Source: Cognatundibacterium oligocarboniphilum (lineage in GTDB: Bacteria > Pseudomonadota > Gammaproteobacteria > Burkholderiales > Burkholderiaceae_D). From it: a stretch of DNA of 64,000 bases. The notes beneath the pieces were generated by a model. That model was not told the DNA's origin. It did no database searches and saw nothing but the letters and a program-made list of their open reading frames with translations. The translations under genes and the position numbers were made by a program. Each line of letters begins with the position of its first letter. The stretch's first letter is position 1. Below, piece after piece: positions 1 to 64,000 of this stretch. Location of the stretch: positions 1 to 64,000 of the forward strand of contig NZ_JABXYJ010000005.1 in assembly GCF_013377855.1 (NCBI RefSeq), written 5' to 3'.

Positions 1-147
1 GAGCGCGGGCGCAGAAAGAGCGAACGCTTGAATTCCGCGGGAGGCAAAGACGGCAATCGCAGAATCAATATGGATAATTGTCAACACGAAATGATGCTGT
101 ACCGTTATAGCTACATTCAGTTATGAATGATTATTTCGGAGCCAGAA

Positions 148-696
148 ATGAAATACAGAGTCATCGCAAGTGCATTCCTCATCATCGGTTTATTTAGTGG
201 TTGTGCGCATCAGCGCTATGCCGACAATTATTCCCATACCTATCCCAATCAGTATCCCGATTCTTATTCCACGAATGATTCACGTGGATATACTTCCGGG
301 TATCAGGGAAGGCAGGATTATTATCCGCCGGTTTCTCAGCCGTCTTATCAGAGTTCGTATATCGAGCAGGCGACTATCGTGGATGTGCGTGAGATCGTGA
401 CCGGCGGTGAGGTTTCCGGTGCCGGAACTGCATTGGGTGCACTGATCGGTGGTGTGCTGGGGCATCAGGTCGGTAAAGGTAACGGGAACGATCTGGCGAC
501 TATCGGTGGAGCGATCGCTGGGGGCATGATTGGCAATCAGGTCGAGCGGAATAATGCGGCACCCGGGCGAAAAACTGAGCTGACATTGCAGATGCGTAAT
601 GGTGAGCGCCGCACGATACTGGTTGATGGCTATAGTTACCGGGTTGGTGATCAGGTTTCTGTCACCTTCAGGAATGGTCAGTTGCAGCTGATGTGA
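148..696 (+). CDS. Glycine-zipper 2TM-domain lipoprotein
   Basis: Probable outer-membrane lipoprotein of the SlyB/17-kDa-antigen glycine-zipper group. The N-terminus has Lys-Tyr-Arg, a short hydrophobic stretch and the lipobox LFSGC, giving a lipidated Cys19. A Tyr/Ser/Pro-rich linker follows, then a glycine-zipper hairpin at about residues 91-133 (GALIGGVLGHQVG and IGGAIAGGMIGNQV), then a small beta-rich tail. I chose the ATG at 148 because GGAG lies at 138-141 and the signal peptide begins there; an in-frame ATG at 127 would add seven residues. Members of this family affect envelope integrity, but the exact role here is unknown. It is probably transcribed separately from the moeA group downstream. 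Confidence 0.8.
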   Translation: MKYRVIASAFLIIGLFSGCAHQRYADNYSHTYPNQYPDSYSTNDSRGYTSGYQGRQDYYPPVSQPSYQSSYIEQATIVDVREIVTGGEVSGAGTALGALIGGVLGHQVGKGNGNDLATIGGAIAGGMIGNQVERNNAAPGRKTELTLQMRNGERRTILVDGYSYRVGDQVSVTFRNGQLQLM

Positions 697-828
697 CAGG
701 GCGTGTAACGGCGGAGCATGTTGCCGCTAGTTACTCCGGCACGGTTGTCTTCTCCATTTGCAGCAGTGTCCCGAATGCGGCTTCGGGATACAATGTCAGG
801 ATATCTGTTTGATAAACCTGACATAGTT

Positions 829-2043
829 ATGACCGAAAAGAAAACCATGCTGAGCGTTGCTGAGGCGCTGGACTTTTTATTATCTTCCATTAACGACAAG
901 ACCCTGATCCGGGATATTGAGACAATCCCGACGCAGGACGCATACAACCGGGTGCTGGCTGTGCCGCAATCCTCACAGCTGAATGTGCCACCCATGGATA
1001 ATACGCACATGGACGGCTATGCGGTTCGTGCTGAAGATTGTGTCGGTGGTCAGGCGCGTTTGCGTGTGGCGCAGCGGATTCCTGCCGGACAGACAGGGCA
1101 ATATCTGCAGCCCGGTACGGCAGCGCGGATTTTTACAGGTGCGATGATACCGGACGGTGCTGATGCCGTCGTGATGCAGGAGCAGTGTCAGGCGGATGGC
1201 GATCATGTCGTGATTCAGCTTTGTCCGCAAGCCGGCGAATGGATACGGCGGCAGGGGGAAGATATCCGTGCAGGTGCTGAAATCCTGCCTGTCGGCACCC
1301 GGTTGCGTGGTCAGGAGCTGGGACTGGCTGCTTCGGTCGGACTGGCGCAACTGCCGGTATTACGCAGACCAAAGGTGGCCGTGTTCTTCACCGGTGATGA
1401 ACTGACTATGCCGGGTGAAGCGCTGAAACCCGGTGCGATTTATAACTCCAATCGTTTTACCCTTACGGGTCTGTTGCAGCATCTCGGCTGTGACATGATA
1501 GATTTCGGCATCGTACCAGACACTCTGGCGGCAACACGTGATACCTTGCGTCAGGCGGCGCAAGGACACGACCTGATCATCACGTCGGGCGGCGTCTCGG
1601 TTGGCGAAGAAGACCACATACGGCCAGCGGTCGAAGCGGAAGGTCGTCTGAATATGTGGCAGATTGCCGTCAAACCCGGCAAGCCGCTGGTGTTTGGCGA
1701 AGTTGGCCGGGCGTTCTTCCTTGGCTTGCCCGGGAATCCTGTATCGAGCTACATCACATTCCAGCTATTCGTGAGACCATTCCTGCTGCGTTTGCAGGGC
1801 GTGACAGACGTCATGCCTCAGGCTTTCAGCATGCGGGCTGATTTTGACTGGCTGAAACCAGATCGTCGCAATGAATTCCTGCGTGCCCGTGTGAATGTGC
1901 AGGGTGGTCTGGATTTATTTCCCAATCAGAGCTCCGGCGTGCTGACCTCCACCGTCTGGGGAGATGGGCTGGTGGATGTGCCGCCTTCTAAGGCCATTCA
2001 TTCCGGTGACCTGGTGCGTTTTATTCCTTTCAGTGCGTTTTAA
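829..2043 (+). CDS. moeA: Molybdopterin molybdenumtransferase MoeA (first copy)
   Basis: Inserts molybdate into adenylylated molybdopterin in the last common step of molybdenum cofactor synthesis. Family landmarks are visible in order: the DNTHMDGYAV segment near the N-terminus, GDEL in the central MogA-like domain, ITSGGVSVG, KPGKPLVFG, LPGNPVSS, and the C-terminal beta domain. Length is about 404 residues from the ATG at 829. The ATG at 847 (MLSVAEAL) is an equally good family start; neither has a strong ribosome site. It heads a moeA-moaD-moaE-crcB run on the same strand. A second, clearly different MoeA is encoded at 48390-49697, so the two may be specialised paralogues. Confidence 0.93.
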   Translation: MTEKKTMLSVAEALDFLLSSINDKTLIRDIETIPTQDAYNRVLAVPQSSQLNVPPMDNTHMDGYAVRAEDCVGGQARLRVAQRIPAGQTGQYLQPGTAARIFTGAMIPDGADAVVMQEQCQADGDHVVIQLCPQAGEWIRRQGEDIRAGAEILPVGTRLRGQELGLAASVGLAQLPVLRRPKVAVFFTGDELTMPGEALKPGAIYNSNRFTLTGLLQHLGCDMIDFGIVPDTLAATRDTLRQAAQGHDLIITSGGVSVGEEDHIRPAVEAEGRLNMWQIAVKPGKPLVFGEVGRAFFLGLPGNPVSSYITFQLFVRPFLLRLQGVTDVMPQAFSMRADFDWLKPDRRNEFLRARVNVQGGLDLFPNQSSGVLTSTVWGDGLVDVPPSKAIHSGDLVRFIPFSAF

Positions 2044-2125
2044 TGATTGGTAGCATCATTGGCTGATGGATTTCAGCAGATATACTTCCAGAAATGTATT
2101 TCAGATTGTTTTGATTCGGTTGATC

Positions 2126-2383
2126 ATGAAAATTCAATTACGTTTTTTTGCCAGTGTGCGTGAAAAGCTTGGTGTTTCTGAAGAAACGGCCGAGCTGCCG
2201 TCAGATGTGAAAACAGTCGGTGATGTACGTACCTGGCTGTGTGCGCGCGGCGGACTGTGGGCAGAAGTGCTGGCGGAAGACCGCGCCCTGCGCACTGCCT
2301 ATCAACACGTCATGTGCGATGCTGCGGAGGTGGTGACCGAGGGCTCGGAAGTAGCTTTTTTCCCACCAGTCACGGGAGGATAA
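2126..2383 (+). CDS. moaD: Molybdopterin synthase small subunit MoaD
   Basis: Ubiquitin-fold sulfur carrier of molybdopterin synthase. The 85-residue protein starts MKIQLRFFASVREKLG and ends in the Gly-Gly tail that is thiocarboxylated before sulfur transfer to precursor Z. The ATG at 2126 was chosen because it gives the normal family N-terminus; upstream in-frame ATG codons only add an unrelated leader. The stop is three bases before moaE, so the two subunits of the synthase are co-transcribed and probably translated together. Confidence 0.93.
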   Translation: MKIQLRFFASVREKLGVSEETAELPSDVKTVGDVRTWLCARGGLWAEVLAEDRALRTAYQHVMCDAAEVVTEGSEVAFFPPVTGG

Positions 2384-2386
2384 GTA

Positions 2387-2890
2387 ATGACGGTCAGGGT
2401 GCAGACTGAAGATTTTGATCTGAGTAGCGAGGTTGCTGCTCTGCGCCGTTCCAATCCGCAGATCGGTGCCGTTGTCAGTTTTGTCGGCGTCGTGCGCGAC
2501 ATGAATGCCGGACAGCAGGTCAACACTATGGAGCTGGAACATTATCCGGTCATGACGGAGAAGGCGCTGGAGCAGATCGTCCGGCAAGCAGGGCAGCGCT
2601 GGCCGCTGATGGATACGCTGGTGATCCATCGTGTGGGCTTGTTGCAGCCGCTGGATCAGATTGTACTGGTGGCAGTCGCATCTGCACATCGCGGCGAGGC
2701 ATTTGCTGCCTGCGAATTCATTATGGATTACCTCAAAACGCAGGCGCCATTCTGGAAAAAAGAACAGACGCCGGATGGCGCGCGCTGGGTCGATGCCCGT
2801 GAAGCCGACGATCATGCGCTGACGAAATGGGGCATCGCCAAACAGAATGTCGCTGCAGATTTCGACTTGTCGGAAGGAGTCAAACCATGA
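2387..2890 (+). CDS. moaE: Molybdopterin synthase catalytic subunit MoaE
   Basis: Large subunit of molybdopterin synthase, which with MoaD converts cyclic pyranopterin monophosphate to molybdopterin. The 167-residue sequence shows the family core: GAVVSFVGVVRD, the MELEHYP segment, IHRVG, the VASAHRGEAF signature, and a C-terminal Lys-rich PFWKKE active-site region. A strong GGAGG at 2375-2379 precedes the ATG. Its stop overlaps the crcB start in an ATGA, which implies translational coupling with the fluoride channel. About 15 residues beyond the usual MoaE end follow the conserved core. Confidence 0.95.
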   Translation: MTVRVQTEDFDLSSEVAALRRSNPQIGAVVSFVGVVRDMNAGQQVNTMELEHYPVMTEKALEQIVRQAGQRWPLMDTLVIHRVGLLQPLDQIVLVAVASAHRGEAFAACEFIMDYLKTQAPFWKKEQTPDGARWVDAREADDHALTKWGIAKQNVAADFDLSEGVKP

Positions 2891-3270
2891 GCTGGCTCGG
2901 CTGGCTGGCGGTCGGCAGCGGTGCGGCACTGGGAGCATGGCTGCGCTGGGGACTGGGTTTATGGCTCAATGGCGTACTGATGCAATTACCGGTGGGTACG
3001 CTGGCGGCGAATCTGGGCGGCGGTTACATCATCGGGGTGGCGGTGGCTTTTTTTACGGCTTATCCTGATTTATCACCTGCCTGGCGCTTATTTCTGGTGA
3101 CTGGCTTTCTCGGTGGCCTGACCACGTTTTCCACATTTTCTGCCGAATCCATGACCTTGCTGCAGCGGGGGGAATTCGGCTGGGCGTTGGTGCACATCAG
3201 CGTGCATTTGTTCGGTTCGTTGCTGTGCTGCTTTGCCGGATTTGCCAGCTACCGTGCTATCGTTGGCTAA
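2887..3270 (+). CDS. crcB: Fluoride channel CrcB/Fluc
   Basis: Small inner-membrane fluoride channel that works as an antiparallel dimer and lets cytoplasmic fluoride leak out. The 127-residue protein has four hydrophobic helices, the pore-lining Asn region AANLGGGYIIG, and the hallmark GFLGGLTTFSTFS, which contains the Na-binding glycine break and the phenylalanine-box residues. The start overlaps the moaE stop by four bases (ATGA), so it is coupled to molybdopterin synthase translation. No fluoride riboswitch is expected inside this operon and I see none. The Moco-fluoride linkage is unexplained; shared transcription may be simple convenience. Confidence 0.92.
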   Translation: MSWLGWLAVGSGAALGAWLRWGLGLWLNGVLMQLPVGTLAANLGGGYIIGVAVAFFTAYPDLSPAWRLFLVTGFLGGLTTFSTFSAESMTLLQRGEFGWALVHISVHLFGSLLCCFAGFASYRAIVG

Positions 3271-3273
3271 AAT

Positions 3274-3344
3274 GGGGAGTATATATGGTTTTCGCCTTAT
3301 CTTCTTTGTAGATAAAGGGCTTTAAAATATACCCGGGGGAGTAT
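3274..3344. repeat. Paired GGGGAGTAT intergenic element, copy A
   Basis: GGGGAGTAT occurs at 3274-3282 and again at 3336-3344, 62 bases apart, in the gap between crcB and pip. The same nine bases occur twice with the same 62-base offset at 63339-63409, also intergenic. The intervening 53 bases are not obviously similar between loci. In this copy the second box lies in a short imperfect inverted repeat with ATACCC just before it, and TTATCT/AGATAA forms another small stem at 3297-3315. No known RNA family is recognised with confidence. It could be a repeat family, a protein-binding pair or a structured RNA. Confidence 0.45.
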
Positions 3345-3467
3345 TTTTCTGAAGCAAGCTTTCTCCTCTCATCTTTGCCATGCATATCGGATGGATCGGG
3401 CGGCGCATCTCGGATATTGCGCATCAATCGCGATCCTCCGTTAAACACAACCTACTGAGCTGACCAC

Positions 3468-4436
3468 ATGACGACCGAAGCCATGATCACTGTTTTCCCT
3501 GAAATCGAACCTTACCGTACCGGTACGCTGGCAGTCGATGCACTGCATACCCTGTATTGGGAAGAGTGCGGTAATCCTGACGGTCAGCCGGTGCTGTTTT
3601 TGCACGGCGGCCCCGGAGCAGGCACTTCGCCGGCGCACCGCCGGTTCTTCGACCCTGCCCATTACCGCATCGTCCTGTTTGATCAGCGCGGGGCCGGTAA
3701 ATCGACGCCATTGGGTGAATACCGGAATAACACCACGCCGCTCCTGATTGAGGATATTGAAAAAATCCGCGTCATGCTCGGTATTCAACAATGGCTCGTG
3801 TTTGGAGGTTCCTGGGGCTCCACACTGGCGCTGGCCTATGGCGAGGCGCATCCGGAACGCTGTCTTGGCTTCATTTTGCGCGGTATTTTTCTGTGTACCA
3901 AAACCGAGGTCGAGTGGTTTGTGAATGGCATGCAGTATTTTTATCCCGAAGTGCATCAGCAATTTGCCGAAGGTGTGCCAGAGGTCGAAAGAGGCGACCT
4001 GTTGCAAGCCTACGTCAAACGCCTGTTTTGCGATGACCCTGCGATTTACACCGAAGCCGCCCGGAACTGGAGTCGCTACGAAGGTTCCTGCCTCTTCTTG
4101 AAGCCACAGGCGGCCGCGATTGCCAGTTTTGAATCCGATGAAGTCAGTCTCGGCATTGGCCGTCTGGAAGCGCATTACATGCAGCACGGCGCATTCATGG
4201 ATGACGATGCCTTGATCCGCAATATCGGCAAAATCCGCCATTTGCCAGCCGTGATCGTACAAGGCCGCTACGATGTTATTTGCCCTCCGGTATCAGCGTA
4301 CCGCCTGCATCAGGCATGGCCGGAGGCCGCATACCACGTTATCGGAGATGCCGGCCATGCTGCGATGGAACCGGGGATCGCAGCTGCGCTGGTGCGGGCG
4401 ACGGAGGATTTTAAAATTCAGCAGCGGTTTTCCTGA
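3468..4436 (+). CDS. pip: Proline iminopeptidase (S33 alpha/beta hydrolase)
   Basis: Cytoplasmic exopeptidase that removes N-terminal proline from peptides. The 322-residue sequence matches the family from end to end: the oxyanion-hole motif HGGPGAG, YRIVLFDQRGAGKS, the nucleophile elbow GGSWGSTLAL (catalytic Ser), the acid in QGRYDVICP, and the catalytic His in DAGHAAMEPG. The ATG at 3468 was kept; an ATG at 3483 would give the more typical short N-terminus beginning MITVFPEIEPY. It stands alone between crcB and the frameshifted GFA gene, so it is likely monocistronic. Confidence 0.93.
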   Translation: MTTEAMITVFPEIEPYRTGTLAVDALHTLYWEECGNPDGQPVLFLHGGPGAGTSPAHRRFFDPAHYRIVLFDQRGAGKSTPLGEYRNNTTPLLIEDIEKIRVMLGIQQWLVFGGSWGSTLALAYGEAHPERCLGFILRGIFLCTKTEVEWFVNGMQYFYPEVHQQFAEGVPEVERGDLLQAYVKRLFCDDPAIYTEAARNWSRYEGSCLFLKPQAAAIASFESDEVSLGIGRLEAHYMQHGAFMDDDALIRNIGKIRHLPAVIVQGRYDVICPPVSAYRLHQAWPEAAYHVIGDAGHAAMEPGIAAALVRATEDFKIQQRFS

Positions 4437-4526
4437 TTCTTACATTGATTATAAATTTAATATTGTTAATAATGCAGGTGTAATACAGAGTAGACTTCCC
4501 TGACATCTGGAGTCGAGGAGCAAAAA

Positions 4527-4873
4527 ATGAATTATCGGGGCAGTTGTCACTGCGGCAGGGTTGCATTCGAGGTCGAAGGCGAGATCGACAGTGCTCTGGA
4601 TGTAATTGTTCGATCTGTCAGCGGAAAGGCTCCTTGCTCTGGTTTGTTCCGCGGGAAAAATTCTGCTTGCTGACACCGGATGCCGCTGCCAGCACTTACA
4701 CTTTCAATCGGCACCTGATCAGGCACCGGTTTTGCCCGGTTTGCGGAATGCATCCTTATGCAGAGGGAACTGATCCACAAGGTCAGGCCGTTGCTGCGAT
4801 CAATATCCGTTGTATCGAGAATATTGATCCTGCGGCTATCCCGGTTCACCACTACGACGGTCGCGCTATCTAA
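4527..4873 (+). pseudogene. GFA/CENP-V family protein, frameshifted near 4600
   Basis: The reading frame opens at ATG 4527 with MNYRGSCHCGRVAFEVEGEI, the usual N-terminus of the glutathione-dependent formaldehyde-activating (GFA) zinc protein family. After Asp-Ser-Ala-Leu the frame is lost. In the +2 frame, Cys-Asn-Cys-Ser-Ile-Cys resumes at once from 4601, followed by GSLLWFVPREKF, the second zinc site FCPVCGMHPYAEG, and a normal end at 4873. Restoring one T near 4600 would rebuild a full domain of about 115 residues. The downstream part has no other stop, so the lesion is recent, a sequencing error, or a frameshift site. The family binds two zinc ions; the true substrate of most members is unknown. 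Confidence 0.8.
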
Positions 4874-5085
4874 CAAAAAACGCTGCGGCGGCCCGGTTCT
4901 CAGCGATGGCGGCAGGCACAGCGCCTATTGTGCGCATCACTGCATTTTGTTCCCATCGTGCCGCCGGCAGGAAGTTGGTGAGGCGCACAAAAAAAACTGA
5001 TATGGCGCAAACAATACGTAATTCAAGACGTATTTTTTTAAATTTGATTTGCCGCAAAAACAGGTAGGCAGTATCTTGCAGAATG

Positions 5086-5112
5086 CTTGAAATCAGCAAG
5101 GGTGTCCCAAAT
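5086..5112 (+). promoter_or_regulatory. Sigma-32-like heat-shock promoter for clpB
   Basis: CTTGAAA at 5086-5092 and CCCAAAT at 5106-5112 are 13 bases apart. This resembles the RpoH consensus (CTTGAAA, 11-16 bases, CCCCATnT) with one mismatch in the CCCCAT block. The -10 element ends about 32 bases before the clpB ATG, leaving room for a short leader with AGGAG at 5132-5136. clpB is a classical RpoH target, which supports the reading. Confidence 0.55.
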
Positions 5113-5144
5113 TGTAGCGGTAATTCATTATTCAGGAGCAGCAA

Positions 5145-7733
5145 ATGCGTCTCGATAAACTCACTACCAAGTTACAGGAAGCACTGGCTGACGCGCAGAG
5201 TCAGGCCGTTGGCAATGACAATCAATATATAGAGCCGGTGCATGTGCTGCTGGCATTAATCAATCAGGAAGACGGTGGCAGCCGCTCGCTGCTGCAGCGG
5301 GCTGGCGTGAATGTCAATGGCTTGCTGGCAGGGCTGAAAAGCGCGCTGGACCGTTTGCCGAAAGTCACCGGCACCGATGGACAGGTACAGATCGGCCGCG
5401 AGCTGACTGGTCTGCTGAATCTGGCGGACAAGGAATCACAAAAACGCGGTGACGAATTTCTAGCCAGTGAAATGATATTGCTGGCGCTGACGGATGATAA
5501 ATCCGACGCCGGTAAACTGGCGCGTGAAAACGGCCTGACCCGTAAATCGCTGGAAGCAGCGATTTCTGCAGTGCGCGGTGGCGGCAACGTGAATTCGCAG
5601 GACGCTGAGGGACAGCGTGAAGCATTAAAAAAATACACACTTGATCTGACTGAGCGGGCGCGTCTGGGTAAGCTCGATCCGGTAATTGGCCGCGATGATG
5701 AAATCCGCCGCGCGATCCAGATTCTGCAACGCCGCAGTAAAAATAATCCGGTATTAATCGGTGAACCTGGTGTCGGTAAAACGGCGATTGTCGAAGGTCT
5801 GGCGCAGCGTATCGTCAATGGCGAAGTGCCGGACAGTCTGAAGTCGAAACGTGTGTTATCGCTGGATATGGCAGCGTTGCTGGCGGGTGCGAAATTCCGT
5901 GGTGAATTTGAAGAGCGCCTGAAAGCAGTACTGAAAGAAATCGCACTCGATGAAGGGCAAACTATCGTCTTTATCGACGAGCTGCATACCATGGTCGGCG
6001 CGGGTAAAGCAGAAGGCGCGATGGATGCCGGCAATATGCTGAAACCGGCGCTGGCACGCGGCGAGTTGCATTGCGTCGGTGCGACCACACTGGATGAATA
6101 CCGCAAATACATAGAAAAAGACGCAGCGCTGGAGCGTCGTTTTCAGAAAATCATTGTCGATGAGCCGACCGTGGAAGCGACGATTGCGATCTTGCGCGGT
6201 TTGCAGGAAAAATACGAAGTACATCACGGCGTCGACATCACCGATCCGGCGATTGTGGCGGCAGCGGAATTGTCGCATCGCTACATCACCGACCGGTTTT
6301 TGCCAGATAAGGCGATTGACCTGATTGATGAAGCGGCATCGAAAATCAAGATCGAGATCGACTCCAAACCGGAGGTGATGGATAAGCTGGACCGCCGTCT
6401 GATTCAACTGAAAATCGAGCGTGAAGCGGTAAAGCGTGAGAAGGATGAGGCTTCCCATAAACGCCTGGCACTGATTGAAGAAGAAATCGGCAAACTGTCA
6501 CGCGAATATGCTGATCTGGAAGAAGTCTGGAAAGCAGAAAAAGCGATGGTGCAGGGCAGTGCGCACATCAAGGAAGAGATCGAAAAAATCCGCCTGCAGA
6601 TGGACGAGGCAAAACGTAAGGGCGATTGGCAAACCATGTCCGAGTTGCAGTATGGCCGTTTGCCAGAGCTGGAAGCACAACTCAAACAGGCCGATGCAGC
6701 GACTGCCGGGCAGGAAGGTACGCCCAAAAATAAACTGTTGCGGACTCAGGTTGGTGCGGAAGAAATTGCAGAAATCGTGTCACGTGCAACCGGTATTCCG
6801 GTTTCCCGCATGATGCAGGGCGAGCGCGAGAAACTGCTGCACATGGAAGATGCTCTGCATGAACGCGTGGTCGGTCAGCATGAGGCGATTGTCGCCGTAT
6901 CCGACGCGATCCGCCGTTCGCGTGCAGGGCTCGGTGACCCAGGGCGTCCATATGGTTCTTTCCTGTTCCTTGGCCCGACTGGTGTTGGTAAAACAGAGTT
7001 GTGTAAAGCCTTGGCCAATTTCATGTTCGATACTGAAGAGTCGTTGATCCGTATCGACATGAGTGAGTTCATGGAGAAACACAGCGTCGCTCGCCTGATC
7101 GGTGCGCCACCGGGTTATGTTGGCTATGAAGAGGGCGGTTATCTGACCGAGGCTGTGCGCCGCAAACCATACAGCGTGATCCTGCTCGATGAGGTGGAAA
7201 AGGCGCATCACGATGTGTTCAATGTGCTGCTGCAGGTACTCGATGATGGTCGCATGACGGATGGTCAGGGGCGCACAGTGGACTTTAAAAACACGGTAAT
7301 CGTGATGACATCGAATCTGGGCTCGCATCAGATTCAGGCAATGGAAGGCAGCGACCCTGAGGTAGTGAAAATGGCGGTGATGGGTGAAGTGAAAACCCAT
7401 TTCCGGCCTGAATTCATTAACCGGATTGATGAGATCGTGGTATTCCATGCACTGGATGCGAAAAACATCGGTGCGATTGCGAAGATACAGCTCAAAACAC
7501 TGGAGCAACGTCTGCATCAGATGGAGATGGGGCTGCAGGTCAGCGATGCTGCCTTGCTGAAAATCGCCGAAGCCGGTTTTGATCCTGTGTATGGCGCACG
7601 TCCTCTGAAGCGGGCAATACAGCAGGAAATCGAAAATGTGTTGTCCAAGCAAATCCTGCAAGGCAAGTTTGGTCCAAAAGACACGATCGTGGTCGAAGCG
7701 AAAAACGGAGAGCTGGAATTCAGCAGGCAGTGA
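5145..7733 (+). CDS. clpB: ATP-dependent disaggregase ClpB
   Basis: Hsp104-type hexameric chaperone that extracts polypeptides from aggregates with DnaK/DnaJ/GrpE. At 862 residues it is full length. The N-terminal Clp repeat domain covers about residues 1-145. AAA-1 has Walker A GEPGVGKT near residue 206 and Walker [10 protein letters not shown] near 276. The M-domain coiled coil lies at about 410-530 and separates it from ClpA/ClpC. AAA-2 has GPTGVGKT near 610 and ends with the [10 protein letters not shown] sensor-2 region. It has its own heat-shock-like promoter and a strong terminator, so it is monocistronic. Confidence 0.98.
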
Positions 7734-7769
7734 CACCGTTTTTGTATTACCCGATCAGGAAAGCAAGTT

Positions 7770-7801
7770 GGGGTGGCATGCAAATGCCACCCCTTTTTTT
7801 T
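7770..7801 (+). terminator. Rho-independent terminator of clpB
   Basis: A perfect 10-bp stem, GGGGTGGCAT (7770-7779) and ATGCCACCCC (7784-7793), is closed by GCAA and followed by eight T. It lies 36 bases after the clpB stop. Confidence 0.95.
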
Positions 7802-7821
7802 ATGGCGGATAACGCATCCTG

Positions 7822-8604
7822 TTATCTGTTGAAAAATGCAGAGGGTGGTTGTCCCAGCGTTTTTTTGAACATCGCAGAAAAGGCGGACTGACTGGTGTAG
7901 CCGAGTTCGGCGGCGACCTGTGACAGCGGCATGCCGCTGGCGATCAACGGGGTGGCGCGCGCCAGCCGCATTTGCTGGCGCCAGTTGTTGAAGCGCATGT
8001 GTAGCTCCCGTTCAAACAGACGGCTCAGTGTGCGTGGCGATGCGCCGGCCTGTCGCGCCAGCTGGTCCAGATTGGCATTATTGGCCGGATTGGCCAGCAG
8101 AAGTTCGCACAGTGTTTTGAGGCGCTTATCGCCCGGCATCGGCAGGTCGATCGGGAGCGGTCTGGCGTGCTGCAGTTCATCGATAATGACTTGCGTCATT
8201 CTGCTTTCGCGCGCGCAGGGGCCATCGAATTGCGCCATGCCGGCAATCAGCTCTTTGAGTAATCCCGAAACCTCCAGCACGACGCAGCGCTGACCGGAAA
8301 AGGGGCTGGCATCGGCATGGATCTGCAGCACCCGTAACTGGGAATCAGCGAGCGTGCGGATTTCATGTGTGATTGTCGGCGGAATCCAGATTGCCCGCAT
8401 CGGCGGGACAAACCAGATGGTGTTATCGGCAATGACCTGCAGCATGCCTTTGGGCGTGTAGGTCAGCTGTCCCCATGGATGATGATGTGGCGCCAGATTG
8501 CGGGCGTTTTTCATATTTCGGGCGACCAGCCGTACCGGGCGTTGTCGTGTGGGATGGCTTTCCGGTGGGTGGGGCTGGTAGTGGGTGACGACTGGAACTG
8601 GCAT
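7822..8604 (-). CDS. AraC-family regulator with N-terminal cupin domain
   Basis: Transcription factor of 260 residues. The N-terminal half is a cupin-like sensor (HHHPWGQLTYTPKG, then IWIPPTITHEI). The C-terminal half is a double helix-turn-helix with LARQAGASPRTLSRLFERE and the second-helix signature LGYTSQSAFSAMFKKTLGQ. The layout matches the NimR/YeaM subgroup, whose members usually control a divergent efflux gene. Here an MFS exporter starts 162 bases away on the other strand, so it is the likely target. Inducer unknown. The shared intergenic region holds an inverted repeat, CCATC-GCT-GATGG, at 8695-8707 that could be an operator. Confidence 0.88.
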   Translation of the reverse strand: MPVPVVTHYQPHPPESHPTRQRPVRLVARNMKNARNLAPHHHPWGQLTYTPKGMLQVIADNTIWFVPPMRAIWIPPTITHEIRTLADSQLRVLQIHADASPFSGQRCVVLEVSGLLKELIAGMAQFDGPCARESRMTQVIIDELQHARPLPIDLPMPGDKRLKTLCELLLANPANNANLDQLARQAGASPRTLSRLFERELHMRFNNWRQQMRLARATPLIASGMPLSQVAAELGYTSQSAFSAMFKKTLGQPPSAFFNR

Positions 8605-8766
8605 AGGCGTATTTTTGGATTGGCAGTTTTGCGATAAATATTGGCTTTCTATCTTAAATCAGCCGCGCATAATTTGCTTAGACTGTATGCATTGCCATCG
8701 CTGATGGTGTCAAAACCTGTTTCTTTGCGCAGATGCAGGGAATAGGATGTTTTTACCGGAGAGCTT

Positions 8767-9990
8767 ATGAATACAACAATCGCTACACCCGCGAACCTGA
8801 AACAGGATGCGATGGTCATCAGTCTGGTCGGCATCGCTCATGGAATTTCGCATTTTTTCCATATGATTCTGGCACCTTTATTTCCATGGATTAAAGAAGC
8901 CTTTTCACTGTCGTATGCCGAATTAGGACTGCTGATGACGGCATTTTTTGTGGTGTCAGGAATCGGCCAGGCGCTGGCCGGATTTGTCGTTGATAAGCTG
9001 GGTGCCCGTGCTGTGCTGTTTTTCGGAATTACCTGTCTGGGCTTGTCCGCGCTGGTGCTGTCTGCGGCACAGGAGTACGGCATGTTGCTGGCAGGGGCGA
9101 TGCTGGCAGGAGTGGGGAATAGTGTGTTTCACCCTTCCGACTACACGTTGCTGAATAAGCGCGTTTCACCTGCCCGGCTGGGGTATGCGTTTTCCGTACA
9201 CGGGATCACCGGCAATCTGGGCTGGGCAGCGGCACCCGTGTTCCTGGTGACGATTGCACAGTTCAGCAGCTGGCGCACGGCGTTGTTCTGCGCGGCGTTT
9301 CTGCCGCTGATCGTGCTGGCAGTATTGGTAATTTACCGGGATCTGCTGCATACCGACGAGGCGCAACATGCCGCGGTAACACAGCAGACACATTCGGCAG
9401 GCGCGCTGGATTTCCTCAAAATACCGGCGGTCTGGATGTGTTTTGGTTTTTTCTTTGTCAGCGCGATGGCGCTGGGTGGTATTCAGAGTTTTTCTGCTGC
9501 CAGTTTGCGTGATTTGTATGGTATGTCGCTGGCGTCGGCCACCACGGCATACACGATGTTCATGCTGGCTTCTGCTGGCGGCATGTTGTGGGGAGGTTTT
9601 TTGGCGGCGCGAGCTAAAAATCATGACCGCACCATTGCGCTGGCCTTCAGTTTTGCCGGCATTTTTTCAGTCGTCCTGGCGACCGGCTGGGCCAATGCGC
9701 CGCTGGCAATTCTGTTGATGGCCGCTGTCGGCTTTGGTTCCGGCATGGCCGGCCCTTCGCGTGATCTGATGATCCGTGCTGCGGCTCCGAAAAATGCGAC
9801 AGGGCGCGTCTATGGCATTGTGTATTCTGGCCTTGATTCCGGGCTGGCGGTGGCGCCGCTGCTGTTTGGCATGATCATGGATGGCCACCATCCTTCCTGG
9901 GTATTTCTGTGCGTTGGCGGATTCCAGGTGCTGGCGATCCTGACGGCGGTGAATGTCGGCGGACGGACCCGGGCATTGGCGGCTGCCTGA
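8767..9990 (+). CDS. MFS transporter, fosmidomycin-resistance (Fsr)-like
   Basis: Twelve-helix major facilitator of 407 residues in the inner membrane. The [20 protein letters not shown] opening, the DKLGAR loop between helices 2 and 3, and [16 protein letters not shown] are features of the Fsr/YfnC-type drug exporter branch. GGAGAG lies just before the ATG. It is divergent from the AraC regulator and probably controlled by it. Substrate cannot be told from sequence; export of a toxic small molecule is the family expectation. Confidence 0.82.
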
Positions 9991-10045
9991 TTGGCGGCTA
10001 GAATGGGGCGCATCAGCGACTTCATTATCCAACGAGGAAACCAGC

Positions 10046-10546
10046 ATGAATTTTGCAACCAGCGATATCTGTGATGCCAACGAAGATTTATTAGCCAGTG
10101 GTGAACTGGCCGCCATTCCGCCGGTATTTACGCGCTTTGGCGCGGTCAGCCAGTTTTGCGGACCGGCGGTCACTCTGAAAGCCTTTGAAGACAATGGTAT
10201 GGTCAGGACGATACTGGAAACACCCGGTCACGGCCAGGTACTGGTGATTGATGGTGGCGGCAGTTTCCGTTGCGCGATGGTTGGCGGCAATCTGGGTGTG
10301 CTGGCGGAAAAAAACGGCTGGGCCGGTATCGTGGTGAATGGCTGCGTGCGCGACACTGAAGAGCTCAATGCCTGTGCGGTCGGCATTCGTGCGCTGGCAG
10401 CGGTGCCGGTCAAAAGTGTGAAGCGCGGCGGTGGCGAACGTGATCTGAAAATCACGATTGCCAATACCGCCGTGCATCCCGGTGACTGGATTTATGCCGA
10501 TGCCGACGGTGTGCTGGTATCGAGAAAACCATTGCATAACGCCTGA
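10046..10546 (+). CDS. RraA-like protein / HMG aldolase family
   Basis: A 166-residue protein of the RraA/MenG-like fold. The core [18 protein letters not shown] followed by [10 protein letters not shown] contains the Gly-X20-Arg-Asp-X2-Glu/Asp pattern of class II 4-hydroxy-4-methyl-2-oxoglutarate aldolases. Such proteins act either as oxaloacetate/HMG aldolases or, in E. coli, as RNase E inhibitors; sequence alone does not decide. The ATG at 10046 has AGGA shortly upstream and gives the typical family length. It follows the MFS gene by 55 bases and may share its transcript. Confidence 0.85.
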
Positions 10547-10587
10547 TTTTCTTGCGACCCAAACTGTATTGCGCAAGATTTGAACGC

Positions 10588-11511
10588 TCAGATCAGCTCG
10601 ATATTTTTCAGATTCAGATAGCTGGTTTCGCGGATGATTTCCACAAAATCCGCGAGATAGGCTTTTTCACTCAGTTCTGGTTGGCAGGCAGCATACAGCC
10701 TGCCTGTCAGCCCTTGCTGAGTAATCCGTTTTCCCAGCACGTAATGCCGGTTCAGATAATTCTGTGCGGCCCATAGCGGCAGTGTGGCAATGCCGCGTTT
10801 GCTGGCGACCAGTTGCAGCATGGCGACGGTCAGCTCGGTAGTGCGCCGGGCAGTCGGTTCGATGTTCGCCGGTTTCAGCACCTGGCGGACAATATCCAGC
10901 ATCTCATCCGGCACCGGATAGGTAATCAGGGTTTCATCCGCAAAATCTGAGGCCTGCAACACGTCTTTTTTCGCCAGTGCATGATCCTTTGCAATCAGTG
11001 CCACGATTTCAAACCGGAACAGCGGGTGGTAAGCAACGCTCTCCGCATGATCGATTTCCGACACAATCGCGACGTCCGCCTTATGCTGATACAGCAACCC
11101 GACCGGGTCGGCCTGAAAGCCGGACACGATATCGAGCTCGACTTCCGGCCAGCGCTGGCGAAATACATCCATTGCCGGCATCAGCCAGTCAAAGCAGGTA
11201 TGGCATTCCACCGCAATCCGCAGCTGGCCGGCGACACCCTGCGCCAGCCGCGCCAGATCGCGTTCAGTGTTGGCAACCAGCGGCAGTACCTGCTCCGCCA
11301 GCTGTAGCAGGCGTTCCCCGGCTGGCGTAAAGCGTAGCGGTGTTGACTTGCGTTCAAACAAGGCGACGCCGTAATGGTCTTCCAGTAATTTCACCTGATG
11401 GGACAGGGCGGACTGCGTGACATTAAGCAAGGTAGAGGCCCGCAACAGATTGCCTGCCTCACGCAAAGCCTGCAGGGTTTTCAGATGGCGCAGTTCGAGT
11501 ATCGATTGCAT
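10588..11511 (-). CDS. metR: LysR-type methionine regulator MetR
   Basis: LysR-type regulator of 307 residues with an N-terminal winged helix-turn-helix (residues 1-60; LLNVTQSALSHQVKLLEDHYG) and a C-terminal effector-binding domain. It is divergent from metE with 99 bases between starts, the standard MetR-MetE arrangement. A perfect TGAA-N5-TTCA MetR box lies three bases upstream of its own start, fitting autoregulation plus activation of metE with homocysteine as the co-effector known from enterobacteria. Assignment as MetR rests on both sequence and context. Confidence 0.92.
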   Translation of the reverse strand: MQSILELRHLKTLQALREAGNLLRASTLLNVTQSALSHQVKLLEDHYGVALFERKSTPLRFTPAGERLLQLAEQVLPLVANTERDLARLAQGVAGQLRIAVECHTCFDWLMPAMDVFRQRWPEVELDIVSGFQADPVGLLYQHKADVAIVSEIDHAESVAYHPLFRFEIVALIAKDHALAKKDVLQASDFADETLITYPVPDEMLDIVRQVLKPANIEPTARRTTELTVAMLQLVASKRGIATLPLWAAQNYLNRHYVLGKRITQQGLTGRLYAACQPELSEKAYLADFVEIIRETSYLNLKNIELI

Positions 11512-11513
11512 TA

Positions 11514-11526
11514 TGAATGAAATTCA
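11514..11526. promoter_or_regulatory. MetR binding site
   Basis: TGAATGAAATTCA is a perfect match to the MetR consensus TGAA-N5-TTCA. It lies between metR and metE, directly upstream of the putative metE -35 element, which suits an activator, and right at the metR start, which suits autorepression. Confidence 0.8.
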
Positions 11527-11528
11527 AG

Positions 11529-11558
11529 TTGATTCTTAAAATATGTCGTTTGAATAAT
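11529..11558 (+). promoter_or_regulatory. Putative sigma-70 promoter of metE
   Basis: TTGATT at 11529-11534 and AATAAT at 11553-11558 are separated by 18 bases and match the sigma-70 hexamers at 4/6 and 5/6. The leader would be about 45 bases, with AAGGA before the metE ATG. The MetR box abuts the -35 element. Confidence 0.5.
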
Positions 11559-11610
11559 AGTCCTCTTTCTTTCATGATGGAAGCACGATGAACGAAACAA
11601 GGATCAAAAC

Positions 11611-13938
11611 ATGACACAGGCACATATTCTGGGGTTCCCGCGCATCGGTGCGCAGCGTGAACTGAAATTTGTACTGGAAGCCTACTGGCGCGGTGATGTG
11701 ACTGCGGCTACTTTGCAGGAAACCGGACGCGAATTGCGGCTTCGACACTGGCAGCAACAGGCGGTTGCGGGGTTGGATATGATGACGGTGGGCGATTTTG
11801 CCTGGTATGACCAGGTACTCAATACCCTGGCTTTGCTGGGTGCTCTGCCGGAGAGGTTTGGCTTTAATGCCGCGGCCCTGACGCTGGACGATTATTTTGT
11901 TGCCGCGCGTGGTAATACGCAGCATGTGGCTATGGAAATGACGAAATGGTTTGATACCAATTATCACTATCTGGTGCCGGAATGGACAGCAGAAACGACG
12001 TTTGACGGTGGTACGGACTGGCTGTTTGAGGAGCTGGCAGAAGCGCAGGCAGCGGGGCACAGTGCAAAAGTGGTGCTGCTTGGTCCATTGAGCCTGTTGT
12101 ATCTGGGCAAGGTAAAACAGGGGCTGCAGCATCCGCTGGAGTTGCTGGCACGTTTGCTTCCCGCCTATCAGTGCGTATTGGCACGTTTGCTGGCTGCCGG
12201 GGTGGAATGGGTGCAACTGGATGAACCGATACTTGCGCTGGAGCTGGCGCCGCAATGGCTGGATGCTTTTCCTCTGGCTTACCGGGTGCTGGCAACGCAG
12301 TCACCCAAAATATTGCTGGCGACTTATTTTGAGTCTGTACAGGACAGAGCCCCTTTGTTGCACGCGTTACCGGTCGCTGGCGTGCATCTGGATCTGGTCA
12401 GGGCGCCGCAGCAACTGGAATCCTTATTGCCTGACTGGCCGACAGGTCGGGTGTTGTCGGCAGGGGTGATCGATGGGCGCAATATCTGGCGCGCTGATTT
12501 GTCCCGCTTGCTGGAATGGCTGAAACCGCTGCGGGCCAGATTAGGTGATGATTTATGGATTGCTGCCAGCTGTTCTTTGCAGCACGTCCCGGTTGATCTG
12601 GACGCTGAAACAGCGCTGGATGCAGATATCCGTGACTGGTTGGCGTTTGCAGTGCAAAAATTGGCTGAAATTCAGGCTTTGAAGCAGGCACTGATACATG
12701 TTGCAGTGCCGTCGGTGACTGCGGCAGACGCTGCGTTCGTTGCGCAGTTTGCTGCTGCCGATCGGGCGCTTACACAACGGCGCCATTCGTCGCGTATTCA
12801 TAATCCGCTGGTACAGAAACGGCTGACACAGGTGACAGCCGCTGATGTGGAGCGCGGCAGCGTGTTTTCCCAACGCATTATCGGGCAACAGCAACGCTTT
12901 CAGTTACCACTGTTTCCAACCACAACGATTGGCTCTTTTCCTCAGACCGCGGCTATTCGCCAGGCAAGGGCAGCGTATAAACGTGGAGATCTGGCACATC
13001 TTGATTATCTGGAAGCAATGCGTGCCGAAATCCGCCATGTGATCGGACAACAGCTGGCGCTCGATATCGATGTGCTGGTGCATGGTGAGCCGGAACGGAA
13101 CGACATGGTGGAATATTTTGGTGAGCAGTTGTGGGGTTATGCATTCACCCTGAACGGATGGGTGCAGAGCTACGGATCGCGCTGTGTGAAGCCGCCTGTG
13201 ATCTATGGCGATGTATACCGGCCGGATGAAATGACGGTCAGCTGGAGCCGCTACGCACAGAGCCTGACTGACCGGCCCGTCAAAGGTATGCTGACTGGCC
13301 CGGTAACGATGTTGCAATGGTCATTCGTACGGGATGATCAGCCGCGTGCGCTGACTGCCTTGCAGATTGCGCTGGCCTTGCGTGATGAAGTCAGCGATCT
13401 GGAAAAAGCGGGCATTGGCATGATACAGATTGACGAACCGGCTTTCCGCGAGGGCTTGCCGTTGAAGAAGCGCGACTGGGCTGCGTATCTGGACTGGGCG
13501 GTGCATGCTTTCAGGGTCTGCTCGGCAGGTGTGTTGGACGAGACCCAGATTCATACACACATGTGTTATTCCGAGTTTAACGATATCCTGCCCTGGATTG
13601 CCGCGATGGATGCTGATGTCATCACGATCGAAACATCTCGTTCGGATATGGAGTTGCTGGATGGCTTCGGCAGTTTTTCTTATCCGAACGAGATCGGCCC
13701 CGGCGTGTACGACATCCATTCGCCACGCATTCCCCGCGTCAGTGAGATGCAGCGGCTGCTGGAAAAGGCGCGCAGCGTGATCCCTGACAATCGTTTATGG
13801 GTCAACCCGGATTGTGGCCTGAAGACGCGTGGCTGGCCGGAAACGGTAACTGCGCTGGGGAACATGGTGCAGGCCGCAAAATTGCTGCGGGCATCCGTGT
13901 CTGAAAGTGATGAACATGAACAGGCCGGTTGCTGCTGA
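11611..13938 (+). CDS. metE: Cobalamin-independent methionine synthase MetE
   Basis: Transfers the methyl group of 5-methyltetrahydropteroyl-tri-glutamate to homocysteine without vitamin B12. The 775-residue protein has the normal two-barrel layout. The zinc site of the C-terminal barrel is visible in HTHMCYSEF (about residue 648), the following Glu in [11 protein letters not shown], and [11 protein letters not shown] (about residue 733). The N-terminal opening [14 protein letters not shown] is typical. AAGGA precedes the ATG. It ends with an unusual Cys-Cys tail. Regulation by the divergent metR is indicated by the operator between them; there is no cobalamin riboswitch in the short leader. 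Confidence 0.97.
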
Positions 13939-13971
13939 GCGTCGCTGAACTAAGGCTACCTGCGCGGCAGA

Positions 13972-13998
13972 TACAGCCTGTTCAGAGGACAGGCTGTA
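13972..13998. terminator. Hairpin downstream of metE
   Basis: TACAGCCTGT at 13972-13981 pairs perfectly with ACAGGCTGTA at 13989-13998 over a 7-base loop. There is no T-run, so it may be a Rho-dependent end, an mRNA-stabilising stem or a symmetric site and not an intrinsic terminator. Confidence 0.4.
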
Positions 13999-14091
13999 CG
14001 GCATTGCATTCCGCTTGAGTCCGGACGGCGACATCCTTCATAATCGGGGCATGATCTTCACGTCCTTTGATTTTACTGAGCAGGCGGCATG

Positions 14092-14913
14092 ATGCTGATT
14101 GATACCCATTGCCATCTGGATGCCAGCGAATTTGCCGGTGCCTCACTCGTCATTGCGGATGCGGCGGCGGGTGCCGGTGTGTCCGGTATCGTGCTGCCCG
14201 CGGTGCATAAAAATAATTTTGCAGCAGTAACGGCGCTGGCACACCAGCATCCGGCCTGCTTTTATGCACTCGGTATTCATCCGATGTATGTGGCCGTTTC
14301 GCAGGAGCAGGATCTGGTGTTTTTGCGTGAACAAGTCGCACAACGCCTGCAAGCGGGATGTGAAGACCGGCGTCTGGTGGCGATCGGTGAAATCGGGCTG
14401 GATTATTTTGTGCCCGAGCTGACTGAAAGTCCGTTGCGGGAAAAGCAGGAATTTTTTTATACCGAACAATTAAAAATTGCCCGTGATTTTGATTTACCGG
14501 TTTTGCTGCATGTAAGGCGTTCGCTGGACATGATTCTGAAATATCTGCGCCGTTTTTCTGTGGCAGGCGGCATTGCTCATGCGTTCAATGGCAGCATTCA
14601 GCAGGCGGAGTCGCTGATCGGTCTGAATTTTCGGCTTGGTTTTGGCGGCGCAATGACCTTTACCCGTGCCTTGCAGATCAGGCGGCTGGCAGCCGGATTG
14701 CCGCTGGAATCGATTGTGCTGGAGACTGATGCGCCGGACATTCCCCCCAGCTGGCTGGACGGGCAGCCCAACAGTCCGGAACAGCTGCCGCGCATTGCCC
14801 GGATACTGGCAGAGCTGCGTGGCCTGTCTGCGCATGAAATCGCGGCGGCAACAACCCGGAACGCGTTAGCCGTTCTGCCGCGCATGATGATTCCTGATTC
14901 ACAGGCAGACTGA
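14092..14913 (+). CDS. tatD: TatD-family metal-dependent DNase
   Basis: TIM-barrel amidohydrolase-type nuclease. Metal ligands sit in DTHCHLD at the N-terminus, GEIGLDYF, LPVLLHVRRS, the HAFNG turn, and ETDAPDIPP near the end. Length is about 273 residues. ATG 14092 was preferred to 14089 because AGGCGG at 14082-14087 is better spaced and MLIDTHCHLD is the usual start. Its stop overlaps the comEC start by one base (TGATG). TatD proteins are implicated in DNA repair or 3'-5' exonuclease activity; the link with DNA uptake here is by position only. Confidence 0.92.
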   Translation: MLIDTHCHLDASEFAGASLVIADAAAGAGVSGIVLPAVHKNNFAAVTALAHQHPACFYALGIHPMYVAVSQEQDLVFLREQVAQRLQAGCEDRRLVAIGEIGLDYFVPELTESPLREKQEFFYTEQLKIARDFDLPVLLHVRRSLDMILKYLRRFSVAGGIAHAFNGSIQQAESLIGLNFRLGFGGAMTFTRALQIRRLAAGLPLESIVLETDAPDIPPSWLDGQPNSPEQLPRIARILAELRGLSAHEIAAATTRNALAVLPRMMIPDSQAD

Positions 14914-17423
14914 TGCGTACGGCTTGTCTTGGTGTGGTGGCTGGTGCCGCGCTGCTGCAACAGCAAGGGCATTTACCGCAACTGTCACATCTGGGCTGGC
15001 TCCTGATGGCGCTGCTGCCCGGTTTGCTTCTGCTTCGCCGCATACCCCGATTTTTAGGAAAACCGTATTCAATTGCCGCACATGCCGGGCGGCTGCTTGC
15101 CGTTTTTCTGCTATCTGCCTTAGCTGGATTTATCTGGGCGGCCGTATTGGCGCATGCAGCCATGCGGCAAGAATTACCAGCAGCATGGGAAGGGCGCGAC
15201 CTGACCGTTACCGGAACAGTTGCCAGCCTGCCTTTGCAACTGGCTCAGGGACAACGGTTTGATTTTGCTGTCGAGGATTGGCAGGACAATGCGTTGACGC
15301 CACAGGAAAGACAAAATCTGCCGCAGAAGCTGAGTCTGTCCTGGTATGCAATGAATAATGGCTTCGGTATGCAGAGTCAAAACATCAGCCCGGACTGGCA
15401 GATGGTGCAGCCCGGTCAGCGCTGGCAGCTTCGCGTACGTCTGAAACGGCCGCACGGCAATGCGAATCCCGATGGCTTTGATTATGAAGTCTGGTTGCTG
15501 GAGCAAGGAATCCGCGCAACAGGAAACGTGAGAAATGCTGCAGAAGCTGATGGCGCAGCATCGCCGCCAAACCGGAAGCTGCAGGAATTTGTCTGGAGTG
15601 CCGGCAATCTGGTGGAACGCAGCCGGGCATCGCTTCGGGCGCGCATGCATGCTGCGTTACCGGATGCGCCTTATGCCGGCGTCATCGTGGCCCTGGTGAT
15701 CGGCGATCAGCGTGAGATTCCACAGTCAGACTGGATGGTATTCAACCGGGTCGGGATTGGCCATCTGATCAGCATTTCCGGGCTGCATATCACGATGATT
15801 GCAGGCATGTTTGCCGGACTGATGTCGTGGTTGTGGCGCCGCTCATTTTTCCTTGATCTCGCCTTGCCTTTACGGATTCCGGCGCAGAAAGTTGCTGCGC
15901 TGGCAGGCGCATTGATGGCGATTCTGTACGTGGCGCTGGCAGGTTTTGGTGTGCCGGCGCAGCGGACGATGGTGATGCTGCTGGTGGTGGCAGTGGCGAT
16001 GTGGAACGGACGCATCACACGGATTTCTTCCGTACTGTGTCTGGCGCTGGCAGCCGTGATGCTGGCTGATCCCTGGGCAGTGCTGTCCCCGGGTTATTGG
16101 TTGTCGTTTGCTGCAGTCGGCGTCATTATTTACGCCGCTGGCAGTGGAGGTGAAATACAGGAAGCTCATGGTGCAAGCAGTAACGCGCCAGACAGTTGGC
16201 GCGGCCACTGGTATGCGATTCTGAATGCGGCAGCCCGCACGCAATATGCTGTCACGGTGGGGCTGGTGCCATTGACGATGTTGCTGTTCGGCCAGATTTC
16301 ACTTATCAGTCCGGTCGCTAACGCAGTGGCAATTCCGCTGATCAGTCTGGTGGTGACGCCTATGTCCTTGCTGGGCAGTATTATGCCTGCTCCGTTATCG
16401 GGATGGCTGCTGTTGGCTGCCCACGGATTGGTGCAAATGCTGGCAGGCGTGCTGAGTTGGTGCAGTCAGCTGCCGTTTGCAGTCTGGAACGCGGCCTTGC
16501 CATCCTGGTGGATTTTTGTGCTGGCGCTGGCCGGGATTATATGGCTGCTGGCGCCACGCGGCTGGCCGATGCGCTGGCTCGGTGCTGTTTGCTGCCTGCC
16601 CTTATTGCTGGTGCCGCCGGAGCCTGTGGCGCAGGGAAAGATGCGGGTAACGGCATTCGATGTCGGTCAGGGCATGGCTTTACTGCTGGAAACCGCACAA
16701 CACCGCTTGCTCTACGATACCGGCCCGTTTTACGCACCGGGTTCGGATGGTGGTAGCCGGGTGATTCTGCCATTTCTGAAATCACACGGCATCCACCAGC
16801 TCGATATGCTGATGGTGTCGCATCAGGATAATGATCACTCCGGCGGTGCGCTGAGTATTCTGCAGCAATTACCTGTCACGCTCGTCAGCAGTTCTCTCAG
16901 GGAGGATGCGCCACTGGTGCAGCAGGCAAAGGCGCACCAACGCTGCATCAGCGGGCAGTCATGGGAATGGGATGGTGTGCATTTTGAGATATTGCAACCC
17001 GTTTCCGCCAGTTACGAGAGCAGTAAATGGAAACCCAATGCCCGCAGTTGTACCCTGAAAGTGTCGGCACCTGATTTTTCTATGCTGCTGCCTGGCGATA
17101 TCGAAGCCACGCAGGAAGATGAACTGATTCATATGCAGCCTGAAAAACTGCATGCCGATGTATTACTGGCGCCACATCACGGCAGCGGTACATCTTCCAC
17201 ACCGGCGTTTCTGCGCGCAGTCAGTCCGACACTGGCGATCTTTCAGGTCGGGTATCTGAATCGCTATCACCATCCCAAACCGGAGGTGTTTCAACGTTAT
17301 GCTGATTTTGGAATAAATCGTCTAAGAACCGATGAATCAGGTGCAATCACGCTGGAATTCGGCGCATCATTGCATGTTTCCAGATTCAGGCAGGAGCATC
17401 GACGTTACTGGTACGATCAGTAA
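14913..17423 (+). CDS. comEC: DNA uptake channel ComEC/Rec2
   Basis: Inner-membrane channel that carries one strand of transforming DNA into the cytoplasm. The 836-residue protein has N-terminal membrane helices and an OB-like DUF4131 region, then the competence domain (LISISGLHITMIAG, about residues 280-530), then a C-terminal metallo-beta-lactamase domain. Metal-binding motifs are seen in VSHQDNDHSGG, LLPGDIE and LAPHHGSGTSS. It overlaps tatD by one base. With the ComEA-like protein at 46933-47271 it suggests that natural competence functions are at least partly present. Confidence 0.95.
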   Translation: MRTACLGVVAGAALLQQQGHLPQLSHLGWLLMALLPGLLLLRRIPRFLGKPYSIAAHAGRLLAVFLLSALAGFIWAAVLAHAAMRQELPAAWEGRDLTVTGTVASLPLQLAQGQRFDFAVEDWQDNALTPQERQNLPQKLSLSWYAMNNGFGMQSQNISPDWQMVQPGQRWQLRVRLKRPHGNANPDGFDYEVWLLEQGIRATGNVRNAAEADGAASPPNRKLQEFVWSAGNLVERSRASLRARMHAALPDAPYAGVIVALVIGDQREIPQSDWMVFNRVGIGHLISISGLHITMIAGMFAGLMSWLWRRSFFLDLALPLRIPAQKVAALAGALMAILYVALAGFGVPAQRTMVMLLVVAVAMWNGRITRISSVLCLALAAVMLADPWAVLSPGYWLSFAAVGVIIYAAGSGGEIQEAHGASSNAPDSWRGHWYAILNAAARTQYAVTVGLVPLTMLLFGQISLISPVANAVAIPLISLVVTPMSLLGSIMPAPLSGWLLLAAHGLVQMLAGVLSWCSQLPFAVWNAALPSWWIFVLALAGIIWLLAPRGWPMRWLGAVCCLPLLLVPPEPVAQGKMRVTAFDVGQGMALLLETAQHRLLYDTGPFYAPGSDGGSRVILPFLKSHGIHQLDMLMVSHQDNDHSGGALSILQQLPVTLVSSSLREDAPLVQQAKAHQRCISGQSWEWDGVHFEILQPVSASYESSKWKPNARSCTLKVSAPDFSMLLPGDIEATQEDELIHMQPEKLHADVLLAPHHGSGTSSTPAFLRAVSPTLAIFQVGYLNRYHHPKPEVFQRYADFGINRLRTDESGAITLEFGASLHVSRFRQEHRRYWYDQ

Positions 17424-17532
17424 GACCGCGGTAGGCACACCATGATCCAATCCGGATCAGGCATACTCAGAAAGACAAAACAGATATGAATCATCAACAC
17501 AAATCAGGCAGGCATCGCACATTCAATCCGAT

Positions 17533-18357
17533 ATGATGGAATTTCCGGTAAAACCAATTATTCATTTTGTTCACGGCAATAGTTTCCCCTCCGGGACATA
17601 CCGTGTTTTTCTGGAACAGCTCGGTGAGCGCTACACGGTGCGGACTAGTGATATGGTCGGGCATGATCCGAAATACCCTGTCACTGACGGCTGGCGCTTT
17701 CTGGTGCAGGAGTTGATTGACACCTTGTCCGTCCGTTATAGCGAACCGGTGATTCTGGTTGGACATTCTCTCGGCGGCATCCTGTCGCTGATGGCGGCCC
17801 GTGCCCGCCCTGATCTGGTCAGAGCAGTGGTGGTGCTGGATTCACCGATTGTTGCCGGCTGGCGTGCTTTCCTGCTCAGAATGTTTAAATGGTTAAAGTT
17901 GGACAAAAAATTTTCCCCGGCCCGTTTTGCTGAAAAACGCAAACATATCTGGAAGAATAAAGAAGCTGCGTATCAGCATTTTTCTTCCAAAGAGATCTTT
18001 GCAATCTGGCCGCCTGAAGTTCTGCGGGATTATCTGCATGCAGGTCTTGAACCTTGCGCGGAAGGAGTGACGCTGCGTTTTAAGCGGGAAGTGGAGACAG
18101 CGATTTACCGGACACTCCCGCATGGACTGGGACGACTGGTGCGTCGTCCGCCTGCGATGCCGGTGGGTTTTGTTGGTGGCACGGAATCGATAGAATGCGC
18201 ACAGGCCGGTGATTTTTACACCCGGCAGCTGATGGGGCCGCATTACACGCTGATTCAGGGCGGACATCTGATCCCGATGGAGGCGCCTGAACAAACCGCT
18301 AAGGCTGTATTGGCGATGCTTGATTCTTTTCAATTAGAGACAGTGAAACAGAGATGA
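17533..18357 (+). CDS. Alpha/beta hydrolase
   Basis: Serine hydrolase of 274 residues with no signal peptide. HGNSFPSG forms the oxyanion-hole loop, GHSLGG is the nucleophile elbow, LDSPIV lies on the strand after it, and GGHLIPMEAPE provides the catalytic His. The substrate is unknown; esterase or lipase-like activity is the family expectation. It overlaps the LpxR-like gene by four bases (ATGA), so the two are translationally coupled, which hints at a lipid or envelope role. Confidence 0.8.
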   Translation: MMEFPVKPIIHFVHGNSFPSGTYRVFLEQLGERYTVRTSDMVGHDPKYPVTDGWRFLVQELIDTLSVRYSEPVILVGHSLGGILSLMAARARPDLVRAVVVLDSPIVAGWRAFLLRMFKWLKLDKKFSPARFAEKRKHIWKNKEAAYQHFSSKEIFAIWPPEVLRDYLHAGLEPCAEGVTLRFKREVETAIYRTLPHGLGRLVRRPPAMPVGFVGGTESIECAQAGDFYTRQLMGPHYTLIQGGHLIPMEAPEQTAKAVLAMLDSFQLETVKQR

Positions 18358-19301
18358 TGATCAGAAAATTCTTGGCAGTTCTTGTATGTTCCCCGTTATG
18401 GCTGGGCTGCGCCACAGTGCTGGCAGCAGACAGTGACACGGTTATTTCGTGGCAGGAAATGCAGCAGGTGCGCACTGAAGGAAAATCAGTCTGGCAACTT
18501 GAGATCGAGAATGATAGCCTGCTGCTGAACCGGGACGACCGCTACTATACAAGCGGTATTCATTTGCAGCAGACCAGCTATCTGCGTTCCGATCTGGAAG
18601 TCTCCGAATATGGCTGGCGTTTTGGACAGGATTTATATACTCCGACCGATATCAAACTGCCGCCTGCCCAGATTCCGGCGATTGACCATCCTTATACCGG
18701 TTGGCTGTATGCCGGCATGTTTCACCAGAAAACAGCAGCCACAGGCCGCAGCTGGCGTGTCGGGCTGGACCTCGGCTGCATCGGTCATTGCGCCGGTGGT
18801 GAATGGACCCAGAATCATCTGCACCGGCTGATTCAGCAGCCTTTACCGCAAGGCTGGAGCACGCAATACCGCAGCGAATTCGGCGCGATCTTGTCAGGCG
18901 AGTATTCGCCTGGGCGTTTGCTCCCCTTTTCTGGCACCGATCTGACACCGCGTATCAAAGCCCGTTTCGGTAATGTCATCACCGATGCCAGCGCCCAGCT
19001 GGAATTCCGTACCGGGCGACTGAATGCCTTGCCGTATCAGCCGGCAAGCTATGGTTTTGCACGCATCGCAGCCAGTGCGATCGGGTATAACGCTACGATT
19101 GAAGGCGGATACTTCAATCGCGAAATTCCTAAAGTCCACGCAAAACATAGCGGCGGAGAAATTGAGGCAGGCTATCTGTGGCAAAGTGATCGGTATGTCC
19201 TGAGTGCTTCGATTATCCGGCGTGCCAATGAAATCAAGGAAGTTTCCAATGCCGTCGGTGCCCAGAATTTTGTCAGATTGCAATTTTCCTGCATGATGTG
19301 A
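18354..19301 (+). CDS. LpxR-like lipid A 3'-O-deacylase (DUF2219)
   Basis: Outer-membrane beta-barrel enzyme family that removes the 3'-acyloxyacyl chain of lipid A. The 315-residue protein has a signal peptide ending around VLAA (residues 22-25) and alternating barrel strands with a terminal aromatic/hydrophobic strand. Residues matching the LpxR active site are visible: Asn53-Asp54 in the first strand, the DRYYTSGIHL segment, and a His in EWTQNHLHRL. The final Met-Met is unusual for a barrel end, where Phe is common. An LGC motif at residues 17-19 could be misread as a lipobox. Coupled by a 4-base overlap to the upstream hydrolase. Confidence 0.82.
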   Translation: MMIRKFLAVLVCSPLWLGCATVLAADSDTVISWQEMQQVRTEGKSVWQLEIENDSLLLNRDDRYYTSGIHLQQTSYLRSDLEVSEYGWRFGQDLYTPTDIKLPPAQIPAIDHPYTGWLYAGMFHQKTAATGRSWRVGLDLGCIGHCAGGEWTQNHLHRLIQQPLPQGWSTQYRSEFGAILSGEYSPGRLLPFSGTDLTPRIKARFGNVITDASAQLEFRTGRLNALPYQPASYGFARIAASAIGYNATIEGGYFNREIPKVHAKHSGGEIEAGYLWQSDRYVLSASIIRRANEIKEVSNAVGAQNFVRLQFSCMM

Positions 19302-19336
19302 AATCAAAAAACAAACTGAAGAGCAGGGGGAATTCG

Positions 19337-21038
<1,702 letters not shown>

Positions 21039-21041
21039 AGC

Positions 21042-21896
21042 ATGAAATTATGTGGATTTGATGTTGGCCTTGACCATCCATTTTTCCTGATTGCCGGTCC
21101 TTGTGTGATCGAGTCAGAACAAATGGCGCTCGATACAGCCGGCACGCTGAAGGAAATCACGCAGGAGCTCGGTATTCCTTTTATCTACAAGTCATCGTTT
21201 GATAAGGCTAACCGCTCTTCAGGTACCTCTTTCCGCGGTCTGGGAATGGATAAAGGGCTGGAGATACTCGCACAAGTCAAAAAGCAGATTGCCGTGCCGG
21301 TGCTCACCGACATTCATGCGATTGATGAAATCGCTCCGGTTGCTGCGATTGTTGATGTCTTGCAGACGCCGGCATTTCTGTGCCGTCAGACCGATTTCAT
21401 TGAAGCCTGCGGCCGTTCCGGTAAACCTGTGAACATCAAAAAAGGTCAGTTCCTGGCGCCGCATGATATGGTCAATGTGATTGCCAAGGCGCGTGCCGCA
21501 GCAAAAGCCGCAGGTCTGAATGAAGATAATTTCATGGCTTGCGAGCGCGGCGTCTCGTTCGGTTACAACAATCTGGTATCGGATATGCGTTCGCTTGCCA
21601 TCATGCGCGAAACCAATTGCCCGGTTGTATTTGATGCGACGCATTCTGTGCAGTTGCCGGGTGGCCAGGGGACATCATCCGGCGGTCAGCGTGAATTTGT
21701 ACCGGTGCTGGCGCGTGCTGCCGTCGCGGCAGGTATTTCCGGCCTGTTCATGGAAACCCACCCGAACCCGGCTGAAGCAAAATCCGACGGACCGAATGCG
21801 GTACCATTAGGTCGCATGAAAGAATTACTGACAACGTTGATCGATCTGGATCGTGTCGTCAAGAAGAATGGATTTCTGGAATCCAGTTTCAGTTAA
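21042..21896 (+). CDS. kdsA: KDO-8-phosphate synthase KdsA
   Basis: Condenses phosphoenolpyruvate with arabinose 5-phosphate to give 3-deoxy-D-manno-octulosonate 8-phosphate for the lipopolysaccharide inner core. The 284-residue TIM barrel has [36 protein letters not shown] and the substrate loop [12 protein letters not shown]. In the [14 protein letters not shown] stretch an Asn to Cys type switch (metal or non-metal form) cannot be judged without alignment. It lies three bases after pyrG and is co-transcribed with it. Confidence 0.97.
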
Positions 21897-22098
21897 TTGA
21901 TGTTGGCAGACTTCGTTTTCGTGGCGGTAACCTGTCGCTAAGCGACGAAGTGCGTTGATGTTTCCGGAATCCGGATGGAGTTGACATCCTGTCGCATCAG
22001 GTTCCGGCGCTTCGCAGCATGTCACCCGCATCTGCGGTCTGCTCAGGTCAGCACTGTTTTTTACTTTGTTCGCAATATTGATCGTTTAGGAGAATTGA

Positions 22099-23382
<1,284 letters not shown>

Positions 23383-23394
23383 TCTGGTATCTTA

Positions 23395-23423
23395 AAAAAG
23401 GGGAACGCGGTTCCCCTTTTTTT
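23395..23423 (+). terminator. Rho-independent terminator of eno
   Basis: GGGGAAC (23400-23406) pairs with GTTCCCC (23410-23416) over a 3-base loop, preceded by A5 and followed by T7. This lies 18 bases after the eno stop and only 43 bases before the ftsB start, so some read-through or a separate ftsB promoter is required. Confidence 0.92.
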
Positions 23424-23465
23424 GGCAGTGAGTTATCTGTGAATCCGATTCCGATGTGAGTTTTT

Positions 23466-23795
23466 GTGCGCCTGATTACCGTTTCTTTTGCTGTGCTGTT
23501 ATTGCTGATCCAGTACCCCTTATGGTTGGGTAAAGGTGGCTGGCTGCGTGTCTGGGAATTTGAGCGCCAGGTTGCGCAGGCACAGGGTCGTAATGAAAAA
23601 CTCAAGGAACGTAATGCCAAGCTGGAGTCTGAAGTGTCGGACTTGAAAACCGGTACCGATTCAGTTGAGGAACGCGCCCGTTTTGAACTGGGTATGATCA
23701 AAAAAGACGAGATTTTTGTTCAGATTCTCGATCCGCGCGCGCCGGCTTCTTCTGTCGCAGTCATGCCCGCCAGTCATTCCCCCGACCTGCATTAA
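23466..23795 (+). CDS. ftsB: Cell division protein FtsB (septum formation initiator)
   Basis: Small bitopic division protein that bridges FtsL and FtsQ in the divisome. The 109-residue sequence has a short cytoplasmic tip, one membrane helix (residues 4-20), a periplasmic coiled coil with heptads ([19 protein letters not shown]), and the [14 protein letters not shown] segment typical of FtsB. The start is GTG at 23466. It follows eno as in many Burkholderiales. The last 15 or so codons lie in the left arm of a large inverted repeat, so the C-terminal tail may have been changed recently. Confidence 0.9.
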
Positions 23796-23849
23796 TCCTT
23801 CCTCTGAGTGTCTGATCTGGTTCGGACATGGCTGCGACAGAAGAAGCCG
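23743..23849. repeat. Long inverted repeat across the ftsB stop codon
   Basis: The left arm at 23743-23769 and the right arm at 23823-23849 are reverse complements at 25 of 27 positions, with a perfect 18-bp outer block (CGGCTTCTTCTGTCGCAG and its complement). The arms are separated by 53 bases that include the end of ftsB. There is no T-run after the right arm. This is far longer than a normal terminator stem and may be an inverted duplication, a mobile-element relic or a structured RNA. Confidence 0.85.
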
Positions 23850-24117
23850 AGTTGACCGACCCGTGTATTGCATCCTTGCTACTGCAAGCCATGCACAGCG
23901 CATGTTCGCATGAACTGACATAAATCTGACCATGCACTGCGGCAGCGGTGTTTGGCTGAAAATTATCAAAATATTGCGCTCAATAAAAAAATACCTTCCA
24001 TTTATCGGGCTATCATAGAAACATATTGTTCAGCCATGGTCGTTATCCTTGTTTTGCCTCAACAGTAACCGTATGGGCTTTAACATTGCAGCGACGGCCA
24101 CTATCCGGAGTCTGTCT
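23796..24117. other. Intergenic region between ftsB and the hydroxyacyl-CoA dehydrogenase gene
   Basis: This 322-base gap has no convincing gene. Its first 54 bases hold the loop and right arm of the inverted repeat listed separately. An AT-rich stretch around 23960-24020 is the likely promoter region of the downstream gene, but I could not identify clear hexamers. Confidence 0.6.
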
Positions 24118-25620
24118 ATGTTGCGTGTCATTGGTATTGTCGGTGCAGGAGCAATGGGGAAGGGAATCGCCCAGTTAATCGCGCAGTCAGGTTTTCAGGT
24201 GCTGTTATTTGACAGCATTCCCGAGGTCGCAGACATGGCAAAGCAAGCACTTTTTGTGCAGTGGGACCAACTGGAACAGAAACAGAAAATTACTCCCCAT
24301 GTCGCAGCCACCGCCAGGTCGCATCTTCATGTCGTGGAGGTACTTGAGGCGATGCACGTCTGCGATCTGGTGATTGAAGCGATTGTCGAAAAACTGGATG
24401 TGAAACAACAGTTATTTCATCAGCTGGACCAGATCGTTAAGGATGAATGCATTCTGGCGACCAACACCTCATCCTTATCCGTGACCGCCATTGCTGCAGG
24501 TAGCCGTTTGCCATCACGTGTGGCAGGACTGCATTTTTTTAATCCTGTACCGCTGATGAAGGTGGTGGAAGTCATTAACGGTCTGTTGACCGCAGCTCAT
24601 GTCCCACCGTTGCTACAGGCGCTGATTAATGACACAGGTCATGCCGCAGTGTTCGCAAAAGATACACCCGGTTTTATTGTGAACCATGCCGGACGTGGCT
24701 ATGTGACAGAAGCCTTACGAATATTGCAGGAAAATGTGGCAGATTTTACAGAAATCGATCAGATCATGCGCGGGGCGGCAGGATTTCGTCTCGGCCCGTT
24801 TGAGTTGATGGATCTGACCGGGTTGGATGTGTCGCATCCGGTCATGGAGTCGATTTATCATCAATATTATGAAGAACCGCGTTACCGGCCGAATTACATT
24901 GCCGCGCAGCGGGTGCAGGCAGGCGTGCTGGGACGCAAGACAGGGCAGGGGTTTTATTCTTATCCGCCGGTCTCCGAAGCTCCGCTGCTGCCGCAGGAGA
25001 CGGTCTGGCAGGGCCGCATTTGGCTCAGTCCGGAAAATCCGCTGGCGCTGGATGCATTGCACGATCTGTGTGAGCGAATTGATATTGTTGTGGATTATGG
25101 TCACCTGCCAGCAGCAGATGCTGTTGCTGTCGTGAGTCCCGATGGTGAAGATGTCAGTACCTGCGTAGCGCGGCTCGGCTTGAATCCACGACGTACCATC
25201 GGTATTGACAGCTTGAATGCTTGTCACGGTCATCTGACCCTGATGCTGAATCCGGCGACTGACCTGAAGCTGGCGCAGGGACTCCAGCTTCGCTGCGCTC
25301 AGCATGGAATGCCGGCAACGCTGATTCAGGACAGCGCCGGTTTCGTCGTGCAGCGCGTGCTGGCGACCATCATCAATATTGCCTGCGATATCGTGCAGCA
25401 GGGTATCTGCAGTCCACAGGATCTGGATCAGGCAGTGCTGGCAGGACTGGCTTATCCGTTTGGGCCACTGGCATGGGGAGACAAACTGGGGGCATCGCGT
25501 ATACTATCTGTCTTGCGTAACATGCAGGACAGTACCGGCGACCCGCGCTATCGTCCAAGTCCCTGGCTGGTCAGACGTGCGCAGTTGGGACTGTCGTTGC
25601 TGCATGTGGCGGAAAGATAA
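24118..25620 (+). CDS. 3-hydroxyacyl-CoA dehydrogenase, PaaH/PaaC type
   Basis: NAD-dependent oxidation of a 3-hydroxyacyl-CoA. The 500-residue protein opens with the Rossmann motif GIVGAGAMGKG and has NTSSLSVTAIA, HFFNPVPLMKVVEV with the catalytic His, KDTPGFIVNHAGRGY, and a second 3HCDH C-terminal domain (DSAGFVVQRVLATI, then LAYPFGPLAWGD). This duplicated length is typical of the phenylacetate-pathway enzyme (3-hydroxyadipyl-CoA dehydrogenase) and of long 3-hydroxybutyryl-CoA dehydrogenases. No other paa gene is nearby, so the pathway is not settled. The ATG at 24118 gives the Rossmann start; an upstream in-frame start adds an unrelated leader. Confidence 0.88.
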   Translation: MLRVIGIVGAGAMGKGIAQLIAQSGFQVLLFDSIPEVADMAKQALFVQWDQLEQKQKITPHVAATARSHLHVVEVLEAMHVCDLVIEAIVEKLDVKQQLFHQLDQIVKDECILATNTSSLSVTAIAAGSRLPSRVAGLHFFNPVPLMKVVEVINGLLTAAHVPPLLQALINDTGHAAVFAKDTPGFIVNHAGRGYVTEALRILQENVADFTEIDQIMRGAAGFRLGPFELMDLTGLDVSHPVMESIYHQYYEEPRYRPNYIAAQRVQAGVLGRKTGQGFYSYPPVSEAPLLPQETVWQGRIWLSPENPLALDALHDLCERIDIVVDYGHLPAADAVAVVSPDGEDVSTCVARLGLNPRRTIGIDSLNACHGHLTLMLNPATDLKLAQGLQLRCAQHGMPATLIQDSAGFVVQRVLATIINIACDIVQQGICSPQDLDQAVLAGLAYPFGPLAWGDKLGASRILSVLRNMQDSTGDPRYRPSPWLVRRAQLGLSLLHVAER

Positions 25621-25714
25621 AAACAAAGAGTAAAAAATAGGCTCAAGAGCAGCATGCCGTCATGCTGGCGGTATTTTGCTATCACTATGAAAATCAGATT
25701 CAGGAGAAAATCAG

Positions 25715-26890
25715 ATGGCCAAAGCAGTATTCAGTTGGGAAGATCCGTTGTTATTGTCGTCGCAGTTGAGCGAAGAAGAGCGCATGGTGCAAGAAGCTGC
25801 CCGTGCTTATTGTGAAGAAAAACTGGCACCACGCGTTCTGGATGCTTTCCGTCACGAGCGTACTGACCCGACGATTTTCCGTGAAATGGGTGAGCTTGGT
25901 CTGTTGGGCTCGACAATTCCGGCTGAGTACGGCGGTGCAGGTCTGAACTATGTCTGCTACGGTCTGGTGGCACGTGAAGTGGAACGTATCGACTCTGGTT
26001 ATCGCTCCATGATGAGTGTGCAGAGTTCGCTGGTGATGGTGCCGATCAATGAATTTGGCAGCGAGGCGCAGAAGCAGAAATATTTGCCGAAACTCGCCAG
26101 CGGCGAATGGATAGGCTGCTTCGGCCTGACCGAGCCAAATCATGGTTCTGACCCCGGCAGCATGGTGACCAGAGCCAAAACCGTACCTGGCGGTTATGCG
26201 CTGAGTGGCGCAAAAATGTGGATCACTAACAGCCCGATTGCCGATGTGTTTGTCGTCTGGGCCAAAACCGATGATGGCCGTATCCGCGGATTCATTCTTG
26301 AAAAAGGCTGGGAAGGACTGACGGCACCTGCGATTCATGGAAAGGTCGGCTTGCGTGCTTCTATTACTGGCGAAATCGTGATGGATGAAGTTTTCGTGCC
26401 GGAAGAAAATCTGCTGCCGCATGTGGAAGGTCTGAAGGGGCCATTCACCTGTCTGAATTCTGCGCGGTATGGTATTGCCTGGGGTGCGCTGGGTGCGGCT
26501 GAGTTCTGCTGGCATACGGCGCGTCAGTACACGCTGGACCGGACACAATTCGGCAGACCACTGGCAGCCAATCAGCTGGTCCAGAAAAAACTGGCGGATA
26601 TGCAGACAGAAATCACCCTCGCTTTGCAAGGCTGTCTGCGTCTGGGAAGAATGAAGGATGAGGGTACTGCGGCCGTTGAGATCACTTCCATTATGAAGCG
26701 TAACTCCTGCGGTAAGTCACTGGAAATCGCCCGTGTTGCGCGTGATATGCTCGGTGGTAACGGTATTTCTGATGAGTTCGGTATTGCCCGCCATCTGGTG
26801 AACCTGGAAGTAGTGAATACCTACGAAGGTACTCACGATATCCATGCGTTGATTTTGGGCCGTGCGCAAACTGGTATCGCTGCTTTCTGA
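25715..26890 (+). CDS. gcdH: Glutaryl-CoA dehydrogenase
   Basis: FAD enzyme that oxidises and decarboxylates glutaryl-CoA to crotonyl-CoA in lysine, tryptophan and dicarboxylate breakdown. The 391-residue sequence is close to the family throughout: [58 protein letters not shown] and the catalytic base Glu371 in [17 protein letters not shown]. The product's onward path (crotonyl-CoA to 3-hydroxybutyryl-CoA) could use the hydroxyacyl-CoA dehydrogenase 94 bases upstream, so the pair makes metabolic sense. A bidirectional terminator follows. Confidence 0.95.
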
Positions 26891-26912
26891 TGATGCCAGG
26901 TATTTTCTGATC

Positions 26913-26942
26913 AAAAAAACGCACAGTTATGTGCGTTTTTTT
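26913..26942. terminator. Bidirectional terminator between gcdH and the MFS gene
   Basis: A7 followed by CGCACA (26920-26925), a GTTA loop, TGTGCG (26930-26935) and T7. The symmetrical A and T runs let it serve both gcdH on the plus strand and the MFS operon on the minus strand. Confidence 0.92.
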
Positions 26943-26957
26943 ATTTGGCAAAGGGTT

Positions 26958-28292
26958 TTATGCGGCGCTCTTCCGGCGTTCGCTGATATGTCGTATCGGT
27001 GATGCCGCGAATGCGATGAAAACGATCACCAACAAAATACTTCCGCACAGCAAAAACAGCTGTGGTAAAGACATACTGCGCATCAGCCATCCAGTCAGTG
27101 CTGACGACACCGGGCCGATACCGAGAAAAATAAACATGAACATGCTCATCGCCCGTCCCATCATCTGCGGCGGTACCTGTGTCTGTATCCAGGTGAAAAC
27201 TGCCACCTGCAAATAACCCCCGAGACTGGCAATCAAAACCAGCAACAGCACGGCTTGCCAGCTGTGATGAATCAGTCCCAGTGGCATGAATAACAGACTG
27301 ATAATCAGATCGACCAGCAGTAGTGTCCGCCCCAGATTGCCGAGACGCATACCGGGACGTATGCCAGATATCAGCATACCGAGTAAAGCGCCGGCACCGT
27401 GCGCACCGCTCAGCAGACCGAGTGTTCCAGCACTGTTATTCAATTGGGTTGCCAGCAAAGGCATTGCCAGCTGCATTGGCCCCATGATGAAAAAAGCAAT
27501 CGCAGACCAGTACAGAAAACAGGTGCGCAATTCTTTCAATTCCCAGCAAAAACGCAGACCATCCCATACCTGATGCATGAGATGCCGGGATTGCCTGTCG
27601 TCGTGTGCGGGTTTGGATAAATGACGGGTAACCACCCGGCTCAATGTCCAGGCAGAAATGGCATAGCTGAGACAGTCCGTCAGAAAAGCTGCAGTCAGTC
27701 CATAAGAATCTGTCACCGGAGATTGTTTGCTGCTGGCCGTCAGCGAGATCATCAGACCTGCCAACACAGGGCCGGCAAACATGGTGAATTGTCGCAGACT
27801 CAGCATGATGCTGTTCGCAATGGGAAACTGCGCAGGTTCTACCACATGCGGCAACATGGAGCTCCCTGCAGGGATGCTGAATGCGGTGGAAATGCCGAGC
27901 CCCAGCGCAAAGCCGTATACCATCCACAACTGAAGTTCCCCGCTCAGTAAAATGGCAGACAGCAGTCCCAGCAAGACCGTATTAATGTATTTGGTCAGCA
28001 TCATGACCCGCTTCGGTGAATAACGGTCAACAATCGCACCTCCCAGCAGAATGAAGACAGCCCGCGGGATCCCCAGCAGTGCCAGCACAATGCCAAGTGC
28101 CAGTGGATCTGTGGATAGTTTCAGCACCAGCCAGGGCAGAGCAATCAGCGTGAACTGGTCTCCGAGCATGGAGATCATGCCGCCGCTGATCAGCCAGCGG
28201 AAAGAGCGATTGGACAATAAGGCTGCGCGCGGCGATGGCGGCACTGAGGTTGACGTGGGTGGCATGACAGGTTTTTCCATCAACTTTTCCAT
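26958..28292 (-). CDS. MFS exporter (DHA3/enterobactin-exporter-like)
   Basis: Major facilitator of 444 residues with twelve predicted helices and a Pro/Ser-rich cytoplasmic N-terminus. GGMISMLGDQFTLIALPWLVL and GGAIVDRYSPKRVMMLTKY are typical of the MFS_3 drug-exporter group. It starts 24 bases after the MerR-type gene stop on the same strand, so the two form one operon. The regulator's drug-binding-like domain makes multidrug or antibiotic export the likely role; substrate unknown. Confidence 0.85.
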   Translation of the reverse strand: MEKLMEKPVMPPTSTSVPPSPRAALLSNRSFRWLISGGMISMLGDQFTLIALPWLVLKLSTDPLALGIVLALLGIPRAVFILLGGAIVDRYSPKRVMMLTKYINTVLLGLLSAILLSGELQLWMVYGFALGLGISTAFSIPAGSSMLPHVVEPAQFPIANSIMLSLRQFTMFAGPVLAGLMISLTASSKQSPVTDSYGLTAAFLTDCLSYAISAWTLSRVVTRHLSKPAHDDRQSRHLMHQVWDGLRFCWELKELRTCFLYWSAIAFFIMGPMQLAMPLLATQLNNSAGTLGLLSGAHGAGALLGMLISGIRPGMRLGNLGRTLLLVDLIISLLFMPLGLIHHSWQAVLLLVLIASLGGYLQVAVFTWIQTQVPPQMMGRAMSMFMFIFLGIGPVSSALTGWLMRSMSLPQLFLLCGSILLVIVFIAFAASPIRHISERRKSAA

Positions 28293-28316
28293 TCCTGATG
28301 TATTGATTTTTAATGC

Positions 28317-29369
28317 TTATTTTTCTTTTGTCGTCGCTTGCCGGAGTTGCGCTTCAAGATGTATCAGGCCTTCCCGTGCATAGCGCATCAGGCTGTCAGA
28401 CAGGCCTCCGTCGAGCAGAACACCGGTTTCCTGGCGATGAATGTCACGTACTTTTTGTACGACCTGCATGTCATTGCCCCAGGCATCCAGAAACAGGTTA
28501 CGCCATTGCCGGAGCAAAGGTTGCATCTCGTCCGCCACTGGAGGGATACCTGCCAGCATTTTTTCCCGGATATCAGAAAACAGGGTATTCCACGCATCTG
28601 CATTTTGAAACGAAGATGTTTTAAAAAAGCGCAATTCTTTTTCAGTCAGATAACGACGATAGATGCCATACCGGACTTCGATGGATGCCATGCTGATATA
28701 GTCGATCAGTTCCCCATTCACACCCGTCAATGCCTGGATTCCCGGTTCATTTCTGTGCAGACGCGACAAATGCAGCACATAGCGCGGCATATTTGGCATC
28801 AAGTCATTCGTGATGGTGATCCATCTGACTGCCAGATCCTGTGCTGCCGGATCGGAAGGTGGAGTCTGTCTTTCCATCAGTGCATGGACTTCTGTAATCA
28901 ATGGGCGGATGGCCTGATCGAGCAATTGTTTCTGCTGTCCTGAACGTAGCCAGAGTAACTCTTCCGGAGTGAAGTAGCGGTCGGCGACACTGTACATTTC
29001 CAACGCCAGCAGCCAGTCATCCAGCGGTAGTTGATCGTTCGCCTCGAGCAGATGGTGCAAGGTTTGTAAGCGCTGCTGCAATAACTGCTGCTTTTTGATT
29101 TGCTGATCGACTATCTCCAGCTGTTCGCTGATCAGCCTCTGTAAGCCAGTCTGTTCCCGGTCAATCAGAGTGGCGATCTCGGTTAAGGGTAAATGCAGGC
29201 GGCGTAAGGTTTGTATCCGGAACAGGCGGGTAACATCTTCCCGGCTATACAGGCGGTAGCCCGACTCTGAACGGGCGGTAGGACGTAACAGTCCTATGCT
29301 GTCGTAGTGATGCAAAGTACGTACTGTCAGCCCGGCGCGTTTTGCCAGCTCTCCGATTTTGAGTCGCAT
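28317..29369 (-). CDS. MerR-family regulator with TipAS-like C-terminal domain
   Basis: The N-terminus (MRLKIGELAKRAGLTVRTLHHYDSIGLL) is a standard MerR winged helix, followed by a leucine-rich dimerisation helix at about residues 75-110. The remaining 230 or so residues are helical and resemble the antibiotic-recognition domain of TipA-type regulators, though longer than in TipAL (253 residues in total there). I placed the start at 29369; an ATG at 29402 exists but would sit almost on the predicted transcription start. It heads an operon with the MFS exporter and has a classical 19-bp-spacer promoter carrying a dyad, so autoregulation together with the exporter is likely. Confidence 0.85.
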   Translation of the reverse strand: MRLKIGELAKRAGLTVRTLHHYDSIGLLRPTARSESGYRLYSREDVTRLFRIQTLRRLHLPLTEIATLIDREQTGLQRLISEQLEIVDQQIKKQQLLQQRLQTLHHLLEANDQLPLDDWLLALEMYSVADRYFTPEELLWLRSGQQKQLLDQAIRPLITEVHALMERQTPPSDPAAQDLAVRWITITNDLMPNMPRYVLHLSRLHRNEPGIQALTGVNGELIDYISMASIEVRYGIYRRYLTEKELRFFKTSSFQNADAWNTLFSDIREKMLAGIPPVADEMQPLLRQWRNLFLDAWGNDMQVVQKVRDIHRQETGVLLDGGLSDSLMRYAREGLIHLEAQLRQATTKEK

Positions 29370-29414
29370 GGGTATTTTCTGCTTTTCGTCAATAGCAATC
29401 ATCTGATGAATGAC

Positions 29415-29445
29415 ACTATAAAGTCTGACGTTGCGTCATGGTCAA
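29415..29445 (-). promoter_or_regulatory. MerR-type promoter with 19-bp spacer and internal dyad
   Basis: On the minus strand TTGACC (29440-29445) and TATAGT (29415-29420) are 19 bases apart, the over-long spacing that MerR-family proteins correct by twisting DNA. Within the spacer lies the perfect dyad TGACG-TTG-CGTCA (29426-29438). It faces the merR-MFS operon. Confidence 0.85.
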
Positions 29446-29586
29446 GGGTTTTTGATGCTGAGGTGAGTGTCTGAGATAGTCTGAAAAAGACAGGCGGGAT
29501 TAATGCTGATAAGCGTGAGGCCATCAGCATTGCCGGAAAGGAGGCAGCAGTAACCAGTGGGGAGCAGCTACCGCTGACGCTGTGTA

Positions 29587-30513
29587 TCAGTGTTTCATAT
29601 TACTGGCAGGCTGGGTGCCGTCTGCCAGTGTGCTGGTGACAAACAGCTGAGCACAGTCTACCGGGTCGAAGGCGTAATGCTTACCGCAGAAATCACAGTT
29701 GATGTCGATTTCCCCCAGCTCGGCGAGGGTATTCTCAATTTCTGTACTGCCCAGCATTTTTAACATATCGCCGACTTTTTCCCGGGTGCAGCTGCAATGA
29801 AACACTGGATGTAATGGGTCAAACACCCGCAGCGTCTGTTCCCAGAACAAGCGGTGCATCAGCGTGCTGATGTTGTGTTCCAGCATTTCTCCACGTTTGA
29901 GGGTATCTCCGAGCATCACTGCATGGTTCCAGGCTTCTTCGGGATTTTCTGTCTTTACTTCGATACCGCCGGTATGCGGCAACTTTTGCAGCAGCAGGCC
30001 GCGGGCTACCTGATTGTCGGCAGCCAGCCAGAGTTTGGTATCGAGCTGTTCGGAGCGCAACATATAATTTTCGATGATGGTGGCAATGTTATCGCCATCC
30101 AGCGGCACGATACCTTGATAGGCCTGCTGGCCAGGCAGTTTATCGTTAGGGTCCAGCGTAATCACGAAACGTCCCTGTCCATGTGCATGAACCAGATCGC
30201 GCAGGGTCTCATGGTCTTCAATCACGGCATCGTCGGCCAGCTTGGCTGTGGCTCGCAGGCGCAGCTGATCGTCACATTCCACGACCATCAGTTTGACCGG
30301 ACCATCGCCGTGAATCTGCATAATCATCGTACCGTCAAATTTCAGATTCGCAGATAACAGCGCTGAAGCCGCCATCAGTTCACCCAGAACGATTTGTACC
30401 GCTTTTGGATAAGTGCGGTGTGACTGCATTTGCTGCCATGCCGTTTCCAGTTCCACCAGTTCGCCGCGGACGCCGGCGTGTTCAAACATAAATTTTTGTA
30501 AAGTATCAGTCAT
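29587..30513 (-). CDS. hslO: Redox-regulated chaperone Hsp33
   Basis: Holdase activated by oxidation. The 308-residue protein has the N-terminal substrate-binding domain and the C-terminal zinc switch, with Cys240 and Cys242 (HCSC) and Cys273 and Cys276 (CDFC) as ligands. The linker between them is as expected. It acts in the cytoplasm during oxidative and heat stress, so with ClpB in this window it represents stress proteostasis. It lies 92 bases downstream of the gamma carbonic anhydrase gene on the same strand and may be co-transcribed with it. Confidence 0.96.
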   Translation of the reverse strand: MTDTLQKFMFEHAGVRGELVELETAWQQMQSHRTYPKAVQIVLGELMAASALLSANLKFDGTMIMQIHGDGPVKLMVVECDDQLRLRATAKLADDAVIEDHETLRDLVHAHGQGRFVITLDPNDKLPGQQAYQGIVPLDGDNIATIIENYMLRSEQLDTKLWLAADNQVARGLLLQKLPHTGGIEVKTENPEEAWNHAVMLGDTLKRGEMLEHNISTLMHRLFWEQTLRVFDPLHPVFHCSCTREKVGDMLKMLGSTEIENTLAELGEIDINCDFCGKHYAFDPVDCAQLFVTSTLADGTQPASNMKH

Positions 30514-30605
30514 AGTGCAATTGTGTACGATCCCAAGGGGGGCAGTGTAAAGCGGATGCGCAGAGTCAGTCTGATTGCGTCAGAACCGGCGCTGGTCCGG
30601 AAAAA

Positions 30606-31130
30606 TTAGTCGATACGGCGCAATTGGGTTTTGTAAAGCTGGCCGCGTTGTGCATAGTTAGCGGTATTCATGTGCATCCGCATGCGGTCATCGTCGTTGA
30701 GTTCGCGGACAGCCTTGGCTGGTGAACCGATGATCAGTGAATTATCCGGAAATTCTTTACCTTCGGTAACCAGTGCACCAGCGCCGACCAGACAGTTTTT
30801 TCCTATTTTAGCGCCATTCAGAATCACCGCCTGAATGCCGATCAGCGATCCTTCGCCGATCGTGCAGCCGTGCAGCATCGCCTGATGGCCAACCGTCACA
30901 TTAGGACCGATCGTCAAAGGAAACCCGGGATCGGTATGCAGAATACAGCCTTCCTGCACATTGCTGTTTTCACTGACAGTGATTAACTCATTGTCGCCGC
31001 GGATGGTGACGTCAAACCAGATGCTGGCTTTGGCTTCAATGCGGACTTTGCCAATGATTTTTGCCGTATCGGTAATGTAAGCAGAGGCATCGATTTCCGG
31101 TGCGATATCACCTAATTGGTAGATGGGCAT
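30606..31130 (-). CDS. Gamma-carbonic anhydrase family protein (YrdA-like)
   Basis: Trimeric left-handed beta-helix protein of 174 residues made of hexapeptide repeats. Three His residues that would bind metal between subunits are seen in GCILHTD and GHQAMLHGC. The pattern VGMGA/VGAGA and NSLIIGSPAKAVREL at the end is typical of YrdA/CaiE-type proteins. Whether it hydrates CO2 is unproven for most members. It is divergent from the DUF455 gene and may share a transcript with hslO downstream. Confidence 0.9.
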   Translation of the reverse strand: MPIYQLGDIAPEIDASAYITDTAKIIGKVRIEAKASIWFDVTIRGDNELITVSENSNVQEGCILHTDPGFPLTIGPNVTVGHQAMLHGCTIGEGSLIGIQAVILNGAKIGKNCLVGAGALVTEGKEFPDNSLIIGSPAKAVRELNDDDRMRMHMNTANYAQRGQLYKTQLRRID

Positions 31131-31360
31131 AATAATTCCGTAAAATAGCGGCTGAAAAAACTGCTTTCGTCCACAGGTCCAGAAGACAGCCTGATGGCAG
31201 AAACCAGCGCGAGTGATTGCAATGGCATCAAGGGAATGATGGTGGACGGTACTTTGCCCTGATATTGATTAAAATCATCCCGGATACGCTATTTTAACGC
31301 TCCGTGCCATGCTGTGCCGGAGTCATGCATTGATTGAACGATTTGAACACTGAGGTGATG

Positions 31361-32134
31361 ATGGAGTTACGTCATGAAGCCCTGCTGGCATTGCTTGATT
31401 GCGATACCGGCAGCAAGTGCCGGCGTGTGCTGGCCATCCCCGATACGGTGGTGCTCGACATTTGTTGTCAGATCACGACTCCCGAAGGCATTCCCGGCCG
31501 CCCGGTGAAACCGGAACTGGTCACGCCCGGTCAGGTCGGGCGTCGTGCCATGCATACCGTGGAAGGCCGGGCAGTGCTGATTCATGCGCTGGCACACATT
31601 GAGCTGAATGCAGTTAATCTGGCCTGCGATATTCTCTGGCGTTTTCCCGGTATGCCGGAACGCTTTTACCGCGACTGGCTGAAAGTCGCCAGGGAAGAGG
31701 CCTGTCATTTTCAACTGCTGCAAGCGCATTTGCAGACGCTGGGTTACGCCTACGGTGACTTTACAGCGCATAACAGTTTATGGGAAATGGCAGCAAAAAC
31801 CAGTCAGGATCTGATTGCCCGACTAGCGCTGGTGCCGCGCACGCTGGAGGCGCGCGGACTGGATGTGACCCCCGGTATTGCCGCCAAACTGGCGCAGGCC
31901 GGAGATCAGGCGGCTGCCGATATTCTGGATATTATTTACCGCGATGAAATTGGTCATGTCGCTATCGGTAACGACTGGTATAAAACATTATGTCAACAAC
32001 AGCAGCTTGATCCGGTCGCCACTTATGCCGTGTTGGCCGAAAAATACAAAGCCCCGCGTTTGCGCGGGCCTTTCAATCTGGAAGGACGACGTGCTGCCGG
32101 TTTCGATGAAAATGAGCTGATGGCACTGACGTAA
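31361..32134 (+). CDS. DUF455 ferritin-like protein
   Basis: A 257-residue helical protein of the DUF455 family, which has a ferritin-like di-metal fold. Candidate metal ligands are HIELNAVNLACD, then AREEACHFQLL and YRDEIGHVAIGNDWY, giving Glu and Glu-X2-His motifs in repeated helices. The preferred start is ATG 31361, with GAGG at 31352-31355; a TTG at 31334 or ATG at 31358 are possible. Function is unknown. An inverted repeat, AATGCCCGC (32134-32142) and GCGGGCATT (32188-32196), follows the stop and may end the transcript. Confidence 0.85.
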   Translation: MELRHEALLALLDCDTGSKCRRVLAIPDTVVLDICCQITTPEGIPGRPVKPELVTPGQVGRRAMHTVEGRAVLIHALAHIELNAVNLACDILWRFPGMPERFYRDWLKVAREEACHFQLLQAHLQTLGYAYGDFTAHNSLWEMAAKTSQDLIARLALVPRTLEARGLDVTPGIAAKLAQAGDQAAADILDIIYRDEIGHVAIGNDWYKTLCQQQQLDPVATYAVLAEKYKAPRLRGPFNLEGRRAAGFDENELMALT

Positions 32135-32349
32135 ATGCCCGCGAAACGGCCATCCGCGGCCGGATAAACGCATCAATACCAATACCTGCGGGCATTCCAG
32201 ATCAGGCGCAGTAGCGATGAAAGAGCGCTGATTATGTATTCCAGACTGCCGCGTTCAGCGCACCTCTGACCAGAAACTGATTTTTTCCCAGTTGTGTTGA
32301 ACCCGTTGCCTTGACCGGTACGCGGCGTTGAACTATTTCAGTGAGTTAT

Positions 32350-33003
32350 TTAGTCGCCGGCATGAATGCTGCCTATACCCTCGACGCTTTTCACCAGTTG
32401 CTTCGGATTTCCGTAATAGGTCAGGGTGCCGATACCCTGTACGTTGGCATTCAGTTTTTCGCGGGCGTTGACCGAAACTGCGCCAATGCCTTCCACATTC
32501 ACATCGGCCCGCTCCGCCACCAGATCTTTGGTTTCAACCAGTCCGACACCTTGTGCGCGTAACCGCAGATATTTGGTCTTTCCCGTTGCAACCAGCATAC
32601 CTGCACCTTCATAAGACAACTCAAATTCATCGCTGTTAATGTTGATCAGCTTCGTCAGGCCGGCTCCTTCCATTTTGAAGCGATTGAGTTGCGGAACGGT
32701 AATGATGACTTGCGCATCATCCGAAATATGGATGTTGTGCTTTTCTTTATAAGACAGAATGAGTTCATTGCCGATCACCTCAGTGATCACTCTGGAAGCA
32801 AATTTTTCATTGCCTTTAATGGTAATCGACTGCGTTTTACCGACTTCCACCGTCACATTCATCGCACTGTGGCTTTTGATGACATTAAAGCTGGCGACGT
32901 TGCGGCTGAAATCTTCCGCTATCGCTGCGTGGCAGAATAAAAACGCAGAGAAAAACAGGCCAGACAGCGTGACAGCAGAACGATTTGGTTGAATGCGCAT
33001 CAT
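32350..33003 (-). CDS. Secreted GIN-domain (DUF2807) protein
   Basis: Exported protein of 217 residues with an N-terminal signal peptide (hydrophobic segment LSGLFFSAFLFCHAAIA). The mature part has the DUF2807 or GIN beta-solenoid pattern: repeated Gly-rich turns such as MEGAGLTKL, YEGAGML, AQGVGLVE, VEGIGAVSV and VQGIGTLTYYG, ending in SVEGIGSIHAGD. Such domains are described as putative adhesin heads but their ligands are not known. It stands alone between the DUF455 gene and an acetyltransferase gene. Confidence 0.85.
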   Translation of the reverse strand: MMRIQPNRSAVTLSGLFFSAFLFCHAAIAEDFSRNVASFNVIKSHSAMNVTVEVGKTQSITIKGNEKFASRVITEVIGNELILSYKEKHNIHISDDAQVIITVPQLNRFKMEGAGLTKLININSDEFELSYEGAGMLVATGKTKYLRLRAQGVGLVETKDLVAERADVNVEGIGAVSVNAREKLNANVQGIGTLTYYGNPKQLVKSVEGIGSIHAGD

Positions 33004-33140
33004 GTTCTCCAGAGAAAGTAAGTGAAACCGGAGTCAGCCGGAATGCGGCGATTATCTGCCGGCATCACCAATACTGAAACCTTCTTGCGACAAAGTGCAA
33101 AATTCATGGTTCAGAATGCTTTTTTTAGCAGGAAGACTGA

Positions 33141-33710
33141 TCATTGATCTGGGCTCGCAGAGCCGACTGCGACATCCTCTGAATGGTTGGCGTGTCGTTC
33201 AAAATACAGCAGATCCATCCACTTTCCATTTCGCAGCAAGGCAGAATGTGCGTGACCAAATTGGGTAAATCCGCATTTCCGCATGATCGCCAGCGATGAA
33301 TGATTGTCCGCGATGACCATTGCTTCAATGCGCCACAGACCGAGTGTTGCAAAAGCATGGTGAGCTACTGCGCTAACGGCTTCGGTGGCGTAACCCTGTC
33401 CACCATGGCGGGCGCTGAAACGGTAGCCCAGGGTCGCCCTGAAATAATCCTTTTTTTCAATGCCGCGCAGAGTGATGCGACCAACGATTTCATCGCCATA
33501 CCATGCCAGGTAATGCAATTCCTGCTGGGCTTGCGCCTGCCACTGTGCTTGCCGCAGGCTCTCACGAACATTATCAGGTGTGTAGAATGCTGCGCCGCGG
33601 CTGGCGATCCATTGTTCGAAGTGCCTCCGGTTTTCCAGCTCAAAAGCAAGCAGGGCGGTGCTGTCATCGGTATGAGCCAGGCGTATGTGGAGACGGGCTG
33701 AGGAGATCAT
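33141..33710 (-). CDS. GNAT acetyltransferase (RimJ/RimL-like)
   Basis: N-acetyltransferase of about 189 residues. GRITLRGIEKKD, FSARHGGQGYATEAVSAV (the Arg/Gln-x-x-Gly-x-Gly/Ala acetyl-CoA loop) and NHSSLAIMRKCGFTQFG are standard RimJ/RimL-type GNAT motifs. I chose ATG 33710; a TTG 45 bases upstream also lies in frame. The substrate could be a ribosomal protein N-terminus or a small amine; the sequence does not say. Confidence 0.85.
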   Translation of the reverse strand: MISSARLHIRLAHTDDSTALLAFELENRRHFEQWIASRGAAFYTPDNVRESLRQAQWQAQAQQELHYLAWYGDEIVGRITLRGIEKKDYFRATLGYRFSARHGGQGYATEAVSAVAHHAFATLGLWRIEAMVIADNHSSLAIMRKCGFTQFGHAHSALLRNGKWMDLLYFERHANHSEDVAVGSASPDQ

Positions 33711-33861
33711 TGCAGCATGCTGTTCCGGATATTGTAGAAGCGATAGCGCCGGCAAAAACGCATTTCACCGGACAGATGTGTTTAAATAATGCCACTGCTG
33801 GCAGCGCATCAGCAGATTTTGCAGATGCACACATTCCTCTTTTGAATTAGTGAATATTATC

Positions 33862-34494
33862 ATGCGAGTTCTGATATCCATTCTGTTCCGGTTGTTGTTT
33901 CTGCTTGGTGCTTCCGGTGTACTGGTGAGTTTTTCCGATGCTGCAGCACAGACTGTCCGTGTGAATCGAGGAGCCGCAATTACCGTATTACTGACCGGGT
34001 TTGCCGTGAATAAGCCAGCGCAGGTTCAGGATATTGATGACATTGCACAGGGGTTACCGCGGGCACTGGTACGCCGTCTGGCACAAACTCCGTCATTTCA
34101 GATCAAAACAACACCGGACTTATTATCGCTCGACTGGCAATTCAGTCAGGCGGATAGTAAATTGCTGGCGCAGACTGCGGCTTTGTATCATGTGCAGTAC
34201 GTGATTGCAGGGCAAGTTCTGAACGCCGGAGTTCATACCGAGCCGGTGTGGCTGGGATTGCGGGAGAAAAAACACAGGGCGCTGCAACTGGAAATCCATT
34301 TATATGATGCCCTGGCCGGAGTGCTGGTGCAGCGTTACGAATTTTCCACGAGTGTAACCGGTGATGTGCAGATCGGCAGAGAACATGTATTTGATGGCGC
34401 CGGATTTCAGGCAACAGTTTATGGAAAAGCCATCGATGGGTTGCTGGACGAGATTGCGCAGAAAATGGGTGCCAAAATCCTGAGTTTGCCCTGA
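33862..34494 (+). CDS. Secreted protein of unknown function, FlgT/CsgG-like fold possible
   Basis: A 210-residue protein with a signal peptide (hydrophobic core ISILFRLLFLLGASGVLV, cleavage near AAAQ). The mature part has ALVRRLAQTPSFQI followed by AALYHVQYVIAGQVL, a pattern seen in FlgT middle domains, CsgG-like lipoproteins and TolB N-terminal domains, where a pseudo-nucleotide-binding fold takes many roles. No flagellar or curli gene is nearby. I do not recognise it as a named gene. GTG 33850 is an alternative start four codons upstream. It converges with the acyl-CoA synthetase gene. Confidence 0.65.
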   Translation: MRVLISILFRLLFLLGASGVLVSFSDAAAQTVRVNRGAAITVLLTGFAVNKPAQVQDIDDIAQGLPRALVRRLAQTPSFQIKTTPDLLSLDWQFSQADSKLLAQTAALYHVQYVIAGQVLNAGVHTEPVWLGLREKKHRALQLEIHLYDALAGVLVQRYEFSTSVTGDVQIGREHVFDGAGFQATVYGKAIDGLLDEIAQKMGAKILSLP

Positions 34495-34582
34495 GGTGAT
34501 TAAGCCGCCCGGCATGGCCTGAATATGGAGGAAGGTGAAAGACTGCCGGTTGGTGAGCCGGACAGCCCGTTTCTTGCAGATA

Positions 34583-36295
34583 TTACGTACGTTTTTGTTT
34601 GAATCTTTCCTGCTCCTGCAGGCGTAGTACCCGCCGCTGCACTTTGCCGGTTGTCGTCATGGGCAAGGCATCGATAAATTCAATTTCTTTCGGATATTCA
34701 TAGGGAGCGAGTTTTCCCTTGACGTGTTTCTGCAATTCCAGAATCAGCTTGTCACTGGCTTTGTAGCCAGGGCTCAGCACGACGTATGCTTTGACCAGAT
34801 TGCCGCGTTCTTTGTCCGGCTTGGGAACCACCGCAGTATTGGCGACAGCAGGATGCTTGACCAGACAATTTTCAATTTCTGACGGACCAATCCGGTAGCC
34901 GGCTGCCTTGAACATATCATCTGCCCGACCCTGATACCACAGATAACCATCGACATCAGCATAGGCGAGATCGCCGGTGCGGCACCAGTCGCCGGAAAAT
35001 TTATCGCGGGTTGCGGAATCATTTTTCCAATAGCCGAGGAAAAACACCGGATCGGGATGACCATGAATATCAAAGCGGTGCATGGCAACTTCACCGGTCA
35101 CTCCTGCGCCGACCGGCTTGCCATCATCATCAATCACAGCAACCTGATGACCCGGATAGGGGCGCCCCATGCTACCGGGGCGGGCAGGCCATTGCTGGTG
35201 GCTGTTGCCGACGATGTAGTTCATCTCTGTCTGGCCAAACATTTCATTCGGGATGACATTCAGCGCCTGTTCGCACCAGTGGAATACAGCGTCCCCGACG
35301 GCTTCTCCGGCACTCATGATGGCACGCAGTTTCAATTTGTATTTTTCACGCGGTGCGGGTTCCGCTTTCATCATCATTTTGAGGGCGGTAGGGAACAGGA
35401 AGGTATTGGTGATTTTGTATTTTTCCAGCAGATAGAACGCCGTTTCTGCGGTGAATCGACCCTGATAGCCGACAATCGGTTGACCGAAATACAGTGATGG
35501 CAACAACGCATCCATCAGACCGCCAGTCCAGGCCCAGTCGGCCGGTGACCAGAACACATCTTTCTTTTTGGGAAACCAGTTCTGGGAAGCGACAAAGCCG
35601 GTCAGATTGCCAATGATTGCCGAATGAGGGATCAGCGCGCCCTTTGGTGCGCCTGTGGTACCGCTGGTGTAAATCAGAATTGCCGGATCGGTAGCGCGGG
35701 TCTGGATCATTTCAAAATCAACCGGCATTTGCGGCAGATAATTTGCCCATTCCAGATGCGGGAAATCGGCAGGTGCATGTGGACAATCGACGGTAATGAG
35801 GGTCTGCAGGTGTGGGCAGCTCCGGGCAATTGATAAATAGGCATCCAGTCCGCTGCTGTCGAGTATCAGTGCTTTGGCTTCGCTATGTTGCAGCCGGTAT
35901 TCCAGCGCTTCCGGCCCGAACAGAAAAGACAGCGGCATCACGATTGCCCCCATCTGCAGACAGGCCATGATCGTAATGGCCGTCTCTGGCCGTTGCGGCA
36001 TGATGCAGGCGACTACATCGCCACGCTGTACGCCTTGTAATTGCAACAGGTGAGACAGTTGATTGGCTGCCTTGGATAAACCTGCGTAACTCAGGCGGCT
36101 GGTGTTGCCTGCACTGTCTTCGTGATAAATGGCGGTACGTTTTGTCTCAGACGCCCAGCGTCGACAGCATGCTTCGGCGATATTGAAATACAGTGGAACT
36201 TCCCACCGGAAATTCCGGTATAGCGTTGAATAATGATCGACGCTATCTGCAGCCATGTCTGTCACCTGCGATTTGAGGGTGTCCTGCGGTTTCAT
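34583..36295 (-). CDS. AMP-forming acyl-CoA synthetase
   Basis: Adenylates a carboxylic acid and transfers it to CoA. The 570-residue ANL-family enzyme has P-loop YTSGTTGAPKG, GQTEMNYIVGNS, the ATP-binding Asp in WCRTGDLAYAD, the hinge GRADDMFKAAGYRIGP, and the catalytic C-terminal Lys in TTTGKVQRR. FWSPADWAWTGGL is typical of the acetyl/medium-chain acyl-CoA synthetase group. Chain length preference is unknown. A palindrome, GAACG-GT-CGTTC, 22 bases upstream of the start suggests control by a TetR-type regulator not encoded in this window. Confidence 0.9.
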   Translation of the reverse strand: MKPQDTLKSQVTDMAADSVDHYSTLYRNFRWEVPLYFNIAEACCRRWASETKRTAIYHEDSAGNTSRLSYAGLSKAANQLSHLLQLQGVQRGDVVACIMPQRPETAITIMACLQMGAIVMPLSFLFGPEALEYRLQHSEAKALILDSSGLDAYLSIARSCPHLQTLITVDCPHAPADFPHLEWANYLPQMPVDFEMIQTRATDPAILIYTSGTTGAPKGALIPHSAIIGNLTGFVASQNWFPKKKDVFWSPADWAWTGGLMDALLPSLYFGQPIVGYQGRFTAETAFYLLEKYKITNTFLFPTALKMMMKAEPAPREKYKLKLRAIMSAGEAVGDAVFHWCEQALNVIPNEMFGQTEMNYIVGNSHQQWPARPGSMGRPYPGHQVAVIDDDGKPVGAGVTGEVAMHRFDIHGHPDPVFFLGYWKNDSATRDKFSGDWCRTGDLAYADVDGYLWYQGRADDMFKAAGYRIGPSEIENCLVKHPAVANTAVVPKPDKERGNLVKAYVVLSPGYKASDKLILELQKHVKGKLAPYEYPKEIEFIDALPMTTTGKVQRRVLRLQEQERFKQKRT

Positions 36296-36316
36296 CGGGT
36301 CTCCGTTATAATTATC

Positions 36317-36328
36317 GAACGGTCGTTC
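36317..36328. promoter_or_regulatory. Candidate TetR-type operator
   Basis: GAACGGTCGTTC is a 5-2-5 palindrome between the divergent acyl-CoA synthetase and hydrolase genes. Palindromes of this kind are common TetR-family targets in fatty-acid catabolism genes of proteobacteria. The cognate regulator is not visible here. Confidence 0.5.
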
Positions 36329-36437
36329 TATTGTTGTCAGTGTTATCCTTGCGTTTCAGATATCTGCATCCTACTGCATATCGTTCTTTCCTGAGCTTTG
36401 CCGGAAAGATTTTCTTGATGAAAAGAATTAATCAGCC

Positions 36438-37328
36438 ATGTCTATTGCCCGTCTGCCTTCCCGTTCTGAGTTCATTCAAGTCCGTGGTTTACGTTACCAC
36501 GTCCGCCACTGGGGTAATGAAGATGCGCCATTAATTGTCATGCTGCATGGCTGGATGGACGTGTCAGCATCATTTCAGTTTGTAGTGGATCATCTGCAGC
36601 ACGACTGGCATGTCATCGCGCCGGATTTGCGGGGATTTGGCCTGACCGATACACCGGGAACGGATACCTACTGGTTTCCGGATTATCTGGGTGACCTGGA
36701 TGCCGTTCTGCAGCATTACGTACCGCAAGGTCCTGTGAATTTGCTGGGCCACAGTATGGGGGCGAATGTGGCTGGTCTGTATGCTGGCACACGGCCTGAA
36801 CGGGTGCGTCGGCTGGTGAACCTGGAAGGTTTCGGTTTACCTGCCACCCATGCGGAGCAGGCCCCGGGCCGTTATCGTCAGTGGCTTGATGAATTGCGGC
36901 GACCGCCGTCGCTGCGGACTTACGTTTCGCAGGCCGAAGTTGCTGCACGCCTGCAAAAGACCAATCCGCGTTTGTCGGATGAGCGTGCAGCCTTTCTTTC
37001 CGGTTGCTGGGCAAAACAGGATTCGGAAGGGCGGTGGGTCATCTTAGGCGACCCTGCACATAAACAGACCAGCCCGCTGTTATTCCATGTCGAGGAAGTC
37101 ATGGCGTGCTGGCGGCAGATCACCGCACCGGTATTGTGGATGCAGGCTGATGATACCGATGTATGGCACTGGATGGGGCCGAAAGAGCAGGCGCAGGCAG
37201 AGATTGACCGGCGCCTGGCACATATTCCGCAATTGCAGAAGGAGATGATCACCAATGCAGGGCATATGCTGCATCATGACCAGCCGGAATTGCTGGCAAG
37301 TCTGATTGAGGATTTTTTACTCAGATAA
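36438..37328 (+). CDS. Alpha/beta hydrolase
   Basis: Soluble serine hydrolase of 296 residues. HGWMDVSASF is the oxyanion-hole loop, GHSMGANVAGLYAG is the nucleophile elbow with the catalytic Ser, MQADDTDVW supplies the acid, and NAGHMLHHDQPE the catalytic His. It is divergent from the acyl-CoA synthetase gene with the GAACG palindrome between them, so both may answer to the same regulator, as would fit an ester or thioester hydrolase in fatty-acid use. Substrate unknown. Confidence 0.82.
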   Translation: MSIARLPSRSEFIQVRGLRYHVRHWGNEDAPLIVMLHGWMDVSASFQFVVDHLQHDWHVIAPDLRGFGLTDTPGTDTYWFPDYLGDLDAVLQHYVPQGPVNLLGHSMGANVAGLYAGTRPERVRRLVNLEGFGLPATHAEQAPGRYRQWLDELRRPPSLRTYVSQAEVAARLQKTNPRLSDERAAFLSGCWAKQDSEGRWVILGDPAHKQTSPLLFHVEEVMACWRQITAPVLWMQADDTDVWHWMGPKEQAQAEIDRRLAHIPQLQKEMITNAGHMLHHDQPELLASLIEDFLLR

Positions 37329-37625
37329 TTTGTTGATGTCGTTTTTTTTCGCGTCACCTGCAGTCCGGTAAAAGGCGGCAGGTTGAGGAAGATTCCAATG
37401 ATCAGATTCAGCATGCGATCGTACTCAGGCCAATCCTGTCATCATGAGATAAGGTTATCTGCGGTACACTGACAGGCTAAGGACTTACACAAAATACGAC
37501 AGCGATACTTGGTGTCTTGCCGCGCAATCTGCATTGCCTTCATCGCCATGTTTTGCCGCTATTTTTTTGTGTCATCCTGAAATTCTGTATTTGCTAATGC
37601 TGGCCAATTCAAGGTGTATTTAAAG

Positions 37626-38867
37626 ATGAGTGACAAGATTTCCTGCGGTTTTACCACGACCATCCTGCATAACGACCGTCAGAAAGAAATAGAGCACGGT
37701 TCCGTTCATAAGCCTGTACATACGGCAGTCATGTTTGGCTATAAAGATGCCCGCGCGTTGGCAGATGTTTTTCAGGGCAAGCAATCCGGTTATCGTTATG
37801 GCCGCCAGGGTAATCCGACGGTCTCGGCACTCGAAGATAAAATCACCAAAATGGAAGATGGCATTGCCACGATTGCGTTTGCCACCGGCATGGCCGCGAT
37901 CGGTGCAGTGTTTCAGGCATTGCTACGGCAGGGGGATCATATTGTTTCTTCCCGGTTTTTATTCGGTAATACCAATAGTCTTTGGCAGACCACGGCAGCA
38001 CAGGGCCTGAATGTCTCGATGGTGGATGCGACGGATGTTGCCAACGTTGAAGCGGCACTGACGCCTGCCACCCGTATGGTATTTGTGGAAACCGTCGCCA
38101 ATCCGCGTACCCAGATTGCTGATCTGAAGCGTATCGGCGATTTATGTCAGGCTCGCGGGATACTGTTTGTCGTTGATAACACCATGACTTCACCTTACCT
38201 GTTCCGCCCCAAGAGTGTGGGTGCTGGTCTGGTGGTGAATTCTCTGACTAAATATATCGCCGGTCATGGCAATGTCTTGGGCGGCGCCCTGACCGACACG
38301 GGTCTGTTCAACTGGACCAATTTTCCGAATATTGCGCCTAATTTCCGTAAACAGCCTGCACCGGCGCAAGGCATGGCACAGATACGTGCGAAGGCTTTGC
38401 GTGATTTTGGTGCGTCTTTATCTCCTGAAGCTGCACACCAGATTGCCATCGGCGCAGAAACAATAGCTTTGCGCATGGAGCGCGCCTGCGCAAATGCGGC
38501 AGCGCTGGCAGCGATGCTTGAAGCTGATCCAAGGGTGGCAAAAGTGCATTATCCCGGGCTGGCCTCTCATCCTCAGCATACGCTGGCAACCGGATTATTC
38601 CGTGCTTACGGAGCCTTATTCAGTTTTGAATTACAACCTGAAATCGACTGTTTTGATTATCTGAACCGGCTGCAGCTGGCAATCAATGCGACCCATCTGG
38701 GAGATACCCGTACGCTTGTGATTCCTGTGGCGCACACCATCTTCTTTGAAATGGGGGCAGAGCAGCGGGCAAAGATGGGTATTGCCGATTCACTCATCAG
38801 GGTATCTGTCGGTATTGAAGACACGTCGGATTTATTACATGATTTTGCGCAGGCTTTACAGGCCTGA
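37626..38867 (+). CDS. Cys/Met metabolism PLP-dependent enzyme (cystathionine/O-acylhomoserine lyase type)
   Basis: Fold-type I pyridoxal-phosphate enzyme of 413 residues. YRYGRQGNPTVSALEDKI, AFATGMAAIGAV, VDNTMTSPYLFRP and the PLP-Lys motif SLTKYIAGHGNVLGGAL (Lys about residue 208) place it in the trans-sulfuration family, which includes cystathionine gamma-synthase, beta-lyase, O-acetylhomoserine sulfhydrylase and methionine gamma-lyase. The exact reaction is not decided by sequence. ATG 37626 was chosen over the in-frame GTG 37614. The 297-base upstream gap holds no feature I can name; I looked for a SAM riboswitch without finding a convincing one. Confidence 0.85.
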   Translation: MSDKISCGFTTTILHNDRQKEIEHGSVHKPVHTAVMFGYKDARALADVFQGKQSGYRYGRQGNPTVSALEDKITKMEDGIATIAFATGMAAIGAVFQALLRQGDHIVSSRFLFGNTNSLWQTTAAQGLNVSMVDATDVANVEAALTPATRMVFVETVANPRTQIADLKRIGDLCQARGILFVVDNTMTSPYLFRPKSVGAGLVVNSLTKYIAGHGNVLGGALTDTGLFNWTNFPNIAPNFRKQPAPAQGMAQIRAKALRDFGASLSPEAAHQIAIGAETIALRMERACANAAALAAMLEADPRVAKVHYPGLASHPQHTLATGLFRAYGALFSFELQPEIDCFDYLNRLQLAINATHLGDTRTLVIPVAHTIFFEMGAEQRAKMGIADSLIRVSVGIEDTSDLLHDFAQALQA

Positions 38868-39028
38868 TCTGACTGGCTTTGAACGATATCAACCGGGGCT
38901 GAGATCACGGTTTTTTGAATGGTCGCTCCAGCAGGTGGTTTGTACAATAACGCCAGGCTGCCTTCACGGACGGAAGGCGTAGCGGCCAGTCGTGTGATCA
39001 CTTTTCCAGTTTCAGACAAGGGGTAATC

Positions 39029-41539
39029 ATGTTTGTTTTATCATGGCGCATGACCATGCGCGACTGGCGTGCAGGGGAATTGCGATTCCTGATCGTTGCA
39101 CTGATGATTGCGGTCGCATCCTTGTCGTCGGTCGGATTTTTTACGGACCGGATGCGCAATGGGTTGAATCGCGATGCGCACCAGTTGCTTGGGGCGGATC
39201 TGCTGATCAGTGCCGATCAGCCTATATCCGGGGACTGGCGTGAGCAGGCACGGCAACGTGGATTGCAAATGGCAGAGACCGTGGTTTTCCCCAGCATGGC
39301 GATTGCAGGGGAGGGCGAACAGGCGGCCGCCCGGCTGGTTTCGCTGAAGGCAGTCAGCCACCATTATCCCTTGCGCGGTAATCTCCAGTTGCAGCCGCCA
39401 GGTATGACGACCGGTACTGGTGTTGCCACTAAAGACATCCCGGCTTCGGGTACAGTCTGGCTTGATCCGGCATTGCAGCTCGCGCTCAACTTGCGGCCCG
39501 GTGACCCGATCCGATTGGGTGATAAAACCTTTCGTTTCACCAGGGTGATTGCCAATGAACCTGACCGTGGAGCAGGTTTCATGAACTTTGCGCCACGGGT
39601 AATGATTGCAATGGATGATCTGGCTGCGACCGGTCTGGTGCAGGACGGTTCACGGGTGACTTACCGCCTGTTGCTGGCCGGGGCTCCTGAAAAAATCAAA
39701 ACATATCAGGATACGCTGCAGCAGGCGATTGCGCAGCAGCAGATCAAGGGCATCCGGCTTGAGTCACTGGAGAGCGGTCGTCCTGAAATGCGTGCGGCCC
39801 TGGATCGTGCAGAACAATTCTTGTCGCTGGTCAGCCTGTTGTCAGCCATGCTGGCTGCTGTTGCGATTGCAATGGCGGCACGGCGTTTCATGCTACGCCA
39901 TCTGGACGCCTGCGCCATGTTACGTTGTCTTGGCCTGACGCAGAATCAGGTCTTGCAGATTTATCTGACAGAATTCCTGATACTCGGTATCGTCGGCAGT
40001 CTCTCCGGAATTTTATTGGGATATGCCGGACACTATGTGTTGCTTGAATGGCTGGGAAAACTGGTGGCCAAAGACTTGCCTGCTGCCAGTTTGTTGCCGG
40101 CCTTGCAGGGATTATTGACCGGTTTGCTGTTGTTGCTTGGATTTGCTTTACCTCCCGTACTGCAATTACGAAACGTTCCGCATAACCGGGTGATCCGGCG
40201 TGAGCAGGATGTTCCGCAACCGCTTACCGTGGCAACTTATGTACTGGGTTTGCTGATGTTCGTCGGCTTGTTATTGTGGCAGACCGGCGATCTCCGAATA
40301 GGTTTGCTGATTTCAGCAGCATTTGTTGCCGGCATCGCCGTCTTTGCGCTGATTGCCTGGTTCTGTGTCTTATCGTTGAAACGGATGAGGAATCTGTTTT
40401 CTGCGGCAGCATGGCGTTTTGCCATTAACGCATTACAACGCCGGCCGGGTGCGACTATCCTGCAGATCGTGGCGCTGGCACTGGGTCTGATGGCATTGTT
40501 GCTGCTGACACTGGTCCGTGGTGATCTGATGACTGCCTGGCAGCAGGCTACTCCGGCTGACGCACCCAATCAGTTTGTGATCAATATTCAGCAGGATCAG
40601 AAAGACCTCATCCGGCAGCGTCTTTCGGCATTTGGACAACCCCGCATGTATCCGATGATTCGGGGGCGTCTGATTGAGGTGAACCAGCGAGCCATCAGTC
40701 AGGAAACCTATCAGGAAGATCAGGCGAGACGTTTGGTGGATCGTGAGTTTAATTTGTCTACCATGAATGACATGCCGGAGATGAACAGCATTGTTGCCGG
40801 TCAGTGGTATGACGACAGTCACGCAGCCGAGCCCGAAGCGTCAGTGGAAGAGGGAATTGCCAAAACCCTGCGTCTGAAACTGGGTGATCAGCTGACATTC
40901 GATGTCGCCGGTCAACAGGTCAGCGCCAGAATTACCAGCTTGCGTAAGCTGGACTGGAGTTCGATGCGGGTGAATTTTTTTGTCATCATCAATCCGGCGG
41001 CGATGCGCCAGATGCCACAGACCTGGATTACGGCATTTCATCTGCCGGCGACAGATCAGGTCTTTGTTAACCGGCTGACGCAGGATTTCCCAAACCTTAC
41101 CGTCGTGGATGTCGGCATCATGATACGGCAGGTTCAGGACGTCCTGAATCAGGTGATGACGGCGGTCGAATTTTTGTTTCTGTTCACGCTGGCGTCCGGT
41201 GTTCTGGTGCTGTATGCCGCTCTGGCGGGCTCACAGGATATTCGGATGCGCGAAGCGGCGCTGCTGCGTGCGCTGGGAGCAACGCGTTCACAATTATCGC
41301 ATGCGCAGTGGGTCGAGTTTTTACTTACCGGCGGTCTGGCCGGTTTGCTTGCCGCCAGCGGTGCCAGTGCCATTGGCTGGGCGCTGGCACGCTACAGTTT
41401 TCATTTTGACTGGCATTTTTCAGCGCTGGTCTGGGTGACAGGGCTGGTCGCTGGCGGAGTCTGTGCCGTGATCGGCGGCTGGGTTGGCTTGCGGCAGGTA
41501 TTGAAGCAACCGCCATTGCTCAGTCTCAGAAATGCCTGA
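39029..41539 (+). CDS. FtsX-like ABC transporter permease (YbbP type)
   Basis: Inner-membrane permease of 836 residues with the ten-helix duplicated FtsX layout: an N-terminal helix (MTMRDWRAGELRFLIVALMI), a large periplasmic domain, three helices near residues 265-370, a second cluster around 395-500, another periplasmic domain, and a C-terminal trio ending GLRQVLKQPPLLSLRNA. This matches YbbP-type permeases that normally pair with a LolD-like ATPase and act on envelope lipids or lipoproteins. No ATPase gene lies beside it here. AAGGGG precedes the ATG. The globin gene follows at 41 bases. Confidence 0.88.
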   Translation: MFVLSWRMTMRDWRAGELRFLIVALMIAVASLSSVGFFTDRMRNGLNRDAHQLLGADLLISADQPISGDWREQARQRGLQMAETVVFPSMAIAGEGEQAAARLVSLKAVSHHYPLRGNLQLQPPGMTTGTGVATKDIPASGTVWLDPALQLALNLRPGDPIRLGDKTFRFTRVIANEPDRGAGFMNFAPRVMIAMDDLAATGLVQDGSRVTYRLLLAGAPEKIKTYQDTLQQAIAQQQIKGIRLESLESGRPEMRAALDRAEQFLSLVSLLSAMLAAVAIAMAARRFMLRHLDACAMLRCLGLTQNQVLQIYLTEFLILGIVGSLSGILLGYAGHYVLLEWLGKLVAKDLPAASLLPALQGLLTGLLLLLGFALPPVLQLRNVPHNRVIRREQDVPQPLTVATYVLGLLMFVGLLLWQTGDLRIGLLISAAFVAGIAVFALIAWFCVLSLKRMRNLFSAAAWRFAINALQRRPGATILQIVALALGLMALLLLTLVRGDLMTAWQQATPADAPNQFVINIQQDQKDLIRQRLSAFGQPRMYPMIRGRLIEVNQRAISQETYQEDQARRLVDREFNLSTMNDMPEMNSIVAGQWYDDSHAAEPEASVEEGIAKTLRLKLGDQLTFDVAGQQVSARITSLRKLDWSSMRVNFFVIINPAAMRQMPQTWITAFHLPATDQVFVNRLTQDFPNLTVVDVGIMIRQVQDVLNQVMTAVEFLFLFTLASGVLVLYAALAGSQDIRMREAALLRALGATRSQLSHAQWVEFLLTGGLAGLLAASGASAIGWALARYSFHFDWHFSALVWVTGLVAGGVCAVIGGWVGLRQVLKQPPLLSLRNA

Positions 41540-41579
41540 GTCATTTTGGGTAACGCTCATGATAAGAATTGAATAAAAA

Positions 41580-41999
41580 ATGAATGCAGAAACAAACAAC
41601 GCAGATCGGGAAACTCGTTCTGAAAATTTATATACTCTGATTGGCGGCGCCGATAAATTGCGCGAACTGGTCGACCGTTTTTATGATCTGATGGAGCTGG
41701 AGCCTGAGTTTGCGGGTATTCGCGCGATGCATCCGACACCGCTCGACAGCTCACGTGACAAGTTATTCTGGTTCTTGTCCGGCTGGATGGGTGGGCCGGA
41801 TTTGTATATCAGTCAGTTCGGACATCCGCGTTTGCGTGCCCGCCATCTGCCCTTTGCGATTGCCAGCAATGAGCGTGACCAGTGGTTGCGCTGCATGGCA
41901 TGGGCCATGCAGGATGTCACTGTTAACGAAGAATTACAGCAGCATCTGATGCAGTCTTTTTACCAGACTGCGGACTGGATGAGAAATACGCCCGGCTGA
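41580..41999 (+). CDS. Group II truncated haemoglobin
   Basis: Small haem protein of 139 residues. NLYTLIGGADKLRELVDRFYD is the typical opening; ARHLPFAI holds the proximal His (about residue 90), and QWLRCMAW carries the Trp at G8 that marks group II. LWFLSGWMGGPDLY gives the CD-loop tyrosine region. Such globins handle oxygen or nitric oxide. It lies between the FtsX-like permease and rmuC, all on one strand with short gaps, a grouping with no obvious functional tie. Confidence 0.92.
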   Translation: MNAETNNADRETRSENLYTLIGGADKLRELVDRFYDLMELEPEFAGIRAMHPTPLDSSRDKLFWFLSGWMGGPDLYISQFGHPRLRARHLPFAIASNERDQWLRCMAWAMQDVTVNEELQQHLMQSFYQTADWMRNTPG

Positions 42000-42042
42000 T
42001 ACATTATCCAGAATCCTTGTTTTGTATTTTTTGATTAAAACT

Positions 42043-43503
42043 ATGAGTTTATTTGAATTAATCAGTCTGGCTGTGTTGCTGGTGCTGTTGGCATTGAATC
42101 TGATGCTGTTTTTGCGACGACGAAATGACGCTGGTCTTACTGAGCAGGTGGCAGAACTGCAGATTTTGCAACAGACTTTGCAGCAAGGGCAGCAACAGCA
42201 GATGATGAGTCAGGAGCGTACCGAGCGCTCCTTGCGTGAACAGATGCTGTCCGGCGCTTTGACCGCAAGGCAGGAGCAGGCAGAAAATTTCAGTCGTTTC
42301 CAGCAAACTCTGGTAACACAGATGACCAATGTTGCGACTTTACAAAAAGGGCAGATTGACAGTTTCGCCCAACAGCTGGAGCAGATGCGGCAAACCCTGA
42401 TACAGCAAGGACAAAGCGCACGTGAGGAGCAAAGCGCCAGCCTGAAGCTGTTTGCCGATACCTTGCAGCAGACTCTGAACAGTCTGACAGAATCAAATGC
42501 GCAGCGCATGCAGGAAATCCGGGCAACGCTGGAGCAAAAAATTCAGCAATTGCAAGCAGAAAATTCCGGAAAACTGGAAGAAATGCGTAAAACAGTGGAT
42601 GAAAAACTCCATGCCACATTAGAGCAACGTCTTGGGGAATCCTTCAAGCTGGTTTCTGACAGACTGGAAAAAGTACATCAGGGGCTGGGGGAAATGCAGC
42701 AGCTGGCGATTGGTGTTGGTGATCTGAAACGGGTACTGACGAATGTCAAAACCCGTGGCACCTGGGGCGAAGTACAGCTTGAAATGGTGCTGGAGCAGAT
42801 GCTGACTCCGGATCAGTATGCGAAAAATGTCGAAACCGTCCCCGGAACCGGAGAACGGGTCGAGTTTGCGATCAAGCTACCGGGAAAAGAAGATGACCGG
42901 GCACCGGTATGGATGCCGATAGATGCAAAATTTCCGAAGGAGCAGTATGAGCGCCTGCTCGACGCAGCGGAAAAAGCGGACGCAGAAGGTGTGGCTGCCG
43001 CCGGTAAAGAGCTGGAGCGGGCGATTCGGAATGAGGCCAAAACCATTGCAGATAAATATATTTCACCGCCGTTGACGACCGATTTTGCGATTCTGTTCTT
43101 ACCGACGGAGGGGCTGTATGCTGAAGTCATGCGTCGTCCGGGGCTGGCGGATGATTTACAGCGTAGCTGCCGGGTATCAATCGCCGGGCCATCGACATTA
43201 TCTGCATTGCTCAACAGCCTGCAGATGGGTTTCCGCACGTTGGTGCTGGAGCGTCGTTCCTCTGAAGTCTGGCAAGTGCTGGGAGCAGTCAAAACAGAAT
43301 TCGATAAGTTCGGCAGCGTACTGGCGCAGACTAAAACTGCTTTGGAGCGCGCTGCAAAAAATATTGATCAGGCCGAAGTCAGAACCCGTCAGATGACTCG
43401 GAAACTGAAACAGGTCGAGGCTTTACCTGTTGATGCTGCTCAGGATTTGCTGGGGATTACGGACGATCCGTCAGAACACGGACAGGATGAAGGCGATACT
43501 TGA
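42043..43503 (+). CDS. rmuC: DNA recombination protein RmuC
   Basis: Protein that limits inversions at short inverted repeats and is a predicted nuclease-fold protein. The 486-residue sequence has an N-terminal membrane helix (LISLAVLLVLLALNLMLFL), a long Gln-rich coiled coil at about residues 35-200, and the RmuC domain with GTWGEVQLEMVLEQML, PVWMPIDAKFPKEQY and FLPTEGLYAEV. ATG 42043 is preferred to an in-frame TTG 21 bases upstream. Its stop is one base from the stop of the convergent diguanylate cyclase gene. Confidence 0.95.
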   Translation: MSLFELISLAVLLVLLALNLMLFLRRRNDAGLTEQVAELQILQQTLQQGQQQQMMSQERTERSLREQMLSGALTARQEQAENFSRFQQTLVTQMTNVATLQKGQIDSFAQQLEQMRQTLIQQGQSAREEQSASLKLFADTLQQTLNSLTESNAQRMQEIRATLEQKIQQLQAENSGKLEEMRKTVDEKLHATLEQRLGESFKLVSDRLEKVHQGLGEMQQLAIGVGDLKRVLTNVKTRGTWGEVQLEMVLEQMLTPDQYAKNVETVPGTGERVEFAIKLPGKEDDRAPVWMPIDAKFPKEQYERLLDAAEKADAEGVAAAGKELERAIRNEAKTIADKYISPPLTTDFAILFLPTEGLYAEVMRRPGLADDLQRSCRVSIAGPSTLSALLNSLQMGFRTLVLERRSSEVWQVLGAVKTEFDKFGSVLAQTKTALERAAKNIDQAEVRTRQMTRKLKQVEALPVDAAQDLLGITDDPSEHGQDEGDT

Positions 43504-43504
43504 T

Positions 43505-45124
43505 TTATCTGGCAGAATCATCTGGAAAATACGGCGCGACCTGATAGGCATTTCTGCCATGCTGTTTTACTTCATACATAGCAGCGTCTGCCTGTGCCAG
43601 CAGGTCTTCCGGTGAAAATACGCTAGCAGGCGTGTAGCTGATACCGATACTGGTCCCGATCTGCACCTGGGTATCGGGACTGATGTCAATCCGTCGTGAT
43701 GCCTGGGAAATAATTTTCCGTGCAATCTCTTCAGCCTTACTGAGGTCATCCAGTCCTCTTAGCAGCAGCACAAACTCATCGCCGCCAAGACGGGCAATGA
43801 AATCGGTTTTTCTCAGCGTGCGCAACAGAATTTTCGCGAAATGAACCAGTACGATGTCACCGGCACTGTGACCATAAGTATCGTTCACGGTTTTGAATTT
43901 ATCGAGATCAATCAACAGTAAAAAGAACGGGCATCCGGTCCCATTGGCGTTTTCTTTCGCCAGTCGCGCCATTTCCCTGTCCAGTCCGAGCCGATTGTTC
44001 AGTCCGGTAAGATGATCAGTGACCGCCAGCTGATGCGCTTTTTCCTCTTGTTGCTTACGTTCAGTGACATCATTAATCAGTCCTTGCAGCACGCCATTCT
44101 CGGCAGCATGTACAACGATATTGAGCCACTTCTTTTTATTCTGACCGAGTTCAATATAAAAATCTTCAGACAGAATCTGTGCTTCGCTGATGGCGGAATG
44201 AATCATCAGATGCAGTCGCAACTCCTGTCCGCTGATTCGCTCCAGTAAAGCATGTGAAGCAATTGTCTGGCCGGTGGGAAGATCAAGCATGCGTGCCAGT
44301 GCCTGATTATAGGAAATCAGCTCGCCGTGTTCGTTCATCTGAAAGATGCCGGTTTCGGCATTATCGAAGATGGCCTGGAACTTTTTTTCTCCCAATGCAT
44401 GCTGGACCCGCAGATGTCTTTCTTCATCCAGCGATGACACCAGATCGGAAATAATATTATTCACATCATTGACCAGTTGTCCCAGTTCATCACCTGTATA
44501 CCGGTGTGGATGCGGCAGTAATTCCCCGTTTTGGGGAAGTAATGTATGTAGCCGGTCAGAAATCGATTTAATCGGATTTGTCACCATCCGGTACATGATA
44601 TAAACCAGTACCAGCGCGATCAGCACGGTCTGGAACAGCAGCAGTGCAACGACGAAACGCGCTTTGGATGTGCTGTGTTCAAAAACCGCATCCTGATTGA
44701 TCTCCATATGAACGGTGCAGACTTTTTCTGAACTGTTGAACGGAGATGAGATATCCCGATCGATGTGGTTGATATGTTTTCGGAATAAAGTAGCGATACT
44801 GGGGTGGTGAGGTGGTGTGGGTTTGACCAATTTAGCAAGGATCGTTTCTTTGACGTTGATGCTGACCTGACTGATATCTGCATTTCTGCCCAGGCCATTC
44901 ACGACTTCGTTGGCCAGATTCTGATCGTTGATGTAGCAGGCAATACTGGCGGTATTTTCAAGGGATGCCAGCAAGTCATAAACTGTGTTAACAGTCTGAT
45001 CCTGTTCTTCATCGACAAAATAAATGTAGCTGGCAACGGAAAATAAAATGCCAATGAAGAAGCTGACTCCAAGTACTGCGGAGGCACTGCGAAAGACGAT
45101 ACTATTACGGATCAGTTCACGCAT
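43505..45124 (-). CDS. Membrane diguanylate cyclase: CHASE8-like, HAMP, PAS, GGDEF
   Basis: Synthesises cyclic-di-GMP. Domains in order: first membrane helix (about 8-34); a periplasmic sensor of about 130 residues with ASLENTASIACYINDQNLAN, a CHASE8-type pattern as in YfiN; second membrane helix (about 165-188); HAMP (NPIKSISDRL); PAS (QAIFDNAETGIFQMNEHG); and GGDEF. The active-site motif is intact (ARLGGDEFVLL, about residue 445). An RxxD inhibitory site (RKTD) sits five residues upstream, so product feedback is expected. No EAL domain follows. ATG 45124 was chosen over TTG 45130. Last gene of the porin-binding protein-cyclase operon; the periplasmic domain is the likely input. Confidence 0.9.
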   Translation of the reverse strand: MRELIRNSIVFRSASAVLGVSFFIGILFSVASYIYFVDEEQDQTVNTVYDLLASLENTASIACYINDQNLANEVVNGLGRNADISQVSINVKETILAKLVKPTPPHHPSIATLFRKHINHIDRDISSPFNSSEKVCTVHMEINQDAVFEHSTSKARFVVALLLFQTVLIALVLVYIMYRMVTNPIKSISDRLHTLLPQNGELLPHPHRYTGDELGQLVNDVNNIISDLVSSLDEERHLRVQHALGEKKFQAIFDNAETGIFQMNEHGELISYNQALARMLDLPTGQTIASHALLERISGQELRLHLMIHSAISEAQILSEDFYIELGQNKKKWLNIVVHAAENGVLQGLINDVTERKQQEEKAHQLAVTDHLTGLNNRLGLDREMARLAKENANGTGCPFFLLLIDLDKFKTVNDTYGHSAGDIVLVHFAKILLRTLRKTDFIARLGGDEFVLLLRGLDDLSKAEEIARKIISQASRRIDISPDTQVQIGTSIGISYTPASVFSPEDLLAQADAAMYEVKQHGRNAYQVAPYFPDDSAR

Positions 45125-45143
45125 GCGCAAGATACGTAGTCAG

Positions 45144-45572
45144 TTAAGGATTGACGATGTAAATCAGTTTAACTCTTCTGTCTATTTTTTTCCTGTCAAT
45201 GTAGCCGATGGCGCCTTTATTTTCGCTGACGATATTAATGACTTCGTCCGCAGAGTCAAGCTGGCGCGGCGGGTAACCTTGACCTGAAAAGCGTAGACGC
45301 GCCCAATAGGAGTTGATTTCTGCGATTTCCTTTCCGACCAGTTGTTCATAGAAAGTCGCTTTTTCTTCATGGGCGCTATTCAGGTCCAGCGGAAGCACGG
45401 TGAGTCCATTGGGTAGTTTATGGTTACGTCCCATATACAGATTAATGACTTCATCTTTACTCAATTTATCAATACCGCTGTTATGATTGGCAATGACAAC
45501 GAGTTCAGCCGCTGCGCTGCCGCACAGCAGCCACGTCATTAACAGCAGGATGCGCAACGGGGTTGTCGTCAT
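45144..45572 (-). CDS. PstS-like periplasmic substrate-binding protein
   Basis: A 142-residue exported protein. The signal peptide is MTTTPLRILLLMTWLLCGSA with probable cleavage near AAA-EL. The rest resembles a short phosphate-type binding protein: VIANHNSGIDKLSKDEV, IYMGRNHKLPNG-like segments, and ADEVINIVSENKGAIGYID, the last of which is a hallmark of PstS-like proteins. It is about half the usual PstS length and no ABC permease or ATPase is nearby, so sensing is more likely than transport. It starts three bases after the porin stop, and its own stop is 19 bases before the cyclase ATG. Confidence 0.82.
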   Translation of the reverse strand: MTTTPLRILLLMTWLLCGSAAAELVVIANHNSGIDKLSKDEVINLYMGRNHKLPNGLTVLPLDLNSAHEEKATFYEQLVGKEIAEINSYWARLRFSGQGYPPRQLDSADEVINIVSENKGAIGYIDRKKIDRRVKLIYIVNP

Positions 45573-45575
45573 GGG

Positions 45576-46820
45576 TCAGAAAATAAAATTAACAGCAAGA
45601 CTCAGCAGTGTCGCCCGGCCATTCCAGTTGGGCAGGTCGTTCCGGATCAGAAAACTGCCCTGACTGCGGATATGATCAAGCTGAACTTTAACGCTGACAT
45701 TCTCTGACAGGTCATACCGGACGCCTGCCGTTATGGTATTTTGCTTGCTGAGCTGATCATTCAGTCCAGTGCTTAATGCTTGCAGGAATTCCTGTACTTC
45801 CGGCGGCAATTGCGGACTGATCTGAATGTTGGCACGATCTCCGCTGGGACGGACACCGGAATAGGTCACATAGGGTGTCCAGTTTTTGATCCGGTAGCTG
45901 GCCGATAGATAAGCGGCATCTGACCCCGGGAAAAACAGACTGCCTGAATTGATACGGCTCAACATCAACTGTGCCTGCAAGGGGCCTTTATCATACACGA
46001 TCCCTAACGAGGTGTAGTGTGCATTTTTATCCTGCATCAACACTTTCTGTGATAGTTGGGAGGCGCCCGGATAAAACAATTGAAATGTCGGGTTATTCAG
46101 AACCGGTGTAATCAGATTGTTGACCGGGTTTTCGTTGGCGAACCGTAGTTGTGAATGGCCAATACGGAATGTCCAGTTACCTTGCTGGTACTCCACATGG
46201 CCGCCCGTAAGTTTGGAGCCATTGAGTGAAAAAAACTGGTTAGAAATGCCGTTATAAATTTTTTCTCTCGCCAGCCCGGAGAAAACTTTAAGCCTGATCT
46301 GACCTTGACCGAGATCCCGGTTGATGACGGTATCAAAACCGTCAAAATAGGAAACGATCAGATTGCCAAAAAAATCAATCGGCGGGCGTACCCAGATGTA
46401 GGAGTAGCCGATATTGCGCGAATCTGCAAGCAGATAAACATCAAAGCCAAGACGACCCAGCCGGAGCTGCACGGTGTCGCTGGGTGAATATTTTGCATAA
46501 GCCCAGGTGACTTCCGGCTTATATTCATTCGGACCGTAGCGGCTGACTACCTGAACTGCAGCATCAACGACATCATTCAGATGCGCTTCTGCCTGCAAGC
46601 CCAGATTGCTGTCCATATTGGTGTCATTCTGACGCGTACGGCCGGTTCCGGTGTTTTGTGAAAGGTCCCGGATGATATCTGCGTCACGGGTGCTGTTATG
46701 CACCACGCCGATTGTGCCAAATCCAGTAATGGTAAAATTACTGCTTTCGTCTGCGAGGGCAGTCAGGGAAATGAGCGTACTGAGCGCGAAAATGAAAAAG
46801 CGAGGCAATAGACTGAACAT
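45576..46820 (-). CDS. Outer-membrane porin-like beta-barrel
   Basis: A 414-residue exported protein with a signal peptide (MFSLLPRFFIFALSTLISLT, cleavage near ALA-DE) and regular amphipathic strands ending in the aromatic terminus SLAVNFIF, whose final Phe is the usual assembly signal. The FTITGFGTIGVVHN start and AYAKYSPSDTVQLRLGRLGF resemble general porin_4-type proteins. ATG 46820 was chosen because AGGA lies seven bases upstream; GTG 46841 is also in frame. It is the first gene of the operon. The solute is unknown; phosphate or another anion is a guess from the binding protein next door. Confidence 0.82.
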   Translation of the reverse strand: MFSLLPRFFIFALSTLISLTALADESSNFTITGFGTIGVVHNSTRDADIIRDLSQNTGTGRTRQNDTNMDSNLGLQAEAHLNDVVDAAVQVVSRYGPNEYKPEVTWAYAKYSPSDTVQLRLGRLGFDVYLLADSRNIGYSYIWVRPPIDFFGNLIVSYFDGFDTVINRDLGQGQIRLKVFSGLAREKIYNGISNQFFSLNGSKLTGGHVEYQQGNWTFRIGHSQLRFANENPVNNLITPVLNNPTFQLFYPGASQLSQKVLMQDKNAHYTSLGIVYDKGPLQAQLMLSRINSGSLFFPGSDAAYLSASYRIKNWTPYVTYSGVRPSGDRANIQISPQLPPEVQEFLQALSTGLNDQLSKQNTITAGVRYDLSENVSVKVQLDHIRSQGSFLIRNDLPNWNGRATLLSLAVNFIF

Positions 46821-46932
46821 AGACGCATCCTGCGATTGCACTGCAAATCATTTTTCAGCAAAAATACTGAAGGATGAGCGGTATTCTGTGCCAGTGTGAA
46901 CTGGCTGCAGAATACCGGCAGAACGAAATTAA

Positions 46933-47271
46933 TTATTTTTTCTCAGCAGTTTTTTGCTTGGCAATAATCATGTCTTTAATGCCATTATAAACATCTTCGG
47001 TCAGGATTTTACGGGACAATAATTCATCTTTGCCGCGGTATGGGCGACCTTTGATGATGGCATCGGAACGGGCATCGCCGATTTTCGGCAACGTCGCGAG
47101 TTCTTTTTTGCTGGCGCTGTTGATGTCCATCAGCTCTGCTTTGGCGCTGGCGCTGGCGCTGGCGGCTGCGCTGGCCGGAGCTTTCTTTGCATCATCTTTG
47201 GCTGCCAGTGCAGTACCTTGCAGACCCAGACAGATACTGGCGAGTACCAGAAGTTTAGCGTAATTCTTCAT
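46933..47271 (-). CDS. ComEA-like helix-hairpin-helix protein
   Basis: Periplasmic DNA-binding protein of 112 residues. A signal peptide (LLVLASICLGLQGTALA) is followed by an Ala/Ser/Lys-rich linker encoded in part by tandem hexamers, then a double helix-hairpin-helix domain (DINSASKKELATLPKIGDARSDAII). In competent bacteria ComEA binds incoming DNA in the periplasm and passes it to ComEC, encoded at 14913-17423. The protein is also called a ComEA-family HhH protein in species not known to be competent, so function is probable only. Confidence 0.88.
   Translation of the reverse strand: MKNYAKLLVLASICLGLQGTALAAKDDAKKAPASAAASASASAKAELMDINSASKKELATLPKIGDARSDAIIKGRPYRGKDELLSRKILTEDVYNGIKDMIIAKQKTAEKK
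47142..47159. repeat. Tandem TGGCGC hexamer repeat in the comEA-like gene
   Basis: Three perfect copies of TGGCGC at 47142-47159, followed by a near copy, encode the Ala-Ser linker of the ComEA-like protein. In-frame copy-number change would only lengthen or shorten the linker. Confidence 0.8.
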
Positions 47272-47417
47272 TTTCTCTCCTTATTTCATGAGTTTGATGT
47301 TAAGTCCTGCAGGTTCCGTGATGGTGGGATACACAGAACCTGTGTACTGCGAACGGCGATGAAACAATTGTGAGAATCTGGCAGCACACGAGGACAGCAT
47401 AACATGCTGCCATCCTT

Positions 47418-48263
47418 TTATTGAGTACGTTTGGCAGAGGTGATCAGCACTGGAGTGACCGGTACGTTCGATAACCCGCCTTGTGCGGATACCGGCACAT
47501 TGCTGATCTGATCCATCACATCAAGTCCGGATACGATTTTGCCGAAGACGGCATAGCCGGTATTGGTGGTGTTCGCATCAAATGCGGCACTGTTATCGAT
47601 CACGTTGAAATAGAACTGTGACGTGGCGGAGTCTGCAGCCGAAGTTCTGGCCATGCCGATGGTGCCGCGGGTATTGCTGAGTCCGGTTTCAAGCTTGATG
47701 GCTGCCGATGTGGTGGCCAGTGTCAGATCTCTGGTGTAGCCGCCACCCTGAATCACGAAATTTTTTTCGACGCGGTGGAAGATCTTGTTTGGGTAAAAAC
47801 CACTCTCGACATAATTCAGGAAATTATCGACGGTCACTGGTGCTTTCGCCGGATTCAGCTCTACAACGATATTACCCTGGCTGGTACCGAGGGTGACTTG
47901 TGGTGCCGCCGCCAGAGTCGATGTCAGTGAGGCGAAATACAGGCTGCCGCCATTCGCATTGGTCACCGTGGCATTGAATGTGCCCACCGCGATAATTTTG
48001 CAGGTGAATGTGCGCTGAGTAGGGCTGCCGCCAGCGACTTCTGTCAGACTGAGGCAACCGGGATTGGTCACGGTAATGCCTTTATCCAGATTCTGGCCGG
48101 TAATCACCATCATCATCGGCTGACGGTAAGCAACCTGGTCAATCGTCACTTTACTGACGCTGGCGAGTACGGTTGCCGTGCTTTTTCCGCCGCAACCGCT
48201 CAGCAAAGCGAGGGATGCACAGGCACCTAATAACCATTTTGATGCGTTCAATCTGATCTCCAT
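47418..48263 (-). CDS. Lipoprotein cyclophilin (peptidyl-prolyl isomerase)
   Basis: A 281-residue lipoprotein: lipobox LALLSGC gives a modified Cys24. Residues of about 35-110 form an IPT/Ig-like segment (VTIDQVAYRQPMMMVITGQNL). Residues of about 118-278 are a cyclophilin domain with VELNPAKAPVTVDNFLNYV, IFHRVEKNFVIQGG, TIGMARTSAADSATSQFYFN and AVFGKIVSGLDVMD, which preserve the catalytic Arg and Phe positions of bacterial PpiA/PpiB enzymes. Most bacterial cyclophilins are free soluble proteins, so membrane anchoring with an extra Ig-like domain is unusual. Likely a periplasmic folding factor. Confidence 0.88.
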   Translation of the reverse strand: MEIRLNASKWLLGACASLALLSGCGGKSTATVLASVSKVTIDQVAYRQPMMMVITGQNLDKGITVTNPGCLSLTEVAGGSPTQRTFTCKIIAVGTFNATVTNANGGSLYFASLTSTLAAAPQVTLGTSQGNIVVELNPAKAPVTVDNFLNYVESGFYPNKIFHRVEKNFVIQGGGYTRDLTLATTSAAIKLETGLSNTRGTIGMARTSAADSATSQFYFNVIDNSAAFDANTTNTGYAVFGKIVSGLDVMDQISNVPVSAQGGLSNVPVTPVLITSAKRTQ

Positions 48264-48389
48264 ATATAGAAAAATGCGTTGTACCTGCTTGCCAGATATG
48301 GCAACCCAAGGAACAATCGTGATGCATACCGCTGCCGCAGCAGCGAATAAACGATTTTATGTCTGCCGGATTATGCCACGACAAGGCAC

Positions 48390-49697
48390 TCAGATCAGTC
48401 CTTCAAATAATAAAACACTCACCTGATCGCCTGGCAGTATCTGATTTTGCTCATGATGAAGCACAATCATACAGTTTGCTTCTGACATAGAGCGCAATAT
48501 ACCTGAACCCTGAGAGCCTGTAACGACGACTTCGGCCTGCCCATCCTGATTGATGCTCAGTACTCCACGCTGGTATTCGGTTCTGCCGGGGCGTTTGCGG
48601 ATGGCAGTTTTGCTGATGGCGGGAAGCAGGGGCAAGGGTGCAGCGTCGGCCCCCATCATATACAGCAATGCCTGACGGGCAAAGAAATAGAAGGTCACCA
48701 TCACTGCGACTGGATTGCCCGGCAGACCAAACAGATAAGCACTTTTGCCACCGGAGTGGATTTTGCCGAATGCCATTGGTCTGCCCGGGCGCATGCCGAT
48801 GGTCCAGAAGGCGACATCGCCCAGCATTGCCATGATCTGCTTGGTATAGTCTGCAGCGCCTACTGAAACCCCACCCGACGTGATGATGGCGTCTGCATTT
48901 TCACAGGCAGAACGAAAAGCGGCTTCGAGTTCTGCCGGATCATCTTTGATGACGCCCATATCAATGATGTCGCAACCAAGCCGTTGCAGCATGCCATACA
49001 GTGTGTAGCGGTTGCTGTCATAAACGCAGCCTGTATCCAACGGTTCGCCTAAGGAGCGCAGCTCATCTCCGGTGGAGAAAAAAACAACGCGCAACCGGCG
49101 CTGGACAGGCGCCTCGGCCACTCCGAGCGAGGCGAGCAGCCCGATATCGGCAGGGCGCAGAATCTTGCCTTTTTTCAGCGCCACCTGCCCTGTCGTCAGA
49201 TCTTCGCCCTTCAGCCGGCGGTTGTCGCCGGGGTGGACTTTTCCGGCGGGGATGGTGACTGTAGCATCGGTGGCATCGACGGTGAACTCCTGCGGAATCA
49301 CAGTATCGCAACCGACAGGCATAACGGCTCCCGTCATGATGCGAACACATTCGTTGGCAGCAACCGCGCTGTCGCAGGCACGCCCTGCATAAGCTGTGCC
49401 AATAACACGGAATATCAGCGGATCTGTCACTGGAAGATCACTGCCGCGCAATGCGTAACCGTCCATGGCGGAGTTATCGTGTGCCGGAACATCAATTCCG
49501 GAAATCATGTCCTTGGCAAGGACCCGTCCCAATGCCTGACGTATGGCGACTTTTTCGACGGACTGCACGGGGGCTATAAATTGCCGGATGATGTTCTGTG
49601 CCTGCGAGACGGACAGGGCATCCGGGTCGTAATCAGACAAGCAACTGACAATTTCTTGCAAGCAGGAGGGGGAAGCAGAGGGAGTGAGGGATTTCAT
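48390..49697 (-). CDS. moeA: Molybdopterin molybdenumtransferase MoeA (second copy)
   Basis: Second MoeA-type protein, 435 residues. DNSAMDGYALRG, GDELRSLGEPL, IITSGGVSVGAADYTK, PGRPMAFGKI and LPGNPVAVMV are the family landmarks. It differs clearly from the copy at 829-2043: it has the canonical DNSAMDGYA where the other has DNTHMDGYA, and an N-terminal extension of about 20 residues. It begins nine bases after mobA and completes a moaA-mobA-moeA operon. Two MoeA copies can serve different forms of the cofactor, but this is inference. Confidence 0.93.
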   Translation of the reverse strand: MKSLTPSASPSCLQEIVSCLSDYDPDALSVSQAQNIIRQFIAPVQSVEKVAIRQALGRVLAKDMISGIDVPAHDNSAMDGYALRGSDLPVTDPLIFRVIGTAYAGRACDSAVAANECVRIMTGAVMPVGCDTVIPQEFTVDATDATVTIPAGKVHPGDNRRLKGEDLTTGQVALKKGKILRPADIGLLASLGVAEAPVQRRLRVVFFSTGDELRSLGEPLDTGCVYDSNRYTLYGMLQRLGCDIIDMGVIKDDPAELEAAFRSACENADAIITSGGVSVGAADYTKQIMAMLGDVAFWTIGMRPGRPMAFGKIHSGGKSAYLFGLPGNPVAVMVTFYFFARQALLYMMGADAAPLPLLPAISKTAIRKRPGRTEYQRGVLSINQDGQAEVVVTGSQGSGILRSMSEANCMIVLHHEQNQILPGDQVSVLLFEGLI

Positions 49698-49706
49698 AGC
49701 GGAATA

Positions 49707-50318
49707 TCAGCATTCAAATTGACGTAGTTCTTGCAGGGTATTGATGTTCCTGAAACCGTTGCTGTCTTCAAAGACCACTTCAGTGATGCGCAGGTGTTGA
49801 AACCAGGCGTCGACTTTTCGTCCACCCTGTTGCAGAAAATCAGTCAGCGAGGGAAGTATGCTGGATTTCATCAGCGCAAATACCGGGTGCGTTTGACGGC
49901 GGGTAATGCCATATTCCTGTTCCAGCGTCACGGCCAGCGCAAGATCGGCATCATCATTGAGCAAGGCTGAGGATAGGCAGGCACAAAGATTTTCCGGCAA
50001 TAAGGGGGAGTCACAAGGCACGGTCAGCATATAAGGTGTTTCGCAATGCTGTAGCCCGGTTTGTACACCTGCCAGCGGACCGGCAAAACCTTCGATCTGA
50101 TCCGGCCACACCTGTGTGCCAAAACTTTCATAGACAGCCAGATTCTGATTGGCGTTGATAATGATTTCACCAACTTGCGGGGATAATCGCATCAGTGCAT
50201 GCAATGCCATTGGCGCGCCACGAAAATTTTGCAGACCTTTATCGACCTGTCCCATGCGGGTACCGCGCCCGCCGGCCAGAATCAGTCCGGTAATCAGTTG
50301 TTGATCAATCCCTGTCAT
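49707..50318 (-). CDS. mobA: Molybdenum cofactor guanylyltransferase MobA
   Basis: Attaches GMP to molybdopterin to give the bis-guanine dinucleotide cofactor of the DMSO-reductase family. About 203 residues; the GTP-binding loop LILAGGRGTRMGQVDKGLQ near the N-terminus is diagnostic, followed by VPCDSPLLPENL and HPVFALMKSSILPSL. The ATG at 50318 is preferred over an in-frame TTG at 50333. Middle gene of the moaA-mobA-moeA operon; 51 bases separate it from moaA. Confidence 0.94.
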   Translation of the reverse strand: MTGIDQQLITGLILAGGRGTRMGQVDKGLQNFRGAPMALHALMRLSPQVGEIIINANQNLAVYESFGTQVWPDQIEGFAGPLAGVQTGLQHCETPYMLTVPCDSPLLPENLCACLSSALLNDDADLALAVTLEQEYGITRRQTHPVFALMKSSILPSLTDFLQQGGRKVDAWFQHLRITEVVFEDSNGFRNINTLQELRQFEC

Positions 50319-50369
50319 AAAAAATGCTTTCAAAAACCTGTGCTGAGATCATGGCAGAATGGGGGAAAT

Positions 50370-51494
50370 TCAGCCCCCGATATAAGACATTTCAATTTTT
50401 TTCGTTTGATCATTTAACGCTTTGGTCTGCAGGCTGCGTAATTCGGAATACCGGTCGGTTCTGCGTTGCCAGATGGCCGCAATCGCATTCGATAACTGAA
50501 GATCGCTGTATTGTTTAACATCCCGCAATAAGGCGCGTAAATCATGCCCCTGGCTGGCAAAAAGGCAGGTGTACAATTTACCCTCCGTGGAAAGACGAAT
50601 CCGGTTGCAATCTCCACAAAACGCATGCGTCACACTGGAAATCAGGCCGATTTCGCTATTGCTGCCGACATGTTGCCAGCGTTCCGCAGTTTCTCCAATA
50701 CGGCTGGATTTGAGCGGGATCAGAGGCATGCCAGCTTCCTGTATGCGGCGCACAATTTCGTTCGATGGAATCACTTCATTCAATTGCCAGCCATTGGAGG
50801 CGCCGACGTCCATGTACTCGATAAAACGGAGCGTGTGCGGCGTATGCCGGAAATAACGCGCCATGCTCACAATTTCCTGATCGTTGATGCCTGCTTTGAC
50901 TACCATATTGACTTTGACCGGTCCCAGGCCTGCAGCATGTGCTGCGTCAATACCCGTCAGGACATCAGAAACGGGGAAGTCGACATCGTTCATGCGTTTG
51001 AAAATATCATCGTCCAGCGAGTCGAGTGACACGGTAATGCGGCTGAGTCCTGCTGCTTTCAGGGCAGAGGCTTTTTTCGCCAGCAAGGAACCATTGGTGG
51101 TTAATGTCAGGTCGAGCTTTTCGCCGTCCGGAGTGCGCAGGGTGGCCAGCATGACAATCAGGTCTTCGATATTTTTCCGTAGCAATGGTTCGCCACCTGT
51201 CAGCCGGATTTTGCGGACACCATGTGCAACAAAAATCCGGGCCAGCCGGGTGATTTCCTCAAAACTGAGTAAATCGTTATGTGGCAGGTATTGGTAATGC
51301 TTATCGAACAGCTCTTTGGGCATGCAGTACACGCACCGGAAGTTGCAACGGTCTGTGACAGAGATACGAAGATCATGTAAGGGCCGTTGCAATCTGTCTG
51401 CCAGATGTCCGGCAGGAGCAATCAATTCTGCGGGAATGTCCGATCTGGGAGCATGTTGGCGCATGTCGGTGATCGGGATGAATTTTTCCGTCAT
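50370..51494 (-). CDS. moaA: GTP 3',8-cyclase MoaA
   Basis: Radical SAM enzyme that starts molybdenum cofactor synthesis from GTP. The 374-residue protein has the N-terminal cluster Cys50, Cys54 and Cys57 (CNFRCVYC), GGEPLLRKN, a C-terminal second cluster with [18 protein letters not shown], and the essential C-terminal Gly-Gly (MSYIGG). It is first in the operon. The partner MoaC is not encoded in this window. A 418-base leader region separates it from rne; an inverted repeat lies in it. Confidence 0.96.
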
Positions 51495-51912
51495 TGCAAT
51501 ACTAAAGTAAAAAAGTCGGGGATGGACTCACACAATACCATGAGTAACGGTAACTCACCGGACTCTGGCGAATCAGGATAGTTACTGAGTATCCAGCAGT
51601 GTTTTTTCTATCAGATCACTGCACGTCATCGAAATCTGACCTGTGAGCTACTAAAGTTGATGAAAGTGCTTGGTCAGCGCCAGAAGCGGTTCTGGAGTGA
51701 GATGCTTTACTGCGATTCGTCAGTCTGACTGAGAATCATGAAAAAACGATACAGGTATCGAGTACCTGTTTAAAGCGGCTACTCCCAAGTAACTTGTAAC
51801 GCAGCCATGGATTGGTATTTTGTCTTACTTTCACGGTATGGTACTAGTGGGTATTGTCCTGAAAGAAAAACCGGCAAGGCCTGTTCGGGCTTGCCGGTTT
51901 TTTGTGCTCAGG
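51495..51912. other. Intergenic region upstream of moaA and downstream of rne
   Basis: No gene is visible in these 418 bases. They hold the rne terminator (51868-51900) and a perfect 7-bp inverted repeat, ACAGGTA-TCGAG-TACCTGT, at 51751-51769. Read on the minus strand the repeat is followed four bases later by six T, so it could be an attenuator in the moaA leader. I could not establish a Moco riboswitch. Confidence 0.55.
51868..51900 (-). terminator. Rho-independent terminator of rne
   Basis: AAACCGGCAAG (51868-51878) pairs with CTTGCCGGTTT (51890-51900) and inner GCC/GGC pairs extend the stem. On the minus strand a T-rich run follows. It begins 12 bases after the rne stop. The other side also carries T6, so it can work in both directions. 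Confidence 0.9.
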
Positions 51913-54834
51913 TCAGCGCCGTGTTTCAACCAGAACCAGCGGCTCGCTGGAGGCTGGTGGCAGCGGTTTCCGCTCACGCGGAATGCGCTGCACCGGTACG
52001 ATCTTCCCGGTGTTTTCCTGCGCCGCACGCAACTTTACCGGATCCGTGCTGGCCAGTTCAAGACCTGCTGCTTGCAACATCTGGCGCAAATCATCAACGG
52101 GCATCATGACTGTGGATAGCGCGGCAGTCGAGGCCGCTTTGACTTCAGCAGGTGTTGTGACTTCTACCGGAGCAGTGATCTCAGGAGTGACCGGGGTGGC
52201 TACGGCAGGCGCTACATTCACCGGTTGTGCTGGAATGGATGCAGGTTCCTGATGTACAGCGGGAACTGCATCTACAATTGCAGCTGCAGTGACTGCGGCT
52301 TGTTCCGGTTCAACTGCTGGCGCTGATACAACTGCTGCCTCAACTACAGGCGTTACTGCAGGCGGTACTTCAACTGTCACGTGAGTATCAGCAGCAGTTT
52401 GAGAAGCGGATGCCGTCTCCGTCTGGACTGGTGTTGTTGTAGTGACTTCTGTTATATGCGTCACAGCAACCAGTTCAGTCTGAGAATCAAGCTGGGCAAC
52501 CGAAGCTGGGGCGACGTGATTTTCAGCAATTTCTGCCACAGGTTCAAATACCGGCGACAGGCTGGTATCACCGTTTGCATCAATAGGTAATTCGCCCTGT
52601 TCGTTAATTTCACCTGCTTCACGTTCACGACGGTTGCGGTTACGACCACCGCGGCGGCGGCGGCGGCGACGCTCTTCACCTTGTTCTCCCAGCTCATTGT
52701 CAGGACCTGTTTCCTGATTTTGCACCGCTGCGTCGGGCATGACCTGAACTGGCACTGGATCAGCGTGTTTCTGAATGCTGTCCTTGTCCTCGGTTTTGGC
52801 TTCCGTTAACATCACTTCCTTGCGTTCCTCACGCAGGCGTTGTTGACGTTCACGGCGGCCTTCTGCCGGCTCTTTGGCTTCTTTGTTTTCGCGTGGCTCG
52901 CGTTCTTCCCTTGGCTGTTTTGCCTGTTTGCCCGGACGGGATGGCTGTTCGGCGACTGCAGGTTTAGTTACTTCTGCTTTGTCATTGCGCGCAGAGGCTG
53001 GTTTATCTTCCCGGTCTTCGCGGTTGCGACGGTTGCGATTGCGTTGATTACTGCGCGGATTGCGTCCGTTGCGTTCCCGTTCTGCTGGTTTCTCTTCTGC
53101 CTCAGCGGATGGCGCTGGCGCGGCTTCCGATTTTCCAAACAAGAAACCAAACAGTTTGCCGAAAAAGCCCGGCGCTGCTGGTGTCGGTGGTACTGCCGGT
53201 GCAGGTTCTTTGCGTTCCACGATCGGCGCCTGCTCAGGTGTGATGCTCTTGACGACGGCTTCCTGGCGCGGTTTCACGTCTTCTTTCTGGCGTTTGTTGT
53301 AACCGATATCGGTATCGGCCTGCTCTGCCATGGCGTAGCTGGCGTGATGGTCTTCCAGGCGCGGATCGTCGTTTTTGAGGCGGTCAAGTTTGTAATGCGG
53401 CGTTTCCAGATGTTTGTTCGGGATCAGGATCACGGTCACACGATGGCGCGTTTCAATTTTCAGGATTTCGCCGCGTTTTTCATTCAGCAGGAAAGCTGCC
53501 ACATCGACGGGCACTTGTACATGAATAGCTGCCGAATTTTCCTTCATCGCCTCTTCTTGAATAATGCGGAGGACTTGCAGGGCGGAGGATTCGGTATCGC
53601 GGATATGCCCTGTGCCGTTGCAGCGCGGGCAGGTTACATGACTACCTTCAGACAATGAAGGACGCAGGCGCTGGCGCGACAACTCCATCAGGCCGAAGCG
53701 GGAAATTTTACCCATCTGGACGCGTGCACGGTCATAACGCAGTGCATCTTTGAGGCGGGTTTCCACTTCACGCTGGTTTTTGGCATTTTCCATGTCGATA
53801 AAATCGATCACGATCAGACCGCCCAGATCGCGCAGACGCAATTGGCGCGCAACCTCTTCAGCCGCTTCCAGATTGGTGTTGAACGCAGTCGATTCAATAT
53901 CGCCGCCGCGTGTCGAACGAGCCGAGTTGACGTCAACCGATACCAGTGCTTCGGTATGGTCGATCACAATCGCGCCGCCGGATGGCAGTGGCACGGTACG
54001 GCTGTATGCGGTTTCGATCTGGTGTTCGATCTGGAAGCGTGAGAACAGCGGTACGTCGTCGCTGTAACGCTTGACGCGATGCACCATGTCAGGCATCACG
54101 TGGCTCATGAATTGCTGAGCTTGTTCGTAGATATCGTCAGTATCGATCAGGATTTCACCGATATCCGGCTGGAAATAATCTCTGATCGCACGGATGACTA
54201 AGGATGATTCCTGGTAAATCAGGAAGGCGCCCGGTGCAGACTTGCCGGCACCTTCGATTGCGCGCCACAATTGCATCAGGTAGTTCAGATCCCATTGCAG
54301 TTCGTCCACATTACGGCCGATACCTGCTGTACGGGCAATAACGGACATGCCGGATGGCAAATCCAGTTTATCCATGGTTTCGCGTAATTCCTGGCGGTCT
54401 TCGCCCTCAACCCGGCGCGATACGCCACCACCACGAGGATTGTTTGGCATCAGCACCAGATAACGCCCGGCCAGTGAAATGAATGAAGTCAGCGCCGCAC
54501 CTTTGTTGCCGCGTTCTTCTTTCTCAACCTGCACCATAATTTCCTGGCCTTCGCGCAGTGCTTCCTTGATGGAGGCATTGCGCACATCAATACCTTCTTT
54601 AAAGTAGGTGCGGGCCACTTCTTTAAAAGGAAGGAAACCGTGACGCTCTTCGCCATAGTTGACGAAACAGGCTTCGAGGGAGGGTTCGATGCGGGTGATG
54701 ACACCCTTGTAGATATTTGACTTGCGCAATTCGCGACCGGCAGTCTCAATATCGATGTCGATGAGTTTTTGCCCATTGACGATGGCAACGCGCAGCTCTT
54801 CTTGCTGCGTTGCATTGAACAACATACGTTTCAT
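51913..54834 (-). CDS. rne: Ribonuclease E
   Basis: Main endoribonuclease for mRNA decay and rRNA/tRNA processing. The 973-residue protein has the S1 domain (about 35-120), the 5' sensor and DNase I-like catalytic core with metal ligands Asp301 and Asp344 (E. coli Asp303 and Asp346), and Zn-link Cys402 and Cys405. From about residue 520 it becomes a disordered Arg/Glu/Pro-rich scaffold with a run of Arg codons, and then a Val/Pro/Ala-rich tail ending in Arg-Arg. GGAG precedes the ATG. It has a likely promoter about 235 bases upstream. RraA-like protein at 10046-10546 is a possible inhibitor. Confidence 0.97.
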   Translation of the reverse strand: MKRMLFNATQQEELRVAIVNGQKLIDIDIETAGRELRKSNIYKGVITRIEPSLEACFVNYGEERHGFLPFKEVARTYFKEGIDVRNASIKEALREGQEIMVQVEKEERGNKGAALTSFISLAGRYLVLMPNNPRGGGVSRRVEGEDRQELRETMDKLDLPSGMSVIARTAGIGRNVDELQWDLNYLMQLWRAIEGAGKSAPGAFLIYQESSLVIRAIRDYFQPDIGEILIDTDDIYEQAQQFMSHVMPDMVHRVKRYSDDVPLFSRFQIEHQIETAYSRTVPLPSGGAIVIDHTEALVSVDVNSARSTRGGDIESTAFNTNLEAAEEVARQLRLRDLGGLIVIDFIDMENAKNQREVETRLKDALRYDRARVQMGKISRFGLMELSRQRLRPSLSEGSHVTCPRCNGTGHIRDTESSALQVLRIIQEEAMKENSAAIHVQVPVDVAAFLLNEKRGEILKIETRHRVTVILIPNKHLETPHYKLDRLKNDDPRLEDHHASYAMAEQADTDIGYNKRQKEDVKPRQEAVVKSITPEQAPIVERKEPAPAVPPTPAAPGFFGKLFGFLFGKSEAAPAPSAEAEEKPAERERNGRNPRSNQRNRNRRNREDREDKPASARNDKAEVTKPAVAEQPSRPGKQAKQPREEREPRENKEAKEPAEGRRERQQRLREERKEVMLTEAKTEDKDSIQKHADPVPVQVMPDAAVQNQETGPDNELGEQGEERRRRRRRGGRNRNRREREAGEINEQGELPIDANGDTSLSPVFEPVAEIAENHVAPASVAQLDSQTELVAVTHITEVTTTTPVQTETASASQTAADTHVTVEVPPAVTPVVEAAVVSAPAVEPEQAAVTAAAIVDAVPAVHQEPASIPAQPVNVAPAVATPVTPEITAPVEVTTPAEVKAASTAALSTVMMPVDDLRQMLQAAGLELASTDPVKLRAAQENTGKIVPVQRIPRERKPLPPASSEPLVLVETRR
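52651..52668. repeat. Trinucleotide (GCG)6 repeat in rne
   Basis: Six perfect GCG units encode the polyarginine run in the RNA-binding region of RNase E (minus strand). It could slip by whole codons without breaking the frame. Confidence 0.8.
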
Positions 54835-55452
54835 TTTTTACTCCGTGACCTTTTGGTCATCTTTTGCCGCACTTTTTTATGATAAGGCAGCTGTGCTATC
54901 GGGGATGTATGCAGGACGGAGTATGAGAACAGGAAAAATGCCAGCGCCGCAGCGGAATGACTGCAATCAGCACGAGGCTGAATACAATGATTTTCGTCAT
55001 TTTCTCTGCTTCGCGCCAGGCGCGTAAGATTTCAATAAAAAGCCGAGTGCACACGTTCCCCGCATTATTTCTTCAGCTATATTTGTGCAATAGCTGAAGT
55101 CAACGCTAGGCGATGCGCAACTTTGGTGTCAGGCCATCTTCTTCTGTTGTGCCTGACGGAATCGCCTTTACTACAAAAATCATTCAGGATAAGCGTCGCG
55201 GTGCAGTGCGAACCAGCGTTTCTTATCCTATTTATCCTTGCTATCTGTACTCTCTGATCCAACCGCTTCTGCTCAGACCTGATAATAACAGTCGGTTATT
55301 ACCCCGGTTGCAGACGCCGTCGCATACACATCTTTTTCATCATATTTGCAAACAGGCGAGGCTGATGAACTGACCCCTGTGTAAAATAGTCGTTTATTTC
55401 TCTTACACTGCTCAAGCGTAATTGCTGAAGCACAAATGATTATATATTCAAA
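54835..55452. other. Long divergent regulatory region between rne and rluC
   Basis: This 618-base gap has no convincing gene. It contains the candidate rne promoter and its inverted repeat (55071-55103) and about 235 bases of predicted rne leader. E. coli rne also has a long 5' leader through which RNase E autoregulates, so a similar function is plausible. TAAAAT at 55382-55387 may be part of the rluC promoter, but no good -35 is seen. Confidence 0.6.
55071..55103 (-). promoter_or_regulatory. Candidate rne promoter overlapped by an inverted repeat
   Basis: On the minus strand TTGACT (55098-55103) and TATAGC (55076-55081) are 16 bases apart, a good sigma-70 match. A perfect 10-bp inverted repeat, CTTCAGCTAT (55071-55080) and ATAGCTGAAG (55090-55099), spans both hexamers and could be an operator. 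Confidence 0.55.
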
Positions 55453-56460
55453 ATGAAGGACTTAGCGACAATTAATCGGAAAACGAAGCAAAAACAAATG
55501 CAAAGTTCTTTCCCGGAGCAGGCTTCGACGTCGCAGCCACGCGTGCAGTTGTTGACTATTTCAGAGGAAGAAGCTGGTCAGCGTATCGATAATTTCCTGC
55601 TGCGCATTTGCAAAGGGGTTCCGAAAAGCCATATTTACCGGGTTTTACGCTCCGGTGAGGTGCGGGTGAATAAAGGGCGGATAGATCAGCTGTATCGCCT
55701 GGCAGAAGGAGATGTTGTAAGGATTCCGCCTATACGTGTCGCCGAAACATCTGTACAGGCGGTTCCTAAGCTGGAATTTCCTATTTTGCATGAAGACCCT
55801 TATTTGTTGATTATTGATAAACCGGCAGGTGTCGCTGTGCATGGTGGTTCCGGTGTCAGCTATGGTGTGATTGAACAACTCAGGGCTTCCCGGCCGGAAG
55901 CTAAATTTTTGGAACTGGTGCATCGTCTGGATCGTGAAACCTCCGGAATACTGTTAATTGCAAAAAAACGTACTGCATTAACTAATTTGCATGAACAAAT
56001 GCGTGATGGCGTAACTGACAAGCGGTATTACACTTTGATTGCGGGGGATTGGAAAAATGCCCGGCAGCATATCAAATTGCCATTACATAAATATACGACT
56101 GCAGACGGTGAGCGAAGGGTGCGGGTGCAGGCAGATGGGATGGCATCTCATACGGTATTTTCTCTGAAGAAAAAATATCAACGTTTTGCTTTGTTGGAAG
56201 CGGAGTTAAAGACGGGACGTACCCACCAGATCCGGGTGCACTTGTCGGCCAGTGGATTTCCGATTGTCGGAGATGAAAAATATGGTGATTTCGCCTTGAA
56301 TAAATCCTTACAGAAAGCAAATACGGATCATGGCGCTTTTAAAAGGATGTTCCTGCACGCACATCAGATTACTTTTATGCATCCGGAAAATGGAAAGGTT
56401 ATGACGGTAAATGCCAGATTACCTGAAGATTGCGAGGCATTTTTGTTAAGCCTGGGATGA
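55453..56460 (+). CDS. rluC: 23S rRNA pseudouridine synthase RluC
   Basis: RluA-family pseudouridine synthase. The 335-residue protein has an N-terminal S4 RNA-binding domain (GQRIDNFLLRICKGVPKSHIY) and the catalytic motif HRLDRETSGILLIAKK with the essential Asp, then TGRTHQIRVHLSASGFPIVGDEKYG. Position beside rne and closeness to RluC support U955/U2504/U2580 modification of 23S rRNA. It may begin at ATG 55453 or 55498. It starts a run with the HAD, Rieske and sppA genes. Confidence 0.92.
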   Translation: MKDLATINRKTKQKQMQSSFPEQASTSQPRVQLLTISEEEAGQRIDNFLLRICKGVPKSHIYRVLRSGEVRVNKGRIDQLYRLAEGDVVRIPPIRVAETSVQAVPKLEFPILHEDPYLLIIDKPAGVAVHGGSGVSYGVIEQLRASRPEAKFLELVHRLDRETSGILLIAKKRTALTNLHEQMRDGVTDKRYYTLIAGDWKNARQHIKLPLHKYTTADGERRVRVQADGMASHTVFSLKKKYQRFALLEAELKTGRTHQIRVHLSASGFPIVGDEKYGDFALNKSLQKANTDHGAFKRMFLHAHQITFMHPENGKVMTVNARLPEDCEAFLLSLG

Positions 56461-56575
56461 TCCTGTGAATCGTAGCGTGGACCAGTCGCTCAAAATTTAC
56501 TTTCCCAAAGTGGTATGATGACGTTATTTTCCGGCAACATAGTTGCCATTTTGAAATAACTGAGCATTCAAGAAC

Positions 56576-57235
56576 ATGTCAAAAAAGCAGTTCGATTTTA
56601 TTGTCTTTGATTGGGATGGTACGCTGATGGATAGCACTGCCACGATCGTGCAGTGCATTCAGGCTGCGGCCAAGGACCTTGGTTTGCCTGTTCCGGATCA
56701 TCATGCTGCATCTTATGTGATCGGTTTGTCGCTGGCTGATGCGATGAAAGCAGCGATGCCGGATATCGACCCTAAATACTATCCGCGGATGGTAGAGCGC
56801 TATCGTTACCATTATTTGCTTAAAGATCACGAGCTGCCATTGTTTGATGGAGTACGGGATATGCTCAATGAGCTGGCGCAGGAAGGATATTTTCTGGCAG
56901 TGGCAACCGGTAAAAGCAGGGTTGGCCTTAGTCGTGCGTTACATACAGCAAAACTGACTTCAGTATTTGATGCAACACGATGTTCTGATGAAACCTTTTC
57001 CAAGCCGCATCCCGCGATGTTGCAGGAACTGACGCGGGAGCTGGGGCAGGATATGCAGAGAACGCTGATGATTGGTGACACCACGCATGATCTGCAGATG
57101 GCAAACAATGCCGGCGCCGCTTCTGTGGCTGTTGAATACGGCGCGCACCAGGCCGATGCGCTGGCTGCGCTGAATCCCTTGTATTCGGCAAAAACCGTGC
57201 GTGATTTGCATGCATGGTTGATGCAAAACGCCTGA
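56576..57235 (+). CDS. HAD-family phosphatase (phosphoglycolate phosphatase-like)
   Basis: Haloacid dehalogenase-like hydrolase of 219 residues. Motif I VFDWDGTLMDS holds the nucleophile Asp, motif II is AVATGKSRVGL, motif III is Lys in SKPHPAML, and motif IV is LMIGDTTHDLQMA. The helical cap after motif I is of the Gph/YjjG type. Substrate unknown. Its conserved place between rluC and the Rieske gene in Burkholderiales suggests a housekeeping repair or phosphate-salvage role, but this is not shown. Confidence 0.88.
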   Translation: MSKKQFDFIVFDWDGTLMDSTATIVQCIQAAAKDLGLPVPDHHAASYVIGLSLADAMKAAMPDIDPKYYPRMVERYRYHYLLKDHELPLFDGVRDMLNELAQEGYFLAVATGKSRVGLSRALHTAKLTSVFDATRCSDETFSKPHPAMLQELTRELGQDMQRTLMIGDTTHDLQMANNAGAASVAVEYGAHQADALAALNPLYSAKTVRDLHAWLMQNA

Positions 57236-57251
57236 CAATAGTGGAGCGATA

Positions 57252-57617
57252 GTGACAATGATATCTATTTGCCAGTCCGACGCCCTGATTGAGGGGGGAT
57301 TGGGGGTTCGGTTTCCGGTCACTGCCGGCAGTGACGATGCGGTTGGTTTTGTAATTCGCTATGCGGGTGCTGTGCATGCTTATCTGAACCGGTGCGCCCA
57401 TGTGCCGGTGGAACTGGACTGGAATCCCGGTGAATTTCTGGAATCGAGCGGACTTTACATTATGTGTGCAACTCATGGCGCTATTTATCAGCCTGAAACA
57501 GGCCATTGTTCAGGTGGGCCATGTCGGGGAGCCCGTTTGAGAAAAATTCATGTAACCGAATCGGATGGAATGATTTACTGGCACCCTGATGATTATATTC
57601 AACCCGTTATTGCCTGA
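57252..57617 (+). CDS. Rieske [2Fe-2S] protein
   Basis: Small ferredoxin-like Rieske protein of 121 residues. Cluster ligands Cys48-X-His50 (CAHVP) and Cys72-X2-His75 (CATHGAIY) are in place, followed by the conserved GPCRGARL. With no membrane anchor it resembles the soluble Rieske ferredoxins of oxygenase systems, but no oxygenase is nearby. The start GTG 57252 was chosen because GGAG lies at 57243-57246; ATG 57258 is an alternative. Electron partner unknown. Confidence 0.88.
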   Translation: MTMISICQSDALIEGGLGVRFPVTAGSDDAVGFVIRYAGAVHAYLNRCAHVPVELDWNPGEFLESSGLYIMCATHGAIYQPETGHCSGGPCRGARLRKIHVTESDGMIYWHPDDYIQPVIA

Positions 57618-57631
57618 TTGAAGTCGACGTG

Positions 57632-58627
57632 ATGATAAATGAACAAACACCCAAAACGGATACGTCTGTAACAACGAACGCAAATGCTTCCAGTGCTGGC
57701 TGGGAGCGGGATGTCCTGGAAAAACTGGCATTTGAAACTTTACGCGAACAGCGTTTACGCAGGCGTTGGGGAATTTTCTTTAAATTGACGACCCTGATAC
57801 TGATTGTATTGGGTATTTACCAGATCGCAGGGTTAAGTGATATAGAAATGAAAAGTCCTGGCCGCCATACTGCATTAGTCGAAATTGATGGCGAAATTGA
57901 TTCAGAGGGTAGTGGTAGCGCGCGTGAGGTGATTCCTGCGCTGGATCGCGCGTTTGAAGACGATGGGTCGGTTGGCGTTATTCTCAGCATTAACAGTCCT
58001 GGCGGGAGTCCGGTTCAGGCAGGCATGATTAATGATGAAATCGTTCGTCTCAGGACAGAGTATCCGGATAAAAAACTGTATGTTGTCGTGAATGAAATTT
58101 GTGCGTCAGGCGGCTACTACATTGCTTCGGCGGCAGATAAGATCTATGTGAATAAAGCCAGTGTGGTCGGTTCTATCGGTGTGCTGATGGATGGTTTTGG
58201 TTTTACTGGTTTAATGAGTAAGCTGGGGGTCGAGCGCCGGATGATGACTGCAGGTGAAAATAAAGGATTTATGGATCCATTTTCTCCGCAGACGGAAAAG
58301 CAGAAAGCTTATTCGCAAGCAATGCTCAATGAGATACATGCCCAGTTTATTGATGTCGTGCGCAAAGGGCGGGGGGCACGTCTGAAAGAGACACCTGATA
58401 CATTCTCCGGCTTGTTCTGGATTGGCAGTAAGGCTGTTGAAATGGGACTTGCGGACGATTTTGGCACGATCGACTCAGTTGCCCGTGATGTATTTAAGGC
58501 TGATAACGTTGTCGACTATACGCAGAAAGATGGTTTGCCGGAGAGGGTTTTAAAGAAATTCGGCGCCTCGATGGGGGCTGCTGCAATGACTTCTCTGTGG
58601 AAGGGGAATAAAAACTTTTTGCATTGA
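57632..58627 (+). CDS. sppA: S49-family signal peptide peptidase SppA-like
   Basis: Inner-membrane serine protease of 331 residues. One membrane helix (residues of about 48-66; FFKLTTLILIVLGIYQIAGL) anchors a periplasmic protease domain. The Ser/Lys dyad is visible: Ser159 in CASGGYYIASAADKIYV and Lys211 in AGENKGFMDPF. Single-domain SppA of this size works as a ring. It degrades leftover signal peptides and possibly other membrane peptides. GTG 57629 precedes the chosen ATG directly. Confidence 0.92.
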   Translation: MINEQTPKTDTSVTTNANASSAGWERDVLEKLAFETLREQRLRRRWGIFFKLTTLILIVLGIYQIAGLSDIEMKSPGRHTALVEIDGEIDSEGSGSAREVIPALDRAFEDDGSVGVILSINSPGGSPVQAGMINDEIVRLRTEYPDKKLYVVVNEICASGGYYIASAADKIYVNKASVVGSIGVLMDGFGFTGLMSKLGVERRMMTAGENKGFMDPFSPQTEKQKAYSQAMLNEIHAQFIDVVRKGRGARLKETPDTFSGLFWIGSKAVEMGLADDFGTIDSVARDVFKADNVVDYTQKDGLPERVLKKFGASMGAAAMTSLWKGNKNFLH

Positions 58628-59026
58628 TGATGTGGTGGAGGGTTGAGTTATTTAATTTATTTAATTTTCTCAATCTTGTATCCGATGCAGATAGTTTTAA
58701 TTTTCTTCCGGTTTTTGATGAAAAGCCTATAGTGAAGCTGTAACTGGTTCAAAACGGGAGGTCGGCATAAAAAATTATCTTACTTTCAGAGTTATTGTTT
58801 TTTGAGCCCCGGTTGTTTCTGTTGTGCCGGTTATGTGCGAAGTAGAAAGACAATTGATGCATTATGACTCCGCAATGATTGCGAATTGAGGTTTCTCGGA
58901 TTCCTCGTTATTTTTGGCGAAGCATAAGAAGACGGTAGTGCAATGCTGCCGTCTTTTTTGTTACAGGGTACAAAAAATGAAATGTGGAAATAACGCATAA
59001 AAAACGTTTCTTCCTGTTTTTCTTTG
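58628..59026. other. Intergenic region with an orphan terminator
   Basis: The 399 bases between sppA and the Sel1 gene hold no convincing open frame. A strong terminator lies 302 bases after the sppA stop, too far for a normal operon end, so a small non-coding RNA might be transcribed from within this gap. A possible start region is around 58850-58875, but no good hexamer pair is seen. Confidence 0.5.
58929..58959 (+). terminator. Rho-independent terminator
   Basis: AAGACGGTAG (58929-58938) pairs with CTGCCGTCTT (58946-58955) with one T-G wobble over a 7-base loop, followed by T6. It is far downstream of sppA and may end a small RNA. Confidence 0.85.
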
Positions 59027-59767
59027 CTATTGGTATCTATTCCATCTCAATAATCGCTCATCTGACGCTTCTTTGATTAAATGCCGCGATATCTGCGCAT
59101 CGGTCTGCTGGGATTTTCCTTTTTCTACGGATTCTCCCAGCTCAAGAGCGAGAGCCTGGATAGCGACCGGATAGTCACCTTCGGCAGAACGTTCCAGCCA
59201 TTCTCTGGCTTTTTGGGAATTCGCTTGTATTCCTTCACCTGCAGCATAGGCATTCGATAGCAGAAACATCGCTTGCGCATTTCCCTGATCGCTGGCGATT
59301 TGCAGCCAGTGAACCGATGTTGGCAGGTCTTGTCTGGTGCCTTCCCCATATTTCGCCATGCGCGCGAGCATGAAGCTGGCTTTGGGGTGGTGTTGGCTGG
59401 CTGCCCGTTCATACCATTGCCAGGCCAGTGTGAAATTTTGAGTTAAACCTAATCCTGATTTGTAATTCGCTTCAGCGATGGCGAATTGCGCTTGTGCGTC
59501 GCCGGCCTTGGCGGCTTGCTCCAGCCAGTGAATTGCTTCCTGATACTGATCGGTTCTGGTGCTGAGCGCTAGTCCCAGCTCACGTTGTGCCTGTGGATTT
59601 CCTTGCTTTGCCCAATTGCGGAGATGCTGAAAAGCTTCGTATTGCCGTCCGTGCATGGCGCGCATTCCTGCTGATTCAATTTCAGCAGTCGTGGGCAGAG
59701 CGCTGGGGGCTGGCGTGCATGCGCTGACGAGCAGGCTGAACAGGGTGGCGATCAACAATATTTTCAT
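59027..59767 (-). CDS. Sel1-repeat lipoprotein
   Basis: A 246-residue lipoprotein with lipobox LLVSAC (Cys17). The body consists of Sel1-type helical repeats: AIHWLEQAAKAGDAQAQFAIAE, LAWQWYERAASQHHPKASFML, SVHWLQIASDQGNAQAMFLLS and REWLERSAEGDYPVAIQALA. Such solenoids bind partner proteins; function is not predictable. It lies 74 bases downstream of the CpdB-like gene on the same strand and may be co-transcribed with it. Confidence 0.85.
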   Translation of the reverse strand: MKILLIATLFSLLVSACTPAPSALPTTAEIESAGMRAMHGRQYEAFQHLRNWAKQGNPQAQRELGLALSTRTDQYQEAIHWLEQAAKAGDAQAQFAIAEANYKSGLGLTQNFTLAWQWYERAASQHHPKASFMLARMAKYGEGTRQDLPTSVHWLQIASDQGNAQAMFLLSNAYAAGEGIQANSQKAREWLERSAEGDYPVAIQALALELGESVEKGKSQQTDAQISRHLIKEASDERLLRWNRYQ

Positions 59768-59841
59768 GGTTTATTTAAACGGGAAAACGCACTTCCACTA
59801 AATATGGAAGTGCGGTGGTGCAAGGTTCTGAAAATAGTTGC

Positions 59842-61923
59842 TTATTTGCTCAGGTCAATGGCGTATTTGGAGAAGCCATTGGCATCCAGTGCACCTTCGG
59901 ATTTCACGCGTGCCAGACCTGCCACATTGGCAACAGCCAGTTTGCCAGGTGCAGAGCGCAGAATGACCGGACCTTGCGTCGCGACTTTGACAAAACTCCA
60001 GCTCTGTCCGGAACCATTATTCGCCAGCGTGATTTTGCTTTGCTTTTTCAGGTAGTTGCTGACAACAGCCTGATTGGCGTCCGGTGATTTGATGATGGTT
60101 TTGCTGCCGTCGATTCCCGGAAAATTACCGCCGCCGCCAGCACGATAATCATTGGTGCCAACGATGAAATCATCGGTGGCTGCGACCGGCTTGCCGGCAT
60201 AGGTCAGATTCAGGATACGGCTTCCGACTGGCTGGGTGACGTCAATCTGGTATTGCAGTGCATTGTTTTCAGCGTAAAACACATCATAGTTGTAGATAGT
60301 TGAGTAGGAGGGAACCAGATCCTGCTCGGTGGTCAGCGCCGGATTGATCTGGGCAAACTGTTTGGCGGAAGTTTCCAGCCAGTTTTTCAGATCGGAGCCT
60401 TTGATTTTAACGGCCTGCAGATTGTTATTGCCGTACAAATAGAGGTCGCCCGGGTTGCGCACCTGGAGACCGACTGGACTGGTGCTGGTGGCGGTTGGCG
60501 CCACATCGGTAAAGTCGGTTGCGCCATTACGGCCAGCTTTGAACGGTGCGCTGCAAGAAATTACTGGAATTGATTTGTAGCTTGCGATCGTTGCATTGGT
60601 GGAGTTGGCAATGAAGTTTTTAACATAATCGATCTGTGCCTGATTCACGATCTGAATCGCGCTGACATCACCGACCAGTGCAAAATAGGCGGACATTTCA
60701 AAATCGGTTGTCGTGCCCAGTGGCTGGGTTGCATAAGCAAGTGTTGCTTTGTGTTCCGTATCAACCAGTGGTGCCACAGACGCGTCGGGATCAACGATGG
60801 TAATGCCGTCTTTGTATTTGAAGCCGCGCGCTTCGACGTTGGTCAGATCTTTTTGAACCACCCATTTTCCACTCTGGTACTTCAATGTCATCTGAATGAT
60901 GCCCAGGCGGCGGCCCCAGCTTTGCGCCATGACTGCCGGTATGCCATTGATCAGACCCTTGGCGGTATCAACTTTATCCACAGGCAGTGCAGCCAGTGAA
61001 GCATCAATTTTCGGCGCGTTGACTTCTTTCGCCTGTGGGAAAATCAGATGTGAGTGGCCCAGCATCAGTGCATCGATGCCGGTAGTCGTCAGATACAGGC
61101 TGCCGTTTTCCATTTTAGGGCTGTACGCCGATGCATCCAGGCCGCCGTGCGACAGTGCGACGACGAGGTCGGCGCCTTTGTTGCGCATTTCGGGAACATA
61201 TTGGTTTGCGGTTTCAACGACACCGTTCACCATGACTTTGCCGGCAAGATATTTCTGATCCCAATCCATGATCTGTGGCGGTACAAAGCCCATGATGCCA
61301 ACGTTCAGCGTGACGTTCATGGAAGTGCCATCCGGTTTGATGGCGGAGAACTGTTTCGGAATGATAGAGTAAGGATTGAAAATCGGCTTCTGGCTGGTTG
61401 CGCCGACCACGTTGGCCAGCACCACAGGGAAACTCGGGGCGCCGCAATTGCTTGGTTTGGTCACATCGCTGATGCCAAAATCAGTATTGGTGATCTGGCT
61501 CAGAAAATTGAGGCCGTAGTTGAATTCATGGTTGCCAACGCCGGCGCCATCGTATTTCAAGGCATTCATGACTTTGTGAATCGCCATGGTGCCGCTGCAA
61601 GGAACCGGGGAGGCGACAGCCTGGTAATCGCCCAGCAGTGTGCCCTGAATCACGTCGCCATCATCCAGCAAAACAGTGTTCGGGTTTTCTGCGCGTGCAG
61701 AGTTGATCAGGGCTGCGGTTCTCTCCAGTCCCAGGCTGGTGTCTGCTTTGAGTCCGTAATAATCGTAGCTCAGGATATTCTGATGCAGGTCTGTCGTTTC
61801 CAGCAACGCCACTTTCAATGTGGTACCTTCAGGGATAGCCGGAGTCGTGCTGAGGATGTTGCTGTTGCCGCAGGCTGCAAGCGTGAGCGTTGCCAGCGGG
61901 GAAAGCCAGATAAGTTTTTTCAT
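59842..61923 (-). CDS. CpdB/UshA-like 5'-nucleotidase, lipoprotein
   Basis: Metallophosphoesterase plus 5'-nucleotidase C-terminal domain, 693 residues. Metal-binding motifs are TDLHQNI, DDGDVIQGT, GVGNHEFNYGL, ALSHGG and GHSH. SYDYYGLKADTSLGLERTAAL is the phosphodiesterase-type signature seen in 2',3'-cyclic nucleotide 2'-phosphodiesterases (CpdB). Lipobox LTLAAC (Cys18) shows a lipid anchor, unlike E. coli CpdB and UshA, which are soluble. It probably releases nucleosides and phosphate from nucleotides in the periplasm or at the surface. A LacI-type palindrome lies just upstream of the start. Confidence 0.88.
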   Translation of the reverse strand: MKKLIWLSPLATLTLAACGNSNILSTTPAIPEGTTLKVALLETTDLHQNILSYDYYGLKADTSLGLERTAALINSARAENPNTVLLDDGDVIQGTLLGDYQAVASPVPCSGTMAIHKVMNALKYDGAGVGNHEFNYGLNFLSQITNTDFGISDVTKPSNCGAPSFPVVLANVVGATSQKPIFNPYSIIPKQFSAIKPDGTSMNVTLNVGIMGFVPPQIMDWDQKYLAGKVMVNGVVETANQYVPEMRNKGADLVVALSHGGLDASAYSPKMENGSLYLTTTGIDALMLGHSHLIFPQAKEVNAPKIDASLAALPVDKVDTAKGLINGIPAVMAQSWGRRLGIIQMTLKYQSGKWVVQKDLTNVEARGFKYKDGITIVDPDASVAPLVDTEHKATLAYATQPLGTTTDFEMSAYFALVGDVSAIQIVNQAQIDYVKNFIANSTNATIASYKSIPVISCSAPFKAGRNGATDFTDVAPTATSTSPVGLQVRNPGDLYLYGNNNLQAVKIKGSDLKNWLETSAKQFAQINPALTTEQDLVPSYSTIYNYDVFYAENNALQYQIDVTQPVGSRILNLTYAGKPVAATDDFIVGTNDYRAGGGGNFPGIDGSKTIIKSPDANQAVVSNYLKKQSKITLANNGSGQSWSFVKVATQGPVILRSAPGKLAVANVAGLARVKSEGALDANGFSKYAIDLSK

Positions 61924-62359
61924 TGGATGATTCCCAGTGGATTTTTATAGACTTGTTTTAAATGATTTTAACGATTGCGCAATCGATTGCTTTTTGAAGT
62001 AAATCATTATTGAGCAGGTCGCTTATTTTTCATCCTGATCCGGATGATCGGGCAATTATCAATGGTGAATATGTCAATATGATGACAGCTTTGCATCGTT
62101 ATAGGCAGTGCTGCGAAATTTTCATCTGATGTTTGATGTCCGGTCTGGTTTTTATTGTGCCGAAAATAAAGTGATCAACCTTTAAAATCGTTCAAAATGA
62201 ACTGATCGATGATGTTTTGCGTTTATGAGGATGTGCAGCCCTACCGGGAAGGTCATATAATCTTTGCCTTTTGGGATGGCTTTCATCCTCTCGCGGGCGG
62301 TCGTCATTTTTTTGCCCTGTTTTGTTTGCGTTTGATTTTTGTGCTGGGATCGCAGGTTT
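61924..62359. other. Divergent intergenic region between cpdB-like and patatin genes
   Basis: These 436 bases carry no convincing gene. They contain the overlapping palindromes at 61972-61990 near the cpdB-like gene and the short inverted repeat GTTCA-AAA-TGAAC at 62190-62202 nearer the patatin gene. The region is AT-rich, as expected for promoters in both directions. Confidence 0.55.
61972..61990. promoter_or_regulatory. Overlapping palindromes, candidate LacI-type operator
   Basis: CGATTGCGCAATCG (61972-61985) and GCAATCGATTGC (61979-61990) are perfect palindromes that overlap. The second has the central CG typical of LacI-family operators. They are 49-67 bases upstream of the CpdB-like gene start. 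Confidence 0.5.
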
Positions 62360-63319
62360 ATGTCGATATTTTCTTCACTGAATGCAATGCGTCGGCGCAT
62401 TGATGTTTTTCCTATGCTGGTGGCTGCAACCACGGCGCTGATGCTGTCTGCCTGTGGCACGACGCCGCTTGCAACTCAGGGAGCGGTTACGCAGCAAGCC
62501 GCGCCGGTAGCGGTGCAAAAAACACCTCGTCCTGTCCGGATCGGACTGGCGCTGGGAGGTGGGGCTGCCCGCGGTTTTGCGCATATCGGCGTGATCAAGG
62601 CGCTGGAATCGCAGGGGATTTTTGCTGACGTGATCGTGGGAACCAGTGCGGGCAGTGTTGTCGGAGCCATGTATGCGGCGGGGAATAATGGCTTTGCCCT
62701 GCAAAAGATGGCGCTGGAAATGGATGAAGCAACCATTTCTGACTGGTCTTTACCTTTGTTTTCTAAATCCAGTGGTGTTTTAAAGGGCGATGCTTTGCAG
62801 GCGTACGTCAATCGCATGGTGAGTCACGTGCCTATTGAAAAATTGAAAAAGCCGTTTGGTGCGGTGGCGACCGATTTGTCCACTGGGCAGGCTGTGTTGT
62901 TCCAGAGGGGCAACACTGGCACCGCAGTGCGCGCGTCTTCGGCGGTCCCGGCTGTGTTCCAGCCAGTCAGAATCAATGACCGGCAGTATGTCGATGGCGG
63001 TCTGGTGGCGCCGGTACCAGTCCGGTTTGCGCGTGATATGGGGGCCGATCTGGTAATCGCGGTCAATATTTCCCAGCAGCCAGAAACCCAGAGTGGCAGC
63101 AGTACTATCGATATTCTGCTGCAGACAGTGACCATCATGGGGCAGAGCATTAATCAGTTTGAACTGAAGCAGGCCGATATCGTGATCCGTCCTGAGTTGC
63201 CGAGTATGAAAGGCAGTGATTTTGCAGGGCGCAATCTGGCGATTCTGGCTGGTGAAAAAGCGGCAATGCTGGCGATGCCAGAGTTAAGGCAAAAAATCAG
63301 ACTGTTGCAGGAGCGGTAA
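62360..63319 (+). CDS. Patatin-like phospholipase lipoprotein (RssA type)
   Basis: Patatin-fold serine hydrolase of about 319 residues. Lipobox ALMLSAC gives a lipidated Cys32. The catalytic motifs are the oxyanion loop LGGGAARGFAHIG, the nucleophile GTSAGS (Ser about 96) and the Asp in DGGLVAPVPV (about 212). RssA/YlbK-like proteins of this length act on lipids with unknown substrates. ATG 62360 follows an AGG; ATG 62387 (MRRRIDVFPML) would give a shorter, well-formed signal peptide. Confidence 0.88.
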   Translation: MSIFSSLNAMRRRIDVFPMLVAATTALMLSACGTTPLATQGAVTQQAAPVAVQKTPRPVRIGLALGGGAARGFAHIGVIKALESQGIFADVIVGTSAGSVVGAMYAAGNNGFALQKMALEMDEATISDWSLPLFSKSSGVLKGDALQAYVNRMVSHVPIEKLKKPFGAVATDLSTGQAVLFQRGNTGTAVRASSAVPAVFQPVRINDRQYVDGGLVAPVPVRFARDMGADLVIAVNISQQPETQSGSSTIDILLQTVTIMGQSINQFELKQADIVIRPELPSMKGSDFAGRNLAILAGEKAAMLAMPELRQKIRLLQER

Positions 63320-63330
63320 TTGAATGAAAG

Positions 63331-63348
63331 CATACTCCGGGGAGTATG
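63331..63348 (+). terminator. Hairpin after the patatin gene
   Basis: An 8-bp perfect stem CATACTCC/GGAGTATG with a 2-base gap lies 11 bases after the stop and is followed by a short TTTC. It is a weak intrinsic terminator at best. Confidence 0.4.
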
Positions 63349-63409
63349 TTTCAGGTGCCAATATTGACACTGGTATCAGGCTGGATTGATTGAAAAGCAG
63401 GGGGAGTAT
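63339..63409. repeat. Paired GGGGAGTAT intergenic element, copy B
   Basis: GGGGAGTAT at 63339-63347 and 63401-63409, again exactly 62 bases apart, between the convergent patatin and NlpC/P60 genes. In this copy the first box forms a perfect stem, CATACTCC (63331-63338) with GGAGTATG (63341-63348). See copy A at 3274-3344. Confidence 0.45.
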
Positions 63410-63534
63410 GTGCGCATCTGTTATGGGGGGCGCTGACTGCCCTCGTAATGAGGACGGAGCATCTGCAGAGTGTTTCCTGAACGCACTATTGATCTGCTTT
63501 TGCCGGAGAGTTGTATCCGGCGAGGTCATCATGA

Positions 63535-64000
63535 TTACTGCTTGGTGTTTTCTTCGCTGATGCGGCGGGCGCCATTAAAGCGTTTTTTCCAGTATGCGAT
63601 ATCCATACTTTCAACACGAATCTGTCCGCCGGCTGATGGCGAGTGGATAAATTTATTGTCACCCAGATAAATACCAACGTGCGAGAAGCCGCGGCGCAAT
63701 GTGTTGTAGAACACCAGGTCGCCGGGTTGCAGATCTTTCTGGTCCACGTTTTCTCCGACGCGGCTGATCTCTGCGGCTGTGCGGGGCAGGTTTTCACCCA
63801 GCGCATCTTTAAACACCAGACGGACGAATCCGCTGCAATCCAGTCCGTTTTCAGGAGTGCTGCCGCCACGCTTGTAGCGGATACCCATGAAATCGATGGC
63901 TCTCATGGTCAGGTCGGCGGCGCGTTGCCGGATTTCCTGTAATTTGCTCAGTGTGGAAGAGGAAGTGTCTGTGCCGGAAGTGAGGGTGTCGGCAGCCGAG
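63535..64000 (-). CDS. NlpC/P60 (C40) peptidase, 5' part outside the window
   Basis: Cell-wall endopeptidase that cleaves stem peptides of peptidoglycan. The open frame runs off the window edge, so the true start lies beyond base 64000. The catalytic Cys is in GLDCSGFVRLVF, the His in FSHVGIYLGDNKF, and a third polar residue is in HSPSAGG. LPGDLVFYNT-like phrase PGDLVFYN and YWKKRFNGARRI complete the C40 domain. The visible part upstream of the domain is Ser/Thr-rich and likely a linker after a signal peptide or other N-terminal domain. Confidence 0.9.
   Translation of the reverse strand, partial: SAADTLTSGTDTSSSTLSKLQEIRQRAADLTMRAIDFMGIRYKRGGSTPENGLDCSGFVRLVFKDALGENLPRTAAEISRVGENVDQKDLQPGDLVFYNTLRRGFSHVGIYLGDNKFIHSPSAGGQIRVESMDIAYWKKRFNGARRISEENTKQ

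Follow-up and report, generated by a model that had tools for sequence, protein, structure and literature searches.

A widespread, apparently undescribed cassette of a dedicated porin and a single-lobe PstS-like protein adjoining swappable membrane receptors

Introduction

What links a porin, a short PstS-like protein and a diguanylate cyclase that are encoded side by side in a single compact locus? The three genes occupy positions 43505-46820 of the window (the whole 64,000-nucleotide stretch of Cognatundibacterium oligocarboniphilum DNA that was analysed), all on the minus strand, in the order porin, short PstS-like protein, diguanylate cyclase. The gaps between them, re-read in the sequence, are 3 bases (porin and short protein) and 19 bases (short protein and cyclase), in agreement with the tight spacing noted in a preliminary description of this DNA, and its placement of one protein in each layer of the envelope (an outer membrane porin, a periplasmic short protein and an inner membrane cyclase) was borne out as well. 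The features are as follows.

45576..46820, minus strand: outer membrane porin of a cassette-dedicated subfamily, 414 aa from ATG 46820, with a C-terminal Phe (Porin_4)
45144..45572, minus strand: short periplasmic single-lobe PstS-like protein, 142 aa including the signal peptide, mature form about 120 aa (profiles, AlphaFold2)
43505..45124, minus strand: inner membrane diguanylate cyclase, 539 aa, predicted order TM, periplasmic CHASE8-like sensor, TM, HAMP, PAS, GGDEF (domain profiles)
44663..45019, minus strand: periplasmic CHASE8-like sensor domain, the stretch aligned among relatives (shared across receptors; AlphaFold2)
44930..44944, minus strand: conserved pentapeptide IACYI, residues 61-65 from ATG 45124 (hhalign against Escherichia coli DgcN)
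44456..44596, minus strand: probable HAMP linker (PF00672 below cut-off; HAMP found in relatives)
44042..44383, minus strand: probable cytoplasmic PAS domain (PAS_8, E 2.4e-4; PAS_7 up to residue 363)
43550..44026, minus strand: GGDEF domain with intact GGDEF motif and RxxD I-site (PF00990, 151 bits)

For the porin, a GTG at 46841, upstream of ATG 46820, is a possible alternative start. The cyclase start at ATG 45124 agrees with the relatives, the mechanical start of this open reading frame being TTG 45130. Promoter and terminator scans returned matches at chance level (5 vs. 5.6 and 4 vs. 3.7, respectively).

The porin and the short protein

The outer membrane gene matches the Porin_4 profile with 53.6 bits (cut-off 27), the only Pfam profile above threshold for this gene, so that the product is identified by profile as a gram-negative porin and is predicted to form a channel. 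Within its subfamily, 12 of 33 members match Porin_4 at E <= 0.001; neither the single porin sequence nor its profile had a match among PDB sequences. The genome has just one further relative of this porin, which belongs to a second cassette, where a second porin/short-protein pair lies beside a chemoreceptor.

By visual inspection, the short protein appears to begin with a signal peptide. It shows a weak match to TIGR02136 (profile positions 122-218 of 295), and its family profile, which indicates homology to PstS and PBP_like_2 (E 7.1e-9 to 4exl), aligns with the middle lobe of PstS and no other part of it; used singly as a query against PDB sequences, the protein had no match. The AlphaFold2 model (pLDDT 96.8) resembles 1twy_B (Z 15.5, 107 aligned, rmsd 1.8, residues 104-236, a single lobe) and 4exl_D (Z 13.8). 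As modeled, therefore, the short protein is one lobe of PstS and not a complete binding protein. The column of the PstS ligand arginine, which we take to be the Arg of the R..GSGT motif, was located through the 4exl alignment and holds Arg in none of the 22 and none of the 71 relatives in two alignments; the neighboring Asp63 is acidic and nearly invariant.

The preliminary description suggested that the short protein may report a solute, a role that the data do not support because the second lobe that would close on a ligand is missing and the ligand arginine is absent; on the same grounds, we reject a function as a canonical solute-binding protein. The related possibility that the single lobe binds a ligand as a lobe dimer, or jointly with the sensor, and so acts as a solute-binding co-receptor would fit the homology to PstS and PBP_like_2 and the conserved FSGxGxPP loop at the end of the lobe. 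Moreover, receptors activated by solute-binding proteins, among them cyclases, kinases and chemoreceptors, are a known general class (extracts of PMC9602780). The single lobe, the arginine column and the acidic Asp63, however, make such a co-receptor unlikely. Plasmid records annotate this family as "phosphate ABC transporter substrate-binding protein". That no ABC transporter accompanies the short protein holds for the window, where no ABC importer genes adjoin it; a full-length PBP_like_2 (PstS-type) gene adjoins pstC and a second permease elsewhere in the genome (contig C32). Given this separate cluster, membership of the short protein in an ABC importer was rejected.

The cyclase and its sensor

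The intact GGDEF motif and the RxxD I-site (RKTD, five residues upstream), in a domain scoring 151 bits, agree with the earlier reading and identify the third protein as a diguanylate cyclase with predicted enzymatic activity; both the GGDEF active site and RxxD are carried by 44 of 47 GGDEF-only relatives. The HAMP and PAS assignments were upheld in part: HAMP is below threshold in the window cyclase (14.4 bits, cut-off 25) and is detected in 54 of 66 relatives at E <= 0.1, and PAS_8 is marginal (21.3, cut-off 21.8). The NCBIfam profile of DgcN/YfiN (NF007423) gives 184.7 bits, below the cut-off of 325, with the best stretch at 353-522, that is, the GGDEF part.

The CHASE8-like label of the sensor is taken tentatively from its relatives. 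The window's own sensor does not match the CHASE8 profile (PF17152); at E <= 0.1 the profile matches 20 of 66 relatives (best 1.8e-6), and at E <= 1 it matches 8 of a set of 30 (best 1.4e-6). In the AlphaFold2 model (pLDDT 81.7, pTM 0.55), the order of alpha and beta elements is Cache/PAS-like; the nearest solved fold is 4u64 (LapD; Z 12.4, 128 aligned, rmsd 3.5), a similarity that, with Z below about 13 and models with long helices, may reflect only a common arrangement. Across 66 rows, A62 is invariant, and C63 and D67 are conserved at 90% or above. A covarying C63/C136 disulfide was considered and dropped because the pattern of the 30-row set (15 with both cysteines, 14 with neither, 1 with the first only) fails in the 66-row set (27 both, 35 first only, 4 neither). 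The sensor alignment that includes the TM segments and HAMP aligns with E. coli DgcN at E 6e-5 (hhalign probability 65%), compared to E 0.0056 and 6.5% for the periplasmic part alone. In the longer alignment, IACYI, which lies in the most conserved segment of the sensor, falls on AAVVF of YfiN, the proposed YfiR-binding patch (extracts of PMC3375315).

Conservation of the cassette

Of 398 Pseudomonadota genomes, 63 have the short protein, 64 the porin subfamily and 63 both (P 4e-73); the single genome with a porin and no short protein (G438) is interrupted by a contig end. Within 700 bp of the short protein, a porin is found at 113 of 122 places and, conversely, 115 of 118 porin places adjoin a short protein; the paralogue counts behind these numbers are minimum estimates, since scoring was limited to 4 porin candidates and 10-11 others in each genome. 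We further examined 60 phylum-level loci (drawn from the 122 short-protein places, from 53 genomes), 60 family-level loci (hand-picked from the listed matches, the best 30 or so plus others further down) and 80 named loci (of 282 confirmed relatives, with Undibacterium over-represented), in which the porin adjoins the short protein in 60/60, 56/60 and 76/80 cases, respectively. The spacers in relatives have medians of 5 and 7 bp, and each falls within -20 to 60 in 83 of 92 cases. Output domains on the same strand are concentrated next to the pair: 47/60 phylum-level loci have one within 3.3 kb vs. 11/52 at 3.3-6.5 kb, with 49/60 vs. 15/60 for family-level and 71/80 vs. 4/48 for named loci. The genes are thus linked in relatives, the check that the preliminary description had proposed: the pair is obligate or nearly so, and the trio is a conserved unit whose linkage is above chance. 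A chance neighborhood was rejected given the co-occurrence of porin and short protein in 63 of 64 genomes.

Could the adjacency merely reflect the history of a genus, without a joint function? The exact order of porin, short protein and CHASE8-like cyclase is indeed best kept among relatives in Undibacterium. However, it recurs in Betaproteobacteria, Gammaproteobacteria and genomes labelled Acidobacteria or Holophagaceae, the cassette is found in both gene orders, and the co-occurrence just described extends over the sampled phylum, so that we consider this explanation highly improbable. The records labelled Acidobacteria or Holophagaceae are metagenome-assembled and may be misbinned.

Swappable receptors

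The receptor next to the pair is variable. The 60 phylum-level loci include 15 with a chemoreceptor (MCP), 12 with a histidine kinase, 11 with GGDEF, 8 with GGDEF-EAL and 1 with SpoIIE, leaving 13 with no receptor by the rule used; 13 of the 60 family-level loci were likewise scored receptor-less. One of the latter, L072, does have a GGDEF-EAL gene that the rule missed. At least five outputs, the cyclase being one, are therefore found next to one and the same kind of porin/short-protein pair: the pore and the half-protein stay together, and the signalling enzyme can be exchanged.

The CHASE8-like sensor domain is common to cyclases, GGDEF-EAL proteins, histidine kinases and the SpoIIE phosphatase. 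Strong matches to the sensor profile, one of two profiles that were built from cassette members and favor cassette copies, adjoin a short protein in 24 of 26 cases; the other two are kinases (in genomes G562 and G430) with no short protein within the 10-12 kb examined. None of the 7 inspected among 13 weaker matches (E 1e-10 to 1e-6) adjoins a short protein or porin. It is the small number of non-cassette copies recovered that makes this sensor subfamily appear almost exclusive to the cassette.

Across a tree of 182 short proteins, 8 changes of sensor class are counted, compared to a shuffled mean of 52.0 and minimum of 46 (153 rows), and switches of output among the CHASE8-like members number 7, compared to a shuffled mean of 36.9 (90 rows). 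The preliminary description proposed to test whether short protein and sensor co-evolve; in the full set of 70 loci, distances between short proteins correlate better with those between sensor domains (r 0.84) than with those between the GGDEF domains of the same polypeptides (r 0.58). The difference weakens in the subsets, with Spearman coefficients of 0.84 (sensor) vs. 0.79 (GGDEF) for 47 GGDEF-only loci and 0.68 vs. 0.71 for 23 GGDEF-EAL loci.

These observations bear on the possibility that porin and single-lobe protein together take up or capture a solute and that the receptors sense the same solute directly with their own sensor domains, without touching the single-lobe protein; the common operon would then reflect the benefit of having both functions at once. 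In favor of such a scheme, pairs that lack an adjacent receptor occur (13 of 60 in each of the two samples), the receptor sensors are of different types (CHASE8-like, dCache_1, dCache_3, four-helix bundle), and CitA and TlpA are among the Cache/PAS ligand domains to which the periplasmic models are similar. Against it, no inner membrane transporter was found in the conserved block (all loci were scanned for porin, short protein and receptors, and some of the open reading frames were inspected), the single lobe is devoid of the ligand arginine, and co-expression alone does not predict a near-private sensor. We regard direct sensing of this kind as possible but rather doubtful.

A proposed mechanism

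We lean toward a cross-envelope input that is modular and works much like YfiBNR: the single-lobe protein, coupled to its porin, would regulate the sensor at the IACYI patch. The dedicated porin and the single-lobe protein would be the fixed part and the membrane receptor the variable one. The linkage is observed; contacts of the single-lobe protein with both sensor and porin are inferred, as are the sign of regulation and the signal. The single-lobe protein might bind the membrane-distal hydrophobic patch of the sensor (IACYI, the equivalent of YfiN AAVVF) and thereby hold the cyclase in one state, whereas the porin could set the amount of free single-lobe protein via channel flux or occupancy, or by binding it at the periplasmic face. 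A change in the sensor would then pass through HAMP and PAS to GGDEF and alter cyclic di-GMP. One docking patch cannot serve all pairs because many receptors use dCache or four-helix-bundle chemoreceptor sensors.

A more tentative proposal is that the porin itself is the sensor and that the single-lobe protein, docked at the periplasmic mouth of its cognate porin, reports channel occupancy or assembly across the periplasm to the adjacent receptor, whatever its type. If so, a single input module would, depending on the bacterium, drive cyclic di-GMP synthesis or breakdown, phosphorelays, a phosphatase or chemotaxis.

Should the regulation of the sensor by a porin-tied single-lobe protein be confirmed, the family annotated as a phosphate transporter component would be a periplasmic sensory link and not part of a transporter, and the sensory module would be a common one, in 63 of the 398 sampled Pseudomonadota genomes. 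Because a cassette comprises just three compactly arranged genes and its output is swapped in nature, the proposal would be directly testable. Among the 200 loci scanned, none had the short protein naturally fused to a porin or sensor.

Comparison with known systems

The cassette is widespread and apparently undescribed: as the preliminary description had supposed, no named system of this composition was found in a literature search, with most subscription journals outside its scope. The periplasmic output domain of LapD (4u64) is the nearest solved fold to the sensor model; LapD differs in being a degenerate receptor that binds LapG. PstS and PBP_like_2 proteins share the fold of the middle lobe and differ in length (240-320 residues, against about 120 in the mature short protein), in the ligand arginine and in the ABC genes, none of which adjoin the short protein. 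Closer in arrangement are the receptors activated by solute-binding proteins, of which we take NspS-MbaA and LuxP-LuxQ to be examples, where the gene of a periplasmic PBP-fold protein likewise neighbors that of a transmembrane cyclase, kinase or chemoreceptor; the known cases are two-lobed, whereas the cassette has one lobe, no ligand arginine and a dedicated porin.

YfiBNR (TpbB) resembles the cassette in its outer membrane, periplasmic and inner membrane cyclase components, in what appears to be a CHASE8-type periplasmic domain and in a hydrophobic pentapeptide that is conserved where the two sensors align. A further likeness is the modular YfiR-YfiN[PAS] core, whose outputs are swapped for GGDEF-EAL, histidine kinases and MCP (extracts of PMC3375315). 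The parallel had been drawn before, with the first two parts taken as unrelated, and this is what we observe: the YfiR family (DUF4154, PF13689) has no matches in the genome at E <= 0.01 (the E. coli control was positive), and membership in YfiBNR was rejected for this reason and because a porin stands in place of YfiB. The periplasmic part of the cassette is a single PstS lobe instead of YfiR/DUF4154, and its outer membrane part is a porin barrel, in contrast to the Pal-like lipoprotein YfiB; the porin is also nearly obligate, whereas YfiB is often absent in divergent Yfi systems (extracts of PMC3375315). If the proposed mechanism is right, the cassette would be a second way, built from parts that are not related to YfiR and YfiB, of connecting the outer membrane to receptors that control cyclic di-GMP, kinases or chemotaxis.

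Organization of the porin and short-protein loci

The locus in the window consists of three closely spaced genes:

45576-46820, minus strand: porin (Porin_4, 53.6 bits)
45144-45572, minus strand: short protein of 142 aa (weak match to the middle of the PstS model)
43505-45124, minus strand: diguanylate cyclase of 539 aa, with the ATG at 45124 taken as the start (GGDEF, 151 bits)

Reading of the sequence confirms the preliminary description of these genes, including their order and the spacers of 3 bases (porin to short protein) and 19 bases (short protein to cyclase). In the Pfam comparison, the cyclase shows, beside the strong GGDEF domain, a marginal PAS match and a HAMP match below the threshold. 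The short protein by itself matches no Pfam family, and its similarity to the PstS model is weak (E 0.0042, model positions 122-218 of 295). Upstream of the porin, a small gene on the minus strand (46933-47271) encodes an apparent helix-hairpin-helix protein, ComEA-like by eye; a similar-sized ORF occupies this position in several relatives, e.g., loci L041 and L044.

Of 294 family-level genomes, 144 encode the short protein, and 63 of 398 do so at the level of the phylum. The cassette-porin profile, built from members of such loci, finds matches in 64 of these 398 genomes, of which 63 also encode the short protein; in the only porin-only genome, G438, the porin lies at contig positions 6-911, where a neighbor could be lost. 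The linkage expected in relatives is upheld: a porin match is located within 700 bp at 113 of the 122 short-protein places in the 398 genomes and, conversely, a short protein within 1200 bp at 115 of the 118 porin places found. Either gene can come first. The genome of the window encodes one further relative of this porin, adjoining its only other short protein, in a second cassette (porin, short protein and 4HB_MCP chemoreceptor on one strand; G000:C29:276847-278446, locus L078, 4845-8590) whose chemoreceptor has a four-helix-bundle sensor. In plasmid records, the trio is annotated as a porin, a "phosphate ABC transporter substrate-binding protein" and a chemoreceptor or EAL protein.

Three genomes of one genus (G242, G260 and G271) carry 8, 10 and 9 short-protein copies, respectively; the first copies examined (L065-L067) have an adjacent porin and no adjacent receptor. 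Short protein/porin pairs occur in tandem in L152, L153 and L156, and L122 contains a tandem short-protein fragment. In L260 (Alteromonas mediterranea plasmid MRG65-300), the short protein and an unannotated porin-sized gene adjoin type IV CRISPR csf genes.

Interchangeable receptors

The receptor that adjoins the pair is interchangeable. At the phylum level (60 of the 122 places, 53 genomes), 15 loci have an MCP at this place, 12 a histidine kinase, 11 a GGDEF protein, 8 a GGDEF-EAL protein and 1 a SpoIIE phosphatase; the other 13 have no adjacent receptor. Among 60 hand-picked loci of the family, the respective numbers are GGDEF 23, GGDEF-EAL 21, MCP 1, histidine kinase 1, sensor only 1 and none 13; the 80 named loci, listed out of 282 confirmed relatives and over-representing Undibacterium, include GGDEF 36, GGDEF-EAL 25, histidine kinase 7, sensor only 8 and none 4. 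Each output class is backed by Pfam in examples. The phosphatase (L119:3250-4722), a cassette sensor fused to a SpoIIE-type domain, is an unusual output for such receptors. In L057 (4606-6223), the cyclase gene is broken across three reading frames and is whole in the close relative L060, i.e., a pseudogene or a sequencing error.

Among the CHASE8-like proteins, both the GGDEF motif and the I-site are intact in 44 of 47 GGDEF-only members. The GG[DE]EF motif is absent in 18 of 26 GGDEF-EAL members and the I-site in all 26, so that these proteins probably degrade cyclic di-GMP. Judging from these motifs, the enzymatic sense of the receptor can be reversed between cassettes.

The short protein as a single PstS lobe

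The short-protein profile matches PstS proteins in the middle lobe only (about residues 76-186 of the 265 of 4exl, with E 7.1e-9), and the AlphaFold2 model (pLDDT 96.8, pTM 0.90) superposes on a single lobe of phosphate-binding proteins (Z 15.5 to 1twy_B, with 107 aligned and an rmsd of 1.8). By profile and model, the protein is thus half of a binding protein. The ligand arginine, which binds phosphate in PstS, occurs in none of the 22 and none of the 71 short-protein rows, where Leu or Gln mostly occupies the column; the neighboring Asp63 is present in 21 of 22 and 69 of 71 rows. YWARLxFSG and PP segments are the hallmarks of the family. A full-length PBP_like_2 gene adjoins pstC and a second permease gene on another contig of the genome.

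The periplasmic sensor

The periplasmic domain of the cyclase is homologous to those of the cassette kinases, GGDEF-EAL proteins and phosphatase. The CHASE8 profile does not match the sensor of the window alone and matches 20 of 66 relatives at E <= 0.1 (best 1.8e-6). As a reverse query, the sensor domain yields 26 strong matches in the 398 genomes, of which 24 adjoin a short protein; the other two are kinases, with neither short protein nor porin in the surrounding stretch examined. The sensor profile aligns with Escherichia coli DgcN (YfiN) over 176 columns with TM and HAMP included (E 6e-5, probability 65%), and with the periplasmic part alone at E 0.0056 (probability 6.5%); a relationship to the YfiN periplasmic domain is likely, although this falls short of proof. 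The most conserved segment among the aligned relatives, IACYI (residues 61-65, with A62 invariant), aligns with AAVVF of DgcN (residues 66-70), a patch proposed as the YfiR-binding site of YfiN by Malone and co-workers (PMC3375315). Among solved structures, the predicted TM-sensor-TM-HAMP structure (pLDDT 81.7, pTM 0.55) best matches 4u64, a periplasmic domain of the LapD type (Z 12.4, with 128 aligned and an rmsd of 3.5), followed by WalK and CitA-like domains, scores that long-helix models reach easily.

Co-evolution and a putative mechanism

In the tree of 182 distinct short-protein sequences, partner sensor class (153 labeled rows) changes 8 times vs a shuffled mean of 52.0, and output within the CHASE8-like class (90 rows) changes 7 times vs 36.9. 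Thus, the short protein follows the sensor, and outputs were exchanged several times. Across 70 loci, evolutionary distances between short proteins correlate with distances between the periplasmic domains (r 0.84), compared to 0.58 for the GGDEF domain located on the same chain and 0.58 for the porin (bootstrap of the sensor minus GGDEF difference, 0.07 to 0.35; rank correlations 0.73, 0.63 and 0.69, respectively). The contrast is smaller in GGDEF-only loci (sensor 0.84, GGDEF 0.79, porin 0.92) and is gone in GGDEF-EAL loci (0.68, 0.71 and 0.47). These correlations support a short protein-sensor partnership and fall short of proving contact.

By analogy with YfiBNR, the single-lobe protein would probably bind the distal patch of the sensor and fix its state, the porin would probably govern availability of the single-lobe protein, and the signal would probably run via HAMP and PAS to the enzyme. 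Because some cassettes have dCache or four-helix sensors, one docking patch cannot suffice for all, and the contact there must differ.

Relationship to YfiBNR

No description of this module was found in the literature searched, where coverage is thin for subscription journals. The parallel drawn initially with YfiBNR, with unrelated first two components, is borne out: the likeness is limited to the architecture and the aligned patch, whereas the periplasmic component has no relationship to YfiR, nor the outer-membrane component to YfiB. The cassette is therefore rejected as a member of the YfiBNR family. Output swapping has been described for the YfiR-YfiN core by Malone and co-workers, who mention MCP outputs in their discussion (PMC3375315). 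Modularity as such is therefore already known, and the novelty appears to lie in the input, a porin with a single-lobe protein.
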